Part shown: in pieces, positions 1 to 64,000 of the stretch
How positions within the stretch are numbered: position 1 is the stretch's first letter
Layout: each line of letters opens with the position of its first letter
Assembly (NCBI GenBank): GCA_003347645.1
Contig: QDFX01000007.1
Span: 62,001-126,000, forward strand
From: Rhizobiaceae bacterium CPCC 101076
GTDB taxonomy: Bacteria > Pseudomonadota > Alphaproteobacteria > Rhizobiales > Methylopilaceae
Direction: 5' to 3'
Length of the DNA stretch: 64,000 nt
Position numbers and translations under genes: made by a program
Notes under the pieces: model-generated
Told to the model about the DNA's origin: nothing
Seen by the model: only the letters and a program-made list of their open reading frames with translations
The model's database searches: none

Positions 1-230
1 TGACCGACGTCCCAGATCAGGCGATCCTTCGGCGTGTTGAAGACGTAGTGCAGCGCGACTGTCAGTTCGACGACGCCGAGGCCGGCGCCGAGATGGCCGC
101 CCGTGACCGAGACGGCGTCGATGGTTTCACGACGAAGTTCGTCGGCAACCTGAGCAAGCTTCTCTTCCGGCAGCTTACGGAGGTCTTCCGGAGTGCGGAT
201 CGTGTCGAGAAGCGGCGTCACATGAGCCAT
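1..230 (-). CDS. dxs: 1-deoxy-D-xylulose-5-phosphate synthase, N-terminal part (cut by window edge)
   Basis: This is the start of the thiamine-diphosphate enzyme that condenses pyruvate with glyceraldehyde 3-phosphate, the first step of the MEP isoprenoid pathway in the cytoplasm. Only the first 76 codons are present. The reverse-strand translation begins [20 protein letters not shown] and continues with [16 protein letters not shown], the conserved N-terminal DXS block, including the first part of the cofactor-binding region. The ATG at 228-230 is the natural start. In relatives xseB often precedes dxs; I find no xseB-like frame in the 457 bases upstream. Identification is firm although the gene is partial. 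Confidence 0.93.
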
Positions 231-687
231 GTTCCGTCTTTCACAAACGAGGGGCCATAAAAGCCCAGTCCAAACTGCCGCTCCCACGAGACATCAGCCA
301 TACTAAACTGGCAAGTGTCGCGCATGGTTCAGCTCGAATCCTTGCATTAATGCTGAATGACGGTGACTTCCCCGCCACAGGGTTGTCATGATCATCGTTC
401 AGCACACGCCTTTCGGCATTGCTCTGAAGGCCGCAAAACCGCCCTTCAGAATGGGTCGCGCTTATGAGCCCAAAGGTTCAAAACGCAAGATGCCACAACA
501 TCCTGCCGCCACTCCAATGTCGTGCCTTTGCCCGAACTTTTGGAGAGGGTGTCGACCAAAGGCCGACGGGATTGGACGTGGTGTTGCGCGGCGCGCTCTA
601 TAGCAAGATAGGGCGCTCAATAGAAGCCCCGCGGAAAACGCGGTTCTTCCCTGTTATCGGTGCTGTGCGAGGAAAAAATCGCGGCAG
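231..687. other. Intergenic region between dxs and the LysE-type exporter
   Basis: This stretch should hold the dxs promoter. I see no convincing gene in it: the short open frames on the plus strand have no family resemblance or ribosome binding site. A small hairpin (CCGCG, loop GAAAA, CGCGG) at 629-643 lies about 45 bases beyond the exporter stop codon and might end that transcript, but it has no T-run. I see no thiamine riboswitch motif upstream of dxs. Confidence 0.5.
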
Positions 688-1323
688 TCAAGCCGGTTGG
701 CGGCTGAGCAGCACCGAGATTCCCAAGCTCGTCAGAACCGCGCCGGAACCCTGCCGGAGACGACGGACGATGTGCGGACGACGCATCAGGAGCGTGCGCG
801 CGCTGGACGCGGCGAAGGTGTAGACCAGATCCGCCACGACGTTCAGCGCGATCGACGTCGCGCCGAGAACGAAGAATTGCAGACCGACCGTGCCACGCGA
901 CGGGTCGATGAACTGCGGGATCAGCGCGAGGAAGAACGCCGCCGTCTTCGGATTGGTGGCCTCGACGATGATGCCGTCGCGGAATGCACGCCACGCACCT
1001 CCCTCCGAAGAAGACGAGAAATCGATCTCCGCCTGACGCCCCGATCTCCAGGTCTTGATCCCGAGGTAGACGAGATAGACGCCACCGACGACCTTGAGCG
1101 CCATGAACGCGGTCGCGCTGGTCATGATCAGCGCCGATACGCCGACCACGCCTGCGAAAACATGCACGAAGCCGCCCATCGTCGTGCCGAGGATCGACGC
1201 ATAGCCGTCGGTTCGTCCGGCCGCGATGGTCCGGCCGACGATATAGAAGATGCCGGGGCCGGGCATGAATGCGAGGACAAGCGCCGCCGCGGAGAACACG
1301 GCGAGGGTGGACAGATCGGGCAT
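688..1323 (-). CDS. LysE/RhtB family amino acid exporter
   Basis: A 211-residue inner-membrane protein of the LysE/RhtB superfamily, whose members export amino acids or related compounds by proton exchange. The N-terminus has the family pattern MPGPGIFYIVGRTIAAG, with the conserved Pro-Gly-Pro near residue 21, followed by a GTTMGG segment and about six hydrophobic helices; the loop near residues 120-130 carries the conserved EATNPKTAAFF signature. The length is normal for the family (about 205-215). It stands alone on the minus strand with intergenic gaps on both sides. The substrate cannot be told from sequence; RhtB-type proteins are often called homoserine or threonine exporters, but that is only a family label. 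Confidence 0.9.
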   Translation of the reverse strand: MPDLSTLAVFSAAALVLAFMPGPGIFYIVGRTIAAGRTDGYASILGTTMGGFVHVFAGVVGVSALIMTSATAFMALKVVGGVYLVYLGIKTWRSGRQAEIDFSSSSEGGAWRAFRDGIIVEATNPKTAAFFLALIPQFIDPSRGTVGLQFFVLGATSIALNVVADLVYTFAASSARTLLMRRPHIVRRLRQGSGAVLTSLGISVLLSRQPA

Positions 1324-1517
1324 GAAGATTCCTTGGAACGGAGCGCTGATGTCGGCGATTGTTCTGGTAAAATCAAGGCAAAGGCGCGCTTCAGCCGTAA
1401 AGCGCCAGAAATAACGGCGCTTTGGCCTCCAAAAGGTCGCAATACCAGTCGAGTGAAGCCCGCCCCAAATGGCCGATTACCGGCCACTCGCCTGAATTTA
1501 CCGGGAGGTCCCCCTTG

Positions 1518-1799
1518 ATGTTCCGCTCGCTTATCGTCGCCGCTGCCCTTGTTGCTGTTCCGAGCTTCGCCTTCGCCGGAAAGGCCGACGCCGATGCCTG
1601 CGCCGCAAAGCTGACCGGCCAGAGCAAGGTCATCTATCGCGCGTCCGTCGCTTACGCAGTCCAGGGCGACTCGCTCGAGCAGGCCGTCACCAAGGCCACG
1701 AAGCCGAAGGTTCAGGCCGGCCGCCTCAGCGAGAACGATGCCCGCAGGTTTGGCCGCGAGGCCGCCAATTGCGTCCGCCTCGTCTATCGCAAGGCTTGA
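1518..1799 (+). CDS. Small secreted hypothetical protein
   Basis: This encodes 93 residues. I chose the ATG at 1518 because it is preceded by a strong ribosome binding site (GGGAGG at 1502-1507) and opens a clear Sec signal peptide (MFRSLIVAAALVAVPSFAFA, cleavage likely after AFA). The reading frame extends upstream but without a start signal. The mature part is about 73 residues, basic, with two cysteines far apart that could form a periplasmic disulphide. I do not recognise a named domain. It is monocistronic, converging on the aminotransferase downstream. A periplasmic role is inferred from the signal peptide only. Confidence 0.75.
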   Translation: MFRSLIVAAALVAVPSFAFAGKADADACAAKLTGQSKVIYRASVAYAVQGDSLEQAVTKATKPKVQAGRLSENDARRFGREAANCVRLVYRKA

Positions 1800-1845
1800 T
1801 CTGAGAGACTGCCATTGGGCCGGCCTGTTGCCGGCCCGATCTGTT

Positions 1846-3066
1846 TCAGGCCAGCGCGCTTCGCACCGCGCCACCCCGGCGATTGATCGCCGTCGCCAGG
1901 CGATCGGCCGCCTCGCCCACCATTTCCGGGCTCTTCGCGAAACACAGCCGCAGGAATTCCTCGCCGCCCCGGCCGAACGCCGTTCCGGGCGCGAGACCGA
2001 CCGCCGCCTCGTCGATGAGGTCGAGCGCGAGTTGTCGCGAGTCCGAGACCCCGTCGACACGGAAATAGGCGTAGAACGCGCCCGGCGGCGGCACGAGATC
2101 GACCAGACCGGTCATCGCCAGCCCGTCGCAGATGATCTGCCGGCCTTGCCGCGACCGCGCGACCTGCTCCTCGATGAAGGCGTCGCCCGAGGTGATGGCC
2201 GCCAGCGCGCCGCGTTGCACGAATACCGGCACGCCCGAGGTCGAATACTGGACGAGGTTCTCGATCACCGGCGCGATCCGGGGCGGCGCCTCGATCCAGC
2301 CGACGCGCCAGCCGGTCATTGCCCAGTTCTTCGAAAAGCTCTGGATGAACAGGACATCGTCGTCCTCGCGCATGACGTCGCGGACCGACGGCGCGCGATT
2401 ATTGCCAACGGTCAGCCTCTCGTCGTGGACGAAGCGTCCGTAGATTTCGTCGGCAAGGATCCAGAGCTTATGCTTGCGGGCGAGCGCCAGAACGCCTTCC
2501 AGCTCGTCATAGCTTGCGGTGAAGCCGGTCGGATTGGACGGCGAATTGATGACGATCGCCCGCGTATGCGGCGTAATCGCCCGCGCGATTGCATCGAGAT
2601 CGAAATTCCAGCCCGCCTGCCCGTAAAGCATCGGCACCTCTATCGGCGTCGCGCCGAGCGTGGTCATCGCACCGATGAAATTCGGCCAGGCCGGAGTCGG
2701 CACGATCACCTCGTTGCCGGCGCCAGAGATCAGGCGCAGCGACATCAGCAGCGCGTGCATCCCGCTCGACGTCACCGAAAAGCGGTTCGGATCCCAATTG
2801 CCGCCATAGAGATTGTCGGTATAGGCCGCGATCGCCTGCCTGAGCTCGGGCAAGCCGCGCTGGGCGGTATAATAGGTCTCACCCGCTTCCAAGGACCGTG
2901 CCGCCGCCTCGCGGATGAAGGCCGGCGTCGGCAGGTCGCCCTCCCCTGCCCAGAGCGGAATGATGCCCTCGCGGTCGCGGCCGTAATTGAACACCTCGAC
3001 AATGCCGCTGGATGGCGCGAACTCTGCCTCGGCGCGGATGGCGGGCGGCAATACGTAATCGGTCAT
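1846..3066 (-). CDS. Class I/II pyridoxal-phosphate aminotransferase
   Basis: A 406-residue fold-type I aminotransferase, cytoplasmic, moving an amino group between an amino acid and a 2-oxo acid. Visible landmarks are the N-terminal LWAGEGDLPTP motif, NSPSNPTGF around the cofactor-binding Asn, ILADEIYGRF with the Asp that binds the pyridine nitrogen, SFSKNWAMTGWRVGW with the Schiff-base Lys, and the Arg near FLRLCFAKS that binds the substrate carboxylate. The ATG at 3066 matches the family start MTDYVLPPA; a GTG at 3117 would add 17 unsupported residues. Substrate preference (aspartate, aromatic or other) is not decidable. It is separated from the MFS gene upstream by 67 bases and may share its transcript. 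Confidence 0.88.
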   Translation of the reverse strand: MTDYVLPPAIRAEAEFAPSSGIVEVFNYGRDREGIIPLWAGEGDLPTPAFIREAAARSLEAGETYYTAQRGLPELRQAIAAYTDNLYGGNWDPNRFSVTSSGMHALLMSLRLISGAGNEVIVPTPAWPNFIGAMTTLGATPIEVPMLYGQAGWNFDLDAIARAITPHTRAIVINSPSNPTGFTASYDELEGVLALARKHKLWILADEIYGRFVHDERLTVGNNRAPSVRDVMREDDDVLFIQSFSKNWAMTGWRVGWIEAPPRIAPVIENLVQYSTSGVPVFVQRGALAAITSGDAFIEEQVARSRQGRQIICDGLAMTGLVDLVPPPGAFYAYFRVDGVSDSRQLALDLIDEAAVGLAPGTAFGRGGEEFLRLCFAKSPEMVGEAADRLATAINRRGGAVRSALA

Positions 3067-3133
3067 GAAAATGTGGTCCGCAAATTTCGGTTCGGGAGAT
3101 CGCGCCGATATTGGCACCCGGCGAGGACAAAGC

Positions 3134-4615
3134 CTAGTCGGTGACGGCGATCTCGGCCGCGCTCGGCTCGTGGCTGACCGCCGGCACCAGGAATGCCAGC
3201 AGCAGGGTCAGCGCGGCGATGACGAAGATGCCCCAGAAGGCGAAATGCAGCGAATGATCGAGCGCCGCACGAGCGATCTCGTTGGCTGCCGTCATGCCGG
3301 GCCGCTCGAGCAATTGCCGGATCTGGTCGATCTCGACTGGCGCGATAGCGCCGCCACCCGTGGTCAGGGTGACGTTGAAGATCACGCCGAGAGCGGTCGC
3401 GCCCAGAGCGCTGCCGAGATTACGCGAGAAGATGTTCGAGGCTGTCGCCGCGCCACGTTCTGCCCAACCGACGCTACCCTGGATGATGACGATGGCCGCG
3501 GTGCTGAGGAAGCCCATGCCGAGGCCCATGATGATCGAGCCCAATCCGGCGACCTTGGGCGACGAGCCGGGATCGAGCGTCAGGAAGAACAGCGCGCCTA
3601 GCGGTAGTAACGTCGCTCCGAAGAGGAGCGTCGGGCGCAGGCCGAAGCGGTTGAAGTTCTTCGCGGCCAGCGTCGCGCCGACCGGCCAGCCGAGCACCAT
3701 CACGGTCAATGTCAGACCGGCAATCAGCGGCGACTGGTTCAGCACGCCCTGTACGTACATAGGCAGGAAGGTGGTCAGGCCGATGATCGCCATGCCGCTG
3801 AGAAGGGTCGCGGCATTCGCCGTCGCGATGGCGCGGCGCGACCACAGGCTCAACGCCATCATCGGGTCGCGCGCGCGGCGCTCTTGCAGGACGAAGAGGA
3901 CGGCCGCGACCGCCGAGACACAGGCTGCGATAATCGCTGTCGTATCGGCACCGGCCCCGACCTCTGTCAGCGCGATCATCAGCGAGGACACCGCGATGGT
4001 GAACAGTACCGCACCGGCGATATCGACGCTCCGCCGCTCCTTCTCGACGCCCTCGTGCAGGAAGGCGATAAAGCCGATCGCGGCGGCGATGCCGATCGGG
4101 ATGTTGATCCAGAATATCCAGGCCCAGCTCATGTGCTGGATGATCAGCCCGCCGGCGAACGGGCCAACGACCGAGGAAACGCCCCAGACGCTGGCGAGAT
4201 AACCCTGGATCTTGCCGCGCTCCTGTACCGGATAGAGATCACCGATGACGGTGAGGCCGACCGGCTGGATAGCGCCGGCGCCCACGCCCTGGATCAGACG
4301 GAACAGGATCAGGCTCGGCATCGACCAAGCGAAGCCGCAGAGGATCGAGCCGATCAGAAAGATCGCGATGCCGACGATAAGAACCGGCTTACGCCCATAG
4401 AGATCGGCCAGCTTGCCGAACACCACCGTCGTCGCCGTCTGCGTCAGCAGGAAGGACGAGAACACCCAGGCGTAAAGATGGAGATCGCCGAGCTGCCCCG
4501 CGATCTGCGGCATGGCGGTCGAGACGATGGTCGCCTCGATGGCGATCATGGCCATCGCCGCCATGACCGAAACGAGGATCAGCGGACGGCGTAATTCGGG
4601 GAGCGCGGAGGACAT
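3134..4615 (-). CDS. MFS transporter, DHA2 (14-helix) drug/proton antiporter family
   Basis: A 493-residue inner-membrane exporter. It shows the MFS motif FGKLADLYGRKPVL after helix 2, the helix-5 motif C-like stretch VWGVSSVVGPFAGGLI typical of drug antiporters, and about fourteen hydrophobic segments, which place it in the DHA2 (EmrB/QacA-like) group. The likely role is proton-coupled efflux of toxic or amphipathic compounds; no substrate can be named. No EmrA-type membrane fusion partner lies next to it. A perfect 12-base palindrome sits 16 bases upstream of the start and may be a repressor site. The aminotransferase follows 67 bases downstream on the same strand. Confidence 0.88.
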   Translation of the reverse strand: MSSALPELRRPLILVSVMAAMAMIAIEATIVSTAMPQIAGQLGDLHLYAWVFSSFLLTQTATTVVFGKLADLYGRKPVLIVGIAIFLIGSILCGFAWSMPSLILFRLIQGVGAGAIQPVGLTVIGDLYPVQERGKIQGYLASVWGVSSVVGPFAGGLIIQHMSWAWIFWINIPIGIAAAIGFIAFLHEGVEKERRSVDIAGAVLFTIAVSSLMIALTEVGAGADTTAIIAACVSAVAAVLFVLQERRARDPMMALSLWSRRAIATANAATLLSGMAIIGLTTFLPMYVQGVLNQSPLIAGLTLTVMVLGWPVGATLAAKNFNRFGLRPTLLFGATLLPLGALFFLTLDPGSSPKVAGLGSIIMGLGMGFLSTAAIVIIQGSVGWAERGAATASNIFSRNLGSALGATALGVIFNVTLTTGGGAIAPVEIDQIRQLLERPGMTAANEIARAALDHSLHFAFWGIFVIAALTLLLAFLVPAVSHEPSAAEIAVTD

Positions 4616-4631
4616 GCGCCCGTATCTAATT

Positions 4632-4643
4632 TAGCGATCGCTA
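4632..4643. promoter_or_regulatory. 12-bp perfect palindrome upstream of the MFS exporter gene
   Basis: TAGCGATCGCTA is a perfect inverted repeat 17-28 bases before the exporter ATG, within the expected leader or promoter. Exporters of this family are often repressed through such palindromes by TetR or MarR proteins. No regulator gene lies next to it, so binding is only inferred. Confidence 0.35.
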
Positions 4644-4700
4644 GAAACCTACCGCCCACAATGGTGACTTTGGTCGTATTCGGAATTTTTATGAGCCCGA

Positions 4701-4994
4701 TCAGAGACCGAAATCGCCGAGCAGCTTGCGCGCGGCTTCCCGGCGACGGCGCGTCTCGTCGTCCATCGGCTCGGGCTGATCGACGACCTTGATCAGCTCG
4801 CCGCGCCGGCTGCTCGCTCCGGCGATCGCCTTCTCCTCGGTGTCGGCGGGAACCGAGCGGATCTCGATGCGGTCGATCTCGCCGTCGAAAAACTCTAGCG
4901 CCTCTCCGGTGGCGAAGAGATTGGCTGCGGCAAGACGAGAAAATGCGCGATGAACCGCCTTGGACTGACCGCTGAAAACACTCGCGACAAACAT
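4701..4994 (-). CDS. Hypothetical protein downstream of the formate dehydrogenase operon
   Basis: A 97-residue soluble protein with no signal peptide or membrane segment. The start is supported by an AGGAGG ribosome binding site at 5000-5005. The C-terminal third is rich in charged residues (QPEPMDDETRRRREAARKLL) and probably helical. I recognise no family. It lies 121 bases after the preceding small gene on the same strand, so it could be the last gene of the fds transcript, or separate. A role in formate metabolism is possible only by position. Confidence 0.6.
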   Translation of the reverse strand: MFVASVFSGQSKAVHRAFSRLAAANLFATGEALEFFDGEIDRIEIRSVPADTEEKAIAGASSRRGELIKVVDQPEPMDDETRRRREAARKLLGDFGL

Positions 4995-5115
4995 CTGTGG
5001 CCTCCTGCGGCACTACAGCGCCGAAGCCGGGATTTCGTTCCAACCTGATGTAGGGATGCCGGCGAATTTTTCGACCGGTGGCGGCGCCGCCACAAAGGAG
5101 CGAGGATCTGGAATC

Positions 5116-5376
5116 TCAGGCGCTTCCGGCCGCTTTGTTGATGCGATCCAATTGGTCAGCGGCATCGGCCAGTGCCTCGGAAAGGCTGCGCAATTGCGCA
5201 GGGTCCAGAGCGAGCTGGAGCGCAGGAACGGAATCGCCCGCATTCACTGGCGCGGCGATCTCCAGCCGGACGCCACCGCGCTCATTGGCGAAGAGAGCCG
5301 TCGAAAAGGCGGCCAGAGGCCAGACCTTGAGACGGCCCTGCGCGTCCTTTTCCCAATCGGCGAATGCCGTGCTCAT
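5116..5376 (-). CDS. Small hypothetical protein, last close-packed gene of the fds operon
   Basis: An 86-residue acidic soluble protein beginning 7 bases after the fdsD stop, so almost certainly cotranscribed with formate dehydrogenase. It has no signal peptide; the C-terminal half (LDPAQLRSLSEALADAADQL) is predicted helical. I do not recognise the family. Position suggests an accessory or assembly role for the Fds enzyme, but nothing in the sequence proves it. No cysteines are present, which argues against an iron-sulfur or metal role. Confidence 0.65.
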   Translation of the reverse strand: MSTAFADWEKDAQGRLKVWPLAAFSTALFANERGGVRLEIAAPVNAGDSVPALQLALDPAQLRSLSEALADAADQLDRINKAAGSA

Positions 5377-5383
5377 GCTCGCC

Positions 5384-5668
5384 TCACCCTGCGTCGCAGG
5401 CCATGTCTCCGAGTTCCTTCGGGCCGCCAGTCGCGCGAGCCGTCGGGCTCTTCGTCTGGGCGATCAGATGGAAGGCCTCGATGACGGAGGGGTGAAGGCC
5501 TTCACCGCCATGCTCGATATGAGCACCGAGATCGCGGCGCATCACCGGCGACCAGAACTTAACGACGTGGTCCTGGACGCCCGCGATCGCCTCGTCATGC
5601 GTATAGGGTTTGAAGAAGTCCGCGATCTGGTTCGCCATGCGAACCAAAGTCTTGGTATTGTCGGCCAT
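5384..5668 (-). CDS. fdsD: Formate dehydrogenase delta subunit
   Basis: A 94-residue protein matching the small delta subunit of NAD-dependent formate dehydrogenases (NADNTKTL-RMANQIADFF pattern, then HVVKFWSPVMRRDL). In characterised FdsGBAD enzymes this subunit is part of, or stabilises, the cytoplasmic complex; its exact task is less clear than those of the other subunits. The gene starts 3 bases after the fdsA stop, in the minus-strand operon. The usual fdsGBACD order has fdsC (fdhD, the sulfurtransferase for the molybdenum cofactor) between fdsA and fdsD; here it is missing. Confidence 0.9.
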   Translation of the reverse strand: MADNTKTLVRMANQIADFFKPYTHDEAIAGVQDHVVKFWSPVMRRDLGAHIEHGGEGLHPSVIEAFHLIAQTKSPTARATGGPKELGDMACDAG

Positions 5669-5671
5669 CTC

Positions 5672-8527
5672 TTACTCCGCCGCGTCGAGGATGCGGGTGA
5701 GTGAGATGTCCTCTTCCATGAACTTCTCCTGCCAGTAGGACGGCCCGTTCGTCTTGCGGACCTGGACGGCCGTGACCTTGTATTCCGGGCAGTTCGTGGC
5801 CCAGTCGGAGAATTCAGTGGTGATGACGTTCGCACCGGTCACCGGGTGGTGGAAGGTCGTGTAGACGACGCCCGGCTGCATGCGCTCGGAGATCTTGGCC
5901 CGGAGCGAAACTTCGCCGACGCGGCTCTGGATCGCCACGAGGTCGCCATCACGCAGGCCGCGGTTTTCCGCGTCGAACGGATGGATCTCGAGGATGTCCT
6001 CCGGATGCCATGCCGTGTTGTCCGTACGGCGCGTCTGCGCACCTACATTGTAATGGGCGAGGATGCGCCCCGTGGTCAGCACCAGCGGGAACTTCGCCGT
6101 CGTGCGCTCGTCCGTCGGGACGAACTCAGTCATCATGAACCGGCCCTTCCCGCGGACGAAGCGGTCGACGTGCATCAGCGGAGTACCGAGCGGCGCCGCC
6201 TCGTTGCATGGCCACTGGACCGAGCCGACCTTGTCGAGCAGGTCGTAGCTGACACCCGCGAAGGTCGGGGTCAGACGCGCCACCTCGTCCATGATCTCGC
6301 CCGGATGTGCATAGTTCATCTCGTAGCCGAGTGCCTTGGCGAGCATGATAGTGACTTCCCAGTCGGCGTAGCCCGGCAACGGCGCCATCACCTTGCGGAC
6401 GCGGTTGATGCGGCGCTCGGCGTTGGTGAACGTGCCATCCTTTTCGAGGAAGGAGGTACCCGGCAGGAAGACGTGCGCGTACTTGGCCGTCTCGTTGATG
6501 AAGATGTCCTGGATGACGACGCATTCCATCGCCTCGAGGCCGGCCGCGACGTGCTGCGCGTCCGGGTCGGACTGAACGATGTCCTCGCCCTGGATGTAGA
6601 TGCCCATAAAGCGCTTCGCGAGCGCCTCGTCGAGCATGTTCGGGATGCGCAGGCCCGGCTCCGAGGAGAGCGGACGGCCCCACATGCTCTCGAACATCTC
6701 GCGCGTGGCGTCGTCGGAGACGTGGCGGTAGCCCGGCAGTTCGTGCGGGAAAGAGCCCATGTCGCACGAGCCCTGCACGTTGTTCTGGCCGCGCAGCGGG
6801 TTGATGCCGACGCCTTCGCGGCCGATGTTCCCGGTGGCCATTGCGAGGTTCGCCATCCCCATGACCATGGTCGAGCCCTGGCTGTGCTCGGTGACGCCGA
6901 GGCCGTAATAGATCGCGGCGTTACCGCCGGTCGCGTAGAGGCGAGCCGCTGCGCGGAGCTTCTGGGCCGGAATGCCGGTGATGCTTTCCGAAGCCTCGGG
7001 CGAGTTGCGTTCTTCGGCGATGAAGCGCGCCCAGCTCTCGAACTCGGCAAGGTCGCAGCGCTCGCGCACATACTGCTCGTTGACGAGGCCTTCGGTCACG
7101 ACGACGTGCGCCATCGCGTTGATGAAGGCGACGTTCGCGCCGGGCTTCAACTGCAGGTGATAATCGGCCAGCACATGCGGCGACTTCACGAGGTCGATCG
7201 AGCGCGGATCGGCGACGATCAGCTTCGCGCCCTCCCGGATGCGGGCCTTCATGCGCGAACCGAACACGGGATGGGCGTCGGTCGGGTTGGCGCCGATGAC
7301 GAGGATGACGTCCGATTCAGAGACCGAGGCGAAGGTCTGCGTGCCGGCCGAGGTGCCGAGCGTGACGCTGAGGCCGTAACCCGTCGGCGAATGGCAGACG
7401 CGGGCGCAGGTGTCGACATTGTTCGTGCCGAACGCGGCACGGATCAGCTTCTGGACGAGATAGGTCTCTTCGTTCGTGCAGCGCGACGAGGTAATGCCGC
7501 CGACGGCGTCGCGGCCGTACTGCGCCTGGATGCGCTTGAACTCGGACGCGGCGTGGTTGATCGCCTCTTCCCAGGTCACTTCCTGCCACGGATCGGTGAT
7601 CTTGGCGCGGATCATCGGCTTCAGCTTGCGGTCCTTGTGGGTCGCGTAGCCATAGGCGAAGCGGCCCTTCACGCAGGAATGGCCCTCGTTCGCCTTGCCG
7701 TCCTTATATGGAACCATGCGGACGAGCTTGTCGCCGCTCATCTCGGCCTTGAACGAGCAGCCGACGCCGCAGTAGGCGCAGGTGGTGACGACCGAGTGCT
7801 CGGGCGTGCCTATCTCGATGACCGACTTCTCCTGGAGTGTGGCGGTCGGGCAGGCCTGCACGCAGGCGCCGCAGGATACGCACTCGGATTCGAGGAACGG
7901 CTCGAACATTCCGGGCGAAACGCGGCTGCCGAAGCCACGCCCCTCGATCGTCAGCGCGAACGTGCCCTGCACTTCCTCGCAGGCGCGGACGCAGCGGTTG
8001 CAGACGATGCACTTGGCCGGATCGTAGGTGAAGTAGGGGTTCGACTCGTCCTTCGGCAGGAACAGGTCCGACGCCTTGTCGAAGTGGCTCAGATTGTCCA
8101 TGCCGTAGCGGACTTCGCGGAGACCGACCGCGCCGGCCATGTCCTGAAGTTCGCAGTCGCCGTTCGCCGAGCAGGTCAGGCAGTCGAGCGGATGATCGGA
8201 GATGTAGAGCTCCATCACGCCCTTGCGGATTGTGTGAAGGCGGTCCGACTGGGTGTGGACGACGATGCCAGGCGCAACCGGGGTCGTGCACGAGGCCGGC
8301 GTACCGGCGCGGCCCTCGATCTCGACGAGGCAGAGGCGGCAGGAGCCGAAGCTCTCCAGCATGTCCGTGGCACAGAGCTTGGGGATGGTCGTACCCATCT
8401 CCATCGCCGCGCGCATGATCGACGTTCCCTCCGGGACAGTGATCTCGCTGCCGTCAATGGTCAGGGTGACCATCTTCTCGGACTTGGACTTCTTCGTGCC
8501 GTAGTCGATTTCGTGGACGAGCGACAT
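5672..8527 (-). CDS. fdsA: NAD-dependent formate dehydrogenase alpha (catalytic) subunit
   Basis: A 951-residue molybdopterin enzyme that oxidises formate to CO2 and passes electrons to FdsB. The N-terminal ferredoxin-like domain carries the 2Fe-2S cysteines (FGSCRLC region) and a HPLDCLTCSANGDC cluster motif; two 4Fe-4S motifs follow (CIVCNRCVRAC and CVSCGACVQACP), then the bis-MGD domain with its own cluster site (CAYCGVGC). The catalytic metal-binding cysteine is in ARVCHSPTGYG; it is Cys, not selenocysteine. I chose the ATG at 8527 (MSLVHEIDYG, GAGG 9 bases upstream) over a GTG at 8542. The gene follows fdsB by 11 bases. The complex is soluble; no twin-arginine signal is present. Confidence 0.97.
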   Translation of the reverse strand: MSLVHEIDYGTKKSKSEKMVTLTIDGSEITVPEGTSIMRAAMEMGTTIPKLCATDMLESFGSCRLCLVEIEGRAGTPASCTTPVAPGIVVHTQSDRLHTIRKGVMELYISDHPLDCLTCSANGDCELQDMAGAVGLREVRYGMDNLSHFDKASDLFLPKDESNPYFTYDPAKCIVCNRCVRACEEVQGTFALTIEGRGFGSRVSPGMFEPFLESECVSCGACVQACPTATLQEKSVIEIGTPEHSVVTTCAYCGVGCSFKAEMSGDKLVRMVPYKDGKANEGHSCVKGRFAYGYATHKDRKLKPMIRAKITDPWQEVTWEEAINHAASEFKRIQAQYGRDAVGGITSSRCTNEETYLVQKLIRAAFGTNNVDTCARVCHSPTGYGLSVTLGTSAGTQTFASVSESDVILVIGANPTDAHPVFGSRMKARIREGAKLIVADPRSIDLVKSPHVLADYHLQLKPGANVAFINAMAHVVVTEGLVNEQYVRERCDLAEFESWARFIAEERNSPEASESITGIPAQKLRAAARLYATGGNAAIYYGLGVTEHSQGSTMVMGMANLAMATGNIGREGVGINPLRGQNNVQGSCDMGSFPHELPGYRHVSDDATREMFESMWGRPLSSEPGLRIPNMLDEALAKRFMGIYIQGEDIVQSDPDAQHVAAGLEAMECVVIQDIFINETAKYAHVFLPGTSFLEKDGTFTNAERRINRVRKVMAPLPGYADWEVTIMLAKALGYEMNYAHPGEIMDEVARLTPTFAGVSYDLLDKVGSVQWPCNEAAPLGTPLMHVDRFVRGKGRFMMTEFVPTDERTTAKFPLVLTTGRILAHYNVGAQTRRTDNTAWHPEDILEIHPFDAENRGLRDGDLVAIQSRVGEVSLRAKISERMQPGVVYTTFHHPVTGANVITTEFSDWATNCPEYKVTAVQVRKTNGPSYWQEKFMEEDISLTRILDAAE

Positions 8528-8538
8528 GGTCGTTATCC

Positions 8539-10098
8539 TCACTCAGCTGCCTGAAGCGTCGGCTTGCGGCCGAAGTCTTCCGGGAAATGTTTGATGGCGC
8601 TTTCGACCGGGAACGGCGTCATGCCGCCCAGCGCGCAGAGCGAACCCAGACGCATGGTCTGGCAAAGGTCTTCGATGATCGCGAGGTTCTTCTCGACATT
8701 GATGCCGGCGGCGATCTTGTCGAACGTCTCCTTGCCGCGGGTCGAGCCGATCCGGCACGGCGTGCACTTGCCGCAGCTCTCGACCGCACAGAACTCCATG
8801 GCGAAGCGCGCCATCTTGAGCAGGTTCACCGTGTCGTCGAAGAGCACGATGCCGCCATGGCCGACACCCGCGCCGATCGCGGTGAAAGCCTCGTAATCGA
8901 ACAGCGTGTCCCACTGATGGACCGGGACATAGGCGCCGAGCGGCCCGCCGACCTGTACCGCGCGCTCCGGGCGGCCCGACAGCGTGCCGCCGCCGAAGTC
9001 ATAGACCAGCGAGCCCAGCGTGCAGCCGAACGCGATCTCGACGAGACCGCCGTATTTCAGATTGCCGGCGAGCTGGACCGGCATCGTGCCGCGCGAACGG
9101 CCCATGCCGAAATCGGCGTAATATTTGCCGCCTTCCGAGAGGATGATCGGCACCGACGCCATCGACATGACGTTGTTGATGACGGTCGGCTTGCCGAAGG
9201 CGCCGACGAGGGCCGGAAGCGGCGGCTTGGCACGGACAAGGCCGCGCTTGCCCTCGAGCGATTCCAGCAGCGAGGTCTCCTCGCCGCAGACATAGGCGCC
9301 CGCGCCCATGCGGACTTCCATGTCGAAGTCGTACTTCGAACCCGCCACGCCCTTGCCGAGCAGACCGGCCTTGCGCGCGATCGCAATCGCGTCGTTCATC
9401 GCCTTGATCGCGTGCGGATATTCCGAGCGGGTGTAGACGTAGCCGTAGGTCGCACCGACGCCGATACCGGCGATCGTCATGCCCTCGATGAGCACGAAGG
9501 GGTCGCCCTCCATGATCATGCGATCGGAGAATGTGCCCGAGTCGCCTTCGTCGGCGTTGATGACGATGTATTTCTGATCGGCCTTCGCGGCGGCGACCGT
9601 GCGCCACTTGATGCCGGTCGGGAAGCCCGCGCCGCCACGGCCGCGCAGGCCCGACGCGAAGACCTCCTCGACCGTCGCCTCGGAGCCGATCGAGATCGCC
9701 TTTTCGAGGCCCTTGTAGCCGCCAAGCGCCTTGTAGGCTTCGAGCGAGCGCGGATCGGTGATGCCGCAGCGCGCGAAGGTCAGGCGCTGCTGCTTCTTGA
9801 GATAGGGATGCTCGTCGGTCAGGCCGATATGCAGCTTGTGGCCGCCCTTGCCCTCGTGGAAGCCGGCGTCGAACAGCGTCGGGACATCGGTGTCCTCGAC
9901 CGGGCCGAAAGCCACGCGGCCCTTCGGCGTCTCGACCTCGACCAGCGGCTCCAGCCACAGCATGCCGCGCGAGCCGTTGCGGACGATCTCGACCGGCAGG
10001 CCGCGCTTCAGCGCCTCGGTCTGGATCGCGGAAACGACCTCGTCGGCGCCGACCGCGAGCGCCGCGACATCGATCGGAACGTAAATCCTGATGGTCAC
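8539..10098 (-). CDS. fdsB: NAD-dependent formate dehydrogenase beta (diaphorase) subunit
   Basis: A 519-residue flavoprotein homologous to NuoF that takes electrons from FdsA and reduces NAD+. An N-terminal thioredoxin-like part is followed by the NADH-binding glycine-rich loop GLRGRGGAGFPTGIKW, the FMN-site stretch INADEGDSGTF, the GAGAYVCGEETSLL motif, and the 4Fe-4S motif ESCGKCTPCRIG with a distal Cys. The start is the GTG at 10098: it overlaps the fdsG stop by 4 bases (GTGA) and has GGAGG just upstream. The longer frame to 10203 is an artefact of overlap with fdsG. Length and order match FdsB of Rhodobacter and Cupriavidus-type enzymes. Confidence 0.96.
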   Translation of the reverse strand: MTIRIYVPIDVAALAVGADEVVSAIQTEALKRGLPVEIVRNGSRGMLWLEPLVEVETPKGRVAFGPVEDTDVPTLFDAGFHEGKGGHKLHIGLTDEHPYLKKQQRLTFARCGITDPRSLEAYKALGGYKGLEKAISIGSEATVEEVFASGLRGRGGAGFPTGIKWRTVAAAKADQKYIVINADEGDSGTFSDRMIMEGDPFVLIEGMTIAGIGVGATYGYVYTRSEYPHAIKAMNDAIAIARKAGLLGKGVAGSKYDFDMEVRMGAGAYVCGEETSLLESLEGKRGLVRAKPPLPALVGAFGKPTVINNVMSMASVPIILSEGGKYYADFGMGRSRGTMPVQLAGNLKYGGLVEIAFGCTLGSLVYDFGGGTLSGRPERAVQVGGPLGAYVPVHQWDTLFDYEAFTAIGAGVGHGGIVLFDDTVNLLKMARFAMEFCAVESCGKCTPCRIGSTRGKETFDKIAAGINVEKNLAIIEDLCQTMRLGSLCALGGMTPFPVESAIKHFPEDFGRKPTLQAAE

Positions 10099-10568
10099 GA
10101 CTGCGCCTCCGTCAGGATGGCGTCGAGCTTCGACTCGGTGAGGCGGCCGACCATACGGTCGTCGACCTGGGCGGACGGCGCGGTGGCGCAAAGTCCGAGG
10201 CAATAGATCGGCTCTAGGGTGACGCGGCGGTCCGGCGTGGTCTCGCCGAGCTTGATGCCGAGACGCTTCTCGGCGCGCTCGGCCAGGGCGTCACCGCCCA
10301 TGGACTGGCAGGCCTCGGCGCGGCAGAGCCTCACCACATGTCGGCCCGGCAGTTCGTGCCGGAACTCGTGGTAGAACGTGACGGTACCGTAGACCTCCGC
10401 GCGCGACAGATTCAGCGCATCGGCGATCATCGGGATCGCTGCTTCCGGCACAAAACCAAAGGCGTGCTGAATCTCATGGAGAATCGGCATCGTGGCGCCT
10501 TTGGTGCCGGCGAACTCTGCAATGATTGCCGCAGCCCGCTCACGCGTCCACGGCTCAAAATGCGACAT
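10095..10568 (-). CDS. fdsG: NAD-dependent formate dehydrogenase gamma subunit
   Basis: A 157-residue NuoE-like protein with a helical N-terminal part (MPILHEIQHAFGFVP) and a thioredoxin-like domain holding a 2Fe-2S cluster. Its four ligands are visible as CRAEAC near residue 80 and CLGLCATAP near residue 125. It works with FdsB in the diaphorase module of the cytoplasmic complex. It is the first structural gene of the minus-strand fds operon and overlaps fdsB by 4 bases. The promoter should lie in the 114-base gap to the LysR gene, which holds a striking inverted repeat. Confidence 0.95.
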   Translation of the reverse strand: MSHFEPWTRERAAAIIAEFAGTKGATMPILHEIQHAFGFVPEAAIPMIADALNLSRAEVYGTVTFYHEFRHELPGRHVVRLCRAEACQSMGGDALAERAEKRLGIKLGETTPDRRVTLEPIYCLGLCATAPSAQVDDRMVGRLTESKLDAILTEAQS

Positions 10569-10630
10569 GGTCCTGTCCCACGCTGACTTTCGAACTTCTC
10601 CAAAATGGAATTGTCCGAAGGTGAAATCAA

Positions 10631-10682
10631 TGCAGCGTTTCCGTTGTCTGATTAGATATCGCTATCAAACGGAAATTCTGCA
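10631..10682. promoter_or_regulatory. Candidate LysR operator / fds promoter: 15-bp imperfect inverted repeat
   Basis: Arms TGCAGCGTTTCCGTT (10631-10645) and AACGGAAATTCTGCA (10668-10682) match at 13 of 15 positions, with 22 AT-rich bases between. The spacer contains TGAT and ATCA at its edges around an ATATC core. The right arm ends exactly at the LysR stop codon, and the element is 63 bases upstream of the fdsG ATG. Its place and symmetry fit a LysR-type activator site; that assignment is inference. Confidence 0.5.
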
Positions 10683-11621
10683 TTAAAGTGCGGTGGGCTG
10701 ATGCCGTTCTAAAGAGGAGACTGAACTGGTCAATGCCAAGACCGGCGCGAGACGCTGGGCTTCGCTCCAGAGAGCCGCAGTGAGCGGTTTCAACGGGTTA
10801 CGGTCGACCACGACCAACCCGATCATGTGAACGAGCTCCGGCTCGACCAGCGGAATGGAGCGCACGCTCTCGGGAAGGTCGAACATGTCCGCGAACTTCT
10901 TCGGCATGACCGTCGACCAATTGCCGGTCCGTACATGGGCGACAAGCGCCGTGACGGAATCGGACTCCAGGCTCGCCTCGGGTTTGGCGCCCACCGATTC
11001 CAGCGTCTTGTCGATGATCCGGCGGTTCTGCATGTCCGGCGACATCAGGCAGAGCGGCAGCTTCCCGGCTTGTTCCCACGTCACCATCCGCGCCGAACCG
11101 TAAGGGCCGTCGACCGACGTCAGCAGCTGATATTCCTCGCGGTAAAGTGGCAGCGTCCGCATCCGCCCGACCGGCTCGTTCTCGACATAGGTGATGCCGA
11201 TATCGACCTCGAGATTTTCGAGGAGCGTCAGGATCGAGACCGATGTGCGGGAAATGATATTGAACGACACATCCGGATGACGCTGCCGGAACGGCGTCGT
11301 CAGTGCCGCCACCATCGGCAGCGCGGTCGGGATCGCGGCAATGCGGAGCTGGCCGGAGAGGCCCTTTTTCAGCGCCGAGACGTCCTGCCGCATGGCTCGG
11401 CTGTCGGCGACGATCCGGCGCGCCCATTCGAGCACGCGTTCGCCCTCCGGCGTGAAACCCTGGAAGCGCGAGCCGCGATCGACGAGACGCACGCCCAGCA
11501 TTTCCTCGAGGTTCTGGATACCCGATGAGAGTGTTGGCTGGGTGACGCCACAAGCCTCCGCAGCCTTGCGAAAATGTCGCTCGCTGGCCAGCGCCAGCAG
11601 GAACTCAAGTTTATCGATCAC
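10683..11621 (-). CDS. LysR-family transcriptional regulator of the fds operon
   Basis: A 312-residue regulator with an N-terminal winged helix-turn-helix (MIDKLEFLLALASERHFRKAA, then VTQPTLSSGIQNLE) and a C-terminal periplasmic-binding-like effector domain (LRIAAIPTALPMVAAL onward). LysR genes of this type regularly stand upstream of fds operons in alphaproteobacteria, and this one is on the same strand with a 114-base gap to fdsG. I chose the GTG at 11621 because homologues start at IDKLEFLLAL; a GTG at 11666 would add 15 residues. No strong ribosome binding site decides between them. The probable job is formate-responsive activation of fds; this is inferred from position. Confidence 0.88.
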   Translation of the reverse strand: MIDKLEFLLALASERHFRKAAEACGVTQPTLSSGIQNLEEMLGVRLVDRGSRFQGFTPEGERVLEWARRIVADSRAMRQDVSALKKGLSGQLRIAAIPTALPMVAALTTPFRQRHPDVSFNIISRTSVSILTLLENLEVDIGITYVENEPVGRMRTLPLYREEYQLLTSVDGPYGSARMVTWEQAGKLPLCLMSPDMQNRRIIDKTLESVGAKPEASLESDSVTALVAHVRTGNWSTVMPKKFADMFDLPESVRSIPLVEPELVHMIGLVVVDRNPLKPLTAALWSEAQRLAPVLALTSSVSSLERHQPTAL

Positions 11622-11728
11622 CTGGACTGCATAATCCTGCGTACTGTCCGCGAACGCCCTTAGCACCCGATATTACACTATAAACCGCCATTGTCGCGAC
11701 AGTCGCACCGCTCGACCACAGTCTGCGC

Positions 11729-11995
11729 TCAAGCCCGGCGGGACCAAGGGTGATTGGGCGTCGCCGCGCGAGGCGACTGGCTGAAGCATGGAGCTGATGG
11801 ACCCCGCTCCCAGCGAACCGAAGATGCGACTGGCGCCACACCACCCAGGAATTGACGCAGGGCAAGCCGCAGGACCTCCGAACGGTTCGGCTTGGGCTCA
11901 GGCTGCTGATCGATCCAGACATCGACCGCATTGCTGAGTTCGGGCGGCAGTTGCGCCGCGATCATATGCTGGCTCGGCTTCGAACGCTTCCGCAT
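11729..11995 (-). CDS. Small ribbon-helix-helix-like DNA-binding protein
   Basis: An 88-residue protein. Residues 10-54 look like a ribbon-helix-helix fold: a short strand (HMIAAQLPPEL), helix (SNAVDVWIDQQP), then KPNRSEVLRLALRQFL, the usual second helix with NRSEVLR-type sequence. The C-terminal 30 residues are unstructured and basic. The ATG at 11995 has GAGGG 8 bases upstream; that site overlaps the stop codon of the 57-residue gene before it, suggesting translational coupling. It is probably a transcription factor or an antitoxin-like autorepressor, but no toxin gene is adjacent. Confidence 0.65.
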   Translation of the reverse strand: MRKRSKPSQHMIAAQLPPELSNAVDVWIDQQPEPKPNRSEVLRLALRQFLGGVAPVASSVRWERGPSAPCFSQSPRAATPNHPWSRRA

Positions 11996-12006
11996 GGCGC
12001 CGACCC

Positions 12007-12180
12007 TCAAGCCAGGGCTTCGCGAAGGCGGGCCGCTTGTTCGCGGCACTCTCGCGCTTCATCACGAAGGCGTATGCATTCATTGTAAGTATCGGCTGTT
12101 TCGGCCAAGGCAACCAACCGCGAGGCTTCCTCTTCGAGGAGTTTGATCATCTCGGCGGGCGAGTTTTCGAGCTCAAGCAT
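12007..12180 (-). CDS. 57-residue coiled-coil protein
   Basis: A short gene encoding MLELENSPAEMIKLLEEEAS and onward, ending REALA. Almost the whole protein is a charged amphipathic helix with leucine and alanine in a heptad-like pattern, so a coiled coil is likely; it has two cysteines (residues 35 and 44). The reading frame is open from ATG (12178-12180) to TGA (12007-12009) and the next gene begins 11 bases later with its ribosome binding site overlapping this stop. Two TTACCTAA direct repeats lie 53-77 bases upstream. I do not recognise the family. Pairing with a ribbon-helix-helix protein suggests a two-gene regulatory unit. Confidence 0.6.
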   Translation of the reverse strand: MLELENSPAEMIKLLEEEASRLVALAETADTYNECIRLRDEARECREQAARLREALA

Positions 12181-12524
12181 GGGGACCCCGAATGATTGTC
12201 ACCCGAAGTTTGACACGCAAAAATTGCGGCCGTTACCTAATGCTCGAATTTACCTAAAGATTTAAGCCTAACGCGCGCTCCGCTCTATTCGACCGGAGCT
12301 GCAGATGCCTCCGTCGGCTGGCGCCGGTGCCGCCACTCCCACGTCAGTTAAACGCGCGATCAAAAATGAGGCTTTGGCTTAACTGATGGGCCTGAGAGGC
12401 TACCGGGCGTAGGGGAGTTGCCTGCACCCTCAACTAACCCCCACTGGCCGTCACGCTTTCTCCTGGGCTGCGTGGCGGCCACGCATCAAGCGACTAGGCG
12501 GGCCAAGCCATCGACGATTTTCGC
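12181..12524. other. Intergenic region with direct and inverted repeats
   Basis: This stretch should contain the promoter of the minus-strand pair at 11729-12180. It holds two copies of TTACCTAA (12233-12240 and 12250-12257, starts 17 bases apart) and a 7-base inverted repeat CAGTTAA/TTAACTG (12345-12351 and 12379-12385). I see no gene in it on either strand. Confidence 0.45.
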
Positions 12525-12854
12525 TCAGGCTGCCGGAGCATCCGACACCGCCCGTGGCGGGCCGGCAAGAGTTACCTTCGTCGTTACAATCGGCCCCGCG
12601 GCGTAGGCACCGGCGCGGAGCAACGCCTCGCCAGGCGCCCCGCCAACCCGTCGCAACGTTGCTTGATCACAAGTCTGGGCGATCCGGATGGCCAGGTTCC
12701 GAAGATGCGCCCGCCGATAACAGAAGAGCGCGATCTCGACGCGCTGCATCATCGGCAGTTTGGAGATACTTCCGATCCCCTCTTCCCGTCCCCTCAGTAA
12801 ACTTCCGAGTTGTTCGAGTGGGATCGGGCAATATTCCTCGTTCGGTATCGACAT
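12525..12854 (-). CDS. Hypothetical protein with an upstream CtrA-like box
   Basis: A 109-residue soluble protein. The central segment (SISKLPMMQRVEIALFCYRRAHLRNLAIRIAQTC) is helical and looks conserved-type, while the last 30 residues are Ala/Pro-rich. No signal peptide and no recognised domain. A full TTAA-N7-TTAA box lies about 49 bases upstream of its ATG, the consensus of the cell-cycle regulator CtrA, so cell-cycle control is possible. The gene is followed by a 344-base gap. It may be lineage-specific. Confidence 0.55.
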   Translation of the reverse strand: MSIPNEEYCPIPLEQLGSLLRGREEGIGSISKLPMMQRVEIALFCYRRAHLRNLAIRIAQTCDQATLRRVGGAPGEALLRAGAYAAGPIVTTKVTLAGPPRAVSDAPAA

Positions 12855-12902
12855 TGTAATTCCATCAACGGCTACCCCAATTCAAACGATGGCGATCGAG
12901 TG

Positions 12903-12917
12903 TTAACCGGTGATTAA
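12903..12917. promoter_or_regulatory. CtrA-consensus box TTAA-N7-TTAA
   Basis: The sequence TTAACCGGTGATTAA fits the TTAA-N7-TTAA consensus bound by the alphaproteobacterial response regulator CtrA. It lies between two minus-strand small genes, 49 bases upstream of the 109-residue gene. Such AT-rich pairs should be rare in this GC-rich window, but binding is not shown. Confidence 0.45.
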
Positions 12918-12991
12918 TCCTAACGAGGCGTTGACTACGGGCGATGTCCCGCCCCCGCCCGCAAGCGATCGCAAGCTGCTGGCCCAGGCGG

Positions 12992-13219
12992 TCAATGGAT
13001 CGACCCGCCGCTCGTGAAAGTCGGAACGGCGCGAAATGTAAGGAGCGGCCCGCCATCGGGAGACTGCACCCTCACCTCGATCGACTGACCTTGATCCGCC
13101 AGCATCACGGCAGCCCGCAAGGCGGCATCCCGAGTGGCGAAATGTCGGGTGGCCTTGCCCTCAATCCTCATCAACCAGTGAGAACCCTGGCGGATTAGAT
13201 GTACGGTCTGGTCTATCAT
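12992..13219 (-). CDS. Small hypothetical protein, DUF2188-like pattern
   Basis: A 75-residue protein starting at the ATG at 13219 (MIDQTVHLIRQGSHWLMRIE). The layout, a strand pair with a conserved-type Trp followed by ATRHFATRDAALRAAVMLADQ and then strands, resembles small DUF2188-like proteins in which a residue string is scanned for missing values; the match is by eye and weak. There is a TTG three codons upstream that I do not favour. It is not tightly linked to another gene. Function unknown. Confidence 0.45.
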   Translation of the reverse strand: MIDQTVHLIRQGSHWLMRIEGKATRHFATRDAALRAAVMLADQGQSIEVRVQSPDGGPLLTFRAVPTFTSGGSIH

Positions 13220-13419
13220 CGCCGGCAATGTGCATCCACCGCGCGATCACCGGAATCATACATGGAGATAGGTTGGACCGTTCGATTCACTCGCCGAACT
13301 TGCTCAAAGGCCACTGTCGACCTGTTGCAGCGGACCCGGCGGATTTATAGCTCCCCGATCGATAAGGAACTCGCGGAGCTCCAGGTTCAAAAGCGGTTCC
13401 CCGGGAGAACTGAGAGACA

Positions 13420-13812
13420 ATGGATCTGATCACGGACATCGTCACCGAGCCCGTTTCCGCCAGCGAACTACGGCGCGCCGTGGACGTCTGCAGCGCTGCC
13501 CGGCAGGCCAAGGATCAGACGGAAACACATCTTCTGATCATTGCGGAGTTCATCGACGAACTCGAACCGGAGCACATCTCGGCCATCATGTTCCGCATGG
13601 AAGCCCTGGCGCGCCTCATTCGAGGCGAACGCCCGGACAGCTGGACCATCGAGCTGGATGGAAAACACCAGGTTCTGGCGCGCGAAGCGGTGCTCGAAGC
13701 CGCCGCCGCGGCCGCGCTCCTCGTTTCGCTGGACCAAAACGAGATCGGGTTCGAGCCGGAGAGCTTCAAGAAGCTGGCGCTCGGATTCCCTGCGGGCGCC
13801 GGACACGCCTAG
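13420..13812 (+). CDS. Hypothetical acidic protein
   Basis: A 130-residue soluble acidic protein preceded by a GAGAG ribosome binding site. It has several helices (LRRAVDVCSAARQAKDQTET, then EHISAIMFRMEALARLI) and an alanine-rich segment (EAVLEAAAAAALLVSLDQNE). No known domain recognised. A reverse-strand open frame covers the same bases, but the plus-strand frame has the more natural amino-acid mix and a start signal. It sits just upstream of, and opposite to, tRNA-Arg. Confidence 0.55.
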   Translation: MDLITDIVTEPVSASELRRAVDVCSAARQAKDQTETHLLIIAEFIDELEPEHISAIMFRMEALARLIRGERPDSWTIELDGKHQVLAREAVLEAAAAAALLVSLDQNEIGFEPESFKKLALGFPAGAGHA

Positions 13813-13866
13813 GAACGCGTCGCCCGAGACGCACGCCTGGTTAAATCGATGGTTTAAAGAAGAAAA

Positions 13867-13943
13867 TGGCGCGCCCGAAAGGATTCGAACCTCTGACCCT
13901 CAGATTCGTAGTCTGATGCTCTATCCAGCTGAGCTACGGGCGC
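13867..13943 (-). tRNA. tRNA-Arg (anticodon ACG)
   Basis: The reverse strand reads as a 77-base tRNA: acceptor stem GCGCCCG pairing with CGGGCGC, D-arm AGCTCAGCTGGATAGAGC, anticodon arm CAGACTACGAATCTG with anticodon ACG, T-arm with GGTTCGAATCC, and an encoded CCA at 13867-13869. ACG is read as ICG after deamination and serves CGN arginine codons. I see no duplicated 3' end nearby, so no sign of element integration here. Confidence 0.96.
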
Positions 13944-14027
13944 GCATGCACCGGAGGCGATGCCGTCCGGGCGAGCGGGTTGATTAAATAAACGGGCTCG
14001 GGATTGCAAGCGCGATCGACGCATTTT

Positions 14028-15476
14028 TTAGGCGCGGGCGCGCGCCGCCGCACGTTCGCGCAGATCGATCGCGCGGTCGGGAATGGTGATGCGGAAGGTG
14101 GCGCCGATCGTCCCGTCGATCAGACGGATATCGCCGCCATGAACACGAACGAGTTCGGCCGCGATCGCGAGGCCGAGGCCCGTTCCGCCGGATTTGGTCG
14201 ACCCCTGGAAGGGATCGAACAACGTCTCCTTCGCATGCTCCGGAACGCCGGGCCCGGTGTCGGACATCTCGATGACGACGGTCGCACCCTCGCGGCGGCC
14301 GACGATGCGGATCTGGTCGCGGCTGGGATCGGTCCTGCCCTTCGATTCCAGCGCCTGCCTGGCATTGCGACCAAGATTGAGCAGAACCCGGAACAGCTGG
14401 TCGGGGTCGGCATCGACCGTCAGATCCTTCTCGATGCTTTCGACCCAGCCGATATTCGCATCGTCCTCGATGCCTATCGCCTCGCGGAGGTCAGAGATCA
14501 GCCCCTGGACGTCGACCGGCCGCCGCTCGGGCGTCGGCTCCTGCGCCGAGCCGTAAGCCAGCGTCGACTGGCAATAGGCGATCGCCCGTTCGAGGGTGGA
14601 GACGAGCTTGCCGGATAGGCGTTTCACGGCCGGGTCGTCGGACATCGCCAGGCGCTCGGAGGCAAGTTGGGCTGCCGTTAGCAGATTCCGAAGGTCGTGG
14701 CCGATCTTCGAGACCGCGAGACCGAGCGAAGCAAGGCGCGCACGGTTCTGCAGATGCCCGCGCAATTGGCCCTGCATCAGAGCGAGCTGCCGTTCCGCGA
14801 GGCCGATCTCGTCGGTCCGGCCGGTTTCACCTTCGGCATCGATGCGGTTCGGGTTTTCGCCGAATGCCGCCATGCGCTCGGCAAGCCTTCGCACCGGACG
14901 GACGATGATGCGGTCGAGCGACAGATAGACGAGCCAGCCGGTGATGCCGGAGACGATGAGGGTGACGAGGAGGATGTTGCGCGAGAACGAGAGCATCGCC
15001 TCTTTCAGCGGCGCCTCGTCGAGCAGAACCTCGATGAACTGCCCCTCCGCCGGCGCATCGCCGATCGCCCGGATGATGCCGTCGCCGTGCAGGAGGATCG
15101 AGAAGGCGTCGCGCACAGAACCCACGCCCTGCGGCGTGCGCAGATCGACCTCGCGCGACACGGCGGGTGGCGAATCCGACGAAGCGAGGAGACGACGGCT
15201 GTCGCCGGTCTGCAGCACGATCAGCCGGGCGCCGATACTGTCGAGAAGCTGGCGCGCCAGCGTTTCCGGCACCATTCCGGAGGGTGCCGCGTCGAGCACG
15301 AGGGCGATCGAATGGGCTCGCCCGATGCGGTCGGCAAGCCAGCGCTCGTAGAAGGTCGCGACCGACGGTACATAGACCAGGACGACCGCCAGCATCACGA
15401 ACATGCTGGTCAACGTCAGGAGTTTGGCCGAGAGACCGCGGCGAACTTCGCTTTGGCTTTGGTCCGAATCCGTCAT
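14028..15476 (-). CDS. Orphan sensor histidine kinase
   Basis: A 482-residue inner-membrane kinase: transmembrane helix about residues 19-39, periplasmic sensor about 40-165, second helix about 167-187, HAMP linker about 188-240, then dimerisation/phosphoacceptor region with His260 in KIGHDLRNLL, and a HATPase domain with NLGRNARQA (N box), SDTGPGV (G1) and GGTGLGLAIAAEL (G2). The catalytic residues look complete. No response regulator gene is adjacent, so its partner is unknown. It is transcribed divergently from rpmH with a 216-base gap. Confidence 0.9.
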   Translation of the reverse strand: MTDSDQSQSEVRRGLSAKLLTLTSMFVMLAVVLVYVPSVATFYERWLADRIGRAHSIALVLDAAPSGMVPETLARQLLDSIGARLIVLQTGDSRRLLASSDSPPAVSREVDLRTPQGVGSVRDAFSILLHGDGIIRAIGDAPAEGQFIEVLLDEAPLKEAMLSFSRNILLVTLIVSGITGWLVYLSLDRIIVRPVRRLAERMAAFGENPNRIDAEGETGRTDEIGLAERQLALMQGQLRGHLQNRARLASLGLAVSKIGHDLRNLLTAAQLASERLAMSDDPAVKRLSGKLVSTLERAIAYCQSTLAYGSAQEPTPERRPVDVQGLISDLREAIGIEDDANIGWVESIEKDLTVDADPDQLFRVLLNLGRNARQALESKGRTDPSRDQIRIVGRREGATVVIEMSDTGPGVPEHAKETLFDPFQGSTKSGGTGLGLAIAAELVRVHGGDIRLIDGTIGATFRITIPDRAIDLRERAAARARA

Positions 15477-15559
15477 GAACCGTCCTTGTGGTTCCCCATT
15501 ACGGGACGATTGCGCACGAAAGATGGTAACATGACAGCGGCTTTATGGGGTCAATCGCG

Positions 15560-15588
15560 TTGACTTCGGGTCCGGACTGTCCCTATAA
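15560..15588 (+). promoter_or_regulatory. Sigma-70 type promoter of rpmH-rnpA-yidC
   Basis: TTGACT (15560-15565) and CTATAA (15583-15588) are separated by 17 bases, near the housekeeping consensus. They lie about 105 bases upstream of the rpmH start in the only intergenic region before this operon, where a strong ribosomal-protein promoter is expected. Confidence 0.7.
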
Positions 15589-15692
15589 GCGCCCCGAACC
15601 GGCTGCCGCCACCGTGCGAGCGGCCTTTTTCGCTCATATATGGCCTTTGGCCAGAACCGAATTCGCGGCTTGGCCGCGACGGAGGATGACCC

Positions 15693-15827
15693 GTGAAACG
15701 GACCTATCAGCCGAGCAAGCTGGTGCGCAAGCGCCGCCACGGCTTCCGCGCCCGCATGGAAACGGCCGGTGGCCGCAAGGTTCTCGCGGCTCGCCGCAAG
15801 CACGGCCGCAAGCGCCTCTCGGCCTGA
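15693..15827 (+). CDS. rpmH: 50S ribosomal protein L34
   Basis: A 44-residue, very basic protein beginning with GTG at 15693 (read as Met), [20 protein letters not shown], and ending KHGRKRLSA, the near-invariant L34 sequence. It is a structural protein of the large ribosomal subunit. GGAGG lies 8 bases upstream of the start. The gene leads the conserved rpmH-rnpA-yidC operon; rnpA begins 5 bases after its stop. Confidence 0.98.
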
Positions 15828-15832
15828 CCCTT

Positions 15833-16228
15833 GTGGCGCTCGAGCGCCCGCATGACGTCGCACCCGAGCGTCTGAGACGCAGGGCGGAGTTCCTTGCGGT
15901 CGCGAGCGGCCAGCGGGCACACACGTCCCTGCTCACCCTGCAAGCCAGGAAAGACGCGGACCGCCCGGACGCAAAACCGCGCATCGGGCTGACCGTCACC
16001 AAGAAATGCGGCGGCGCCGTCGAGCGCAACCGCATGCGCCGCCGCCTGAGGCAGGCCGTGCGGCACGTCGCCTCTTCCGCCGCACATACCGGACATGACT
16101 ATGTGATCGTGGCGCGATCCGGTGTACTGGACGCGGCGTTCGATCATCTCATCGCCGATCTGGAGGCCGCGTTCCGACGCGTGCACACGGCAAAACCCGG
16201 CAATCCGAAAACCAAAAGAACGGATTGA
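15833..16228 (+). CDS. rnpA: Ribonuclease P protein component
   Basis: A 131-residue basic protein that assists the RNase P RNA in cutting tRNA precursors at the 5' end. The hallmark RNR motif is present (KKCGGAVERNRMRRRLR), preceded by RRRAEFLAVASG and RIGLTV, and followed by HDYVIVARSG. I chose the GTG at 15833, 5 bases after rpmH, because it gives the normal length (115-135); the longer frame upstream overlaps rpmH. It ends 14 bases before yidC. Confidence 0.93.
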   Translation: MALERPHDVAPERLRRRAEFLAVASGQRAHTSLLTLQARKDADRPDAKPRIGLTVTKKCGGAVERNRMRRRLRQAVRHVASSAAHTGHDYVIVARSGVLDAAFDHLIADLEAAFRRVHTAKPGNPKTKRTD

Positions 16229-16242
16229 ATAGGCCGACCCCA

Positions 16243-18069
16243 ATGATGGAAAACCGCAATCTGTTCCTGGCGATCCTGCTGTCTATCGGCGTGCTCGGCC
16301 TGTGGGAATATTTCTACGGCGCCCCGCAGCGCGAGAAAGCGCAGCAGATCGCGGAACAGCAGCGCATCGAGCGCGGCGTCGATCAAAACGCCGCTCAGGG
16401 TGCCGCGCCGGGAGCACAGGTTCCGTCGAACCCTGCGGGTGCACCGACCGCTCCGGCAGTCGTCGCCAATCCGGGCGTCACCCGTGAGCAGGCGATCGCT
16501 GAGACCAAGCGCATCCCGATCGACACGCCGCGCCTCAAAGGGTCGATCGATCTGACCGGCGGCCGCATCGACGATATCGCGCTGAAGGACTATCGCGAGA
16601 CGGTCGAGCCCAACAGCCCGAACATCGTCCTCCTGACCCCGCCCGGCGGGCCGCAGCCGTTCTATGCCGAATATGGCTGGGTCGGCGCCGCCGGCACGAC
16701 CGCGCCGCTGCCCGGTGCCAATACAGTCTGGACCCAGGAGGGCTCGGGCGCGCTGACGGCCTCGACGCCAATCACGCTCTCCTGGAACAATGGACAGGGC
16801 CTGACCTTCAAGCGGACGATCTCCGTCGACGTGAACTACATGTTCACCGTCGCCGACCGGGTCGAGAACGCCGGCTCCGCGGCGGTGACGCTGCATCCCT
16901 ATGCGCTCGTCTCGCGCCATGGCCGGCCGCACGTCTCCGGCTACTACATCCTCCACGAGGGTCTTCTCGGCTGGCTCGGAGACGACGGCCTGCAGGAGAT
17001 CAAGTACTCGACGATCGAGGAAGAGAAGTCGATCTCGCACCGCGCCAAGGAAGGCTGGCTCGGCATCACCGACAAATACTGGGCGACCGCGCTGGTCCCG
17101 CCGCGCGGCGAGGAGTTCACCGGCCGCTTCTCGGCGGTGACCAACCAGGTTCCGATCTACCAGACGGACTATCTGCTGAACGCCCGCGAGGTCGCGCCCG
17201 GCGGTTCGACCGAGGTGAAGGGCGAACTGTTCGCCGGCGCCAAGGAAGTCCGCGTTATCAACGAGTACCAGAATAATCTCGGTATTCCGCGTTTCGAGTT
17301 GATGATCGACTGGGGTTGGTTCTACTTCCTGACCAAGCCGATGTTCTGGCTCATCGACTTCTTCTTCCACCTCGTCGGGAATTTCGGTGTCGCGATCCTG
17401 ATCGTCACCGTGCTCGTCAAGCTCGTCTTCTTCCCGCTGGCGAACAAGAGCTACGAGTCGATGTCGAAGATGAAGAAGATCCAGCCCGAGCTGACCGCCA
17501 TGCGTGATCGGTTCAAGGACGACAAGGTCGCCCAACAGAAGGCGATGATGGATCTTTACAAGAAAGAGAAGATCAATCCGGCGGCCGGCTGCCTGCCGAT
17601 CCTGATCCAGATCCCGGTCTTCTTCTCGCTCTACAAGGTCATATTCATCACGATCGAGATGCGGCATGCGCCGTTCTTCGGCTGGATCCGGGACCTCTCC
17701 GCTCCGGACCCGACCACGATCTTCAACCTGTTCGGCTTGATCCCCTACGATCCGGCCTCGTTGCCGGTCATCGGCCCCTTCCTGATGCTCGGCGTCTGGC
17801 CGCTCATCATGGGCGTCACGATGTTCCTGCAGATGCGCCTCAACCCGCTTCCGCCGGACCCGACCCAGGCCATGCTGTTCACCTGGATGCCGGTGTTCTT
17901 CACCTTCCTCCTGGCCTCGTTCCCCGCGGGCCTCGTGATCTACTGGTCGTGGAACAACACGCTGTCGATCCTGCAGCAGGCCGCGATCATGAAGCGCCAA
18001 GGCGTGAAGGTGGAACTCTGGGACAATATCAGGGGCCTGTTCCGACGAAAGCCGCGAACGCAGGAATGA
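16243..18069 (+). CDS. yidC: Membrane protein insertase YidC
   Basis: A 608-residue inner-membrane insertase/chaperone that acts alone or with SecYEG. The start MMENRNLFLAILLS fits alphaproteobacterial YidC; the first helix is residues 5-25, followed by a Pro/Ala-rich linker and a large periplasmic beta domain (residues about 90-370), then the conserved five-helix core beginning near WGWFYFLTKPMFWLID, with KMKKIQPELTAMRDRFKDD in the cytoplasmic hairpin and the helix NPAAGCLPILIQIPVFFSLY. Third gene of the rpmH operon; followed at once by a terminator. Confidence 0.97.
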   Translation: MMENRNLFLAILLSIGVLGLWEYFYGAPQREKAQQIAEQQRIERGVDQNAAQGAAPGAQVPSNPAGAPTAPAVVANPGVTREQAIAETKRIPIDTPRLKGSIDLTGGRIDDIALKDYRETVEPNSPNIVLLTPPGGPQPFYAEYGWVGAAGTTAPLPGANTVWTQEGSGALTASTPITLSWNNGQGLTFKRTISVDVNYMFTVADRVENAGSAAVTLHPYALVSRHGRPHVSGYYILHEGLLGWLGDDGLQEIKYSTIEEEKSISHRAKEGWLGITDKYWATALVPPRGEEFTGRFSAVTNQVPIYQTDYLLNAREVAPGGSTEVKGELFAGAKEVRVINEYQNNLGIPRFELMIDWGWFYFLTKPMFWLIDFFFHLVGNFGVAILIVTVLVKLVFFPLANKSYESMSKMKKIQPELTAMRDRFKDDKVAQQKAMMDLYKKEKINPAAGCLPILIQIPVFFSLYKVIFITIEMRHAPFFGWIRDLSAPDPTTIFNLFGLIPYDPASLPVIGPFLMLGVWPLIMGVTMFLQMRLNPLPPDPTQAMLFTWMPVFFTFLLASFPAGLVIYWSWNNTLSILQQAAIMKRQGVKVELWDNIRGLFRRKPRTQE

Positions 18070-18070
18070 C

Positions 18071-18098
18071 AAAAGGCCGCCCGATGGGCGGCCTTTTT
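18071..18098 (+). terminator. Rho-independent terminator after yidC
   Basis: Arms AAAAGGCCGCCC (18071-18082) and GGGCGGCCTTTT (18086-18097) pair perfectly with a 3-base loop and run into T residues. It begins 2 bases after the yidC stop, ending the rpmH-rnpA-yidC operon. Confidence 0.9.
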
Positions 18099-18144
18099 GT
18101 TTCCAGCCGGCGTGAGTGCCAGGAGCGGCCGCCGATGCCGGCCG

Positions 18145-18237
18145 TCAGATAAACGCCACAAGCAAGGATGTGAACGCACAGCAAAGGCATAGGCCGAGAG
18201 CCGAGATCAGCATGGAGATTTCGAAATCGCTGGACAT
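18145..18237 (-). CDS. Putative 30-residue single-helix membrane protein
   Basis: A tiny frame reading MSSDFEISMLISALGLCLCC then AFTSLLVAFI and a stop. Residues 8-30 form one hydrophobic segment long enough to span the membrane, and the ATG is preceded by GAGGAAG 4 bases upstream. It sits alone in the 284-base gap between yidC and dapD on the opposite strand. Size and layout resemble small membrane regulators of the KdpF kind, though no partner is next to it. Three cysteines lie inside the helix. It could still be chance. Confidence 0.35.
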   Translation of the reverse strand: MSSDFEISMLISALGLCLCCAFTSLLVAFI

Positions 18238-18381
18238 CGCTCTCTTCCTCGACCGCTTCTCGCATCACCGCTGACGCAAAGGTTAGCGCGCCGCCTCGGA
18301 TAGGCAAGCCGATCATTGACACGGCAGGCTCGCCCGGGCGACAGACCCCGATCAATCTCCTGGATGGATCGAGGACTCTTT

Positions 18382-19224
<843 letters not shown>

Positions 19225-19242
19225 CGACGGGACACGGCCGAG

Positions 19243-19674
19243 ATGACCTGGCTGATCGAGTTCTTCTTCCGGTTTCGCGGCCGCGTCAGCCGATCCCGCT
19301 ACTGGTTCGGAACTTTGGCCGTGCTGGCCGCCTGCCTCGTGGTGTTTCTCATCCTGGTGGCAATGGCGCCCCGGTTCGGATGGCAGTTCGACGACGAGGA
19401 GATCGCCACGCTTGGCGTGCCGTTCATCGTGATCTGCGTGGTTTCGACTCTCGCTCTGTCCGCGAAACGGCTGCACGACCGGAACAAGAGCGCATGGTGG
19501 CTCGTCGTGTTTTACGTGCCGCCGCTTTTCTCCGACATCATTCTCGGAGCAACCGCGGAAGCAAACCTCATCTCGACCTTCTTCTCGATCTGGGCACTGA
19601 TCGAGCTCGGCTTCCTGCGCGGCACCGACGGTCCGAACCGGTTCGGTCATGAACCCGTCCCCGTGACCGCGTGA
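19243..19674 (+). CDS. DUF805 family membrane protein, copy 1
   Basis: A 143-residue inner-membrane protein of the DUF805 family with three or four hydrophobic helices. It shows the conserved opening FRFRGRVSRSRYWFG, the mid-protein SAKRLHDRNKSAWW stretch with the RLHD motif, and a tail with GPNRFG. Function of the family is unknown. It starts 18 bases after dapD, so it is probably cotranscribed. A second intact copy and a remnant follow, a local tandem expansion within the dap cluster. Confidence 0.85.
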   Translation: MTWLIEFFFRFRGRVSRSRYWFGTLAVLAACLVVFLILVAMAPRFGWQFDDEEIATLGVPFIVICVVSTLALSAKRLHDRNKSAWWLVVFYVPPLFSDIILGATAEANLISTFFSIWALIELGFLRGTDGPNRFGHEPVPVTA

Positions 19675-19742
19675 GAGGTAAGCTTCGCACAGGCATCGCG
19701 GAATAGAGAGACGCCAGAAGCTTCTCTATCTCCGTGGTCGCG

Positions 19743-20318
19743 ATGAACTGGACCTGGGTTTTCTTCAGCTTCCAAGGCCGGCTGGCCCGCAAGCCGTTCT
19801 GGATCGGTCTCGCAGCACCATTCGGGCTCGCCCTCTTCGGGGCCCTGTTCATCTGGATCGTCGGGTCGATGGCGGCATCTCCGCCCATTATCGCGCTCGA
19901 AATCGCCTTCGCGATCTCGATTTCCGTTCTCTGCCTGGCTCTGGGATCGAAACGACTGCAGGACCGCGACAAGAGCGGCTGGTGGATTCTTCCCTATTTC
20001 TTCGTGCCGCAGGCTATCGCCAGCGCCGCTTTGGCCCTGCCGGACAGCGCCGCGCCCGTCTTCATCGCAATCGGCATCGCGGTCGCGTTCTGTGCGCTGC
20101 TCGATCTCGGCTGTCTCGAAGGCACGCCCGGACGCAACCGGTTTGGCACGGATCCGAATGCACCTGTCCCGGTCCAGGAGAAGCCGGAGCACCACGAGTC
20201 CCATTTCGCCCGTCCGAACGATGTCTGGCAACCGAACCAGCCAGCCAGCGGACCACGCACGGGCCTCGACAAATTCCTCGACGAGCCTGCCCGTCCGCGG
20301 CGCCGCGAGGCCTCCTGA
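19743..20318 (+). CDS. DUF805 family membrane protein, copy 2
   Basis: A 191-residue relative of the preceding gene, starting MNWTWVFFSFQGRLARKPFW. It keeps the GSKRLQDRDKSGWW motif and the GRNRFGTDPNAP tail, then adds a soluble hydrophilic extension of about 45 residues (PEHHESHFARPNDVWQPN onward) that copy 1 lacks. I prefer the ATG at 19743 to a GTG 9 bases earlier because the other copies begin M-x-W. No clear ribosome binding site is visible. Function unknown; membrane location inferred from three to four helices. Confidence 0.82.
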   Translation: MNWTWVFFSFQGRLARKPFWIGLAAPFGLALFGALFIWIVGSMAASPPIIALEIAFAISISVLCLALGSKRLQDRDKSGWWILPYFFVPQAIASAALALPDSAAPVFIAIGIAVAFCALLDLGCLEGTPGRNRFGTDPNAPVPVQEKPEHHESHFARPNDVWQPNQPASGPRTGLDKFLDEPARPRRREAS

Positions 20319-20384
20319 CCAACAACAATCCTCTGGCGCTTCGCCGCGACGCGTTCTAAGTCCGCTGAAACGCCGGGGATTCCC

Positions 20385-20504
20385 ATGAGCTGGGTTCTGC
20401 TGCTGACATCCTTCACCGGGCGCATCAATCGCGCCCGGTTCTGGCTTGGCTGGGCGATCCATAGCCCCGATCCCCTCGCATCCCAGACCACGGCAACCGC
20501 GTGA
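20385..20504 (+). pseudogene. Truncated DUF805 copy 3, fused to the dapE start
   Basis: A 39-codon frame begins MSWVLLLTSFTGRINRARFW and LGWAI, clearly the first 25 residues of a third DUF805 protein, then turns into unrelated sequence and stops at TGA 20502-20504. That stop overlaps the dapE GTG (20501) by 4 bases. The remainder of the gene is missing, so a deletion probably removed most of the copy and left its start in front of dapE, where it may now act as a leader for dapE translation. Confidence 0.75.
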
Positions 20505-21652
20505 CCATTACAACTGTCGAACTGACCCAGGCGCTGATCCGCTGCCGCAGCGTCACTCCCGATGACAACGGCGCGCTCGACGTCCTCAGCGACGTCCTGC
20601 GCGACGCCGGCTTCGACGTCCATCTGCCGGTCTTCTCTGCGCCGGACACGCCCGACATCCGCAATCTTTATGCGCGCATCGGAACCGGGGCTCCGATCTT
20701 CGTCTTCGCCGGCCACACAGACGTCGTCCCACCTGGCGACGAGGCCAGTTGGACGGCCGGGGCCTTCTCGGGAGAAGTCCGCGACGGCGTCCTCTATGGG
20801 CGCGGCGCCGTCGACATGAAGGGCGGGGTCGCCGCGATGACGGTGGCCGCGCTCCGCCACATCGAGAAGCATGGTCTGGAAAACGGCTCGATCGCCTTCC
20901 TGATCACCGGCGACGAGGAAGGGCCGGCGATCAACGGCATGGTGAAGCTGCTCGAATGGGCCGCCGAACGGCAGGAGCGCTTCGACCATTGCGTGCTCGG
21001 CGAGCCGAGTTCAAGGTCGGAACTCGGGGACGAGGTGAAGATCGGCCGGCGCGGTTCGCAGTCCGGCACTTTGGTCGTCCATGGCAAGCAGGGCCACGTG
21101 GCGTACCCGCACAAGGCGGACAATCCGATCCGCCGGATGCTGCCGATCCTCGACACCTTGCTCGCCCCCCTGGACGATGGCACCGCTCATTTCGAGCGCT
21201 CGAACCTTGAGTTGACCAGCGTCGATGTCGGCAATCCAACCCCGAACGTCATCCCGGCCAAGGCCACGATTTCCTTCAACGTCCGCTTCAACGACACCTA
21301 TACCCTGGACACCCTGAAGACGCTGCTGAGCGAACGCGTGAAGCAGGCCGCCGGTCCGACGCGCTACGAGTTGTCGTTCGCCACGCGGGCAGCGTCGAGC
21401 TTCATCACCGAGCCCGGCGACTTCATCCAGATCATCGCGGATTCAGTCGAAGCCGAAACCGGCCGTCGGCCCCGTCTCGCGACGGGCGGCGGGACGTCGG
21501 ACGCCCGCTTCATCAAGGACTACTGCCCCGTGGTCGAAGTCGGCATGACGAACGCGACCATGCATCAGGTCGACGAGCGCGTGTCGGTCGCGGAACTGGA
21601 CGCCGTGACGAGGGTCTACGAACAGATCCTCGCGCGCTATTTCGCCTCGTAA
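20501..21652 (+). CDS. dapE: Succinyl-diaminopimelate desuccinylase
   Basis: A 383-residue M20 metallopeptidase-family enzyme that hydrolyses N-succinyl-LL-diaminopimelate in lysine and peptidoglycan synthesis. It shows [12 protein letters not shown] (zinc ligand His and catalytic Asp), [13 protein letters not shown] (bridging Asp), [12 protein letters not shown] (catalytic Glu pair) and the C-terminal [13 protein letters not shown] with the last His ligand. The start is the GTG at 20501, overlapping the end of the DUF805 remnant. No own ribosome binding site is apparent. The 3' end overlaps truA by 16 bases on the opposite strand. Confidence 0.95.
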
Positions 21653-22383
21653 TCGACCCGCATCAGATACAGGCCGCAGGACGGTGCAAGCGCCCCGCAA
21701 CGGGAGCGGTCACGGGCTTCGAGCGCCGCTTTGAGATCGTCGGCCATCCATCGCTCCTCGCCGACAAGCTTGAGCGAACCGGTGATCGATCTCACCTGAT
21801 GATGCAGGAACGAGCGCGCCGATACGCGCAGCACGACCGCGTGGCCCTCGCGCTCGATCTCGATCCGGTCGAGCGTCTTCACCGCGCTTTTCGCCTGGCA
21901 TTCGGCCGCGCGGAAGGTCGTGAAATCGTGCCTGCCGACCAGAACCTGCGCCGCGGCGTGCATCGCGTCGTGATCGAGTGGTCGCGGCACCTGCCAGGCA
22001 CGATCCGCTTCGAGCGTCAGTGGCGGACGGCGGTCAATCAGCCGGTATTCGTAATAGCGCCTGGTGGCCGAGAAACGGGCGTCGAAATCGTCCGCCACGC
22101 GCTCGGCCGACAGCACCGCGACGGGCCATGGCCGCGCATGCGCGTTGATCGCGTCGCGCACCGTGTCTTCCGGCCAGTCCTTCGAGAGATCGACATGCGC
22201 CACCTGCCCGCGCGCATGGACGCCGGAATCGGTACGCCCCGCTCCGCCGACGGTAACCTCGTCGCCGCAGAACGCGAGCACCGCGGCTTCGAGCGTGCCC
22301 TGCACCGACTGGCCGTTATCCTGCCTCTGCCAGCCGCAGAACGGCGTGCCGTCGTACTCAATCGTCAGTTTGTAGCGGGGCAT
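21637..22383 (-). CDS. truA: tRNA pseudouridine(38-40) synthase
   Basis: A 248-residue enzyme that isomerises uridines 38-40 in the tRNA anticodon arm. It has the start [20 protein letters not shown], the catalytic Asp in [28 protein letters not shown], and [13 protein letters not shown] near the C-terminus, all family hallmarks at normal length. It is the last gene of the minus-strand def-fmt-GNAT-truA cluster; its start overlaps the end of the acetyltransferase gene by 26 bases. Confidence 0.96.
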
Positions 22384-22891
22384 TGGGAAGGTCGGCGAAT
22401 GCCGGTGCGTAGCGGATCAGGCCGTGGGCGTAGCGGCCACGCTCGGTCAGCGCAAGCGCCTGCTGGTTCGGGCCGTCATAGGGCGTCTCGAAATTCCTGG
22501 CCTGTTCGGCGGTGAAACCGAACCTGCCGTAGAAGGCCGGATCGCCCAGGACAAAGATGACGTCCACGCCCTGGCCGTGGAGGATCTTGATCCCCTCGCT
22601 CACCAGAGCGGTCCCGACGCCCTTCCCCTGATAGGATTCGAGCACGGCCAGTGGCCCGAGCGCGACCGCTTTGAGGCCCATGCTCTCGACGGCTGTCAGG
22701 CGCGAAAACAGGATGTGGCCGGCCAACGCGCCGCCGCGACGGGCGACGAGCGACAGCACGCCGTCGCCCTCGCTCTGCAGATAGTCGACGAGTTCCGCCT
22801 CCGACCAGGTCGGAAACACCGACTGATGGATCTTTCGGATCACCGGGATGTCGTGCTTGCTCTCGAGCCGGATGTAAAAGCGACTGCTCAT
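22358..22891 (-). CDS. GNAT family N-acetyltransferase
   Basis: A 177-residue protein with the GNAT fold: [18 protein letters not shown] (beta strands), [25 protein letters not shown] with the Q-x-x-G-x-G acetyl-CoA pyrophosphate loop, and [17 protein letters not shown], the pattern of the YhbS-like subgroup. The start at ATG 22891 overlaps the fmt stop by 4 bases (ATGA). Substrate unknown. Its position within def-fmt-truA suggests a housekeeping modification, perhaps of a protein or small amine, but this is inference. Confidence 0.88.
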
Positions 22892-23820
22892 GAGAAGAGC
22901 GCTCCCGCCTCGAGCCGCGCACCCCGCGCGAAATCGGCGAACGGCATCGGCCCCTTGCCGGCGCGCTGGACCGTGACGAGCCGGACCGCGCCTTCCGCGC
23001 ATGCAATCGCCCCGGAAGCATCGAGCAGCGACCCGGGGGTGCCCCTACCGTCGCGACTTTCGCTGCGGAGCACGCGCAGCCGTTCCGGCCCCTTGCCGAG
23101 ATCGACCTCGCACCACCCCCCCGGAAACGGTGACAGGCCGCGAATATGGTCGTGCACCTCTTTCGACGGCCGGGCCCAATCGATCCGCGTCTCGGCATTG
23201 GTCAGCTTCTGGGCGTAGGTCACGCCTTCGGTGGGTTGCGGAACGGCCGTGAGCGGACCGCGATCAAGATCGTTCATGACCTCGGCCATCAGCCGCGCGC
23301 CGCTGCGTGCCAGCCGGTCGTGCAGTTCGCCCGCGGTCTCGTTCTCGCCGATCGCCATCCTCTCCTCTCGAACGACGGGACCGGTATCGAGGCCCTCGTC
23401 CATCCGCATGATCGCGCACCCCGTCTCCGCATCGCCGGCCATAATCGCCCGGTTGATCGGAGCCGCCCCCCGCCAGCGCGGCAGGAGCGACGCATGCAGA
23501 TTGAAGCAGCCGTCCGCCGGGGCGTCCAGAACGCTTTTCGGCAGAAGCAAACCATACGCCACCACGACGGCGGCATGGGCGCGATGGGCGCGAAAGGCCG
23601 CGGCGGCCTCGTCGGACCTCAGGCTGGGCGGTGTGAAGACCGGAATTCCGAAAAGATCAGCTGCCGTATGCACGGGCGTTCGGCGCTCGGCCATTCCGCG
23701 ACCTGCCGGCTTCGGCGCCCGAGTATAGACTGCGACGACGTCATGGCCCGCCTCGCGGATCGCGGCAAGTGTTGGCACCGCGAAATCGGGCGTCCCCATG
23801 AAGACGAGGCGGAGCGTCAC
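22888..23820 (-). CDS. fmt: Methionyl-tRNA formyltransferase
   Basis: A 310-residue enzyme that formylates initiator Met-tRNA using 10-formyltetrahydrofolate. It begins RLVFMGTPDFAVPTL and contains the catalytic region NLHASLLPRWRGAAPINRAI with the Asn-His pair and later Asp, plus a C-terminal OB-like tRNA-binding domain (PFPGGW onward). It overlaps def by 4 bases and the GNAT gene by 4 bases, an operon with tight translational coupling of paired formylation and deformylation steps. Confidence 0.97.
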   Translation of the reverse strand: MTLRLVFMGTPDFAVPTLAAIREAGHDVVAVYTRAPKPAGRGMAERRTPVHTAADLFGIPVFTPPSLRSDEAAAAFRAHRAHAAVVVAYGLLLPKSVLDAPADGCFNLHASLLPRWRGAAPINRAIMAGDAETGCAIMRMDEGLDTGPVVREERMAIGENETAGELHDRLARSGARLMAEVMNDLDRGPLTAVPQPTEGVTYAQKLTNAETRIDWARPSKEVHDHIRGLSPFPGGWCEVDLGKGPERLRVLRSESRDGRGTPGSLLDASGAIACAEGAVRLVTVQRAGKGPMPFADFARGARLEAGALFS

Positions 23821-24395
23821 AATTCGGCGCCCGCGTCCCGTTTCTCGCCCTTGAGCTTCGGTTTCGGCAGATAAGGCTGCGGACCGCCGTCGCGCTTGGC
23901 CGTCTTCTGGAACTTCTTCCAGACCATCTCTCGCTTCAGCTTCGAGATGTGGTCGATGAACAGGATTCCATCGAGATGGTCCATCTCGTGCTGGATGCAG
24001 GTGGCGAGCACGCCGTCCGCCTTGATCTCCTGCTCCTTGCCCTCGCGATCGAGATAGTGCACGCGCACCTCGGCCGGCCGTTCGACCTCCTCGTAATATT
24101 CGGGGATCGACAGGCAGCCTTCCTCGTAGACCGAGATGTCCTCCGATTCCCAGACGATCTCGGGATTGATCAGGACGAGCGGTTCCTGTTCGTCGTCGCG
24201 CGATGAAACATCGACCACCGCGAGCCGCTTAAGCACGCCGATCTGCGGCGCGGCGAGGCCGATGCCGGGCGCGGCATACATCGTCTCGAACATGTCATCG
24301 ATCAGCGTCTGCAGCTCGGCATCGAAGACCGTGACCGGTTCCGTCTTCTGACGGAGCACGTTGTCGGGAATGACGTGGATGGGGCGGATTGTCAT
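23817..24395 (-). CDS. def: Peptide deformylase
   Basis: A 192-residue metalloenzyme that removes the N-formyl group from new proteins. All three signature blocks are present: GIGLAAPQIG, EEGCLSIP (metal ligand Cys) and QHEMDHLDGILF (two His ligands and catalytic Glu). The ATG at 24395 (MTIRPIHVIPDNVLR) is the standard start; the frame extends 8 codons further without support. It is the promoter-proximal gene of the minus-strand cluster, divergent from rmuC with an 86-base gap. Confidence 0.97.
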   Translation of the reverse strand: MTIRPIHVIPDNVLRQKTEPVTVFDAELQTLIDDMFETMYAAPGIGLAAPQIGVLKRLAVVDVSSRDDEQEPLVLINPEIVWESEDISVYEEGCLSIPEYYEEVERPAEVRVHYLDREGKEQEIKADGVLATCIQHEMDHLDGILFIDHISKLKREMVWKKFQKTAKRDGGPQPYLPKPKLKGEKRDAGAEL

Positions 24396-24481
24396 GATTG
24401 TCGCGAGATAGTCTGGCACGTCCCGCGCGTCAACGCGTTCGCATTCTGTTCACGGCCACCGAATCGAGATATTCAGAGGCA

Positions 24482-25672
24482 ATGGACAATGTTCTCTTCG
24501 AGATCGGCCAGTTTCCGGTGACGGTCGGCATGCTGGCGCTTGCCGGCTTCGCCCTGCTCGTCGCGCTGCTGGCTGGCCTGCTGGTGTCGATGGCCCGGCA
24601 GAATCGCGAGAGAAGCCTCGAAGCGCAGGCACAGTTCGAACGCCACCAGCGCACCGAGGAGCAGGTCAACGCGCTGATGCGCGCCCAGATGGAAGTCTTC
24701 GGCCGGCTTCAAGGCGTCGGTGAAGTCCTGTCCAGCAAGCAGTCCGAACTCGCAAAGGCCGTCTCCGAACGGCTCGACGCCGTCAGTCAGCGGGTCGGCG
24801 AGAACCTGACGACCGGCGCCGCCGCGACCAACGAGCAGTTGAAGGCACTCGAAGCCCGCCTCGCCGTCATTGACGCCGCCCAGCAGAACATCGGTTCGCT
24901 GTCCGAGCAGGTCACCGGCCTGAAAGCCATCCTCGCCAACAAGCCGGCGCGTGGCGCTTTCGGTCAAGGCCAGATGGAAGCGATCGTGAAGGATGCGCTC
25001 CCATCCTCCGGCTATTCATTCCAGCACACGCTCTCGACCCGCGTTCGTCCCGACTGCGTCATCCATCTGCCCGGCGACGCGATGCCTCTCGTCGTCGACG
25101 CGAAATTCCCGCTGGAGGCGTTCGAGGAGCTTCGCCGCGCCGACAGTCCGGAGGCGGAACAACGGGCCGCTACGCGTCTGCGACAGGACATGATCACCCA
25201 CGTCCAGGACGTGCGGAAATATCTGATCCCGATGGAAACGCAGGAGGTTGCTCTCCTCTTCGTGCCGTCTGAAGCTCTCTATGCCGAGCTTCACGAGCGG
25301 TTCGAGGATATCATCCACCGCGCCCACAAGGCCCGCGTCCTGATCGTCTCGCCGTCCCTGCTGATGCTGGCGATCCAGGTGGTGCAGAGCCTGATGCGCG
25401 ATGCCGCCATGCGAGAGAAGGCGCACCTGATCCAGAAGGAGGTCGGCCTCCTCCTAGAAGACGTCCGCCGCCTCGCCGAGCGCACCGGCAAGCTCAAGGC
25501 ACATATCGGCCAGACGGCGAAAGACCTCGACGACATCGAGACCTCGACAAGGAAGATCGAGGGTCGCAGCGTGCGCATCGACCAGATGGACTTCGACGGC
25601 CCGACGAGCCCGGAAGCACGTCAGGGCTCGCTGCTGCCGAACCCGATCATTCGTGGCGAGGCAGCGGAGTAG
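24482..25672 (+). CDS. rmuC: DNA recombination protein RmuC
   Basis: A 396-residue protein with an N-terminal membrane helix (MLALAGFALLVALLAGLLVS, about residues 15-36), a coiled coil (residues 37-135) and a C-terminal nuclease-like RmuC domain (RPDCVIHLPGD, LVVDAKFPLEAFEEL, ending at KARVLIVSPSLLMLAI and after). RmuC limits inversions at short inverted repeats, by genetics in E. coli. The ATG at 24482 avoids an unsupported extension. The last bases are 2 bases away from the convergent DUF4261-like gene. Confidence 0.92.
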   Translation: MDNVLFEIGQFPVTVGMLALAGFALLVALLAGLLVSMARQNRERSLEAQAQFERHQRTEEQVNALMRAQMEVFGRLQGVGEVLSSKQSELAKAVSERLDAVSQRVGENLTTGAAATNEQLKALEARLAVIDAAQQNIGSLSEQVTGLKAILANKPARGAFGQGQMEAIVKDALPSSGYSFQHTLSTRVRPDCVIHLPGDAMPLVVDAKFPLEAFEELRRADSPEAEQRAATRLRQDMITHVQDVRKYLIPMETQEVALLFVPSEALYAELHERFEDIIHRAHKARVLIVSPSLLMLAIQVVQSLMRDAAMREKAHLIQKEVGLLLEDVRRLAERTGKLKAHIGQTAKDLDDIETSTRKIEGRSVRIDQMDFDGPTSPEARQGSLLPNPIIRGEAAE

Positions 25673-25674
25673 TT

Positions 25675-26481
25675 TCAGTTCGGGATTTCGCTCGGGTCTG
25701 GCACTTCGACCGTGAAGCTCAAAGCCGGCTCCCCGGACAGGCCGGGCGAAAGATGTTTCACCCGTATTCTCTCTGTTTCGGAGATGCCGAAGGTTTCGCC
25801 GTCCTTCAGGATCGGCCCTCGCTTGATCAGATAGCTGCTCGCATCAGAAACGCGCCACGCGATGAGCTCGAGTGAATATTTGTTCGATGCGAACTCTATC
25901 TCGCGACCGACAAAAGGCTTGAGACCTCGCGTTATCACCATAGGCTTCGTCTTGCCGAGCTCGTCTTCCAGCATCAGAGGATTTCTCGATACCCAGAGGT
26001 GCACCGGCGGTTCACCATTCCTGGCGAAATCCACCGCACTGGTTCGCAAGTCAGCAGGATCGACGACTAGTTCGCTATCAGCAAAGATCGCGGCGCTGAC
26101 GGGAAGATTTGATGCTAATGCGCCGGCGACCAGAGTGACCGCGGTCGCGCCCTTCAGCGCCGCCTTGTAGCCGCGCGGCGCCTTAACCAAGCCAATCGTG
26201 ACATGTCCATCCTGATGCTGCAGCGCACTGCGTCCCTCCGACCAGCTTTCAATCGATCTCAGCGCATGTTCAGTGATGGTCGATGGGAGAGCTTTCGGTG
26301 AGTATCCGACCAGCACCCGCGCGCCGGCGACCTCATAGACGACACTTCCCTTCTCTCCCTCACCAACCTCCTGGATAGCGGCGAGACCGCCGGGATAGGT
26401 CGTTTCGAAAGCGGTAATCGTTTCCGGTCCAGACAGCGAGACCGCAGCTGAAAGCGCCAAAAAGACAATGAGATTGCTCAT
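25675..26481 (-). CDS. DUF4261-like protein
   Basis: A 268-residue protein. The second half resembles the DUF4261 family: a segment like PPVHLWVSRNPLM, then TRGLKPFVGREIEF, and VSDASSYLIKRGPILKDGET followed by FGISETERIRVKH, the family's final block. By this alignment the hydrophobic N-terminus (SNLIVFLALSAAVSLSG) is probably the first strand of the domain, not a signal peptide. I chose the ATG at 26481 with GAGGGGG 5 bases upstream, over a GTG at 26487. Base composition looks less GC-rich than its neighbours, a hint of recent arrival. Function unknown. Confidence 0.6.
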   Translation of the reverse strand: MSNLIVFLALSAAVSLSGPETITAFETTYPGGLAAIQEVGEGEKGSVVYEVAGARVLVGYSPKALPSTITEHALRSIESWSEGRSALQHQDGHVTIGLVKAPRGYKAALKGATAVTLVAGALASNLPVSAAIFADSELVVDPADLRTSAVDFARNGEPPVHLWVSRNPLMLEDELGKTKPMVITRGLKPFVGREIEFASNKYSLELIAWRVSDASSYLIKRGPILKDGETFGISETERIRVKHLSPGLSGEPALSFTVEVPDPSEIPN

Positions 26482-26555
26482 CTCCACCCCCTCTGAAGAA
26501 CAAAGCGGGTTGAGCTAAGCATGCAGTGCAACTGAAAGAAAGAGATTTGTTCCCT

Positions 26556-28241
26556 TTATGTTCCACGCCGCCGAACGACGGCGAAAGTCAGCACGATCGC
26601 AGCCACGCCGATCAGCGCGGAGTACAGGAAGAAGGTTACATAGCCCGCGCCCAATGACGCCGGTGAGACGCCCGTCGCCGCGCCGCTTACGAATGACTCC
26701 GGCGTCAGCCCGACGAACATGCCTTTCAGCCCGGCCGCCGCCCCGCCCTCCTCAGCCGAGCGCGCGGCGCTTTCGATGATGCGCCCGGACTGCGAGGCGA
26801 TCAGCTTTCCAGGTAGCGCGTAGAGCGAGGAGAACAGCGCGTATTGCGTCGCGGTGAAGCCGCCGGAGGTCAGGCTCGACATATAGGCGATCAGGCATGT
26901 GCCGGCATAGCCGCTGGCCAGATTGTCGATGCCGATCGCGATGTAGAGCGCGGGCATCGAATGGCCGGCGGTCGCCAGATAGATGAAGACGAGATTGCTG
27001 AGCGAACCCGCGAAGGCGCCGATCAGCAGCGAGCGCATCAGGCCGAGCTTCACGATCGAATAGCCGCCGACGAACACGCCGAGCATCGACGCAACCACGC
27101 CGAACACCTTCCGCACCTCGGCGATCTCGGTCTTGGTGAAACCGAGGTCGAGATAGAACGGGTTCATGATGTTCAGGACGAAGTCCGACACCCGGTAGAG
27201 GCAGATCAGCGCCAGGATCAGGCCAGCAGTGCCGGCGTAGCGGCGGAAGAAGTCGGCGAGCGGTGCGCCAAAGCTTGCACCAAGATAGGCACCCGGACGG
27301 GTCGGACGGCCGGGCATTGGCCAGCACGCGGCGGCGATAATGGCCAATCCGGCGACGACCGCGCCGATCTGCAGGAAGACGCTGGCCGGCGATCCCTTCC
27401 AGAGCGGCGCGAGACCGAAGACGTCGCCGGAGCCTAGCGGCGTCGCGACCAGCGAAAGCGGCGCCGGATCGCCGCTCAGGCCCGCGCCCGCGATCAAGGC
27501 ACCGAGCACGAAGATGACGCCGCGAATGATCCACTCCACCACATCCGCGAGCGGGCGCCGCTCGACGCCTTCGGCATGGACCGCGCGCACCTTGTGGCTC
27601 TGTTCGCGCGGCGCGAAAAGCACCGCCAGCACGCCGATCCCCATCAGGCAGGCCATGATGGCGTAGGAGAAATTCCAGCTATAGGCCTGCGCCAGGACAA
27701 GCGGCACGGCGCCCGCGACGATCATCGCGACGCGGTAGCCCCATTGATAGGCCGCCGCCATGATGCCTTGCTGGCTATTGTCGGCAACCTCGATACGCCA
27801 GGCATCGATGACGATGTCCTGCGTCGCGCCCGAGAAGCCGACGAACACCGCGAAGGCGGCGACGAGGCCTAGATTGTCCGACGGGTCGCGGCCCGAGATC
27901 AGCCACAGGCCGATGATCACCGCGATCTGCGCGACCAGCATCCAGGACCGGCGATGCCCAAGCCATGCGGTCAGACCGGGCACTTGCGTCCGGTCGACGA
28001 GCGGCGCCCAGAGGAATTTTGCCGAATAGGCTAGTGTGGCGAGGCTGAAGAAGCCGATCACGGCGAGCGAGACGCCGTCGTCGCGCAGCCAGGCCGACAA
28101 GGTGTCGAAGATCAAGAGGTTCGGCAGACCGGCGGAGAAGCCGAGACCGAGCATGACGAGCACGCGGCGCTGGAAGAAATCGGCGATGCCGCCCTTCGCC
28201 GGCGCATCCGCCTCGATGGCGTCAACGGTCTGCTCGGTCAT
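26556..28241 (-). CDS. ampG: AmpG-like muropeptide/MFS permease
   Basis: A 561-residue major facilitator protein. The start at ATG 28241 is followed by RVLVMLGLGFSAGLPNLLIF and then WLRDDGVSLAVIGFFSLATLAYSAKFLWAPLVDR, the pattern of AmpG permeases, which import anhydro-muropeptides from the periplasm for wall recycling. It has about twelve to fourteen helices with a cytoplasmic loop near residues 215-235. The later helices include SDFVLNIMNPFYLDLGFTKT, also AmpG-like. No AmpD or AmpR gene is adjacent. The specific substrate is not proven; a related transporter role is possible. Confidence 0.75.
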   Translation of the reverse strand: MTEQTVDAIEADAPAKGGIADFFQRRVLVMLGLGFSAGLPNLLIFDTLSAWLRDDGVSLAVIGFFSLATLAYSAKFLWAPLVDRTQVPGLTAWLGHRRSWMLVAQIAVIIGLWLISGRDPSDNLGLVAAFAVFVGFSGATQDIVIDAWRIEVADNSQQGIMAAAYQWGYRVAMIVAGAVPLVLAQAYSWNFSYAIMACLMGIGVLAVLFAPREQSHKVRAVHAEGVERRPLADVVEWIIRGVIFVLGALIAGAGLSGDPAPLSLVATPLGSGDVFGLAPLWKGSPASVFLQIGAVVAGLAIIAAACWPMPGRPTRPGAYLGASFGAPLADFFRRYAGTAGLILALICLYRVSDFVLNIMNPFYLDLGFTKTEIAEVRKVFGVVASMLGVFVGGYSIVKLGLMRSLLIGAFAGSLSNLVFIYLATAGHSMPALYIAIGIDNLASGYAGTCLIAYMSSLTSGGFTATQYALFSSLYALPGKLIASQSGRIIESAARSAEEGGAAAGLKGMFVGLTPESFVSGAATGVSPASLGAGYVTFFLYSALIGVAAIVLTFAVVRRRGT

Positions 28242-28291
28242 CCATGGTCCCCGATCCGGCGTCACCTTGGCCCGGACGGCCGTTGCGTCGC

Positions 28292-28320
28292 AAACGAAAA
28301 GGGCGGCCCGAAGGCCGCCC
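28292..28320 (-). terminator. Rho-independent terminator of the DUF1236 gene
   Basis: On the minus strand GGGCGGCC, loop TTCG, GGCCGCCC is followed by TTTTCGTTT. It lies 23 bases after the DUF1236 stop. It ends that gene just before the AmpG-like start. Confidence 0.85.
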
Positions 28321-28342
28321 TGTCCGCAAGGTCCGAGCGCCC

Positions 28343-29065
28343 TCAGACCGCGATAATTGTGACGATCGCGTAGCTCGACGGATCGATGATGACGATCCGG
28401 CCGTCTGCCAGCACGATGTAGCTGTAGCCCTGATACTGCGGGACGACTTCCACGATCGTGGGCGGAAGTGGCATCACGTGGACGTGCCGCGGTACCGCGG
28501 CACCGACCGAGACGTTGAAGTCGACGTTCACCTTCTGGACGTTGGTCGTCGAGATCTTCTGGCGAATGGTCGTCTTCTGCTCGGTTGTGATCTCCTTGGA
28601 CGCGGCAGCGCGGCCGCTCTCCATGCCGCCCTGCTTCGAGCCTTCGGCGCTGGACTTATTGGCATCGGCCTTGCCTTCGGCGCTGGACTTGTTGGTGTCG
28701 GTCTTGCCTTCGGCCGCCGACTTGCCCGCACCGGACTTCATTTCACCCTGGCCTTGAGCGTTTTTCTGGGTCGGTTCGGTGGCGGCCCGGTTGCCGCCGC
28801 CCGTCTCGGACGGGGTGCCCGCCGCGCTGGAGGCGTCGTTGCGGGGCATCGGGTTCTGGGCGCTCGCGCCGCCAGAGGCGTCAGCGCCTCCCTTCATGCC
28901 CGCTCCGCCGGCCGCACCGCCTGCCGCGCCCGCGCCGCCGGAAGCAGCCGGAGGAGGAACAGAAGCACCGCCGGCCGCGCCACCCGCATCTGTCTGGGCC
29001 GAGGCGGCCGAAATGCCGATCAGGAGGGCTGCCGCGGCCGCCGTATTGAGAAGAATGGTTTTCAT
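28343..29065 (-). CDS. Secreted DUF1236 protein with low-complexity linker
   Basis: A 240-residue exported protein: Sec signal peptide (residues 1-23, ending SAASAQ), a long Gly/Ala/Ser/Lys linker (24-160) and a compact C-terminal domain (about 165-240) of the DUF1236 type: VDFNVSVGAAVPRHVHVMPL then YSYIVLADGRIVIIDPSSYAIV. Such proteins are frequent in Rhizobiales; function unknown. The linker carries three 11-residue repeats. The gene has its own terminator and a 120-base upstream gap, so it is probably a single-gene transcript. Expected to be periplasmic or surface-associated. Confidence 0.85.
   Translation of the reverse strand: MKTILLNTAAAAALLIGISAASAQTDAGGAAGGASVPPPAASGGAGAAGGAAGGAGMKGGADASGGASAQNPMPRNDASSAAGTPSETGGGNRAATEPTQKNAQGQGEMKSGAGKSAAEGKTDTNKSSAEGKADANKSSAEGSKQGGMESGRAAASKEITTEQKTTIRQKISTTNVQKVNVDFNVSVGAAVPRHVHVMPLPPTIVEVVPQYQGYSYIVLADGRIVIIDPSSYAIVTIIAV
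28625..28723. repeat. Three 33-bp in-frame tandem repeats
   Basis: Residues 115-147 of the DUF1236 protein are three copies of an 11-residue unit: KSAAEGKTDTN, KSSAEGKADAN and KSSAEGSKQGG. The DNA repeats with a 33-base period. Copy number is likely to vary between strains by slippage. Confidence 0.8.
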
Positions 29066-29185
29066 TTCGAAGTCTCCCTGTGTCCCCAGCGCCCCGCTGC
29101 GAACGGCCGTCGAGGCTTCACAAGACGGTCCGTGGCGAGAACGTGTGACCGGGGCCCGCGTTCCACATTGACGTTCAGGAGAAGG

Positions 29186-29791
29186 TCAGAAGGGAGTGCG
29201 CTGCCGGATGGCGGCCGAAAGCGTCCCTTCGTCAAGGTAATCCAGTTCGCCGCCCACAGGCACGCCATGGGCGAGGCGAGTCACCTTGACTCCTGCCGAG
29301 GCAAGGACGTCGGTAACGTAGTGCGCCGTGGTTTGCCCATCCACCGTAGCATTGAGGGCCAATATGACCTCGTGCACCGCTGGGTTGGATGCACGTTCCA
29401 CGAGGCCTTCGAGATTAAGGTCTTCTGGTCCGCGCCCATCCAATGGCGACAAAGTCCCGCCCAATACATGGTAGCGAGCGTTCACCGCCCCTGCCCGCTC
29501 CAGCGCCCAGAGATCGGCGACATCCTCAACGACGACGAGAAGCGACGCGTCTCGCGTCTGGTCGCTGCAGATCGTGCAGGGATCGGAGGTATCGACATTG
29601 CCGCAGGTCGAGCAGATGCGGACGCTCTCGTTCGCCTTGGCGAACGCATCGGCGAGCGGCCCCAGCAGGGCGTCCTTCTTGCGGATGAGATGCAAGGCTG
29701 CGCGGCGCGCCGAGCGGGGCCCGAGCCCCGGCAGACGCGCCAGAAGTTGGATCAGGCGCTCGATCTCGGGACCGGCAACGGCGCGGGGCAT
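29186..29791 (-). CDS. recR: Recombination mediator protein RecR
   Basis: A 201-residue protein that, with RecF and RecO, helps load RecA on single-stranded gaps. The N-terminal helix-hairpin-helix ([20 protein letters not shown]), zinc finger ([16 protein letters not shown], four cysteines), Toprim domain ([18 protein letters not shown]) and C-terminal Walker B-like region ([20 protein letters not shown]) are in order and complete. recR lies downstream of ybaB and dnaX on the same strand, the common dnaX-ybaB-recR order, but a palindromic repeat separates it from ybaB. Confidence 0.97.
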
Positions 29792-29804
29792 GACTAATCC
29801 TTGC

Positions 29805-29913
29805 CCTCACCCTGAGCCGGGCACGCAGTGCCCGTGTCCACGGATCGCGGCAAGCTCGGAGCATGCGACCATCCTTCGACATGGGCTGCTGTGCAGCCCG
29901 GCTCAGGATGAGG
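29805..29913. repeat. Palindromic repeat element between recR and ybaB
   Basis: An 18-base inverted repeat, CCTCACCCTGAGCCGGGC (29805-29822) and GCCCGGCTCAGGATGAGG (29896-29913), matches at 17 of 18 positions. Each arm also folds on itself (GGGCAC-GCA-GTGCCC and GGGCTGC-TGT-GCAGCCC). This looks like the REP-type palindromes scattered in Rhizobiales chromosomes. It interrupts the dnaX-ybaB-recR row and may affect recR expression. Confidence 0.7.
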
Positions 29914-29936
29914 CCGTGGGGAACCCGAAAGCAGCA

Positions 29937-30257
29937 TCAGAACGGCAGCTTCATTCCCGGAGGAAGCGGAAGCCCGGCCGTCGCCTCGGCCATCTTCTCC
30001 TGCGCGATCGCCTCGGCCTTGCGCCTGGCTTCGGCATGCGCGGCGACGATGAGATCCTGGACGATTTCCTTGTCTTCGGGCTTCAGCACGTCCAGGTCGA
30101 TCTCGACATGCTTCAGTTCGCCCTTGGCGCTCATCTCGACCTTGACGACACCGCCTCCGGCTGAGCCTTCGACGACAATCTGTTCAAGCTCAGCCTGCAT
30201 GCCGGCCATCTTGGCCTGCATTTCCTGAGCCTTCTTCATGATCCCCATGAGATCCAT
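29937..30257 (-). CDS. ybaB: YbaB/EbfC nucleoid-associated protein
   Basis: A 106-residue homodimeric DNA-binding protein that decorates the nucleoid. It starts MDLMGIMKKAQEMQAKMAGM and continues VVEGSAGGGVVKVEMSAKGE, as in YbaB/EbfC; the end (AEATAGLPLPPGMKLPF) is the usual flexible tail. It begins 3 bases after the dnaX stop. The dnaX-ybaB pairing is widely conserved. It lacks sequence-specific regulation in the family, so a general chromosome role is expected. Confidence 0.95.
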   Translation of the reverse strand: MDLMGIMKKAQEMQAKMAGMQAELEQIVVEGSAGGGVVKVEMSAKGELKHVEIDLDVLKPEDKEIVQDLIVAAHAEARRKAEAIAQEKMAEATAGLPLPPGMKLPF

Positions 30258-30260
30258 GGA

Positions 30261-32021
30261 TTACTCCTCGTCTGTGTCGGGCTCGTCAGGCACCGCTTCG
30301 AGCGATTCCTCGGCCGGCTGGGCGGTGGTGCGCACCGCGATGATTTCCGCGCCCGGGAAGCGCTCGAGCAGTGCCCGGACTTCGGGATTGGCGGCGACGC
30401 CGCGCATCTTTTGTTCGCGCTCTTCGTCGGCGATCTCGCGGAGCGTGGGGCCGCCCGCTTCCGAGGAGATCGCGACGATCCAGCGGCGGCCGGTCCAGTC
30501 GGACAGCTTGCGCTGGATTTCCGAGGCTAGCGTCTGCGGCGCTCCCGGGCTGGGTCGGAATTCCAGGCGTCCGTCCTCGAACAGCACCGGGCGGACATCG
30601 CGTTCGATCGCGGTCTTAAGGGATATATCGCGCTTTTCGGCGGCGAGTGCGACGGCGTCATTCAGCGTTTCGAGACGCCGGAGCGGGACGGTCTCCAGTG
30701 AAGCGCGCGGGGCGGAAGACGGCACCGGATCGGCGGTTCGCGAGGCAATGGCGAAAGCCGCCGAACCCTGCGACGACAGCGCGCCCGACGGCGGCGAGGA
30801 TTGCATGTTGCCCGCCGGAGTCTGGCGCGGCGACTGATCCTTCAGCGCGCGCAACGCCTCGTCCGGCGTCGGCAGGTCGGCGGCATAGGCGAGACGCACG
30901 AGGACCATATCGGCGGCCTGGGCCGGCTTCGGAGCGGCCTGCACCTCGGAGATGCCCTTCGACAGGATCTGCCAGGCCCGCGACAGCACCTTGTGCGACA
31001 GCTGGTCGGCGAAGGACTTGCCGCGCTGGCGTTCCACCTCGGTCGCGGACGGGTCTTCCAAAGCAGCCGGGGTCAGCTTGATCCGGGTGACGTAGTGGAC
31101 GAATTCGGCGAGGTCGGCGAGCACGACCGCCGCGTCCGAACCGCCGTCATAGAGTTCGCGGAAGACGGCGAGCGAGCCCGCCGCATCGCCCTTCATCACA
31201 ACCTCGAACAGATCGACCACCCGGCCGCGGTCGGACAGGCCGAGCATCTGGCGAACCGCCTCCGCCTCGACCGCGCCGCCACCGTGGGCGATGGCCTGAT
31301 CGAGGATCGACAGCGCATCACGAACCGAGCCCTCTGCGGCGCGCGCCACAAGAGCGAGCGCCTCGTCGTCGGCGTTCAGGCCCTCCTTGCCTATGATGTT
31401 GCGGAGGTGACCCGTCAGCACCGACGCGTCGACGCGTCGGAGGTTGAAGCGCTGGCAGCGCGACAGGACCGTGACCGGAACCTTGCGGATTTCGGTCGTC
31501 GCGAAGACGAATTTCACATGAGGAGGTGGCTCCTCCAAAGTCTTCAGGAAGGCGTTGAACGCCTTGTCCGAGAGCATGTGGACTTCGTCGATGATGTAGA
31601 CCTTGTAGCGCGCCGAGGCGGGCGAATAGCGGACACCGTCGAGGATTTCGCGGACATCGTCGATGCCGGTGCGCGAGGCCGCGTCCATCTCCAGCACGTC
31701 GACATGGCGCGATTCCATAATCGCCTGGCAATGGACACCGATCTCGTCGAGATCGACCGTCGGTCCTCCGGTGCCGTCCTGCCGCTCGTAGTTGAGGCCG
31801 CGGGCGAGGATTCGTGCGGTCGTCGTCTTCCCGACGCCACGGACGCCCGTAAGCATCCACGCCTGCGCCACCCGCCCCGTCGTGAACGAATTCGTCAGGG
31901 TGCGGACCATCGCCTCCTGACCGATCAGATCGGCGAAGTTCCAGGGCCGGTATTTCCGCGCGAGAACGCGGTAGGCACCACCCGTGGGTTCCCCCGCAGG
32001 GCGGATGTCGAGTTCTTCCAT
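30261..32021 (-). CDS. dnaX: DNA polymerase III subunits gamma/tau
   Basis: A 586-residue clamp-loader ATPase. The Walker A loop GVRGVGKTTTARILARGLN, Walker B with IIDEVHMLSDKAFNAFLKTLEEPP, and the sensor region TEIRKVPVTVLSRCQRF are all present. The zinc module, which has four cysteines in E. coli DnaX, keeps only one here (GVHCQAIM), a condition I recall from other Rhizobiales. The ATG at 32021 (MEELDIRPAGEP) is preferred to a start 12 codons earlier. I see no A-AAA-AAG slippery site, so only the full-length tau may be made. SRP RNA lies 47 bases upstream. Confidence 0.95.
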   Translation of the reverse strand: MEELDIRPAGEPTGGAYRVLARKYRPWNFADLIGQEAMVRTLTNSFTTGRVAQAWMLTGVRGVGKTTTARILARGLNYERQDGTGGPTVDLDEIGVHCQAIMESRHVDVLEMDAASRTGIDDVREILDGVRYSPASARYKVYIIDEVHMLSDKAFNAFLKTLEEPPPHVKFVFATTEIRKVPVTVLSRCQRFNLRRVDASVLTGHLRNIIGKEGLNADDEALALVARAAEGSVRDALSILDQAIAHGGGAVEAEAVRQMLGLSDRGRVVDLFEVVMKGDAAGSLAVFRELYDGGSDAAVVLADLAEFVHYVTRIKLTPAALEDPSATEVERQRGKSFADQLSHKVLSRAWQILSKGISEVQAAPKPAQAADMVLVRLAYAADLPTPDEALRALKDQSPRQTPAGNMQSSPPSGALSSQGSAAFAIASRTADPVPSSAPRASLETVPLRRLETLNDAVALAAEKRDISLKTAIERDVRPVLFEDGRLEFRPSPGAPQTLASEIQRKLSDWTGRRWIVAISSEAGGPTLREIADEEREQKMRGVAANPEVRALLERFPGAEIIAVRTTAQPAEESLEAVPDEPDTDEE

Positions 32022-32067
32022 CGCGATGATATGGCAGGGTGAAAGGCGCGGACGCAAGTGCGCGAGT

Positions 32068-32162
32068 AGGAGGTTGGACGACGACCCGAGACGGGCTCGT
32101 TAGGGCTGCTTCCTTCCGGACCTGACCCGGTTGGCGAGTGGCTCGTCCACCGCCAACCTCCC
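32068..32162 (-). ncRNA. ffs: Signal recognition particle RNA (4.5S, small bacterial type)
   Basis: The minus strand contains the highly conserved apical domain GGGTCAGGTCCGGAAGGAAG, the Ffh-binding loop of SRP RNA, flanked by a long stem whose ends GGAGGTTGG and CCAACCTCC (32069-32077 with 32153-32161) pair perfectly. At about 95 bases it is the small bacterial form that binds Ffh for cotranslational targeting to the membrane. It lies just upstream of dnaX on the same strand, a common alphaproteobacterial arrangement. Confidence 0.96.
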
Positions 32163-32166
32163 ACGC

Positions 32167-32197
32167 TGTATATCGAGGTTTGGCGGCGAGGATGCAA
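32167..32197 (-). promoter_or_regulatory. Likely promoter of the SRP RNA
   Basis: On the minus strand TTGCAT (32192-32197) and TATACA (32167-32172) precede the RNA's 5' end by the expected distance; the 19-base spacer is slightly long. No other start signal is visible close by. Confidence 0.45.
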
Positions 32198-32406
32198 GTC
32201 TGCCTTCGGCGGAAGAGAAGCCGGAGCTTGCTATTCAGCACTACTGAATCGGAGAGCACAATTTGGGCGCAATTTCGCCGGAACCTCTTCGCCGATCGTG
32301 GACTTGGCCGGCGTTGCGCCGGCGAACTGGCGAACGAGCCTCCGGGCCTTCCCAACTCAGGCACGACGCCAGCGCATCAACGGCCTCCAGGACCAGGGAG
32401 GATCCA

Positions 32407-32769
32407 ATGAACTTCGGTGCATTGCCGCGCGCGGCCATCGCTATTCTGATCGCCGCCGGGATGACAGCCGGCGCCGTCGCTCAACCCGCTGATGAAGAAG
32501 AGGACTCATACGAGACGAGAGACTCCAGAATGATGGACAGAATGGGCGACGGCCCGATGATGGGCATGCACGGTAAGATGCACGGTCATACCGGGCCGCA
32601 CCGTCGCATGATGATGAAGATCATGTTCACCATCGCTGACACCAATGGCGACGGCGCGCTCTCCTTCGACGAGGTCTCGGCCATTCACAAGCGGGTTTTC
32701 GATGGCGCCGATTCAAACAAGGACGGCAGGCTGACGCGTGAGGAGATCAGGGTGTTCGTTCGGGATTAG
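32407..32769 (+). CDS. Exported EF-hand protein with Met/His-rich linker
   Basis: A 120-residue protein. The ATG at 32407 has AGGGAGG upstream and opens a signal peptide (residues 1-25, ending AGAVA). Two canonical EF-hand loops follow: DTNGDGALSFDE (78-89) and DSNKDGRLTREE (102-113), both with complete calcium ligands. Residues 41-70 hold many Met and His (MMGMHGKMHGHTGPHRRMMM), a composition seen in copper-binding periplasmic proteins. It is therefore likely a periplasmic Ca2+ and perhaps copper binder. It stands alone, transcribed towards the HIT gene. Confidence 0.82.
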   Translation: MNFGALPRAAIAILIAAGMTAGAVAQPADEEEDSYETRDSRMMDRMGDGPMMGMHGKMHGHTGPHRRMMMKIMFTIADTNGDGALSFDEVSAIHKRVFDGADSNKDGRLTREEIRVFVRD

Positions 32770-32838
32770 CATCCCGCACGGCACGGCGTCGCACCGATTT
32801 CATGCGCGCGGGTTCGCATCTTCCGCGTAAATGGGCGC

Positions 32839-33255
32839 ATGATCACGTCCGATTTCGTGCTCGATTCGCGTCTTGCCGCCGACGCCCGTCCGGTCGGAGA
32901 CCTGCCGCTCTGCCGGGTGCTGCTGATGAACGACGCGCGCTTTCCCTGGCTCGTTCTCGTCCCGCGGCGGACTGATGCCGTCGAGATCATCGATCTCTCG
33001 TCGGAGGAACAGGCGCGGCTGATCGGCGAAATCGCACAGGTATCGCGGGCGCTGCGCGCCGTCGCTCCGTGCGACAAGCTCAATGTCGGCGCGCTCGGCA
33101 ATATCGTGAAGCAGCTTCACGTCCACATCGTCTCGCGCGTCGAGGGCGATCCGGCCTGGCCGGGCCCGGTCTGGGGCTCCGGCGCCGCCAGGCCCTATGA
33201 CGAGAACTGGCGGAACGGCCTGATCGGCGCGATCAGGACGGAGCTTGGACTGTAG
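32839..33255 (+). CDS. HIT domain protein
   Basis: A 138-residue member of the histidine triad superfamily of nucleotide hydrolases/transferases. The signature region reads KQLHVHIVSR; the nucleophile His is present, but the first His of the triad is Gln, as is common in the alphaproteobacterial subgroup whose proteins continue with EGDPAWPGPVWG, also seen here. The substrate is unknown. The 3' end overlaps the convergent EamA gene by 23 bases. Confidence 0.88.
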   Translation: MITSDFVLDSRLAADARPVGDLPLCRVLLMNDARFPWLVLVPRRTDAVEIIDLSSEEQARLIGEIAQVSRALRAVAPCDKLNVGALGNIVKQLHVHIVSRVEGDPAWPGPVWGSGAARPYDENWRNGLIGAIRTELGL

Positions 33256-34147
33256 CGACGCGCTTCCTGCCCGGCACCGTCATCGCGATCACGCCCGCGA
33301 CCACGCAGACGAGGCCGATCCAGGCCGTCGAGGTCGGCACCTCACCGAGGAAGACCACGCCGATGGCGACGCCGATCGGCACGCGGATATAGGCCTGCGC
33401 CGTCGCGCCGACCGAGCCGAGCGTGTGGACAAGGCGGAAATAGATCGTGAAGGCGATCGCGGTCGAGAACACCGCCAGCGCGACGAGCGCCATCAGCGAA
33501 TCCATCGACGGCGACAGCGTCCACGGCCGATCCACGATCAGGCTCGCCGGAATCAGCAGCACCGCGCCGCAGATCAGCGACCCCGCCGCCGGCATCATCG
33601 GATCGAGCCCCTTGAACCCCTTCCCGAAGATCGCCGCTCCCGCATAGCTGATCGTTGCGACCACGACCGCGAGCTGAGCCAGCAATTCATCGCCGATGCC
33701 CTCGAACGCCTCGAAGCCGATGATCAGGCAGATGCCGACCATGCCGGCGACGACACCGAACAATTTCCGGCTCGTCACCGGTTCGTGGCGGACGATCAGG
33801 GCCGTCAGCAGGAAGGTGAAGATCGGAGTCGAGGAATTCAGGATCGCGGCCAGCCCCGCGTCCACGGTCTGCTCCGCCCAGGCGATCAGGGTGAACGGGA
33901 TGACACTGTTCAGAACTGCCTGGAACAGGAAGCGCATCCAGGTCTCGCGATCCCCTGGCAGTTTCAGCCCGCGCCAGCGGATGACCGCATAAAGCAGCCC
34001 ACCCGCGATCAAGGTCCGGCCCGCGATCAGCGTCACCGGCGGGATGGTCTCGACGCCGATCTTGATGAAAGTATACGAGGCACCCCAGAGCGTCGCGAGG
34101 GCGATCAGCAGGACGAGATCTGTCTTGAGCGTGGTCGGCTGGGTCAT
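33233..34147 (-). CDS. EamA/DMT family transporter
   Basis: A 304-residue inner-membrane protein with ten hydrophobic helices in two repeats of five, the EamA (drug/metabolite transporter) layout. Each half has the family pattern (first repeat LATLWGASYTFIKIGVETIPP; second repeat ending IGVVFLGEVPTSTAWIGLV). Members export amino acids, nucleosides or other metabolites; the substrate is open. The ATG at 34147 is preferred to a GTG at 34156. It is divergent from an ArsR-type regulator with 111 bases between them, which is probably its controller. Confidence 0.87.
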   Translation of the reverse strand: MTQPTTLKTDLVLLIALATLWGASYTFIKIGVETIPPVTLIAGRTLIAGGLLYAVIRWRGLKLPGDRETWMRFLFQAVLNSVIPFTLIAWAEQTVDAGLAAILNSSTPIFTFLLTALIVRHEPVTSRKLFGVVAGMVGICLIIGFEAFEGIGDELLAQLAVVVATISYAGAAIFGKGFKGLDPMMPAAGSLICGAVLLIPASLIVDRPWTLSPSMDSLMALVALAVFSTAIAFTIYFRLVHTLGSVGATAQAYIRVPIGVAIGVVFLGEVPTSTAWIGLVCVVAGVIAMTVPGRKRVATVQAPS

Positions 34148-34258
34148 GATGCGCACTCGCTGTAGCCGGAATGACTGCCAGCTTGTAGCCCCGCACTAGC
34201 CCGGGATGTTTCGGCCGCGGCCGAAGTGTTCCCGCCGAAAAGCGGCTATCCTCGACTC

Positions 34259-34960
34259 ATGACCGCTTCCGCCAACACCATCGCCGAAGTCGCCTCGCTG
34301 ATCGGCGATCCGGCCCGCGCCAACATTCTCTCCGCGCTCATGGGCGGGAAGGCGCTGACGGCGGGCGAACTCGCCTGGAATGCGGGCGTCAGCGCCCAGA
34401 CGACGAGCGGGCATCTCGCCAAGCTCAGCGAGGCAGGTCTTCTGGCCGTGGAGAAGCAGGGTCGCCACCGCTATTACCGCCTTGCCTCTTCGGAAATCGC
34501 GCAGGTGATGGAAGCGCTGATGAACGTCGCCGCGACGGGACCGAAACGCCACCGCCCCACCGGCCCGAAGGACGAGGCGATGAGGCTGGCCCGCACCTGC
34601 TACGACCATATGGCCGGCCGCCTCGGCATCGCGATCGCGGACGCACTCTGCGCGCACGGACGGCTGATCCTGTCCGACGGATCGGGGGCGGTCACCGAGG
34701 AAGGCCAGAAGTTCTTCTGCGAATTCGGCGTGGACCTCAAAACCGGCGGAAAGCGCGCGCTCTGCCGAACCTGTCTCGACTGGAGCGAACGCCGCCCGCA
34801 TCTGGCCGGACGGCTGGGCGCGGCTTTGTTCACGCGCTCGCTCGATCTGGGATGGGTCGCGCGCATTCCGGACAGCCGGTCGCTGAGGATCACGCCACCG
34901 GGACGGCTGGGCTTCGCGAAGACATTTGGGCTGCCGTCGGACTGGCTCGAACCGGTCTAG
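34259..34960 (+). CDS. ArsR-family winged-helix regulator
   Basis: A 233-residue protein. The N-terminal 90 residues form an ArsR-type winged helix (IGDPARANILSALMGGKALT, then ELAWNAGVSAQTTSGHLAKL and GRHRYYRLAS). The long C-terminal part has KDEAMRLARTCYDHMAGRLG and a second similar CRTCLDWSERRPHLAGRLG, a known layout in larger ArsR-like repressors; the cysteines (CRTC) could bind a metal, though not proven. It is divergent from the EamA transporter and probably represses it. The gene ends exactly at a palindromic repeat. Confidence 0.88.
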   Translation: MTASANTIAEVASLIGDPARANILSALMGGKALTAGELAWNAGVSAQTTSGHLAKLSEAGLLAVEKQGRHRYYRLASSEIAQVMEALMNVAATGPKRHRPTGPKDEAMRLARTCYDHMAGRLGIAIADALCAHGRLILSDGSGAVTEEGQKFFCEFGVDLKTGGKRALCRTCLDWSERRPHLAGRLGAALFTRSLDLGWVARIPDSRSLRITPPGRLGFAKTFGLPSDWLEPV

Positions 34961-35039
34961 GCGTCGTCCTCCGGCTCGACCGGAGGACCCATATGGAGGC
35001 GGTGGAATGGATCCTCCGGTCAAGCCGGAGGATGACGCC
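34960..35039. repeat. Paired palindromic repeat between ArsR and pheA
   Basis: A 32-base inverted repeat (34960-34991 and 35008-35039) matches at 29 of 32 positions, with 16 bases between. Each arm is itself nearly palindromic: TCCTCCGG, short loop, CCGGAGGA. Repeats of this TCCTCCGG-type are dispersed in many Rhizobiales genomes. It lies between the convergent ends of the ArsR and pheA genes and may act as a two-way terminator. Confidence 0.8.
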
Positions 35040-35050
35040 TCGAGGACCCA

Positions 35051-35917
35051 TCATCCCCGCTTCTTCCGCTCCGCGAAGCGGAACGGATGCGCCGGATAGA
35101 CGCCGAGTATCTTCACCTCGGCCGAGAAGAAGGCCAGTTCCTCCAGCGCGAGCCTGACATTGGCGTCGTCCGGATGCCCTTCGACATCGGCGTAGAACTG
35201 GGTCGCGACGAACTCGCCTTCGAGCTGGTAGCTCTCGAGCTTCGTCATGTTCACCGAATTGGTCGCGAAGCCGCCCATCGCCTTATAGAGCGCGGCCGGG
35301 ACGTTCCTCACCTTGAACACGAAGGTCGTCACGCACGGGCCGTTGCCGGCCGGAGCCCAGTCCGGCTCGCGCGACAGGATGATGAAGCGCGTCGTGTTGT
35401 GGTCGGCATCGGCGATGTTCGCCGCGATGATGTCGAGGCCGTAGATCTCGGCCGCGAGCGTCGAGGCGATGGCGGCCTTGGTCGGGTCGTTCGCCTCGGC
35501 GATGCGGCGCGCCGCGCCGGCCGTGTCGGCGGCGATGTGCGGGATGAGGCCGAGCCGCTTCAGCGATTCCCGGCACTGGCCGAGCGCCATCGGATGGCTG
35601 TAGGCGACCTTCACCGTTTCCAAAGTCGCGCCCTTCACGGCCATCAGCTGATGCTGCAGCGGCAGGAAGAACTCGCCGATGATGTTGAGCCCGGAGGTCG
35701 GCATCAGATGATGGATGTCGGCGACACGACCCGCGATCGTGTTCTCGATCGGGATCATCGCCAGTTCGGCCGAACCGTCGACCACCGCAACGAACGCGTC
35801 CTCGAAGCTCGGCTTGTCGACAGCTTCCCAATCCGGAAACACCTCGGCGCAGGCGATGTGAGAGTTCGCGCCGGGCTCGCCCTGATAGACGATCTTCTTG
35901 TTGGACTGCGGGGACAC
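35051..35917 (-). CDS. pheA: Prephenate dehydratase
   Basis: A 288-residue cytoplasmic enzyme converting prephenate to phenylpyruvate in phenylalanine synthesis. The catalytic domain starts IVYQGEPGANSHIACAEVFP and contains PIENTIAGRVADIHHL and the conserved threonine motif DADHNTTRFIIL; the C-terminal ACT domain (TTFVFKVRNVPAALYKAMGG, then KLESYQ) is the Phe feedback site. No chorismate mutase domain is fused. It follows kdsB by 14 bases on the same strand. Confidence 0.95.
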   Translation of the reverse strand: MSPQSNKKIVYQGEPGANSHIACAEVFPDWEAVDKPSFEDAFVAVVDGSAELAMIPIENTIAGRVADIHHLMPTSGLNIIGEFFLPLQHQLMAVKGATLETVKVAYSHPMALGQCRESLKRLGLIPHIAADTAGAARRIAEANDPTKAAIASTLAAEIYGLDIIAANIADADHNTTRFIILSREPDWAPAGNGPCVTTFVFKVRNVPAALYKAMGGFATNSVNMTKLESYQLEGEFVATQFYADVEGHPDDANVRLALEELAFFSAEVKILGVYPAHPFRFAERKKRG

Positions 35918-35931
35918 TTCGGAACTCCGGA

Positions 35932-36666
35932 CTATTTCTGTCGCGCGGCGAGGATTTCGCGGGCGCGTTCGAGATCGTGAGGGGTATCGACGCCCAGCGG
36001 CACGTCGTCAACGATTGCCGCGTCGATCCGCATGCCGGCCTCCAGCGCGCGGAGCTGTTCGAGCCGCTCGCGGCGCTCCAGTGAAGATGGCGGCAGCTTG
36101 ACGAAACGGGCGAGCGCCGCGAGGCGCCAGACATAGAGCCCGATATGGTGGATCAGCTCGCCCTCGCCCCAGGGCGCGGTCGTACGGGTGAAATAGAGCG
36201 CCCGGCGATAGCGCCCCTCTCCCGAGCCGACGAGCTTGACGACATTCTCGTCTGTCTTCTCGTGGTCGCGGGTGATGACGGCGCCGAGCGTGCCGAGATC
36301 GACGTCCGGATCATCCAGCAGGGCGACGGCGGCGCGGATGATCAGGGGATCCACGGTCGGCAGGTCCCCCTGCAGATTGACGATGCGGTCGTAATTCCCC
36401 TCCGGGTCGATGCGCTGAAGCGCCTCGAATATCCGGTCCGATCCGGAGGGATGGTCGGCGCGCGTCATCTCGGCGCGACCGCCGGCCTTCTCGACCGCGT
36501 GGGCGATATCGGCCGAATCGGTCGCCACGATCACCGGCCCGACCTCGGCCTCCGTCGCGCGCCGCCAGACCTGAACGATCATCGGCTCGCCGCAGATATC
36601 GGCCAGTGGCTTGCCGGGCAGGCGGGTGGAAGCCATCCGGGCTGGGATAAGAACAAGAGAAGACAT
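35932..36666 (-). CDS. kdsB: 3-deoxy-manno-octulosonate cytidylyltransferase
   Basis: A 244-residue enzyme that activates Kdo as CMP-Kdo for lipopolysaccharide core synthesis. The nucleotide-binding start [20 protein letters not shown] and the motifs [28 protein letters not shown] and NLQGDLP are diagnostic. It forms an operon with pheA (14-base gap) and is divergent from the cytochrome c gene, an arrangement conserved in Rhizobiales. The intergenic region of 178 bases should hold both promoters. Confidence 0.95.
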
Positions 36667-36844
36667 GGAAAAACTCTAGAAACCGCGCTAACCGCCTCCA
36701 TTCGGCGGCAAAAAGTAGCAGCGCACCCGCTCTATACGAGTTGTCATCTTTACACGAAAGCGATTAGGTTCCGCCCGCTTCGTGGACCGGCTTTTCGGCC
36801 CGCTTTTGCACCTTAGTTTTCACACCCCGCCTCCGGAGAACGGG

Positions 36845-37495
36845 ATGGATTCCTTCGAGGTCAACAAGATGCTCGGCGCCGTGCTGGGCACTCTTACCTT
36901 CGTCGTCGGCCTGTCGATCGCCTCCGAGATCCTGTTTGAGCAGCACGCTCCGGAAAAGCTGGGTTATGACCTTCCGGCTCCGGTCGAGAACGCGGGCGCG
37001 CCAGCCGCCGCGGCTCCGGCCGTTGAGCCGATCGCCGTCCGTCTCGCCAAGGCCGATCCGGCCAAGGGTGAAGCGGCGGTCAAGCAGTGCCAGTCCTGCC
37101 ATTCGTTCGAGAAGGGCGGCCCGAACAAGGTCGGCCCGAACCTTTACGGCGTCGTCGGCAACCACCACGGCCACCTCGACGGCTTCAACTACTCGGCTGG
37201 CATGAAGGCCAAGAGCGGAGAGCAGTGGTCGTTCGAAGCGATGGACCACTTCCTCGAAAACCCGAAGGCCGCCGTTCCGGGCACCGCGATGTCGTTCGCC
37301 GGCATCAAGCGTCCCGACCAGCGCGCCGACGTGATCGCCTATCTGAACAAGAACTCGGACAGCCCGCTGCCGCTCCCGGCTCCGGACGCCGCCCCGGCTC
37401 CGGCCGAAGGCGCCGCTCCCGCCGCGGGCGCTCCCGCTCCGGATGCGGGCCAAGGCGCCGCACCGGCCCCGGCCGCGCCCGCCGCTCCGCACTGA
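36845..37495 (+). CDS. cycM: Membrane-anchored cytochrome c, CycM type
   Basis: A 216-residue c-type cytochrome. The N-terminal uncleaved anchor (MDSFEVNKMLGAVLGTLTFV) is followed by an Ala/Pro linker, then the haem domain with CQSCH, GPNLYGVVGN and the axial Met region GTAMSFAGIK. The C-terminus has a Pro/Ala-rich extension of about 40 residues. CycM in Bradyrhizobium carries electrons from the bc1 complex to aa3 oxidase. The ATG at 36845 fits the family (MDSFEFNK); the longer frame adds unsupported residues. Periplasmic side, inner membrane. Confidence 0.92.
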   Translation: MDSFEVNKMLGAVLGTLTFVVGLSIASEILFEQHAPEKLGYDLPAPVENAGAPAAAAPAVEPIAVRLAKADPAKGEAAVKQCQSCHSFEKGGPNKVGPNLYGVVGNHHGHLDGFNYSAGMKAKSGEQWSFEAMDHFLENPKAAVPGTAMSFAGIKRPDQRADVIAYLNKNSDSPLPLPAPDAAPAPAEGAAPAAGAPAPDAGQGAAPAPAAPAAPH

Positions 37496-37786
37496 TCCGG
37501 ATCGTCGTCTGAGAGTGTAAGAGGTGGTGCCGGCTGTATCGCCGTCGCCCTATGCGCTCACGGTCTGGGCGACTATTTCGAAGTGCATCCTCGGGTGAGC
37601 GCACCGCCGACTAGTCGGCTGGCCCATCGCTGCTCGGCACCACCGGTCCATTAACCCCTCAAGATCGAGCGGGTTCCAGCCTTGCGCGCATTCCGCGTAA
37701 CGGCACGGGTGGCAGATCACCGGCTTTGCGACATAATCTTGCCTGAGGCTACGCTCACGCCAATCCGATCAGGGAGATGCCGCGTT
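37496..37786. other. Intergenic region between cycM and the yej operon
   Basis: It holds the strongly folded interval at 37523-37644 and must contain the yejA promoter. An AGGGAG ribosome binding site (about 37771) precedes the TTG start. I see no gene; the reverse frame across it is a shadow. Confidence 0.5.
37523..37644. ncRNA. Candidate structured RNA or cis-regulatory element
   Basis: Four complementary pairs nest in 122 bases: GGTGGTGCCG (37523-37532) with CGGCACCACC (37635-37644); GTCGCCC (37544-37550) with GGGCGAC (37567-37573); TGCGCTCAC (37553-37561) with GTGAGCGCA (37595-37603); and GCCGACTAGTCGGC (37606-37619). The second and third interleave, so they are either mutually exclusive or form an H-type pseudoknot. 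The strand is not decided. 6S RNA or a 5' leader switch for yej are the main options. No poly-T end. Confidence 0.45.
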
Positions 37787-39658
37787 TTGACGATCGTTCA
37801 GCGCCTTGCCGTTCTGTGCCTTGCCTTTTCGCTCGGCGGCACCGCCGTAGAGGCCCAGACCGAACCGCCGCCGCCCGCCGGCGAATGGAAGCACGCTCTG
37901 TCGCTGTTCGGCTCGGTCAAATATCCGGCCGACTTCAAGCATTTCGATTATGTGAACCCGAACGCCCCCAAGGGCGGTCTCGTCCGGCTGTCCGCGCCGG
38001 GCGGCTATGACAGCTTCAACATCGCGATTCCGCGCGGCGTCGTCGCGGCGGGGCTGACACAGATCTACGAGACCCTGATGGTCGAGTCCCAGGACGAGGT
38101 CTCGACCGAATACGGCCTCCTCGCCGAGGCGGTGAAATATACCGCCGACTATTCCTCCGTCACCTATCGCCTGCGCCCCCAGGCGCGCTGGCAGGACGGC
38201 AAGCCGCTGACCGTCGAGGACGTCGTCTGGTCGTTCGACGTGCTGAAGAACAATTCGCCGTTCTACGCGCAGTACTATCGCAACGTGTCCAAGGTCGAGA
38301 CCTCCGGCAACGAGGTGACCTTCACCTTCACCGAGAAGGGCAATCGCGAGCTGCCGCAGATCATCGGCCAGCTCATCGTCATGCCGAAACACTGGTGGAC
38401 GGGCACGGGACCGGACCGCAAGCCGCGCGACATCCTGCAGACCACGCTTGAGCCGCCGCTCGGCTCGGGGCCGTATCGCATCAAGCCCGGCTTCCAGGCC
38501 GGCCGGACCATCTCCTACGAGCGCGTGCCCGACTATTGGGGCAAGGACCTGCCGGTGATGGCAGGCACAAACAACTTCGACGAGATCCGCTACGACTATT
38601 ATCGTGACAGCGATGTCGCGCTCGAAGCCTTCAAGGCCGGCCAGTACGATTTCCGCGTCGAGAGCACCGCGAAGAACTGGGCGACCGCCTACGACTTCCC
38701 TGCCCGCCAGCAGGGCAAGGTCGTGCTCGACACCTATCCGATCCGCAATATGGGCCTGATGCAGGGCTTCGTGTTCAACACCCGGCGCGAGAAGTTCCAG
38801 GACCCAAGGCTCCGGCGCGCCTTCGACCTCGTGATGAACTTCGAGGACATGAACAAGACCCTGTTCTTCAACCAATACAAGCGCATCACGAGCTATTTCC
38901 AGAACACCGAACTTGCATCGAGCGGCCTGCCGCAGGGCAAGGAACTGGAAATCCTTAACACCGTAAAGGATCAGGTTCCGCCGGAGGTCTTCACCACCGC
39001 CTATTTCCATCCCTCGAACGCCGACACCAATGCGCAGCGCGAGAATCTGCGCGAGGCGGTCAGGCTGATGGGCGAAGCTGGCTGGACCGTCAAAAACACC
39101 GGCGGCAAGCGGGTCATGACCAATGCCAAGGGAGAGCCGCTGACGGTCGAGGTTCTAATCGACCAGCCGATCTTCGAGCGCGTCGTTCTGTTCTACAAAC
39201 AGGCGCTCGACCGGCTCGGCATCGACGTCGCTGTCCGCACCGTCGACGACGCTCAGTATGAGAACCGCGTTAACGCCTTCGACTTCGACATGATCATCGC
39301 CAGCTGGGGCGAGTCGCTGTCGCCCGGCAACGAGCAGAGGGAGTTCTGGGGCTCCGCCGCCGCCGACCGCGAGGGCTCGCGGAACTATGCCGGCATCAAG
39401 AACCCGGCGGTCGACGAACTCATCGAGCGGCTGATCTACTCGACCGACCGCGACGATCTCGTCGCCGCGACCAGGGCGCTCGACCGCGTCCTCCTCTGGA
39501 ACAATTACGTCGTGCCGAACTGGACGCTCGACAAAACGCGCTACGCCTACTGGAACCGCTTCTCGCACCCGGAAAAGCTGCCGCAATACGGCCTCGGCTT
39601 CCCGGATGTCTGGTGGTACGACGAGGCCAAGGCCGCCTCGGTGGGACGCGCGCAGTGA
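37787..39658 (+). CDS. yejA: Periplasmic peptide-binding protein, Yej ABC importer (Sec-exported)
   Basis: A 623-residue extracytoplasmic solute-binding protein of the peptide/nickel family (SBP_bac_5). I prefer the TTG at 37787 with AGGGAG upstream, which opens a signal peptide (IVQRLAVLCLAFSLGGTAVE); the frame extends to 37682. Residues KYPADFKHFDYVNPNAPKGG are the YejA signature. In E. coli YejABEF imports short peptides and microcin C. The stop overlaps the start of a second such gene by 4 bases (GTGA). Confidence 0.9.
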   Translation: MTIVQRLAVLCLAFSLGGTAVEAQTEPPPPAGEWKHALSLFGSVKYPADFKHFDYVNPNAPKGGLVRLSAPGGYDSFNIAIPRGVVAAGLTQIYETLMVESQDEVSTEYGLLAEAVKYTADYSSVTYRLRPQARWQDGKPLTVEDVVWSFDVLKNNSPFYAQYYRNVSKVETSGNEVTFTFTEKGNRELPQIIGQLIVMPKHWWTGTGPDRKPRDILQTTLEPPLGSGPYRIKPGFQAGRTISYERVPDYWGKDLPVMAGTNNFDEIRYDYYRDSDVALEAFKAGQYDFRVESTAKNWATAYDFPARQQGKVVLDTYPIRNMGLMQGFVFNTRREKFQDPRLRRAFDLVMNFEDMNKTLFFNQYKRITSYFQNTELASSGLPQGKELEILNTVKDQVPPEVFTTAYFHPSNADTNAQRENLREAVRLMGEAGWTVKNTGGKRVMTNAKGEPLTVEVLIDQPIFERVVLFYKQALDRLGIDVAVRTVDDAQYENRVNAFDFDMIIASWGESLSPGNEQREFWGSAAADREGSRNYAGIKNPAVDELIERLIYSTDRDDLVAATRALDRVLLWNNYVVPNWTLDKTRYAYWNRFSHPEKLPQYGLGFPDVWWYDEAKAASVGRAQ

Positions 39659-41532
39659 CGGGCGGGCCCGACCGCCGCACCGTCCTCAAGCTCAGCGGTG
39701 CGGCCGCTGCCACCACCCTCGCCGGCCTTCCCTTTCGGGCATTCGCGCAGGTGCCCCTCGGCGAGGACCGGCACGGCCTCTCCGCTTTCGGTGACCTGAA
39801 ATACCCGGCGGACTTCAAGCACTTCGACTATGTTAGGCCGGACGCGCCGAAAGGCGGCAAGATCTCCTACTCGCCGGGCCAATGGGCGTTCAATCAGAAC
39901 CCCAACACGTTCAACTCGCTCAACACCCTGATCCTGAAAGGCGACGCTGCCGTCCGACTGGAGATCATCTTCGCGAGCCTGATGACCCGGGCGCTCGACG
40001 AGCCCGATGCGCTGTATGGCTTCGCCGCTCAGTCGGTGAGGATCGAAAATGACGGCAAGCTCTATCGCTACAAGCTCCGTCCCGAGGCGAAATTCCATGA
40101 CGGCTCCCCGCTGACCGCGGAAGACGTCGCCTTCTCGATCGCAACGCTCAAGAAGGATGGCCATCCACTCATCTCGCAACAGATGCTGGAGGTCGAGAGC
40201 GCGGAAGCCATTTCTCCGCAGGAAGTCACGATCCGCTTCAGCGGCCGCCAGGCGCGCGACATTCCATTGATGGTCGCCGGTCTGCCGATCCTGTCCAAGG
40301 CCTATTATTCGAAACAGCCCTTCACCGAGAGTACGATGGAGCCGCCGTTGGGCTGCGGCCCCTACAAAGTCGGCAATCTCGCCGCCGGCCGCTTCATCGA
40401 ATACGAGAAGGTCAAGGACTGGTGGGGCGACAGTCTCCCGGTTTTCGCCGGCCAGAACAATTTCGACGTCATCCGCATCGAGATGTTCCGCGACCGCCAG
40501 GTTTCGCTCGAGGGCTTCAAAGGCGGCGCCTACTGGTTCCGCGAGGAGTTCACCTCCCGCTTCTGGGCGAACAGCTACGATTTTCCGGCGATCAAGGACG
40601 GCCGGGTGATCCGTTTCGAACTCCGCGACGAACGTCCGTCCGGCGCACAGGGCTGGTGGATCAATACGAGGCGGGACAAGCTGTCCGATCCGCGCGTCCG
40701 CGAAGCGCTCATCTGCGCCTTCGACTTCGAATGGACCAACGCGAACCTGATGTTCGGCTCCTATATCCGGACATCCTCGGTGTTCGAGAATTCGCCGTTG
40801 AAGGCTGAAGGCCCGCCCTCGGCCGCCGAACTCTCGCTGCTGGAACCGTTTCGCGGCAAGGTGCCGGACGAGGTGTTCGGCCAGCCATTCGTTCCGCCGA
40901 CGTCCGACGGGTCCGGGCAGGACCGCAAGCTTCTGCGCCGCGCGACTGAACTGCTTCGCTCGGCAGGCTGGACGATCCAGGACGGCGCTCTCCGCAACGC
41001 CAAGGGCGATCGGTACATACTCGAAATCCTCGACGACGACCCGATATTCGAGGCGCATGTCCTCGCCTACATCAAGAACCTCAAGCTTCTTGGCATCGAT
41101 GCGAGCTTCCGCGTCGTCGACCCGGCACAATTCCAGAGTCGGCAACGGAGCTTCGATTTCGACATGATGCCGCGCCGCTGGGCGCTCTCGTCGACACCGG
41201 GAGACGATCTCAGGCTGTTCTTCGGCTCCTCGACCGCAAAGGTCGAAGGGTCCAACAACCTGCCCGGCGTCTCCGATCCCGCGATCGATGCGATGATCGA
41301 CCACGCGGTGGCAGCCAGGACACGTGACGAGCTGACCCTCGCCTGCAAGGCGCTCGACCGTCTTGTGCGCGCCGGCCGCTATTGGGTGCCGCACTGGCAC
41401 AAGCCGACCTATTGGCTTGCCACATGGGACGTCTTCGGCCGTCCTGACGACGGGCCGCGCTACGGCCTTCCCTTCGACACCGCCTGGTGGTTCGATACCG
41501 AGAAAGCCGCCCGCATCGGCATTAGAGCTTGA
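39655..41532 (+). CDS. Second YejA-like peptide-binding protein with Tat-type signal
   Basis: A 625-residue paralogue of the preceding gene. It starts with GTG at 39655, overlapping the upstream stop. The N-terminus GPDRRTVLKLSGAAAATTLA is a twin-arginine (RRTVLK) signal followed by a hydrophobic stretch and an ALA-like cleavage area (FRAFAQ). The mature protein begins with KYPADFKHFDYVRPDAPKGG and ends in a DTEKAARIGI motif like its neighbour. It presumably offers a different peptide range to the same permeases; the Tat route suggests folding before export. Followed by yejB after 17 bases. Confidence 0.88.
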   Translation: MTGGPDRRTVLKLSGAAAATTLAGLPFRAFAQVPLGEDRHGLSAFGDLKYPADFKHFDYVRPDAPKGGKISYSPGQWAFNQNPNTFNSLNTLILKGDAAVRLEIIFASLMTRALDEPDALYGFAAQSVRIENDGKLYRYKLRPEAKFHDGSPLTAEDVAFSIATLKKDGHPLISQQMLEVESAEAISPQEVTIRFSGRQARDIPLMVAGLPILSKAYYSKQPFTESTMEPPLGCGPYKVGNLAAGRFIEYEKVKDWWGDSLPVFAGQNNFDVIRIEMFRDRQVSLEGFKGGAYWFREEFTSRFWANSYDFPAIKDGRVIRFELRDERPSGAQGWWINTRRDKLSDPRVREALICAFDFEWTNANLMFGSYIRTSSVFENSPLKAEGPPSAAELSLLEPFRGKVPDEVFGQPFVPPTSDGSGQDRKLLRRATELLRSAGWTIQDGALRNAKGDRYILEILDDDPIFEAHVLAYIKNLKLLGIDASFRVVDPAQFQSRQRSFDFDMMPRRWALSSTPGDDLRLFFGSSTAKVEGSNNLPGVSDPAIDAMIDHAVAARTRDELTLACKALDRLVRAGRYWVPHWHKPTYWLATWDVFGRPDDGPRYGLPFDTAWWFDTEKAARIGIRA

Positions 41533-41549
41533 GCGGGCGTTAGAGGATC

Positions 41550-42686
41550 ATGTCGGCCTATATCGCCCGCCGCCTGCTGCTGATGATCCCGACCTTGATC
41601 GGGATCATGCTGATTTCGTTCGTCATCGTGCAATTCGCGCCGGGCGGCCCGGTTGAGCGCGTGCTGGCGCAGCTCCAGGGATCGGACAATTCGGCGACCT
41701 CCCGTTTCTCGGGCTCCGCCGGAGGCGACCTCGGCGTCGGTGCGCAACCCGGAGCCGCCGGGCTCAGTTCCGATCCGATCAGCTCGAAATATCGCGGCGC
41801 TCAGGGCCTCGACCCCGAGTTTGTGAAGAGTCTCGAAAAGCAGTTCGGCTTCGACAAGCCCGCCCCGGAGCGCTTCCTCCTGATGATGTGGAATTATCTC
41901 CGCTTCGATTTCGGCGAGAGCTATTTCCGCGATGTCTCGGTGGTGAGCCTGATCATCGAGAAGATGCCCGTCTCGATCTCGCTTGGGCTCTGGATGACGC
42001 TCATCAGCTACGGCATCTCGATCCCGCTCGGCATTTCCAAGGCGGTGCGCGACGGCTCCCGCTTCGATGTCTGGACCTCCGGTGTCATCGTCGTCGGCTA
42101 TGCCATTCCGGGCTTCCTGTTCGCGATCCTGCTGATCGTCCTGTTCGCCGGCGGCTCGTTCTTCTCGGTGTTCCCGCTGCGCGGCCTGTGGTCCGACGAA
42201 TATAGCCGGATGACCTTGCTCGAATGGCTTCTCAGCCCGCGCGCCATGCTCGACTACGCATGGCACATGGCGCTGCCGCTCGCCGCCATGACTATCGGCG
42301 CCTTCGCCACGACGACGCTGCTGACCAAAAACTCGTTCCTAGACGAGATCCGCAAGCAATACGTCCAGACCGCGCGGATGAAGGGCCTCACCGAGAATCA
42401 GGTCCTTTATCGCCACGTCTTCCGCAACGCGATGCTGATCCTGATCGCGGGCTTCCCCGGCACCTTCATCGGCGCCTTCTTCACCGGCTCGCTTTTGATC
42501 GAGACCATCTTCTCGCTCGACGGCATCGGCCTGCTCGGCTTCGAGAGCGTGGTGAACCGTGACTATCCGGTGGTCTTCGCCACCGCCTACATCTTCGGCC
42601 TGATGGGCCTCCTTGTCGGGCTGATCTCCGACCTGACCTACACCTGGATCGATCCGCGCATCGATTTCGAAAGCCGGGAGGTCTGA
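41550..42686 (+). CDS. yejB: Peptide ABC transporter permease YejB
   Basis: A 378-residue inner-membrane permease with the N-terminal helix YIARRLLLMIPTLIGIMLIS, a long periplasmic segment typical of YejB (residues about 45-90), and the EAA loop region KNSFLDEIRKQYVQTARMKG that contacts the ATPase. It forms the channel with YejE. The stop TGA (42684-42686) shares one base with the ATG of yejE, a coupled arrangement. Confidence 0.95.
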   Translation: MSAYIARRLLLMIPTLIGIMLISFVIVQFAPGGPVERVLAQLQGSDNSATSRFSGSAGGDLGVGAQPGAAGLSSDPISSKYRGAQGLDPEFVKSLEKQFGFDKPAPERFLLMMWNYLRFDFGESYFRDVSVVSLIIEKMPVSISLGLWMTLISYGISIPLGISKAVRDGSRFDVWTSGVIVVGYAIPGFLFAILLIVLFAGGSFFSVFPLRGLWSDEYSRMTLLEWLLSPRAMLDYAWHMALPLAAMTIGAFATTTLLTKNSFLDEIRKQYVQTARMKGLTENQVLYRHVFRNAMLILIAGFPGTFIGAFFTGSLLIETIFSLDGIGLLGFESVVNRDYPVVFATAYIFGLMGLLVGLISDLTYTWIDPRIDFESREV

Positions 42687-43906
42687 TGGCCGCGCCCGTC
42701 CGCCCCTCGATCCCCGAAAAGCCGGAAACGGTGCCGACGCCGGCCGGAACGCCAATCGCGCCGCCGCCGTCGACCGGGGAGACCGCGCCATCGACCCGAC
42801 CGATCAGGCGCGGCTTCTTCCTCCGCTCACCACTCAACCAGCGCCGCTGGCGGAACTTCCGCGCCAACGGCCGGGGCTACTGGTCACTTCAGATCTTCGT
42901 CGCGTTGTTCGTGTTGTCGCTGTTCGCCGAGTTCATCGCCAACGACAAGCCGTTCCTCGTCTCCTATGACGGCGGCTATTACGTGCCGGTGCTGAAATCC
43001 TATCCGGAGACGGCCTTCGGCGGCGATTTCGAGACCGAGGCCGACTACCGCGACCCGTTCCTGCAGAACCTGATCGCGGACAAGGGCGGCTACATGGTCT
43101 GGCCGCTCATCCGCTATTCCTACGACACGATCAATCTCAACCTGCCGGTCCCCGCCCCCGCTCCGCCGACCTGGATGCTGACACCGGACCAGTGCGAGAA
43201 GGCGGGCAAGGGTCGCGACTGCGCGGGGATAGAAACCAACTGGCTCGGCACCGACGACCAGGGGCGCGATGTCGTCGCCCGCCTGATCTACGGCTTCCGC
43301 CTCTCCGTCCTGTTCGGCCTCGTCCTCACCATCCTGTCCTCGCTGATCGGCGTCGCCGCCGGTGCAGTTCAGGGCTATTTCGGCGGCTGGACCGACCTCA
43401 TCTTTCAGCGCTTCATCGAGATATGGACCTCGATCCCGACGCTCTACCTGCTGATCATCCTGGCGGCCGTCATCACGCCGAGTTTCTGGGTGCTGCTCGG
43501 CATCCTCCTGCTCTTCTCCTGGGTCTCGCTCGTCGGCGTCGTCCGCGCCGAATTCCTGCGCGCCCGCAACTTCGAATATGTCCGCGCCGCCCGCGCGCTC
43601 GGCGTCTCGAACTGGACGATCATGCGTCGGCACCTCCTGCCGAACGCAACGGTGGCGACGCTGACCTTCATGCCCTTCGTGCTGAACGGCTCGATCACCA
43701 CCCTCACCTCGCTCGACTTCCTCGGCTTCGGCCTGCCGCCCGGCTCGCCCTCGCTCGGCGAACTCCTCGCCCAGGGCAAGGCGAACCTGCAGGCGCCCTG
43801 GCTCGGCATCACCGGCTTCATGTCGATCGCGGTGACCCTGTCGCTCCTCGTCTTCGCGGGCGAGGCGGTGCGCGACGCTTTCGATCCAAGAAAGACATTC
43901 TCGTAA
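42686..43906 (+). CDS. yejE: Peptide ABC transporter permease YejE
   Basis: A 406-residue inner-membrane permease. It begins with a Pro-rich cytoplasmic extension (residues 1-45) longer than E. coli YejE, then LNQRRWRNFRANGRGYWSLQ and the first helix, a periplasmic part, and the BPD_transp_1 core with an EAA loop ARNFEYVRAARALGVSNWTI. The ATG shares one base with the yejB stop. The stop TAA (43904-43906) shares its last base with the start of the zinc exporter gene that follows. Confidence 0.95.
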   Translation: MAAPVRPSIPEKPETVPTPAGTPIAPPPSTGETAPSTRPIRRGFFLRSPLNQRRWRNFRANGRGYWSLQIFVALFVLSLFAEFIANDKPFLVSYDGGYYVPVLKSYPETAFGGDFETEADYRDPFLQNLIADKGGYMVWPLIRYSYDTINLNLPVPAPAPPTWMLTPDQCEKAGKGRDCAGIETNWLGTDDQGRDVVARLIYGFRLSVLFGLVLTILSSLIGVAAGAVQGYFGGWTDLIFQRFIEIWTSIPTLYLLIILAAVITPSFWVLLGILLLFSWVSLVGVVRAEFLRARNFEYVRAARALGVSNWTIMRRHLLPNATVATLTFMPFVLNGSITTLTSLDFLGFGLPPGSPSLGELLAQGKANLQAPWLGITGFMSIAVTLSLLVFAGEAVRDAFDPRKTFS

Positions 43907-44910
43907 TGGCGCACGACCACCACGATCATTCGCATGGCGCCAGCGAAACCCGTCTCGGGATCGCGACCCTCCTGACCGGCGGTTTCATGATCGCTGAGTT
44001 CGCCGGCGGCTATATTTCAGGCTCGCTCGCGCTGTTGGCCGATGCCGGCCATATGGGCATCGACTTCGCCTCTCTGGCTCTGGCCTTCGTCGCCATGCGC
44101 ATCGCCCGCCGTCCGGCGAATTCGACCTGGACCTACGGCTATGACCGGTTCCAGATCCTCGTCGCCTTCGCCAATGGCGTGATCCTGTTCTTCGTCGCGG
44201 GCTGGATCATCTGGGAAGCAGGCTGGCGCCTGATGGAGCCAGAAACAGTCGCCGGCCCGCTGATGCTGCTGGTCGCGACCGGCGGCCTCGCCGTCAATAT
44301 CATCGCCTTCTTCGTCCTGCACGGCGCCGACAAGGAAAGCGTGAACATCCGCGGCGCGCTGCTTCACATCCTGGGCGACCTTCTCGGCTCGGTCGGCGCC
44401 ATCGCGGCGGCCTTGATCATCATCTACACCGGCTGGACGCCGATCGACCCGATCCTCTCCGTCTTCGTCTCCGTCATCATCCTCGGCGGGGCATGGCGGC
44501 TCGTCCGCGACTCCGGGCGCGTTCTTCTCGAAGCCGCACCGGCCGACATGGATTCCTCGGCCATCGCCCCCGCCGTGAGGGCCGGCGTCGCGATCGTCGA
44601 GGATGTTCATCACGTCCATGTCTGGTCGATCACCGAAAAGATGCAGGCGGTCACGCTGCATGCCTGCGTTCCCGAAGGGACCGACGCGCCGCCCGTCATC
44701 CGACAAATCAAGGCCGTCCTCGTCGAGAAATTCGGCATCGGCCACGCGACCGTCGAGATCGAATACGGCCAGTGCTCAGACCACGCCAAGGATTGCGGGC
44801 ACGACCACGATCACGCGCATGATCATGATCATGACCACGCCGGCCACGCGCACGATCACGGGCATTCGCATGGCCACGCCCGCAGCCATGCCAGGGTACA
44901 GCCCGCATGA
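43906..44910 (+). CDS. CDF cation (zinc-type) efflux protein inside the yej operon
   Basis: A 334-residue cation diffusion facilitator that exports Zn2+ (and perhaps Cd2+) by proton exchange. Six helices carry the two metal-site motifs LADAGHMGID (His49, Asp53) and LLHILGDLLG (His154, Asp158), the His/Asp combination of zinc-specific members, and a C-terminal cytoplasmic domain. The N-terminus (HDHHDHSHG) and tail (about 20 His/Asp residues) are metal-rich. Its ATG overlaps the yejE stop by 1 base and its stop overlaps yejF by 4 bases, so it is fully embedded in the peptide importer operon. That context is unusual. Confidence 0.93.
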   Translation: MAHDHHDHSHGASETRLGIATLLTGGFMIAEFAGGYISGSLALLADAGHMGIDFASLALAFVAMRIARRPANSTWTYGYDRFQILVAFANGVILFFVAGWIIWEAGWRLMEPETVAGPLMLLVATGGLAVNIIAFFVLHGADKESVNIRGALLHILGDLLGSVGAIAAALIIIYTGWTPIDPILSVFVSVIILGGAWRLVRDSGRVLLEAAPADMDSSAIAPAVRAGVAIVEDVHHVHVWSITEKMQAVTLHACVPEGTDAPPVIRQIKAVLVEKFGIGHATVEIEYGQCSDHAKDCGHDHDHAHDHDHDHAGHAHDHGHSHGHARSHARVQPA

Positions 44911-46538
44911 AGGCCGACGCCGAACCGCTTCTGTCGGTCCGCGATCTCTCCGTCGCCTTCGTGCAGGACGGCAGGGAGACGCTCGCGGTCGATAAAGTCT
45001 CGTTCGACATCAAGAAGGGCGAGACGCTCGCCCTCGTCGGCGAGAGCGGTTCCGGCAAGTCGGTGACCGCGCTCTCGGTGGTGAAGCTCCTGCCCTATCC
45101 GGCCGCCAGCCATCCCTCCGGCCAGATCCTGTTTCGCGGCCAGAACCTCCTGGACCTCGACGAACGCGATCTCAGGAAGGTACGCGGCGCCGACATCTCG
45201 ATGGTCTTCCAGGAGCCGATGACCTCTCTCAACCCGCTGCACACGATCGAGCAGCAGGTCGGCGAAATCCTCGACGTCCATCGCGGCTGGTCGAAGACGA
45301 AGATCCGCGCCCGCGTCCTCGAACTCCTCAATCAGGTCGGCATTCCGAAGCCGGAGGAACGGCTCGATGCCTATCCGCACCAACTCTCCGGTGGGCAGCG
45401 CCAGCGCGTGATGATCGCCATGGCGCTCGCCAACGAGCCGGACCTCCTGATCGCCGACGAGCCGACCACCGCGCTCGACGTCACCGTGCAGGCGCAGATC
45501 CTCGCTCTGCTCAAGAAGCTGCAGGACGAGCTAGGAATGGCCCTCCTCTTCATCACACACGATCTCGGCATCGTCCGGAAGCTGGCCGACCGCGTCTGCG
45601 TCATGACCAGGGGCAAGATCGTCGAGAGCGGGCCGGTCGCGCGCGTCTTCTCCGACCCGGCTCACGCCTATACGAAGCACCTTCTCGCCGCCGAGCCGAG
45701 GGGCAATCCGCCGCCCGCCGATCCGTCGAAGCCGGTCGTCCTCTCGGCGGAGGACATCAAGGTCTGGTTTCCGATCAAGCGCGGCTTTTTCCGCTCGACG
45801 GTCGGCCACATCAAGGCGGTCGACGGTGTCGACATCTCGGTTCGAGCCGGCGAGACGCTGGGCGTGGTCGGCGAGAGCGGTTCCGGCAAGACCACGCTCG
45901 GCCTCGCGATCCTCCGTCTCATCCGCTCCGAAGGCCCGATCGTCTATCTCGGCAAGAACATCGATGGCGCCACCGCCAAAGAGATGCGGCCGCTCCGCAA
46001 GGAGATGCAGGTCGTCTTCCAGGACCCCTACGGCTCGCTGTCGCCCCGCATGTCGGTGGCGCAGATCGTCGAGGAAGGTCTGCTTGTTCAAGGCAAGCTC
46101 AAATCCGCCGACGAACGCCGCGCCGTGGTCGCGCAGGCATTGGACGAGGTAGGCATCGATCCGGCGGCGATGGACCGCTATCCGCACGAATTCTCCGGCG
46201 GCCAGCGCCAGCGCATTGCGATCGCCCGCGCGATGGCGTTGCAGCCGAAATTCGTCGTCCTCGACGAACCGACCTCCGCGCTCGACATGTCTGTCCAGGC
46301 GCAGATCGTCGACCTGCTCCGCGATCTCCAGGCGAAGCACGGCCTCGCCTATCTCTTCATCTCGCACGATCTGAAGGTCGTCCGGGCGCTCGCGAGCGAG
46401 ATGATCGTCATGAAGGATGGCCGCGTCGTCGAACGCGGACCGGCCAGACAGATCTTCGAGGCGCCGGAGACTACCTACACCAAGGCGCTGATCGCCGCCG
46501 CCCTCAATCTCGACGTCACGGGCTCTGCCCGACAATAA
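44907..46538 (+). CDS. yejF: Peptide ABC transporter ATPase YejF (two nucleotide-binding domains)
   Basis: A 543-residue protein of two fused ABC ATPase halves. Walker A is [13 protein letters not shown] in the first half and [13 protein letters not shown] in the second; both signatures are present ([12 protein letters not shown] and [12 protein letters not shown]), and Walker B is [13 protein letters not shown] and [13 protein letters not shown]. The linker carries the OppD/F-type extension ([12 protein letters not shown]). It powers uptake through YejBE. It starts with ATG overlapping the CDF stop (ATGA), and is the last gene of the operon. Confidence 0.95.
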
Positions 46539-46590
46539 TCCCGAGCATGGTCAGTTGCGTCGATGGCATTAGCCGGCGAGCTTCCGAGCC

Positions 46591-47436
46591 CTAGAGGCGA
46601 CGGACGCTGGTGATGGAGCTTCCGGCCTCAGCAATGCGTGCGATGGCCCCCGCCGCGTCCTCGATCGCCACCGCCATGTGATGCGCGTTGGCATGAATGA
46701 TCGTGCCATCGCCGCGCGCGATGGCAACGTGCCCCTTCCAGAAGATCAGGTCGCCGCGCTGCAGATCGCCTGCACCGTCGAACGCCACCGGGTTCCCTAT
46801 CCCCGCCTCCTGCATGTCGCTGTCGCGCGGCGCATCCAATCCGGCGGCGTCGAACGCGACCTGGACGAGGCCCGAACAATCGAGCCCAAGGCTCGTCTTG
46901 CCGCCCCAGAGATAGGGCGCGCCGACGAAGCGCTCGGCGACGGAGACATAATCGTCCTCGTCCGCGGCGAGCGGCGCGAGGTGCTGCCTCGGCACATAGC
47001 CGCCGGTCGCGAGCACGGCGAACATGCCTTCTTCCCGCTCGACGATAACGTGGCTGCCGAGCGTCAGCGCTTCCTCGGGCGGCTGCTTGATGCTGGCGCC
47101 GGGGAAGATGAAGGTCCGAAGCGCCGAGACGCGATGCGTCGGCTCGCCCGCGACCGGGCCGAGCGCCCATTCCGGCAGCCAGCCGACATAACGGTCGGAT
47201 TCGAGCTGCACCCAGGCCCAGCCCTCGTCGAGGTCATAGACGGCGACCGGTTCGCCGAAGATTGCCTCCGTCAGCTGCGCCGCGTCCGGACGCGCTTCGG
47301 CACGCAGCGGAGCCGAGCCGACGGCGATTCGCATCGACAGCGCCGGCACGTAATTCTCCGCCTCGATCGTGCCGCGCAGATATTCGGCGGCCAGATCACC
47401 CCTGGCGGGTGTCAAGCGTGGGTCGAGGTCTGTCAT
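46591..47436 (-). CDS. NlpC/P60 family peptidoglycan hydrolase
   Basis: A 281-residue cysteine peptidase that cuts peptide bonds in peptidoglycan. Two SH3-like regions (residues about 30-150) precede the catalytic NlpC/P60 domain with GLDCSGLVQ (nucleophile Cys), GDLIFWKGHVAIA (catalytic His) and IIHANAHH. No signal peptide is visible, as usual for this alphaproteobacterial group, so the cellular site is uncertain. Its start overlaps the MarR gene stop by 4 bases. In many Rhizobiales the partner is the M17 aminopeptidase, which lies just upstream here with MarR in between. Confidence 0.88.
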   Translation of the reverse strand: MTDLDPRLTPARGDLAAEYLRGTIEAENYVPALSMRIAVGSAPLRAEARPDAAQLTEAIFGEPVAVYDLDEGWAWVQLESDRYVGWLPEWALGPVAGEPTHRVSALRTFIFPGASIKQPPEEALTLGSHVIVEREEGMFAVLATGGYVPRQHLAPLAADEDDYVSVAERFVGAPYLWGGKTSLGLDCSGLVQVAFDAAGLDAPRDSDMQEAGIGNPVAFDGAGDLQRGDLIFWKGHVAIARGDGTIIHANAHHMAVAIEDAAGAIARIAEAGSSITSVRRL

Positions 47437-47783
47437 GCCGGCAGGTCCTTCGCTGTCTCGATCAGCATATCGCCGAGTTTCTCAACAAACAGCGCCCCTT
47501 TGACGGTGCGCTGAATGACCACGCTCCTTCGATCGGCCTCGTCGCGGCGGCGCGTCACGAGATCGAGCTTGCCCATGGCGTCGAGCGCCCGTGTGATGAC
47601 CGGCTTGGCCACGCCGAGCTTGGCGGCCAGTCCCCGCACAGTATGCGGCGGCGGTTCGAGATAGATCGTCAGCAGGATGGCGGTCTGCCGGGCCGAGAGG
47701 TCGGCGTCGCTGTCGCGCACCTGCGCAAGGCTGAAATCGCTCAGAAGCCTGAGCGCCTGGGACGGTCGGAACGTGAAGGGCAT
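47433..47783 (-). CDS. MarR-family transcriptional regulator
   Basis: A 116-residue winged-helix protein: LSARQTAILLTIYLEPPPHT, then VRGLAAKLGVAKPVITRALD as the recognition helix region and VTRRRDEADRRSVVIQRTVK for the wing. It is shorter than most MarR proteins (about 140) but keeps the DNA-binding core and a short C-terminal helix. It sits between and in the same direction as an M17 aminopeptidase and an NlpC/P60 hydrolase, so it may control its own operon. Ligand unknown. Confidence 0.85.
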   Translation of the reverse strand: MPFTFRPSQALRLLSDFSLAQVRDSDADLSARQTAILLTIYLEPPPHTVRGLAAKLGVAKPVITRALDAMGKLDLVTRRRDEADRRSVVIQRTVKGALFVEKLGDMLIETAKDLPA

Positions 47784-47825
47784 CTTGCGCGATGTCTTTC
47801 ACGCCCGACCGACGCGGGCAAGTCC

Positions 47826-49199
47826 TCAGCCGTAGCGGTTCTTCAGCAGCGCATAGAGCGCCCGGATCGACTGCGCCTCGCCGCCTTCCGACCGCCCCGG
47901 CCGTGCCGAGGGCGTCCAGGCGAAGATGTCGATATGGACGTAGGATTTGGCCTTCTCGACGAACCGGCGCAGGAAAAGCGCCGCCGTGATGGAGCCGGCA
48001 TGCCCGCCAGCCGGCGCGTTGTTGAGATCGGCGATGCGGCTGTCGAGCATGCGGTCGTAGTTCGACCAGAAGGGCAGCCGCCAGAGCGGGTCGTTCTCGG
48101 CGCGGCCGGTCTTCACGAGGTCCTCGGCCAAGGCATCGTCATCGGTGTAGATCGGAGGCAGTTCCGGGCCGAGCGCGACGCGCGCCGCGCCGGTCAGGGT
48201 CGCGAGGTCAACGAGAAGATCGGGCTCCTCGGCGTCGGCCAGAGCCAGCGCGTCCGCCAGCACAAGCCGCCCCTCGGCATCGGTATTGCCGATCTCGACG
48301 GTCAGTCCCTTGCGGCTGCGATAGATGTCGCCCGGCCTGAAGCTCCTGCCCGACACCGCGTTCTCGACGGCCGGGATCAGCACGCGCAGCCTGACCTTGA
48401 GCTTCGCGTCCATGATCATGTGGGCGAGTGCCAGCACGTTTGCCGCGCCGCCCATGTCCTTCTTCATGATCAGCATGCCGGCCGACGGCTTGATGTCGAG
48501 ACCGCCCGTGTCGAAGCAGACGCCCTTGCCGACAAGCGTGACCTTCGGATGCGCGTCGTCCCCCCAGCAGAAATCGATCAGCCGCGGCGCGCGCGGGCTC
48601 GAACAGCCGACTGCGTGGATCAGCGGAAACTCCCTGGCGAGCTCCTCGCCCTTCACCGCTGTCGCGAACAGGGCACCGTGCCTGTCGGCGAGTTCGCGGG
48701 CGACGGCTTCGAGCTCGTCCGGCCCCATATCGTTCGAGGGCGTGTTGACGAGATCACGGGCGAGCTTCACGCCCTCGGCAAGCCGGGTCACCTCCGCGCC
48801 GTCGACGCTCTCCGGTAGAACCAGCTTCGCTGCTTTCGTCTCGGCGCTCTTGTAGCGGTCGAATTTGTAGTGCCCGAGCAGGAAGCCCAGCGCGGTCAGA
48901 CGCCGATCGGCGAGCGGTCCGTCAAAGCGATAAATGCCGGCAGGCAGGTCGCGGGCAAGGTGGGCTGCAATGAAAGGATCGCGGGTCTTCGCATCGCCCG
49001 CCTCAACGCCGAACAGCACGCCGGCCAGACCGCCTTCGCCATTCGGAACGACATTCACATGCCCGACACGCGCCTCATACGCGGTCGCCATCGCCCACGC
49101 TCGCGCGGGCTCGGGCAGGTTTTCGTGACTTGTTCCGCGGGGAATTGGCCAGATGGGTATTGCGGGCCGGGTGTCGTACGCCAACAGGGAAGGATGCAC
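47826..49199 (-). CDS. M17 leucyl aminopeptidase family protein
   Basis: A 457-residue metallo-aminopeptidase that removes N-terminal residues from peptides. The C-terminal catalytic domain has VTLVGKGVCFDTGGLDIKPS (Lys and Asp metal ligands), MKKDMGGAANVLALAH, and NTDAEGRLVLADAL with Asp and Glu ligands and the catalytic Arg. The N-terminal domain is short. I chose the GTG at 49199 because GAGG lies 11 bases upstream; the longer start at 49262 has no ribosome binding site. It leads the MarR and NlpC genes. Confidence 0.9.
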   Translation of the reverse strand: MHPSLLAYDTRPAIPIWPIPRGTSHENLPEPARAWAMATAYEARVGHVNVVPNGEGGLAGVLFGVEAGDAKTRDPFIAAHLARDLPAGIYRFDGPLADRRLTALGFLLGHYKFDRYKSAETKAAKLVLPESVDGAEVTRLAEGVKLARDLVNTPSNDMGPDELEAVARELADRHGALFATAVKGEELAREFPLIHAVGCSSPRAPRLIDFCWGDDAHPKVTLVGKGVCFDTGGLDIKPSAGMLIMKKDMGGAANVLALAHMIMDAKLKVRLRVLIPAVENAVSGRSFRPGDIYRSRKGLTVEIGNTDAEGRLVLADALALADAEEPDLLVDLATLTGAARVALGPELPPIYTDDDALAEDLVKTGRAENDPLWRLPFWSNYDRMLDSRIADLNNAPAGGHAGSITAALFLRRFVEKAKSYVHIDIFAWTPSARPGRSEGGEAQSIRALYALLKNRYG

Positions 49200-49327
49200 G
49201 CGAAAAACCTCGAACTGAGTCGTCAGGTGATGGTCGCCGCCTTCGCCCGATTTACCAAGCATTAGGGTTAACGGTCCAAAAAGGGTAGCAGGTTGCCGGG
49301 CTTGCCGGCACACGAACAGGTCGGCCC

Positions 49328-50128
49328 ATGTACCGTTGCCGCGTTAGCCGTTCGCCTCGCCTTTCCCTTCTGGTCGCCGTCGCAGCGTCGGCCCTGCTCG
49401 CGGGTTGCGCCACCGGACCGGCAACGACCGGCTCGACCGGCGGCCGAGGCTTCACGAGCCCCTTCGCCAGCAAGAAGGAAGACCCGTCGGTCCAGGCCGC
49501 GATCGCGCAATCCAGATCACTGCGCGCCGCCGGACAGAAAGACCAGGCAATCGCGGTCCTGTCCAAGGCCCTCGCCCGCAATTCCGGTTCATCCGCCCTT
49601 CAGGCAGCCTATGGCCGGGCTCTGGCCGATGCCGGCCGCAATGACGAGGCGCTCGCCGCGCTTGCCAAGGCGGACGACCCGAAGCGGCCGGACTGGCGCA
49701 TCCTGAACAGCGAGGGCGCGATCCTCGATCAGCTCGGCCGCATGGACCAGGCGCAGAAGGTCTATGCCCAAGCCCTTCAGCTCGCGCCGGAAGAACCGAC
49801 GATCCTGTCCAATCTCGGCCTTTCGCAGGCACTGTCGAAGCGCCCTGCCGACGCGGAGCAGACGCTCCGCCGCGCCGTCGCAAGTCCCCGCGCGACAGCG
49901 AAGATGCGCCAGAATCTGGCTCTCGTCCTCGCGCTGCAGGGAAAGCTCGGCGAAGCCGAAACATTGGCGAAGCAGGATCTGCCGCCGAAGGAAGTCGCCG
50001 AGAACCTCCGTTACTGGAAGCAGGCGGCAACGGCCCAGCGTTCGAAGGCCGCCGCCGCACCAACCAAAGCGGCTGCGGCACCCGCCGAGCTGAACACAGC
50101 CGATCTCGGCGAACTTCGTAGCAATTGA
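49328..50128 (+). CDS. TadD-like TPR lipoprotein
   Basis: A 266-residue lipoprotein with a signal peptide ending in the lipobox LLAGC (Cys27 after residues ASALLAG). Residues about 60-200 hold tetratricopeptide repeats (SRSLRAAGQKDQAIAVLSKA, then DQLGRMDQAQKVYAQALQLA and others). Such proteins belong to Tad pilus loci as TadD or similar outer-membrane assembly factors. It is on the opposite strand next to tadC, so it belongs to the locus but is separately transcribed. The C-terminus is Ala-rich and unstructured. Confidence 0.82.
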   Translation: MYRCRVSRSPRLSLLVAVAASALLAGCATGPATTGSTGGRGFTSPFASKKEDPSVQAAIAQSRSLRAAGQKDQAIAVLSKALARNSGSSALQAAYGRALADAGRNDEALAALAKADDPKRPDWRILNSEGAILDQLGRMDQAQKVYAQALQLAPEEPTILSNLGLSQALSKRPADAEQTLRRAVASPRATAKMRQNLALVLALQGKLGEAETLAKQDLPPKEVAENLRYWKQAATAQRSKAAAAPTKAAAAPAELNTADLGELRSN

Positions 50129-50167
50129 ACGAGCGCGGCCTCCGTAACAAGAGACCGGTTTCGCCTG

Positions 50168-51145
50168 CTATTTCCAGATCTCGAAGACGCTGATCATCGC
50201 CGGTCCGAGGATGACGACGAACAGGACCGGCAGGAAAAAGATGATCATCGGCACGGTCAGCTTCGGCGGCAGCGCCGCGGCCTTCTTCTCCGCCTCGTTC
50301 ATACGCTGGTCGCGGCTTTCCTGCGCCATCACGCGAAGCGCCTGCGCCAGCGGCGTGCCGTATTTTTCCGCCTGGATCAGCGCGCCGCAGACATTCTTGA
50401 CCGCCTCGACGCCCGTGCGAAGGCCAAGGTTCTCATATGCGAGCCGCCGATCCTGCAGGTAGGACATCTCGGCGCTCGTGAGCACCAGTTCCTCCGCGAG
50501 CGCGATCGACTGCTCGCCGATCTCGGTCGACACTTTCCTGAAAGCGGCCTCGACCGACATACCGGATTCAATGCAGATCAGAAGAAGATCCATCGCGTCG
50601 GGGAACGCCCGGCGAACCGATAACTGCCGCTTCGCGATCTGGTTGGAGATAAAGACCTGCGGCAGCTTGATGCCGAGGAACGCGGCGACGATCACGATCA
50701 GCAGTTTGATCTGCCACGAAAGATCGAAGCTGCCGATCACGAAGAGATAAAGCCCCGTGAGCACGGCGAGCGTTATCGGGGCGGCCGCACGGAAGAAGAG
50801 GAATGTCGCCATCGGGCCCGGACCGCGATAGCCCGCCATGACGAGCTTTTCCTTCGCGTCATCCGTGCCGAGATGCTTGGCGAGATCGAAATCCTCGACG
50901 ACCCGCTTGATCAACGCCTTCGGCTCGCGTCTCAGATTGACCGCCTGGCCGCGCGCCATCCGCTCTCGCTCGCGTGCCCGCATCTTCTCGCGCTCGAGCG
51001 CCACGGACTTCATCCGCTTGTCCAGATTGTTCGAGGACAGGAGCGGCATTGCGAGGGTCAGCACGGTCATGATCGCCGCAACGGCGGCAAATACGGCGAT
51101 CAGGAAATCGCGATCCGCGAGGCGCTCGGCCCAGTACTGAACCAT
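50168..51145 (-). CDS. tadC: Tad pilus inner-membrane platform protein TadC
   Basis: A 325-residue T2SF-family protein with an N-terminal helix (LIAVFAAVAAIMTVLTLAMP), a central helical T2SS-F domain (RAFPDAMDLLLICIESGMSV), and two or three helices at the C-terminus ending FLPVLFVVILGPAMISVFEI. With TadB it forms the platform for pilus assembly by the TadA/CpaF ATPase. Its start is 11 bases from the tadB stop. Confidence 0.94.
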   Translation of the reverse strand: MVQYWAERLADRDFLIAVFAAVAAIMTVLTLAMPLLSSNNLDKRMKSVALEREKMRARERERMARGQAVNLRREPKALIKRVVEDFDLAKHLGTDDAKEKLVMAGYRGPGPMATFLFFRAAAPITLAVLTGLYLFVIGSFDLSWQIKLLIVIVAAFLGIKLPQVFISNQIAKRQLSVRRAFPDAMDLLLICIESGMSVEAAFRKVSTEIGEQSIALAEELVLTSAEMSYLQDRRLAYENLGLRTGVEAVKNVCGALIQAEKYGTPLAQALRVMAQESRDQRMNEAEKKAAALPPKLTVPMIIFFLPVLFVVILGPAMISVFEIWK

Positions 51146-51155
51146 CCCTGCCTCC

Positions 51156-52139
51156 TCAGAAGTCGAAATTGATCATCTTGCGCATGCTGAGAATGCCGAT
51201 GAGCATCCAGAACGCAGAGAACGCGAGCAGCATCTGTCCCACGGGCTTGGTCCAGAGCGCGGAGACATAGTCCGGTGAGATGATCGACACGATGCCGCCG
51301 ACGAAGATCGGCAGCGAACCGATGATCCACGCCGATGTCTTCGCCTCCATGCTCATCGCCTGGATCTTGCCTTTCATCTTCTGGCGGTCGCGCAGGACCC
51401 GGGAGAGGTTGCCCAGCGCTTCCGACAGGTTGCCGCCCGATTTCGACTGGATCGCGATGACGATGGCGAAGAAGTTCGCCTCGGGAAGCCCGACGCGGGT
51501 GTAGAGGCGCTCGATTGAGTCGCTCAGGATCATGCCGACATTCTGCGTATCGACTATCGCGCGGAACTCGGAGCGGACGGGCTCCTGCGATTCACTCGCG
51601 ACGATGCGCATGCAGTCGCCGAGCGGCAGGCCCGATTTGACGCCACGAACGATGATGTCGATGGCGTTCGGAAATTCCTTGATGAACGCCTGCTGCCGCT
51701 TCTTGCGGAGATAACCGAGAATCCAGCGCGGCAGTCCCAGACCGCCTATGAACAATCCGGCCAGTCCAAGCAGCGGCATGCCCGTCGCGATGAAGAGGCC
51801 AAACCCGAGAATGACGCCCAGAACCAGGCTGAGCACATAGAAGCGCTTGACCGGCCAATCGAGGCCGGCCTGTTCCAACCGCACTGTGAGCGGCGGGTTC
51901 TTGATGTTCAGTTGCCGCTTCTCGAGTTCCTTCAGGCTGTCCGCGACGGCCGCGCGGCGGAGCGCGACTTCGGTTCGCCCGGACGCCTGTTCGCGGAACT
52001 TTCCGGCACCCTCGAACATCGACTTCTGGCGCTTCTCGGCGCGCCCGCCACCGGCGACCAGCGGATAGGCGACTGCGTAGAATCCGCCTCCGACCGCAAG
52101 CGCGACGAGGAGGAAGATGATGAGTTGCTGGCTATCCAT
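51156..52139 (-). CDS. tadB: Tad pilus inner-membrane platform protein TadB
   Basis: A 327-residue paralogue of TadC, with an N-terminal helix, a basic cytoplasmic region, a T2SF domain (KEFPNAIDIIVRGVKSGLPL, then SGGNLSEALGNLSRVLRDRQ) and C-terminal helices. It pairs with TadC in the platform. It begins 2 bases after the cpaF stop, so translation is probably coupled. The ATG at 52139 is the only sensible start. Confidence 0.94.
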   Translation of the reverse strand: MDSQQLIIFLLVALAVGGGFYAVAYPLVAGGGRAEKRQKSMFEGAGKFREQASGRTEVALRRAAVADSLKELEKRQLNIKNPPLTVRLEQAGLDWPVKRFYVLSLVLGVILGFGLFIATGMPLLGLAGLFIGGLGLPRWILGYLRKKRQQAFIKEFPNAIDIIVRGVKSGLPLGDCMRIVASESQEPVRSEFRAIVDTQNVGMILSDSIERLYTRVGLPEANFFAIVIAIQSKSGGNLSEALGNLSRVLRDRQKMKGKIQAMSMEAKTSAWIIGSLPIFVGGIVSIISPDYVSALWTKPVGQMLLAFSAFWMLIGILSMRKMINFDF

Positions 52140-52141
52140 GG

Positions 52142-53593
52142 TCAGGCCCGCAACGGCTCGGCCATCTCGGCGGCGTCGATCGCGGCCGCGAGATTCTTGT
52201 CCTCGCCATAGTAGCGCGCGCGTTCCCAGAACACCGGACGCGCGATGCCCGTAGCACGATGACGGCCGATGATGCGGCCATGCGCATCCTCCCCGACCAT
52301 CTCGTAGACGAAGATGTCCTGCGTGGTGACGACGTCGCCTTCCATGCCGATCACCTCGGTGATGTGGGTGATGCGGCGTGAGCCGTCGCGCAGGCGCTGG
52401 GTCTGTACGATCACGTCGACCGAGGTCGCGATCATCTCGCGGATCGTGCGCGCGGGCAGGCTGAAGCCGCCCATCGAGATCATGCTCTCCATGCGCGACA
52501 TGGCCTCACGCGGGGAGTTGGCGTGCAGCGTGCCCATCGAGCCATCATGGCCGGTGTTCATTGCCTGCAACAGGTCGAACGCCTCAGGTCCACGCACCTC
52601 CCCGACGATGATGCGTTCGGGCCGCATACGCAGGCAGTTGCGGACGAGATCGCGCATCGTGATCTGGCCCTCACCCTCGAGGTTCGGCGGGCGGGTTTCG
52701 AGGCGCACGACATGCGGCTGCTGGAGCTGCAGTTCCGCCGCGTCCTCGCAGGTGATGATGCGCTCGTCCTCGTCGATCGCGCGCGTCAGGCAGTTCAGCA
52801 ATGTCGTCTTGCCGGAACCCGTACCGCCCGAGACGACGACGTTGCATCGCGAGCGGCCGACGATGCGAAGGATTTCCGCGCCCTCGGGCGTGATCGTACC
52901 GAAGCGCACCATCTGGTCGAGGGTGAGCTTGTCCTTCTTGAACTTACGAATGGTGAGCGTCGGTCCGTCGATCGCCAGCGGCTGGACGATGACGTTCACG
53001 CGCGAACCGTCGGGCAAACGCGCGTCGCAGATCGGCGAGCTTTCGTCGACGCGGCGGCCGACCTGGCTGACGATGCGCTGGCAAATGTTCAGAAGCTGGG
53101 AATTGTCGCGGAACCGGACATTGGTCAGCTGAATCTTGCCGCCGACTTCGATGTAGGTCTTGTCGTAGCCGTTGACCATGATGTCGGCGATGTCGTCGCG
53201 CGACAGCAAGGGCTCGAGCGGGCCATATCCGAGAACGTCGTTGCAGATGTCGTCGAGCAGTTCTTCCTGCTCGGCGATCGACATCACGAAGTTCTTGAGA
53301 CCGATGATCTCGTTGACGATGTCGCGGATTTCCTCGCGCGCGCTTTCGGCGTCGAGGCGGGCAAGCTGGGCGAGGTCGATCGCCTCGATCAGCGCCGAGA
53401 AGATCGCGCTCTTGGTGTCGTAATAGGCGTCGGGCCTGCGCGGCTCGGGAGCGGGCGCCGGGCGTGTAGGCGCCGGAGGCGCCGACGCCGTCGGGCTATT
53501 GAATGCGGGCGTTGGTGCCGGAGCAGCCGAAGGCGTCGCGGCAAACGAAGGTTTGCCGAAGTCCACCTCGGTACTGCCGCGCTTGCCGAACAT
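52142..53593 (-). CDS. cpaF: Tad pilus secretion ATPase CpaF (TadA)
   Basis: A 483-residue hexameric ATPase of the type II/IV secretion family that drives pilus extension. A Pro/Ala-rich N-terminal part (1-60) leads into the conserved domain with GGTGSGKTTLLNCLTR (Walker A), the Asp box region CEDAAELQLQQPHVVRLETR, the His box HDGSMGTLHANSPREAMSRM and Walker B RIIVGEVRGPEAFDLL. It is between cpaE and tadB on the minus strand; the gap to cpaE is 17 bases. Confidence 0.96.
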   Translation of the reverse strand: MFGKRGSTEVDFGKPSFAATPSAAPAPTPAFNSPTASAPPAPTRPAPAPEPRRPDAYYDTKSAIFSALIEAIDLAQLARLDAESAREEIRDIVNEIIGLKNFVMSIAEQEELLDDICNDVLGYGPLEPLLSRDDIADIMVNGYDKTYIEVGGKIQLTNVRFRDNSQLLNICQRIVSQVGRRVDESSPICDARLPDGSRVNVIVQPLAIDGPTLTIRKFKKDKLTLDQMVRFGTITPEGAEILRIVGRSRCNVVVSGGTGSGKTTLLNCLTRAIDEDERIITCEDAAELQLQQPHVVRLETRPPNLEGEGQITMRDLVRNCLRMRPERIIVGEVRGPEAFDLLQAMNTGHDGSMGTLHANSPREAMSRMESMISMGGFSLPARTIREMIATSVDVIVQTQRLRDGSRRITHITEVIGMEGDVVTTQDIFVYEMVGEDAHGRIIGRHRATGIARPVFWERARYYGEDKNLAAAIDAAEMAEPLRA

Positions 53594-53610
53594 GGCTTCG
53601 CTCTATCTCC

Positions 53611-54855
53611 TCAGGCGCGCTTGAGAAACCGCGAGACCAGCGGGTCCAGAAGGGTCTTTTTCTGTGCGCGCGATTCCAAACGTCCGGTTACCGTCCGGGC
53701 GATCTCAAGGAAGCTCTCATTGGCCTTATGGCTCGCCGACACCTCGGCGATCATCTGGCCGTTGTTCGACGCCGTGCCGAAGCTGTGCGGCTCGAAGGCG
53801 ATCGTCGCCGATGCCTCGACATCGAGCGCCTTGATGAACTCGGCCGGCTTGATCTCGGGCCGCTTCGGCATGCCGACCTGGTTCAGCACGAGACGCGGCG
53901 GCGCATCGTGCGGGCGTTGGGTGCGCAGCAGGTCGATCATGTTCTTGGCGTTGCGCAGATTGGCGAGGTCCGGCGCCGCGACGATGACGATCTCGTCGGC
54001 ATTGGTCAGCGCGCGTTTCGACCAGGACGTCCAGACATGCGGCACGTCCATGACCACACAGGGAACATTGCTGCGCAGGATGTCGACCAGGGTGTCGAAC
54101 GCGTCGCTGCCGAGGTCGTACACGCGGTCGAGCGTCGCCGGTGCCGCGAGCAGGCTCAGGTTCTCGGTGCATTTGGACAGCAGGCGGTCGACCAGATTGC
54201 CGTCCAGGCGATCGGGCGAGAACACCGCCTCCGAAATGCCCTGCGGTGGGTCCTGGTTGAAGTCGAGGCCCGCCGTGCCGAAGGCTAGGTCGAAATCGGC
54301 GACGACCGTCGACATGTCGAGTGACCGGCCGATCGTCCACGCGACGTTATGGCAGATGGTCGAGGATCCGACGCCGCCCTTGGCCCCGATGAAGGCGACC
54401 GTCCTGCCCACCGGCTCGGCGTCGGGAGCGCGGAACAGGTCCGACAGCGTGCGGACGAGATCGAGGGTATGGATCGGCGCGACCAGATATTCGCTGACGC
54501 CGCGCCGCATCAGTTCGCGGTAGAGATGAACGTCGTTCACGCGCCCGATGACCACGACCTTGGTTCCCGGATCGCAGACCTCCGACAGCTTGTCGAGGCA
54601 TGCGATCAGAGGCTCGCGGGCGCCGTCATTCTCGATGATGATGACGTTCGGCGTCGGCGCGTTGCGGTATGCCTCCACCGCCGCCGGGCCTCCGCCCATC
54701 TGCACGCGCACATGCGCCCGCTCCATCCGCCGATCGGCTGCCGTCATGCGGATGCTTTCGGCGAGGTCGCCTGTTTCGCAGAACGCCTGGATCGACACCC
54801 GAGGCAGCGGAGCGATCTGGGCGGTGTCGGGCGAGACGTCGGGGGCGTCGGTCAT
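53611..54855 (-). CDS. cpaE: Tad pilus localisation protein CpaE
   Basis: A 414-residue protein with an N-terminal receiver-like domain lacking a clear phospho-Asp set (NVIIIENDGAREPLIACLDK) and a C-terminal MinD-like ATPase whose deviant Walker A is FIGAKGGVGSSTICHNVAW. In Caulobacter CpaE places the pilus machinery at the pole. It is between cpaD and cpaF, 2 bases from the cpaD stop. Cytoplasmic. Confidence 0.93.
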   Translation of the reverse strand: MTDAPDVSPDTAQIAPLPRVSIQAFCETGDLAESIRMTAADRRMERAHVRVQMGGGPAAVEAYRNAPTPNVIIIENDGAREPLIACLDKLSEVCDPGTKVVVIGRVNDVHLYRELMRRGVSEYLVAPIHTLDLVRTLSDLFRAPDAEPVGRTVAFIGAKGGVGSSTICHNVAWTIGRSLDMSTVVADFDLAFGTAGLDFNQDPPQGISEAVFSPDRLDGNLVDRLLSKCTENLSLLAAPATLDRVYDLGSDAFDTLVDILRSNVPCVVMDVPHVWTSWSKRALTNADEIVIVAAPDLANLRNAKNMIDLLRTQRPHDAPPRLVLNQVGMPKRPEIKPAEFIKALDVEASATIAFEPHSFGTASNNGQMIAEVSASHKANESFLEIARTVTGRLESRAQKKTLLDPLVSRFLKRA

Positions 54856-54857
54856 CC

Positions 54858-55577
54858 TCAGTTGTCGTCCTGGGTCGACACGTTGTCTTTGGGATAGGTC
54901 GTAGCGGTCGGTTCGCCCTTTTGATATTTGCCGATGACCGTCGTGCGGCGCGTGGCGCTCGACGGCGTCTCGGCCCGGGGCCGTATGAAATCTTCAGGAT
55001 CTTCGACCATGGCGGCAATGTTCTGCTGCTGGGCGCAGCCGAAGTTCCAATATTGGCGATTTTCCGACGGCGTGCCGGGACCGCCATATCCGAGGTCGTC
55101 CGGCCACTGGCCGCAATCATGCGGCACACCGGCTTTCAGCGTCGGGTAAGACAAACGGACCGGTGCGAGATGGGTCGGCCCGTTGGCCGCGTATGTTGTC
55201 TGGATGATAGCTCGCGGCGAGACGCCAGCGTTTTGGATGGCGACTTTGATCTCCCGAACTGCATGTGCCGACTGCACGTCGGTACTGCCGCCTTTGGGGA
55301 TTTCGATCGCGATTTGGCCGCGTCCCTTGGCTCGCCATTGTCCGGCGAACTCCGAGATGTCGGCAACCTGCCTGTCGGTCAGGCCGCCGGCCCCCCCGCC
55401 GGGCAGGAAATCCAGGGTTGCCATTCCCTGCGTGACCACGATCGGATGACGGACGGCATGGTCGTCGGAGATCGAGCCGGTGATCGTCGGATCCGGCTGA
55501 CGGACGCATCCGGCAAGCGCACCCGCCACCGCCAGTGCGGCCAATCCCCGGACAGAAAGCGAGAACACGGGGCGCAT
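54858..55577 (-). CDS. cpaD: Tad pilus lipoprotein CpaD
   Basis: A 239-residue lipoprotein that helps the outer-membrane secretin. The signal peptide ends at a lipobox (ALAGCVRQ, Cys about 24). The mature domain matches CpaD (FAGQWRAKGRGQIAIEIPKG, then YPTLKAGVPHDCGQWPDDLG). I chose the ATG at 55577 with GGAG 5 bases upstream, over a GTG at 55583 that would overlap the cpaC stop. It is followed by cpaE after 2 bases. Confidence 0.92.
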   Translation of the reverse strand: MRPVFSLSVRGLAALAVAGALAGCVRQPDPTITGSISDDHAVRHPIVVTQGMATLDFLPGGGAGGLTDRQVADISEFAGQWRAKGRGQIAIEIPKGGSTDVQSAHAVREIKVAIQNAGVSPRAIIQTTYAANGPTHLAPVRLSYPTLKAGVPHDCGQWPDDLGYGGPGTPSENRQYWNFGCAQQQNIAAMVEDPEDFIRPRAETPSSATRRTTVIGKYQKGEPTATTYPKDNVSTQDDN

Positions 55578-55579
55578 GA

Positions 55580-57019
55580 TCACTCCACGATGTGGCCAAT
55601 GGGGCCGCGATATTCGCCGGGACCGACTTTGATGATGCCGGCGGGCGAATAGATCTTGTTCAGCCGTCCCAGCAGGATGGCTTGCATGTCGGTCGGGGTC
55701 TGCAGGTTGTCGTCGGGACGGGCGAGCTTGTCGCGACCAGCAGACTTGGCGATGTATGGCGTGACGATGATGACGAGTTCGGTCTGACCACGTGTGTAGT
55801 CGCGGCTCCTGAACAGCGCGCCGAGCACGGGAACGTTCAGGATTCCAGGCAGACCTTCGAACGCCTGGCGCGTATTCTCCTGAAGCAGACCCGCGAGCGC
55901 GAGCGAGCCGCCGGACGGCAACTCGATGCTGGTGCTCGCGCGACGAACGTTCAGCCCCCTGACGGAGGTGCCGAGAATGGTCACGCCTTCCGAATTCGGC
56001 TCGCTGACCTCGGTGCCGACCTGCAGGCTGATCCGGCCGCCGGACAGCACGACCGGCGTGAAGGTGAGGCTGACGCCGTACTTCTTGTATTCGATGCCGA
56101 TGCCGTCGTCGGTCGGAACCGGAACGGGGAACTCGCCGCCGGCCAGGAAGTCGGCCTTCTCGCCGGAGATCGCCGTGAGCGTGGGCTCGGCAAGAGTCCG
56201 CAACAGGCTGTTACGCTCGAGCGCCTCGACGTTCGCGAGAACCTGCCCGCCAGACCACTGGTGGAATATGCCGAGACCGTTGCCGTCGACGTTTTGCTCG
56301 ACGCCAGAGGTTCCAACGACCTCATTGAAGACCGATCCTGGAGAAGCCCCCGTGATCGGATAACCGGGGTTAGAGCCGAATCCGATGCTCGTACCGCCGA
56401 TCTTCGACACGTCCCACTTCACGCCCAACTGCTTCATCGCGGTTCGATTGACTTCGGCGACCGTGACCTTGAGCAGAACCTGGTCACGACCCTCGATCGC
56501 GAGCGCATTCACCACCTTGTCAGGACTTCCGACGAGGTTGGCGGCGATGTCGGTGGCGGTCTTAGCCTCGGCCGCAGACCGGACCGAGCCGGTCAACATC
56601 ACGGAATCTCCGACCGCATCGGCATTGACCATCGCGTCAGGCATAGACGTCCGCAGGTTGTTGCGGATCGGCGAGAGGTCGCGGCCGACCGACACCGCGA
56701 GGTTGCGGATCTGGTTGCCGTCCGCGTCGAAGAAAATGACGTCTGTCTCGCCGATGGCAACGCCGATCACATAGGCCTTGCGCGAGGAGCGGACGACCGC
56801 GTTCGCGACCTTCGGATCGGCGACGAGCACTTCGGTCGCGTCGCGCGGCAGATCGACGACATAGGATTTGCCGACGCCGACCTCGACGACCTGCCCTGAC
56901 GAGGAAAAGGAAGAAGCGATGTCATACCGCGCGTCGGCGCCGAACGACGCTTCCGCCATCAGAAGAGGCAACAGCAGCGCCGCGCACAGCGCCAGAGACC
57001 TCATTGCCGCCCGGACCAT
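55580..57019 (-). CDS. cpaC: Tad pilus outer-membrane secretin CpaC (RcpA)
   Basis: A 479-residue secretin that makes the pilus channel. After the signal peptide (to about residue 30, ASFGA) comes the pilus N-domain (GKSYVVDLPRDATEVLVADP and KVANAVVRSSRKAYVIGVAI), a BON/N1 region, and the secretin core with VEALERNSLLRTLAEPTLTA and SGEKADFLAGGEFPVPVPTD. I chose the ATG at 57019 (GAGGGG 8 bases upstream) over a GTG at 57025. The stop overlaps the leader of cpaD. A stand-alone protein with the same N-domain lies at 59016. Confidence 0.93.
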   Translation of the reverse strand: MVRAAMRSLALCAALLLPLLMAEASFGADARYDIASSFSSSGQVVEVGVGKSYVVDLPRDATEVLVADPKVANAVVRSSRKAYVIGVAIGETDVIFFDADGNQIRNLAVSVGRDLSPIRNNLRTSMPDAMVNADAVGDSVMLTGSVRSAAEAKTATDIAANLVGSPDKVVNALAIEGRDQVLLKVTVAEVNRTAMKQLGVKWDVSKIGGTSIGFGSNPGYPITGASPGSVFNEVVGTSGVEQNVDGNGLGIFHQWSGGQVLANVEALERNSLLRTLAEPTLTAISGEKADFLAGGEFPVPVPTDDGIGIEYKKYGVSLTFTPVVLSGGRISLQVGTEVSEPNSEGVTILGTSVRGLNVRRASTSIELPSGGSLALAGLLQENTRQAFEGLPGILNVPVLGALFRSRDYTRGQTELVIIVTPYIAKSAGRDKLARPDDNLQTPTDMQAILLGRLNKIYSPAGIIKVGPGEYRGPIGHIVE

Positions 57020-57048
57020 GATCACTTGTCCCCTCGCCCCTAAGGCCC

Positions 57049-57816
57049 TTAGTTCGTCGCTATTCCGAAACGGATGATGCTGGTTCGGTTCGAATTTCCG
57101 CCGCCCGAGGAATTGTCCCCCGGTAGACCAAGCCCACCGGGATTGGCGTCGGCCAGCGACCGGAGAGCCAGCGAGATCGTTCCCTCCTGTCGGGCGTTCG
57201 AGATGATCTCGGTTTGGTGCGGCAGCAGTTCCAGAGTGGCGGTCTTGCCCTCGATGGTTTGCTGCCCGTCCTTCTCGGAGAGCGTCTGGTCGATCGCCAG
57301 CACCCGGACATTGGTCAGGATCGTCTGGCTTTCGGTCTTGTTTCCCGAAGCCTTGGTCGTCAGGACGACATCGACCCGGTCGTTCGGCAGGATGAAGCCT
57401 CCTGCTCCGTCCACGGCCGACACCGGTGTCGCGACCGCGCGCATGCCAGACGACAGCATCGCCGACATGAACCCCCCTTCGGAGGGCTTCACCAGTTTCT
57501 GCGGGTTGACCGGCTCGTTCGCCGCGACAGGCTGGCGCGCGATCGCGCCCGTGAATTTCTCGACCGCGTCGGGATTGTCCGCTTTCGAAAGGAAATTGGC
57601 CGCGCTCTCCTTGGGCCAGGGGCGCCAGGCCAGATCTTCCGGCTTCACCACCACGCCCATCGGGACGGAGTTCACGAAAACAAGGACGTCAGAACTTTCG
57701 GTTTTCTCGACGACGACGACCGGCGCCGGTTCAGATTTCTTGCCACTGACGAGGACAGCAGCCATGCCGCCCGCGACGAGGGCGACGGCCAGGACTGCGA
57801 TGCGCGCGACATTCAT
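57049..57816 (-). CDS. cpaB: Tad pilus assembly protein CpaB (RcpC)
   Basis: A 255-residue periplasmic protein with an N-terminal membrane anchor (ARIAVLAVALVAGGMAAVLV), an SAF domain (VNSVPMGVVVKPEDLAWRPW, ARQPVAANEPVNPQKLV) and the RcpC-like C-terminal domain (FILPNDRVDVVLTTKA). The ATG at 57816 follows a GGGG stretch. CpaB interacts with the secretin. Its promoter may lie in the 106-base gap to cpaA, where a CtrA half-site is present. Confidence 0.92.
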   Translation of the reverse strand: MNVARIAVLAVALVAGGMAAVLVSGKKSEPAPVVVVEKTESSDVLVFVNSVPMGVVVKPEDLAWRPWPKESAANFLSKADNPDAVEKFTGAIARQPVAANEPVNPQKLVKPSEGGFMSAMLSSGMRAVATPVSAVDGAGGFILPNDRVDVVLTTKASGNKTESQTILTNVRVLAIDQTLSEKDGQQTIEGKTATLELLPHQTEIISNARQEGTISLALRSLADANPGGLGLPGDNSSGGGNSNRTSIIRFGIATN

Positions 57817-57890
57817 ACCAAACGACCCCAAAAGGCGCGGCACTACAGTCGGATGGCCGCACCTGCATTTGAGGCGACATTCGTCAATGT

Positions 57891-57898
57891 ATGGTTAA
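57891..57898 (-). promoter_or_regulatory. CtrA half-site upstream of cpaB
   Basis: The minus strand reads TTAACCAT, the perfect CtrA half-site known from Caulobacter pilus genes, about 75 bases upstream of the cpaB start in the gap after cpaA. In Caulobacter CtrA activates pilA and cpa genes. Binding here is inferred. Confidence 0.5.
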
Positions 57899-57922
57899 TG
57901 GAATGTGTAGAAGCCCAATGGT

Positions 57923-58450
57923 CTAAAGACCAAGCAGACCCTTCAGGATCGCCGTGTCGGGATAGATCACGAGGCCCGCGGCGGCGAGTGCGACGCCATA
58001 TGGGATGCCGCTTTCTCGAGCGTGCAGGCGAGCGATCCATGGCTGGCCTGCGAGTGCAACAGGAAGATGAAACCGGCGCAGGATGAGGAGCATGATTGTC
58101 AGCACACCGCCGAATGCAGACATGACCAATAGCCACATGAAGACAAGCGATGGGTCGATCCACAGAGCCATCGCCGCTGCAAGCTTCGCATCGCCACCGC
58201 CAATGACGCCGAGCGCGAAACCAGAAATACCAATCGATAGGACGCAGAAAGCGGTCAAGGCATGCCAACCAGTTGACGAGATCGGGAGCCCGGCCGCGAT
58301 GACGACGATGGGAAACACCGCCACAAGCGCGAGGCTCAGGCGGTTCGAAATGGTCATGGTCGCGATGTCGGAAAGCGCCGCGGCAATAATCAGCGCCGGA
58401 AAAACGGCGACCAATGCATAATCCAGAACAACCACGGCGAGTTCCTGCAA
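57923..58450 (-). CDS. cpaA: Prepilin peptidase CpaA
   Basis: A 175-residue inner-membrane aspartic peptidase of the A24 family (short, without the methyltransferase domain), which cleaves Flp prepilin. The two catalytic aspartates are in ALSDIATMTISNRLS and the GxGD-type motif VIGGGDAKLAAAM; four to six helices surround them. It follows pilA by 53 bases with a strong hairpin in between. Confidence 0.93.
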   Translation of the reverse strand: MQELAVVVLDYALVAVFPALIIAAALSDIATMTISNRLSLALVAVFPIVVIAAGLPISSTGWHALTAFCVLSIGISGFALGVIGGGDAKLAAAMALWIDPSLVFMWLLVMSAFGGVLTIMLLILRRFHLPVALAGQPWIARLHARESGIPYGVALAAAGLVIYPDTAILKGLLGL

Positions 58451-58456
58451 CTGTTG

Positions 58457-58493
58457 ATGAACAAGCCGCCTATAATAAAGGCGGCTTGTTCAT
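58457..58493 (-). terminator. Hairpin between pilA and cpaA (attenuator or mRNA stabiliser)
   Basis: Fourteen bases, ATGAACAAGCCGCC (58457-58470), pair perfectly with GGCGGCTTGTTCAT (58480-58493) around an AT-only 9-base loop. It lies 10 bases after pilA and has no long T-run, so partial termination or protection of the pilA message from decay is more likely than full termination. Confidence 0.6.
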
Positions 58494-58503
58494 GCTTGGC
58501 GAA

Positions 58504-58698
58504 TTAGCCGCCGGTGCCGGTGCCGGTTTCACGTGCGGTGTCGAGCTGGTCCGAAACTTCGTCGAAGGTATCGTTCAGCGCCTGACGAAGCGTCGGGAGC
58601 GAAAGCAGGATGCCGATGGCGAGCACGGCAGCGATCAGAGCGTACTCGATCGCGGTGGCGCCGGACTCGTCCTTCAGAAAGCGCGAAAAGAGGTTCAT
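58504..58698 (-). CDS. pilA: Flp-type pilin PilA
   Basis: The 64-residue pilus subunit precursor. The class III leader ends at Gly13 (KDESG) and the mature part starts ATAIEYALIAAVLAIGILLS with the conserved Glu at +5 and Tyr at +6. The C-terminus is Gly/Thr-rich (RETGTGTGG). CpaA should cleave between Gly13 and Ala14. GGAG precedes the ATG at 58698; the frame extends to 58734 without a start signal. It is the first gene of the minus-strand cluster. Confidence 0.95.
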   Translation of the reverse strand: MNLFSRFLKDESGATAIEYALIAAVLAIGILLSLPTLRQALNDTFDEVSDQLDTARETGTGTGG

Positions 58699-59015
58699 GT
58701 GACGTGCTCCATGTGGGTCGTGTGCTTGAATCACGGATCCGAGTTGATCCCCCCTCGAAACCTGAAATCAGCGTAATCCGACCCTGTTGCCGCATCGTTA
58801 ATGTTTGTGAGGGCTTTGGTTCAGTATCGAGTAAGAACTTAGAAACCAACAATATCGAGTTTTCGGAAATTTTTACTTTTATTTTTGTCAAAAATCCTTG
58901 ATTCACAGCGTATTGGCTCTTCGCGCTGTTTACGCTCGTCCGTAGCCACAGTTAGAGATTGATTCACCTTCTTGATGCATCACTTGAGCGACGAAGAGCG
59001 TATTTGTGAGCCGCA
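58699..59015. other. Divergent promoter region of pilA and the 59016 gene
   Basis: An AT-rich 317-base region without a gene. On the minus strand a TTGTTG/GATACT pair with 18 bases between (near 58820-58860) is a weak promoter candidate for pilA. ATCGTTAA (58794-58801), which is TTAACGAT on the minus strand, differs by one base from a CtrA half-site and lies about 100 bases before the pilA ATG. Confidence 0.45.
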
Positions 59016-59540
59016 ATGAAACTGTCGCGCGTACTGCTTGTGGTCATGATAGCCGCAGCCTCCCCTGTAGCTGCCCAGGACCGCCCGCTTGCGACTCCCG
59101 TCGCGGATCAGTCGGCGGATAGTGTGGACTCCATGGACGTCGCGCTCGACCTTGCATCGCTGCTGCACGTTCCGCCGAAAACCGCCATGATCGTGATTGG
59201 CAACCCGTCGATCGCGGACACTACTGAACCCCGCAACGGCTTCGTCGTCGTGACCGGCAAGGGATACGGCACGACCAATCTCCTGGCGCTTGATGCTTCG
59301 GGCGCCGTCCTGCTTGAGACCATGATCCATGTGCGCAGGGCCAGCGAGCGGACGCTGACCGTGCTTCGTGGAGCGGCCCGGGAGACCTACAGCTGTACGC
59401 CCCGTTGCGAGCAGACCGTCACTCTGGGTGACGCCCCCGACTTCTTCGGCGGCAGTTCAGGTCAGATCGGCAGTCGGGTCGGCCTCGCCACGGGCGGTGC
59501 TGGCGGAGGCGGCAGCCAGTCCGGCGGTTCTCCGAATTAA
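59016..59540 (+). CDS. Stand-alone secretin N-domain (pilus assembly N-terminal) protein
   Basis: A 174-residue exported protein: signal peptide (MKLSRVLLVVMIAAASPVAA), then a domain like the N-terminal pilus domain of CpaC (LLHVPPKTAMIVIGNPSIAD, then TGKGYGTTNLLALDASGAVL), a Cys pair (CTPRC) and a Gly/Ser-rich tail. It lacks the secretin core. It is divergent from pilA in the Tad locus. It may sit at the base of the secretin as an adaptor; this is inference. Two TadE-like genes follow after 106 bases. Confidence 0.8.
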   Translation: MKLSRVLLVVMIAAASPVAAQDRPLATPVADQSADSVDSMDVALDLASLLHVPPKTAMIVIGNPSIADTTEPRNGFVVVTGKGYGTTNLLALDASGAVLLETMIHVRRASERTLTVLRGAARETYSCTPRCEQTVTLGDAPDFFGGSSGQIGSRVGLATGGAGGGGSQSGGSPN

Positions 59541-59646
59541 TAATCCGTTATCTTTTCTTGATTGCCGCCGAATTTCGTAACGATCAGTCAAGCATTGTCG
59601 CTGATCGTGCTCGCCTGTACTCGCGCACTTCGCGAAACCGACAGGC

Positions 59647-60189
59647 ATGGATCAGAAAAAGCCACGCACCGATCGACTGAAACGCTTCGCCCGCAGCAAT
59701 GACGGCGCGACGGCGGTCGAGTTCGCGCTGATCGCGCCGCTGTTCCTCAGCCTGATGCTGACGATCATGTATTCCGGGCTGACGCTGTTCGCGAACTCGG
59801 TGCTCCAGACCATGGTCGACCGCGCCGCGCGGCAGGTCAGGATTGGCCAGTTGCAGAACGCGACGCAGCAGCAATTCCTGAACGCGATCTGCGACTCGTC
59901 CAAATCAGAGATCCTTTTCACCTGCAGCAAGATCCGGGCGCAATCTCGGCTGCTGACGGACCCCGCCAATGCCGCATGCTTCAGTAGGACAACAGAGGCA
60001 CCAGCGAGCTGTTTCACCTCCGGAACCGGCGGCAACGCGCCGTCGATGGTCTTGATCCAGGCCACTTACGAATGGCCGCTGCCGCTGACAATTCGCCTCT
60101 GGGATCCGCCCCAGCAAGAGCAGCCGAACCAGACTCTCGCCAATACCATGCTGGTCGCGACTACGGTCATTCAGAACGAGCCCTGGTGA
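59647..60189 (+). CDS. TadE-like pseudopilin 1
   Basis: A 180-residue minor pilin. The leader ends at Gly20 (SNDG), and the mature part begins ATAVEFALIAPLFLSLMLTI with Glu at +5, the TadE/Flp pattern. The rest is periplasmic with four to five cysteines that could form disulphides (CSKIRAQ, CFTSG regions). Its stop TGA shares a base with the ATG of the next gene. Confidence 0.88.
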   Translation: MDQKKPRTDRLKRFARSNDGATAVEFALIAPLFLSLMLTIMYSGLTLFANSVLQTMVDRAARQVRIGQLQNATQQQFLNAICDSSKSEILFTCSKIRAQSRLLTDPANAACFSRTTEAPASCFTSGTGGNAPSMVLIQATYEWPLPLTIRLWDPPQQEQPNQTLANTMLVATTVIQNEPW

Positions 60190-60740
60190 TGCGCGCCTTT
60201 TTCCGCACTTTCAGGCGCGATGAACGCGCGATCGCCGCGACCGAATTCGCATTGCTGCTTCCTACTATCATCGGGCTGATGGTCGGCACGTTCGAGGTGG
60301 CGCGAGCGGTGTCGGCGAAGAGCAAAGTAAGTCAGATGACCGGTGCGATTGGCGACCTGATCAGCCAAAAGAACTCCGTCACATCGTCCAATCTTAACGA
60401 CCTGATCAACGGCACGTCGAACATTCTCCAGCCGCTCCCGACGACGGGAGCGACCGTCGACGTGCAGAGCATCGTCTACGACACGTCGACCAAGAAATAT
60501 TACGTCGATTGGACGCTGCATAAGGTCGGTTCGGGCAGTGCGCAAACGAACGGCGCCAATAGCGATTATCAAGGTGCCGATCCGCCCGGCGCGGCAACCA
60601 TCAAGGTCACCGTGACCTACGATTTCGAGCCGACCTTCTCGAAGATCTACAAGGACATCAATCCGTCAAGCGGCGGCAAGATCACGCTGAGCGAGACGTT
60701 CTTCTCAGCTCGCAGCGGCGCGGCCGTTCCCCTGGAGTGA
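60189..60740 (+). CDS. TadE-like pseudopilin 2
   Basis: A 183-residue minor pilin (TadE/TadF type). The N-terminus RRDERAIAATEFALLLPTII lacks the usual Gly at the -1 site, with Ala there, so processing by CpaA may be weak or different. After the helix the periplasmic domain has no cysteine-rich region. ATG at 60189 overlaps the preceding TGA by 1 base, coupling the two subunits. The gene ends directly at the convergent GGDEF-EAL stop. Confidence 0.86.
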   Translation: MRAFFRTFRRDERAIAATEFALLLPTIIGLMVGTFEVARAVSAKSKVSQMTGAIGDLISQKNSVTSSNLNDLINGTSNILQPLPTTGATVDVQSIVYDTSTKKYYVDWTLHKVGSGSAQTNGANSDYQGADPPGAATIKVTVTYDFEPTFSKIYKDINPSSGGKITLSETFFSARSGAAVPLE

Positions 60741-62885
60741 TTAGGCCGCGGGCCGGCCTTTGCGCGTAGCCGTCCTGCGGATCTGACCGAGAAGGTCGCG
60801 TGCGTCGGCGCGGCGATGCTCGGCGAACTGGGCCTCGAAATCCGCCGCCGGCATCGGCTTTCCGAACAAATAGCCCTGCCCGTATTCGCATTTCTGCGAC
60901 ACCAGGAATTCGCGCTGCGCGGCGGACTCGACGCCCTCCGCCACGACTTCGAAGCCGAGATTGTGCGCCATCGTCAGGATCGTCGCGACGACGACGCGGG
61001 CAGAGCCGTCGCGCACGCATTCGGACACGAAGCTGCGATCGATCTTCAGGATGTCGAACTGCAATCGCGTCAGCGAAGCGAGGTTGGAATAGCCGGTGCC
61101 GAAATCGTCGATCGCGAGACGGACGCCCGCGGCGCGCAGCGGCGACAGTTCGCGCGCCGTGGCTCGCGGATCCAGCATCGCCACCGTCTCGGTGATCTCG
61201 ATTTCGAGCATGCCGGGCGGAACGCCAGCCTTCTCGATTGCCTTCAGCACATTCGCGGCAAAGTCGGGCTGCTGACACTGTGAAACCGAGACATTGATGG
61301 CGATCTTCGGGAACAGGCCGATATCCGCCCAGATGCCACATTGGCGGCAGACATCGTCGATGACGAAACCGCCGATCGCGTCGAGCAGCCCGACCTCTTC
61401 GGCGATGTCGATGAAATCGGTCGGACCCACCAGACCGCGCTGCGGATGCCGCCAGCGCACGAGCGCTTCCGCGCCGACCATCGCGCCGTCATGCAGTGCC
61501 ACCTGCGGCTGGTAGAAGACCTCGAACTCCTTGCGCTCCAGCGCTTGGCGAAGCTCCTGCTCGATGACGAGACGACGATAGGCGCGGCTGTTGACGTCGC
61601 GACGCGCGAATTTGAAGGAATTGACGACGCCCGCCTTGGCCTCGCCGAGGCCGCTCCCGGCCGTGCGCAACAGCGTGGACAAGTCGATGCCATCGTCGGG
61701 GCTGACCGCAATGCCGATACTGGCACTGACAGAGAGCGAATGGTCACCCACCTCGAACGGAACGGCAAAGCCGCGCAGCACGCGCGCCGCGACATGGCTC
61801 GCTGTATCTTCATCCACCTCGCCGCTGAGGAGAATGCCGAACTCGTCGCCGCCGAGACGGGCGAGCAGGATTTCGACATCGCCGCCATTTTGATCGCGCC
61901 TGAACTGATCGAGCTCCTCGCGGCATGTCACCTGCAGCCGCTCGGCGATCGCCGCGATCGCGTTGTCGCCGACCTCGATGCCGAGTGCCTCATTGACCCG
62001 CTTCAGCCGGTCGACGTCGAGATAGAGCAGCGCGACCTGCCTGCTGTCCGCGATCTGGGCGTCGATATGCAGGCGGAGTTGCTCGCGGTTGGCGAGACCG
62101 CTCGCGCCATCGGTATAGGTCAGCCGTTCGACGGCCTCCGAACTGTCGCGCAGATTGCGCGCCATCGCCGCGAAGGATCTAGCGAGCTCGCCGAGCTCGT
62201 CCTGACGCTCCTCGTCGAGATTGACCGTGTAGTCGCCTTCCGAGACCCGCCGCGTCGCCTGGATGAGCTTGCGCACCGGCGAGGTGATGTAGGTCATGCA
62301 GACTGCCGTGAACGGCATCGCGAAGCCGATGAAGGTCAGCGCCAGCAGGAGGTTGCGGCTGGCGGCCTGGGCGATGCGGTCGTCGAGATCGGCAGTCGCG
62401 ACGCCGACGCGCGCGACCGCGACGGGCTTCTGATCGTGCAGCACCGGCACCGCGATATGGATCATCCCGCCGCCCTGTTCGAGCGCCGGCGTGCGGCCGA
62501 TCACGGCCTCGTCCAGCGCCAGCTTGGATTCCGGCTCGCTCGCCACGGTCTCGGGATCGGCGTTCAGCAGCCTGCCGTGGGCATCGAGCGTCGACACGAA
62601 AGCATAGCGCGTGGCGTCGTTGAGACCGGCGACGTTGTCGAGCACCTTCTGGAGATCGACGAAGCGCTGCTCGTCGGGAAGGTTCTGCGCCACGCTGCCG
62701 ACCAGCGCGAGAAGATGCGAGGCCTGATCCTCGAAGCTTTCCTGGGCGGCGCGCTCGACTTCGTTATTGGTGAGAACGACGAACGCGGCCGCCAGAACGA
62801 GCATGATCGTGGCGACGAACAGCGTGAAGCGCGCGGCCAAGCCGAGCGGCAACTGGGAAAACCGGTGCTTCAGCCAACCGATCAA
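60741..62885 (-). CDS. Sensor GGDEF-EAL cyclic-di-GMP enzyme
   Basis: A 714-residue inner-membrane protein: helix 1 about residues 19-40, periplasmic sensor about 41-176, helix 2 about 178-200, HAMP about 200-250, GGDEF domain about 252-430 with an intact GGDEF at 345-349, and EAL domain about 440-695 with EAL at 473-475 and DDFGTGYSNLASL. Both active sites look functional. The RxxD inhibitory site expected 5 residues before GGDEF is absent. It is convergent with the TadE genes and may set c-di-GMP levels for pilus-based attachment. Confidence 0.93.
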   Translation of the reverse strand: MIGWLKHRFSQLPLGLAARFTLFVATIMLVLAAAFVVLTNNEVERAAQESFEDQASHLLALVGSVAQNLPDEQRFVDLQKVLDNVAGLNDATRYAFVSTLDAHGRLLNADPETVASEPESKLALDEAVIGRTPALEQGGGMIHIAVPVLHDQKPVAVARVGVATADLDDRIAQAASRNLLLALTFIGFAMPFTAVCMTYITSPVRKLIQATRRVSEGDYTVNLDEERQDELGELARSFAAMARNLRDSSEAVERLTYTDGASGLANREQLRLHIDAQIADSRQVALLYLDVDRLKRVNEALGIEVGDNAIAAIAERLQVTCREELDQFRRDQNGGDVEILLARLGGDEFGILLSGEVDEDTASHVAARVLRGFAVPFEVGDHSLSVSASIGIAVSPDDGIDLSTLLRTAGSGLGEAKAGVVNSFKFARRDVNSRAYRRLVIEQELRQALERKEFEVFYQPQVALHDGAMVGAEALVRWRHPQRGLVGPTDFIDIAEEVGLLDAIGGFVIDDVCRQCGIWADIGLFPKIAINVSVSQCQQPDFAANVLKAIEKAGVPPGMLEIEITETVAMLDPRATARELSPLRAAGVRLAIDDFGTGYSNLASLTRLQFDILKIDRSFVSECVRDGSARVVVATILTMAHNLGFEVVAEGVESAAQREFLVSQKCEYGQGYLFGKPMPAADFEAQFAEHRRADARDLLGQIRRTATRKGRPAA

Positions 62886-62991
62886 ACCGATAATCCAGGC
62901 TCTATGCGTTGGAAGGTCGGCTCGAAAGCCAATTTTCGCAGCGCAGCAGGATTATCGGGTTGGGCTTAAGCCAAGGTTAAAGTGACCCAGA

Positions 62992-64000
62992 TCAAATCGT
63001 CTGGTTATAGGCGCCCACTTCCGGATGGGTCCGCAGCACCGCGTCGACGGCGTGAAACATCTCGCGCATGCGGGCTTCCGAGACCGGGCTTTCGACGACG
63101 ACGACGAGTTCCGGCTTGTTCGACGAGGCGCGCACCAGGCCCCAGCTGCCGTCCTCTGTCGTGACGCGCACGCCGTTGACGGTGACGAGGTCGCGGATTG
63201 GCTGCCCGGTGACCGGCTCGCCCTTGGCCTTCGCGTCCTCGAAATGCTTCACCACCTGCTCGACGATGCCGTACTTCGCCTCGTCGGCGCAGTGCGGTGA
63301 CATGGTCGGCGAGGACCAGGTCTTCGGCAGCGCGTCCTTCAGGTCCGCCATCGACTTGTCGGGGCTGCGGTCGAGCATATCGAGCACCGCGATCGCCGAG
63401 ACGAGGCCGTCGTCATAGCCGCGGCCGACCGGCTTGTTGAAGAAGTAGTGGCCGGACTTCTCGAACCCGACCAGCGCGCCGGACTCGTTGACGCGGCGCT
63501 TCATGTAGGAGTGGCCGGTCTTCCAGTAATCGGCCTTCACACCGTTCTTGATCAGCTCCGGGTCGGTCGCGAACAGGCCGGTCGACTTCACGTCGACCAC
63601 GAAGGTCGAATTCGGATAAAGCTTCGACAGGTCGCGGGCCAGCATCACGCCCACCTTGTCGGCGAAGATCTCCTCGCCGTGATTGTCGACCACGCCGCAG
63701 CGATCGCCGTCGCCGTCGAAGCCGAGGCCGACATCGGCGCCCGATGCGAGGACCGCATCGCGCATCGCGTGCAGCATTTCGAGGTCTTCCGGATTCGGAT
63801 TGTATTTCGGGAAGGTGTGGTCGAGTTCGGTGTCCAGTTCGACGACCTCGCAGCCGAGCTCACGCAGGACGCGCGGAGCGAACGCGCCGGCCGTGCCGTT
63901 GCCGCAGGCGCACACCACCTTGAGCTTGCGGGTGAGCTTGGGGCGGTCGGTGAGGTCCTTGATGTAGACCTCCGGGAAATTCTCCACGAAGCGGTAGCCG
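62992..64000 (-). CDS. Phosphomannomutase/phosphoglucomutase (cut by window edge)
   Basis: The C-terminal 335 residues of an alpha-D-phosphohexomutase. The metal loop FDGDGDRCGVVD binds Mg2+ and the sugar-binding loop GFEKSGHYFF reads like the GEMSGHxxF motif; the C-terminal domain has VNGVRVTTEDGSWGLVRASS with the phosphate-binding RASN-type motif. The N-terminal part with the catalytic serine lies beyond the window. It makes mannose-1-phosphate or glucose-1-phosphate for surface polysaccharides. Last gene in the window, minus strand. Confidence 0.93.
   Translation of the reverse strand, partial: GYRFVENFPEVYIKDLTDRPKLTRKLKVVCACGNGTAGAFAPRVLRELGCEVVELDTELDHTFPKYNPNPEDLEMLHAMRDAVLASGADVGLGFDGDGDRCGVVDNHGEEIFADKVGVMLARDLSKLYPNSTFVVDVKSTGLFATDPELIKNGVKADYWKTGHSYMKRRVNESGALVGFEKSGHYFFNKPVGRGYDDGLVSAIAVLDMLDRSPDKSMADLKDALPKTWSSPTMSPHCADEAKYGIVEQVVKHFEDAKAKGEPVTGQPIRDLVTVNGVRVTTEDGSWGLVRASSNKPELVVVVESPVSEARMREMFHAVDAVLRTHPEVGAYNQTI

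Follow-up and report, generated by a model that had tools for sequence, protein, structure and literature searches.

A putative small structured RNA family of narrow range, represented by five copies in one genus of the Hyphomicrobiales

The interval between a cycM-like and a yejA-like gene at positions 37523-37644 (plus strand, 122 nt) of the stretch of DNA analysed here (64 kb in full; hereafter, the window) holds one copy of a putative structured RNA family. Five copies were identified in all (the window copy, L126, L145, L146 and L147), and these come from three genomes of one genus. They probably represent a family of small structured RNAs of narrow range, the function of which we infer from sequence. 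The interval would encode an RNA approximately 100-120 nt long, with the plus strand as its most likely sense strand, and the family appears confined, as far as searched, to a single genus of the Hyphomicrobiales. In its predicted anatomy, the closing stem (P1) is variable and is followed by a GCC/GGC pair that is invariant (P1b), by hairpin P2, which covaries and has a loop of 20 nt, by a joining segment that is conserved (UAUUU...GUGCAUCC) and lastly by a 3' segment, GAAGCGCG-CACC. The last of these has two possible partners: the GUGCAUCC arm, with which it would form hairpin P3, or the loop of P2, with which it would form stem B (Table 1).

Table 1. Features of the window copy and its surroundings (positions are those of the window)
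Feature	Position	Strand	Remarks
Window copy, whole element	37523-37644	+	141.5 bits with model R2 and 110.6 bits with R3, both trained on the window copy
Closing stem P1, 5' arm	37523-37532	+	Perfect 10 bp
Closing stem P1, 3' arm	37635-37644	+	Perfect 10 bp with 37523-37532
P1b, GCC	37541-37543	+	Pairs with 37621-37623; invariant in 5/5 copies, hence no covariation information
P1b, GGC (3' arm)	37621-37623	+	Invariant in 5/5 copies
Stem P2 (7-bp stem of the earlier note), 5' arm	37544-37550	+	Five core pairs in 5/5 copies
Stem P2, 3' arm	37567-37573	+	Five core pairs in 5/5 copies
Stem B (interleaved stem of the earlier note), 5' arm	37553-37561	+	Inside the P2 loop; 9 bp in the window copy
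Stem B, 3' arm	37595-37603	+	Same segment as required by hairpin P3
Conserved joining segment, TATTTCGAAGTGCATCC	37574-37590	+	GTGCATCC invariant in 5/5 copies
Alternative hairpin P3, GTGC with GCAC or GCGC	37583-37604	+	Five-copy consensus fold
Hairpin P4, GCCGA-CTAG-TCGGC	37606-37619	+	2/4 pairs changed on both sides in alignment A8
cycM-like membrane c-type cytochrome gene (assumed name), upstream neighbour	36842-37495	+
Predicted yejA promoter	37709-37737	+	-10 box recurs in congeners
yejA-like peptide-binding protein gene (assumed name), start inferred	37787-39658	+	Synteny in congeners

The two flanking genes are presumably cycM-like and yejA-like, these names following the earlier note on this DNA. 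The element starts 27 bases past the cycM stop (37495) and ends 142 bases ahead of the TTG at 37787, which is the presumed start codon of the yejA frame; both distances given in the earlier note agree with the gene coordinates. The three stems for which it gave coordinates (P1, P2 and stem B) are all perfect, and the latter two do interleave, their arms being separated by 2, 5 and 21 bases. Its view that this is more pairing than a plain intergenic region should hold is borne out, as the stems are real and four further copies preserve pairing despite sequence changes. The folding energy of the interval is moderately unusual (z of -2.5 on the plus strand and -3.5 on the minus strand), with 34 (plus) and 27 (minus) of the 1065 windows of 122 nt in the 64 kb folding as well after G+C correction. 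A perfect closing stem of at least 10 bp within 130 nt, enclosing a stem of at least 9 bp and an interleaved stem of at least 7 bp (a combination defined post hoc, with the structure already seen), occurs once in the 64 kb and in none of 60 shuffles of the window or 5000 shuffles of the 122-mer. Compensated pairing in the four further copies is better confirmation than this count.

Further copies were identified with iterated covariance models, built from the window copy only (R1), two copies (R2) and four copies (R3). The genus is represented by four genomes: that of the window (G000) and its congeners G001, G002 and G003. R1 gave matches at E <= 0.1 in four of 61 genomes, among them L126 (G000:C34:214531-214637; 28.2 bits), a weak match in the same genome as the window copy. 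The best non-self match of R1, L123, lies in another genome and was also matched by R2 (E 0.04); it is a false positive within a coding gene, and the R1 step is weak by itself because this coding match scored higher than L126. Two others, L124 and L125, were matched by R1 only and were dropped before members were counted. The local alignment of the window copy with L126 scores 63, and the best of 300 single-base shuffles scored 50. R2 gave matches at E <= 0.2 in three of 40 genomes: the two training copies, L123, L145 (G003:C16:36071-36178; 50.5 bits, E 6.8e-8) and L146 (G000:C36:130875-130987; 38.2 bits, E 5.2e-5). Matches of R3 at E <= 0.01 were found in three of the 397 genomes of the order, all of the one genus: G000 (three places), G003 and G002, the last of these holding L147 (G002:C1:339788-339893; 60.8 bits, E 8.4e-9). 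No homologue was identified outside the genus among the 397 genomes, an absence that is provisional because this search used strict filters and scored no more than nine candidates per listed genome. The family sample thus comprises five sequences, three of them orthologues, and the four further copies were found by models containing P2, which biases the sample towards copies that keep this stem.

Other searches added no members. R3 applied to 20-kb stretches, one apiece from 12 further genomes of the genus and family (hrpB being present in only two of these stretches, those of G001 and G005) gave two weak matches only (E 0.23 and 0.3), which were not accepted. Across 48 sources (the window and 47 cycM loci), it matched the window and, weakly, L058, a Mesorhizobium contig (142-267; 22.4 bits, E 0.058) in which the match is probably due to chance. 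A nucleotide search with the intergenic region (61 relatives, 18 genomes from the family and 397 from the order, own genome included) gave only short non-self matches. Six of these were inspected by alignment and for open frames; the fit extends over 22-52 nt, and at least L002 and L040 lie within recognisable genes. The idea of a pseudogene, suggested by a multihaem cytochrome-like gene at L084, was rejected as its protein had one match among the 61 genomes, in a genome of another family. In viral contigs, the closing-stem pattern matched ten stretches, nine of them in open frames of at least 277 aa, with inter-arm likeness in all ten limited to words of 11-12 nt, and the two-stem pattern and two core patterns matched nothing. 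The 17-mer TATTTCGARGTGCATCC was found in 13 viral stretches, which align with the window copy or L126 at scores of 44 or less (63 for the window-L126 pair); the best of these, L135, is a phage-like coding frame. No match for the window copy or L145 was found in plasmids and phages, and L126 gave 14 short matches in plasmids, 13 of them at an E of 2 or more.

Covariation in relatives had been proposed in the earlier note as a check, and the relatives do covary. In an ungapped, equal-length alignment of the five copies (A9), all 25 cells of the P2 core are paired and three of its five pairs are changed on both sides, the core being GTCGC/GCGAC, CCAGC/GCTGG or, in three copies, CCGGC/GCCGG. This covariation score was reached in one of 500 shuffles, and only 4-48% of cells pair when the partner is slid along. 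A full MAFFT alignment is likewise free of gaps across P2. The two inner pairs of the seven in the window copy are partly lost in the other copies. For the whole structure, 92.1% of 165 cells are paired in alignment A8 and 15 of 37 pairs are changed on both sides (0/500 shuffles), figures that are biased upward since this alignment was fitted to the model and the copies were found by models holding the stems. In the same model-fitted alignment, eight of the 14 pairs of P1 are changed on both sides. The window copy has 10 bp of P1 and L145 has 10 bp of other sequence (each 0/500 shuffles). The P1 of L126 measures 7 bp, as reached in 19% of shuffles (P 0.19), the arms in L147 contain one mismatch with a best unbroken helix within shuffle range (P 0.80), and the best closing helix of L146 sits further out; the closing stem covaries in part. 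Hairpin P3 provides no covariation information as its arms are nearly invariant, and P4 is absent from the five-copy consensus fold despite its two double-changed pairs in A8. Among the invariant segments are GTGCATCC and, in the P2 loop, CGGT.

The plus strand is most likely the sense strand, since U-G pairs outnumber A-C cells on it (10 versus three in the model-fitted alignment). Folding z values on the plus strand are -2.4 (window copy), -3.2 (L126), -2.7 (L145), +0.8 (L146) and -2.3 (L147), and those on the minus strand are -4.2, -2.8, -1.4, +0.5 and -1.2, respectively. They are thus relatively better on the minus strand for the window copy and L146 and on the plus strand for L126, L145 and L147, with L146 folding no better than its own shuffles. 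No sigma-70-like promoter was found just upstream on the plus strand in scans of the five copies. Terminator-like sites on this strand are few and weak, one lying 39 nt after L146 and one just before it. A further such site occurs inside L145 (1533-1546), L146 (1535-1548) and L147 (1530-1543), where the 3' arm of P2 is followed by TATTT or TACTT; if working, it would shorten the RNA. Approximately 30 nt downstream of the RNA at L147 there is a strong hairpin (1636-1661; GCTTCGGGC/GCCCGAAGC), found on the minus strand, which is possibly the 3' end of the transcript; another short palindrome is seen by eye near the corresponding place at L145. L145 and L147 are identical in the sequence GGCCACCAATCCGGCT, which covers the start of P1 and the bases immediately before it (before 1501) and could belong to the RNA or to a promoter.

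The earlier note read the two inner stems as either a switch or an H-type pseudoknot. Stem B, between the 20-nt P2 loop and the segment before CACC, is long in three of the five copies, with 9 bp in the window copy and 8 bp in L145 and L147 (CGCGCTTC/GAAGCGCG), lengths rarely reached in shuffles (P 0.002, 0.003 and 0.003, respectively). It has only 5 bp in L126 and L146 (P 0.40 and 0.27), and in the consensus fold GTGCATCC pairs instead with GGAAGCGC, enclosing a loop that varies in length, to give P3, which competes with stem B for the same 3' arm. The overlap may reflect a switch, a pseudoknot or a plain hairpin. H-type pseudoknot riboswitches such as SAM-II combine interleaved stems and a long joining loop that is conserved, and the element would resemble them in both respects. 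It differs from them in having no Rfam match, in lying outside the yejA 5' leader, in having no common downstream gene and in that its second stem competes with a hairpin. A genus-specific regulatory RNA switching between two folds, multiplied and captured behind housekeeping genes, is a possible but rather doubtful model. In such a switch, the 3' arm GAAGCGCG would pair either with the invariant GUGCAUCC (P3) or with the P2 loop (pseudoknot B), the change of fold would alter the exposure of GUGCAUCC, and capture behind housekeeping genes in the window species would have one RNA co-expressed with different operons.

A single locus next to hrpB and a small gene, common to three of the genus's four genomes, holds L145, L146 and L147. 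Both hrpB and the small gene lie on the strand opposite to these copies. The small gene encodes 85 aa at L145 and L146; at L147 it is a frame of 127 aa, the far start of which would overlap the element. The far side of L145 and L146 is occupied by an opposite-strand gene with a double cold-shock domain and that of L147 by a co-directional chemoreceptor gene. L126 starts 37 nt past the stop of an eamA-type gene. The names eamA-type, DUF1508-like, cold-shock and chemoreceptor are presumptive for these neighbours. In the stretch of G001 syntenic with the hrpB locus (L148; hrpB, small gene and cold-shock gene), nothing scored above 12 bits with filters off, and no match to the element was found elsewhere in that genome. 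Unproven open frames overlap several of the copies, and 'intergenic' is used here for positions between recognisable genes. The hrpB-linked copy is probably ancestral in the genus because it is common to three of the four genomes. The copies after cycM and after the eamA-type gene, found in G000 only, are probably duplicates, and the hrpB-linked copy would thus have been duplicated behind these two genes in the window species. At the shared locus, a MAFFT alignment made without a model, from the small gene to the far neighbour, gives L145 and L147 identities (40-column windows) of 78-90% across the greater part of the element and 60% where it ends; outside the element they are 20-53%.

A dispersed repeat acting as DNA and not as RNA, for example a palindromic, non-autonomous insertion element with inverted repeats kept for transposition or protein binding, is an unlikely account of these copies. 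It would fit the presence of three copies in G000 with inverted repeats at or near their ends, and the lack of the element from the cycM-yejA gap of the three congeners. The copies are, however, old and diverged (whole-alignment identities of 54-74%, except for 88% between L145 and L147), and three of them are orthologous rather than newly inserted. The end arms differ in sequence between copies, so that near-identical terminal inverted repeats were not found, yet they are complementary in the window copy, L145 and L126. Furthermore, no target duplication was found for the window copy, the longest word shared by its 20-nt flanks being 4 nt, and the ten U-G cells on the plus strand would be mismatches on the minus strand. 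Elsewhere in the window, a long hairpin at 34956-35043 (37-nt arms, 89% complementary, 14 nt between) is the strongest G+C-corrected fold on both strands and looks like a dispersed intergenic palindromic repeat. An inverted repeat of 18 nt (94%), with arms 73 nt apart, lies at 29805-29913.

With regard to the neighbouring genes, the earlier note had suggested a leader switch for yejA or a 3' UTR element of cycM. A candidate yejA promoter, GTGGCA-17-CATAAT, was identified by sequence match downstream of the element, with its -10 box at 37732-37737. This box recurs in all three congeners (CATAAT in two, CATACT in one), beginning 48, 60 and 68 nt past the cycM stop versus 236 nt in the window; in the congeners, visual inspection of the cycM-yejA gap shows a hairpin followed by the yejA promoter, with no element and no room for one. 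If this promoter is used, a yejA leader is excluded because the element lies upstream of it. A leader riboswitch was also rejected as the downstream gene is not the same among the copies: yejA for the window copy, a DUF1508-like gene for L126, the opposite-strand cold-shock gene for two copies and the chemoreceptor gene for L147. A cis-acting 3' UTR element of cycM, serving mRNA stability or the end of transcription, is quite improbable. The window copy does follow the cycM stop closely on the same strand, the eamA copy likewise follows a stop, the congeners have (by eye) a hairpin after cycM, and no T-tailed terminator was found at the window locus. Against this, only one of the five copies lies after cycM, so the suggestion is not a general one, and the hrpB-linked copies have no co-directional gene ending just upstream, hrpB and the small gene being on the opposite strand. 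With such varied neighbours, and with the candidate yejA promoter located beyond the element, a cis role is unlikely.

A short peptide gene or protein-coding relic on the plus strand is very improbable. Of 18 codons, 11 are alike between the window copy and L126, four of the five copies read APA(L/F)PR-x-G-(L/Q)-(G/S)-x-Y over the 12 codons that begin with GCC, and EARTG is back in frame in three (L126, L145 and L146), which are spanned by open frames of 90-148 aa on this strand. The five copies, however, read the invariant GTGCATCC in three frames between them, which points to a constraint on nucleotides and not on protein. The joining segments measure 32, 33, 36, 33 and 38 nt, so that at GCACC the frame of the window copy and L147 is not that of the other three. 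The compensatory changes in P2 would be unexpected for a coding relic, and tblastn of the 22-aa window peptide gave no match in plasmids. A minus-strand ORF of 56 aa (37550-37720) had no Pfam match; its weak tblastn matches in 50 of 61 genomes (E <= 1, own included) were judged compositional from twelve that were examined. Chance pairing without function in a G+C-rich intergenic region, with which the approximately 3% of windows matching by folding energy alone and the short matches of the early single-sequence searches would agree, is scarcely credible given that there are four homologues in which changes are compensated and that conservation forms an island, an argument that holds unless L126, L145, L146 and L147 are unrelated to the window copy.

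Given that the small RNA is real, a role in trans or in protein binding is on balance the favoured one. It would be transcribed as a compact RNA that binds a protein, or that acts on mRNAs via its invariant GUGCAUCC or P2-loop segments. Thirty-nine RNA family models have been described for trans-encoded sRNAs of the Rhizobiales, starting from Sinorhizobium meliloti transcripts, with 32 of the 39 limited to the Rhizobiaceae; some of those families are multicopy with broken synteny and several have no terminator-like features (PMC3927594). The present family resembles these, as they are described there, in its narrow range and, like some, in being multicopy; terminator-like features, absent from several of them, are few and weak here. 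The published models are transcript-based, whereas the present family is predicted from sequence. It would represent a small RNA that is young, restricted to one lineage and complex in fold, and a case for how such RNAs arise and spread.

A comparison with Rfam 15 identified no family at the gathering score for the window copy, and the same was true of L126, L145, L146 and L147. Sub-threshold matches at E up to 10 comprise two around the window element (37400-37850), all far below cut-off, none for L145, five for L146 and one each for L126 and L147. The element can thus keep the description 'undescribed' that the earlier note gave it, and its reading as a free RNA gains support from covarying relatives with compensatory changes. 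None of the literature searched names this RNA or these loci, and the novelty of the family rests on this and on Rfam; what is added is a structured RNA family without an Rfam entry, with compensatory changes, a probable ancestral locus and probable species-specific duplicates. The suggestion that such a free RNA might be 6S RNA did not hold, as no match to RF00013 at E up to 10 was found in 37400-37850. The window element was also rejected as the 6S gene of this genome, the single 6S match of which scores 79.8 bits, above the cut-off, and is at G000:C1:16029-16186. 6S RNA is a long rod with a central bubble. The element is similar in being closed and largely paired, as the earlier note suggested, and differs in its conserved hairpin and invariant joining segment. 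At gathering scores, Rfam 15 gives two matches in the 64-kb window: a tRNA and, on the minus strand at 32065-32162, a bacterial small SRP RNA (RF00169, 63.4 bits).
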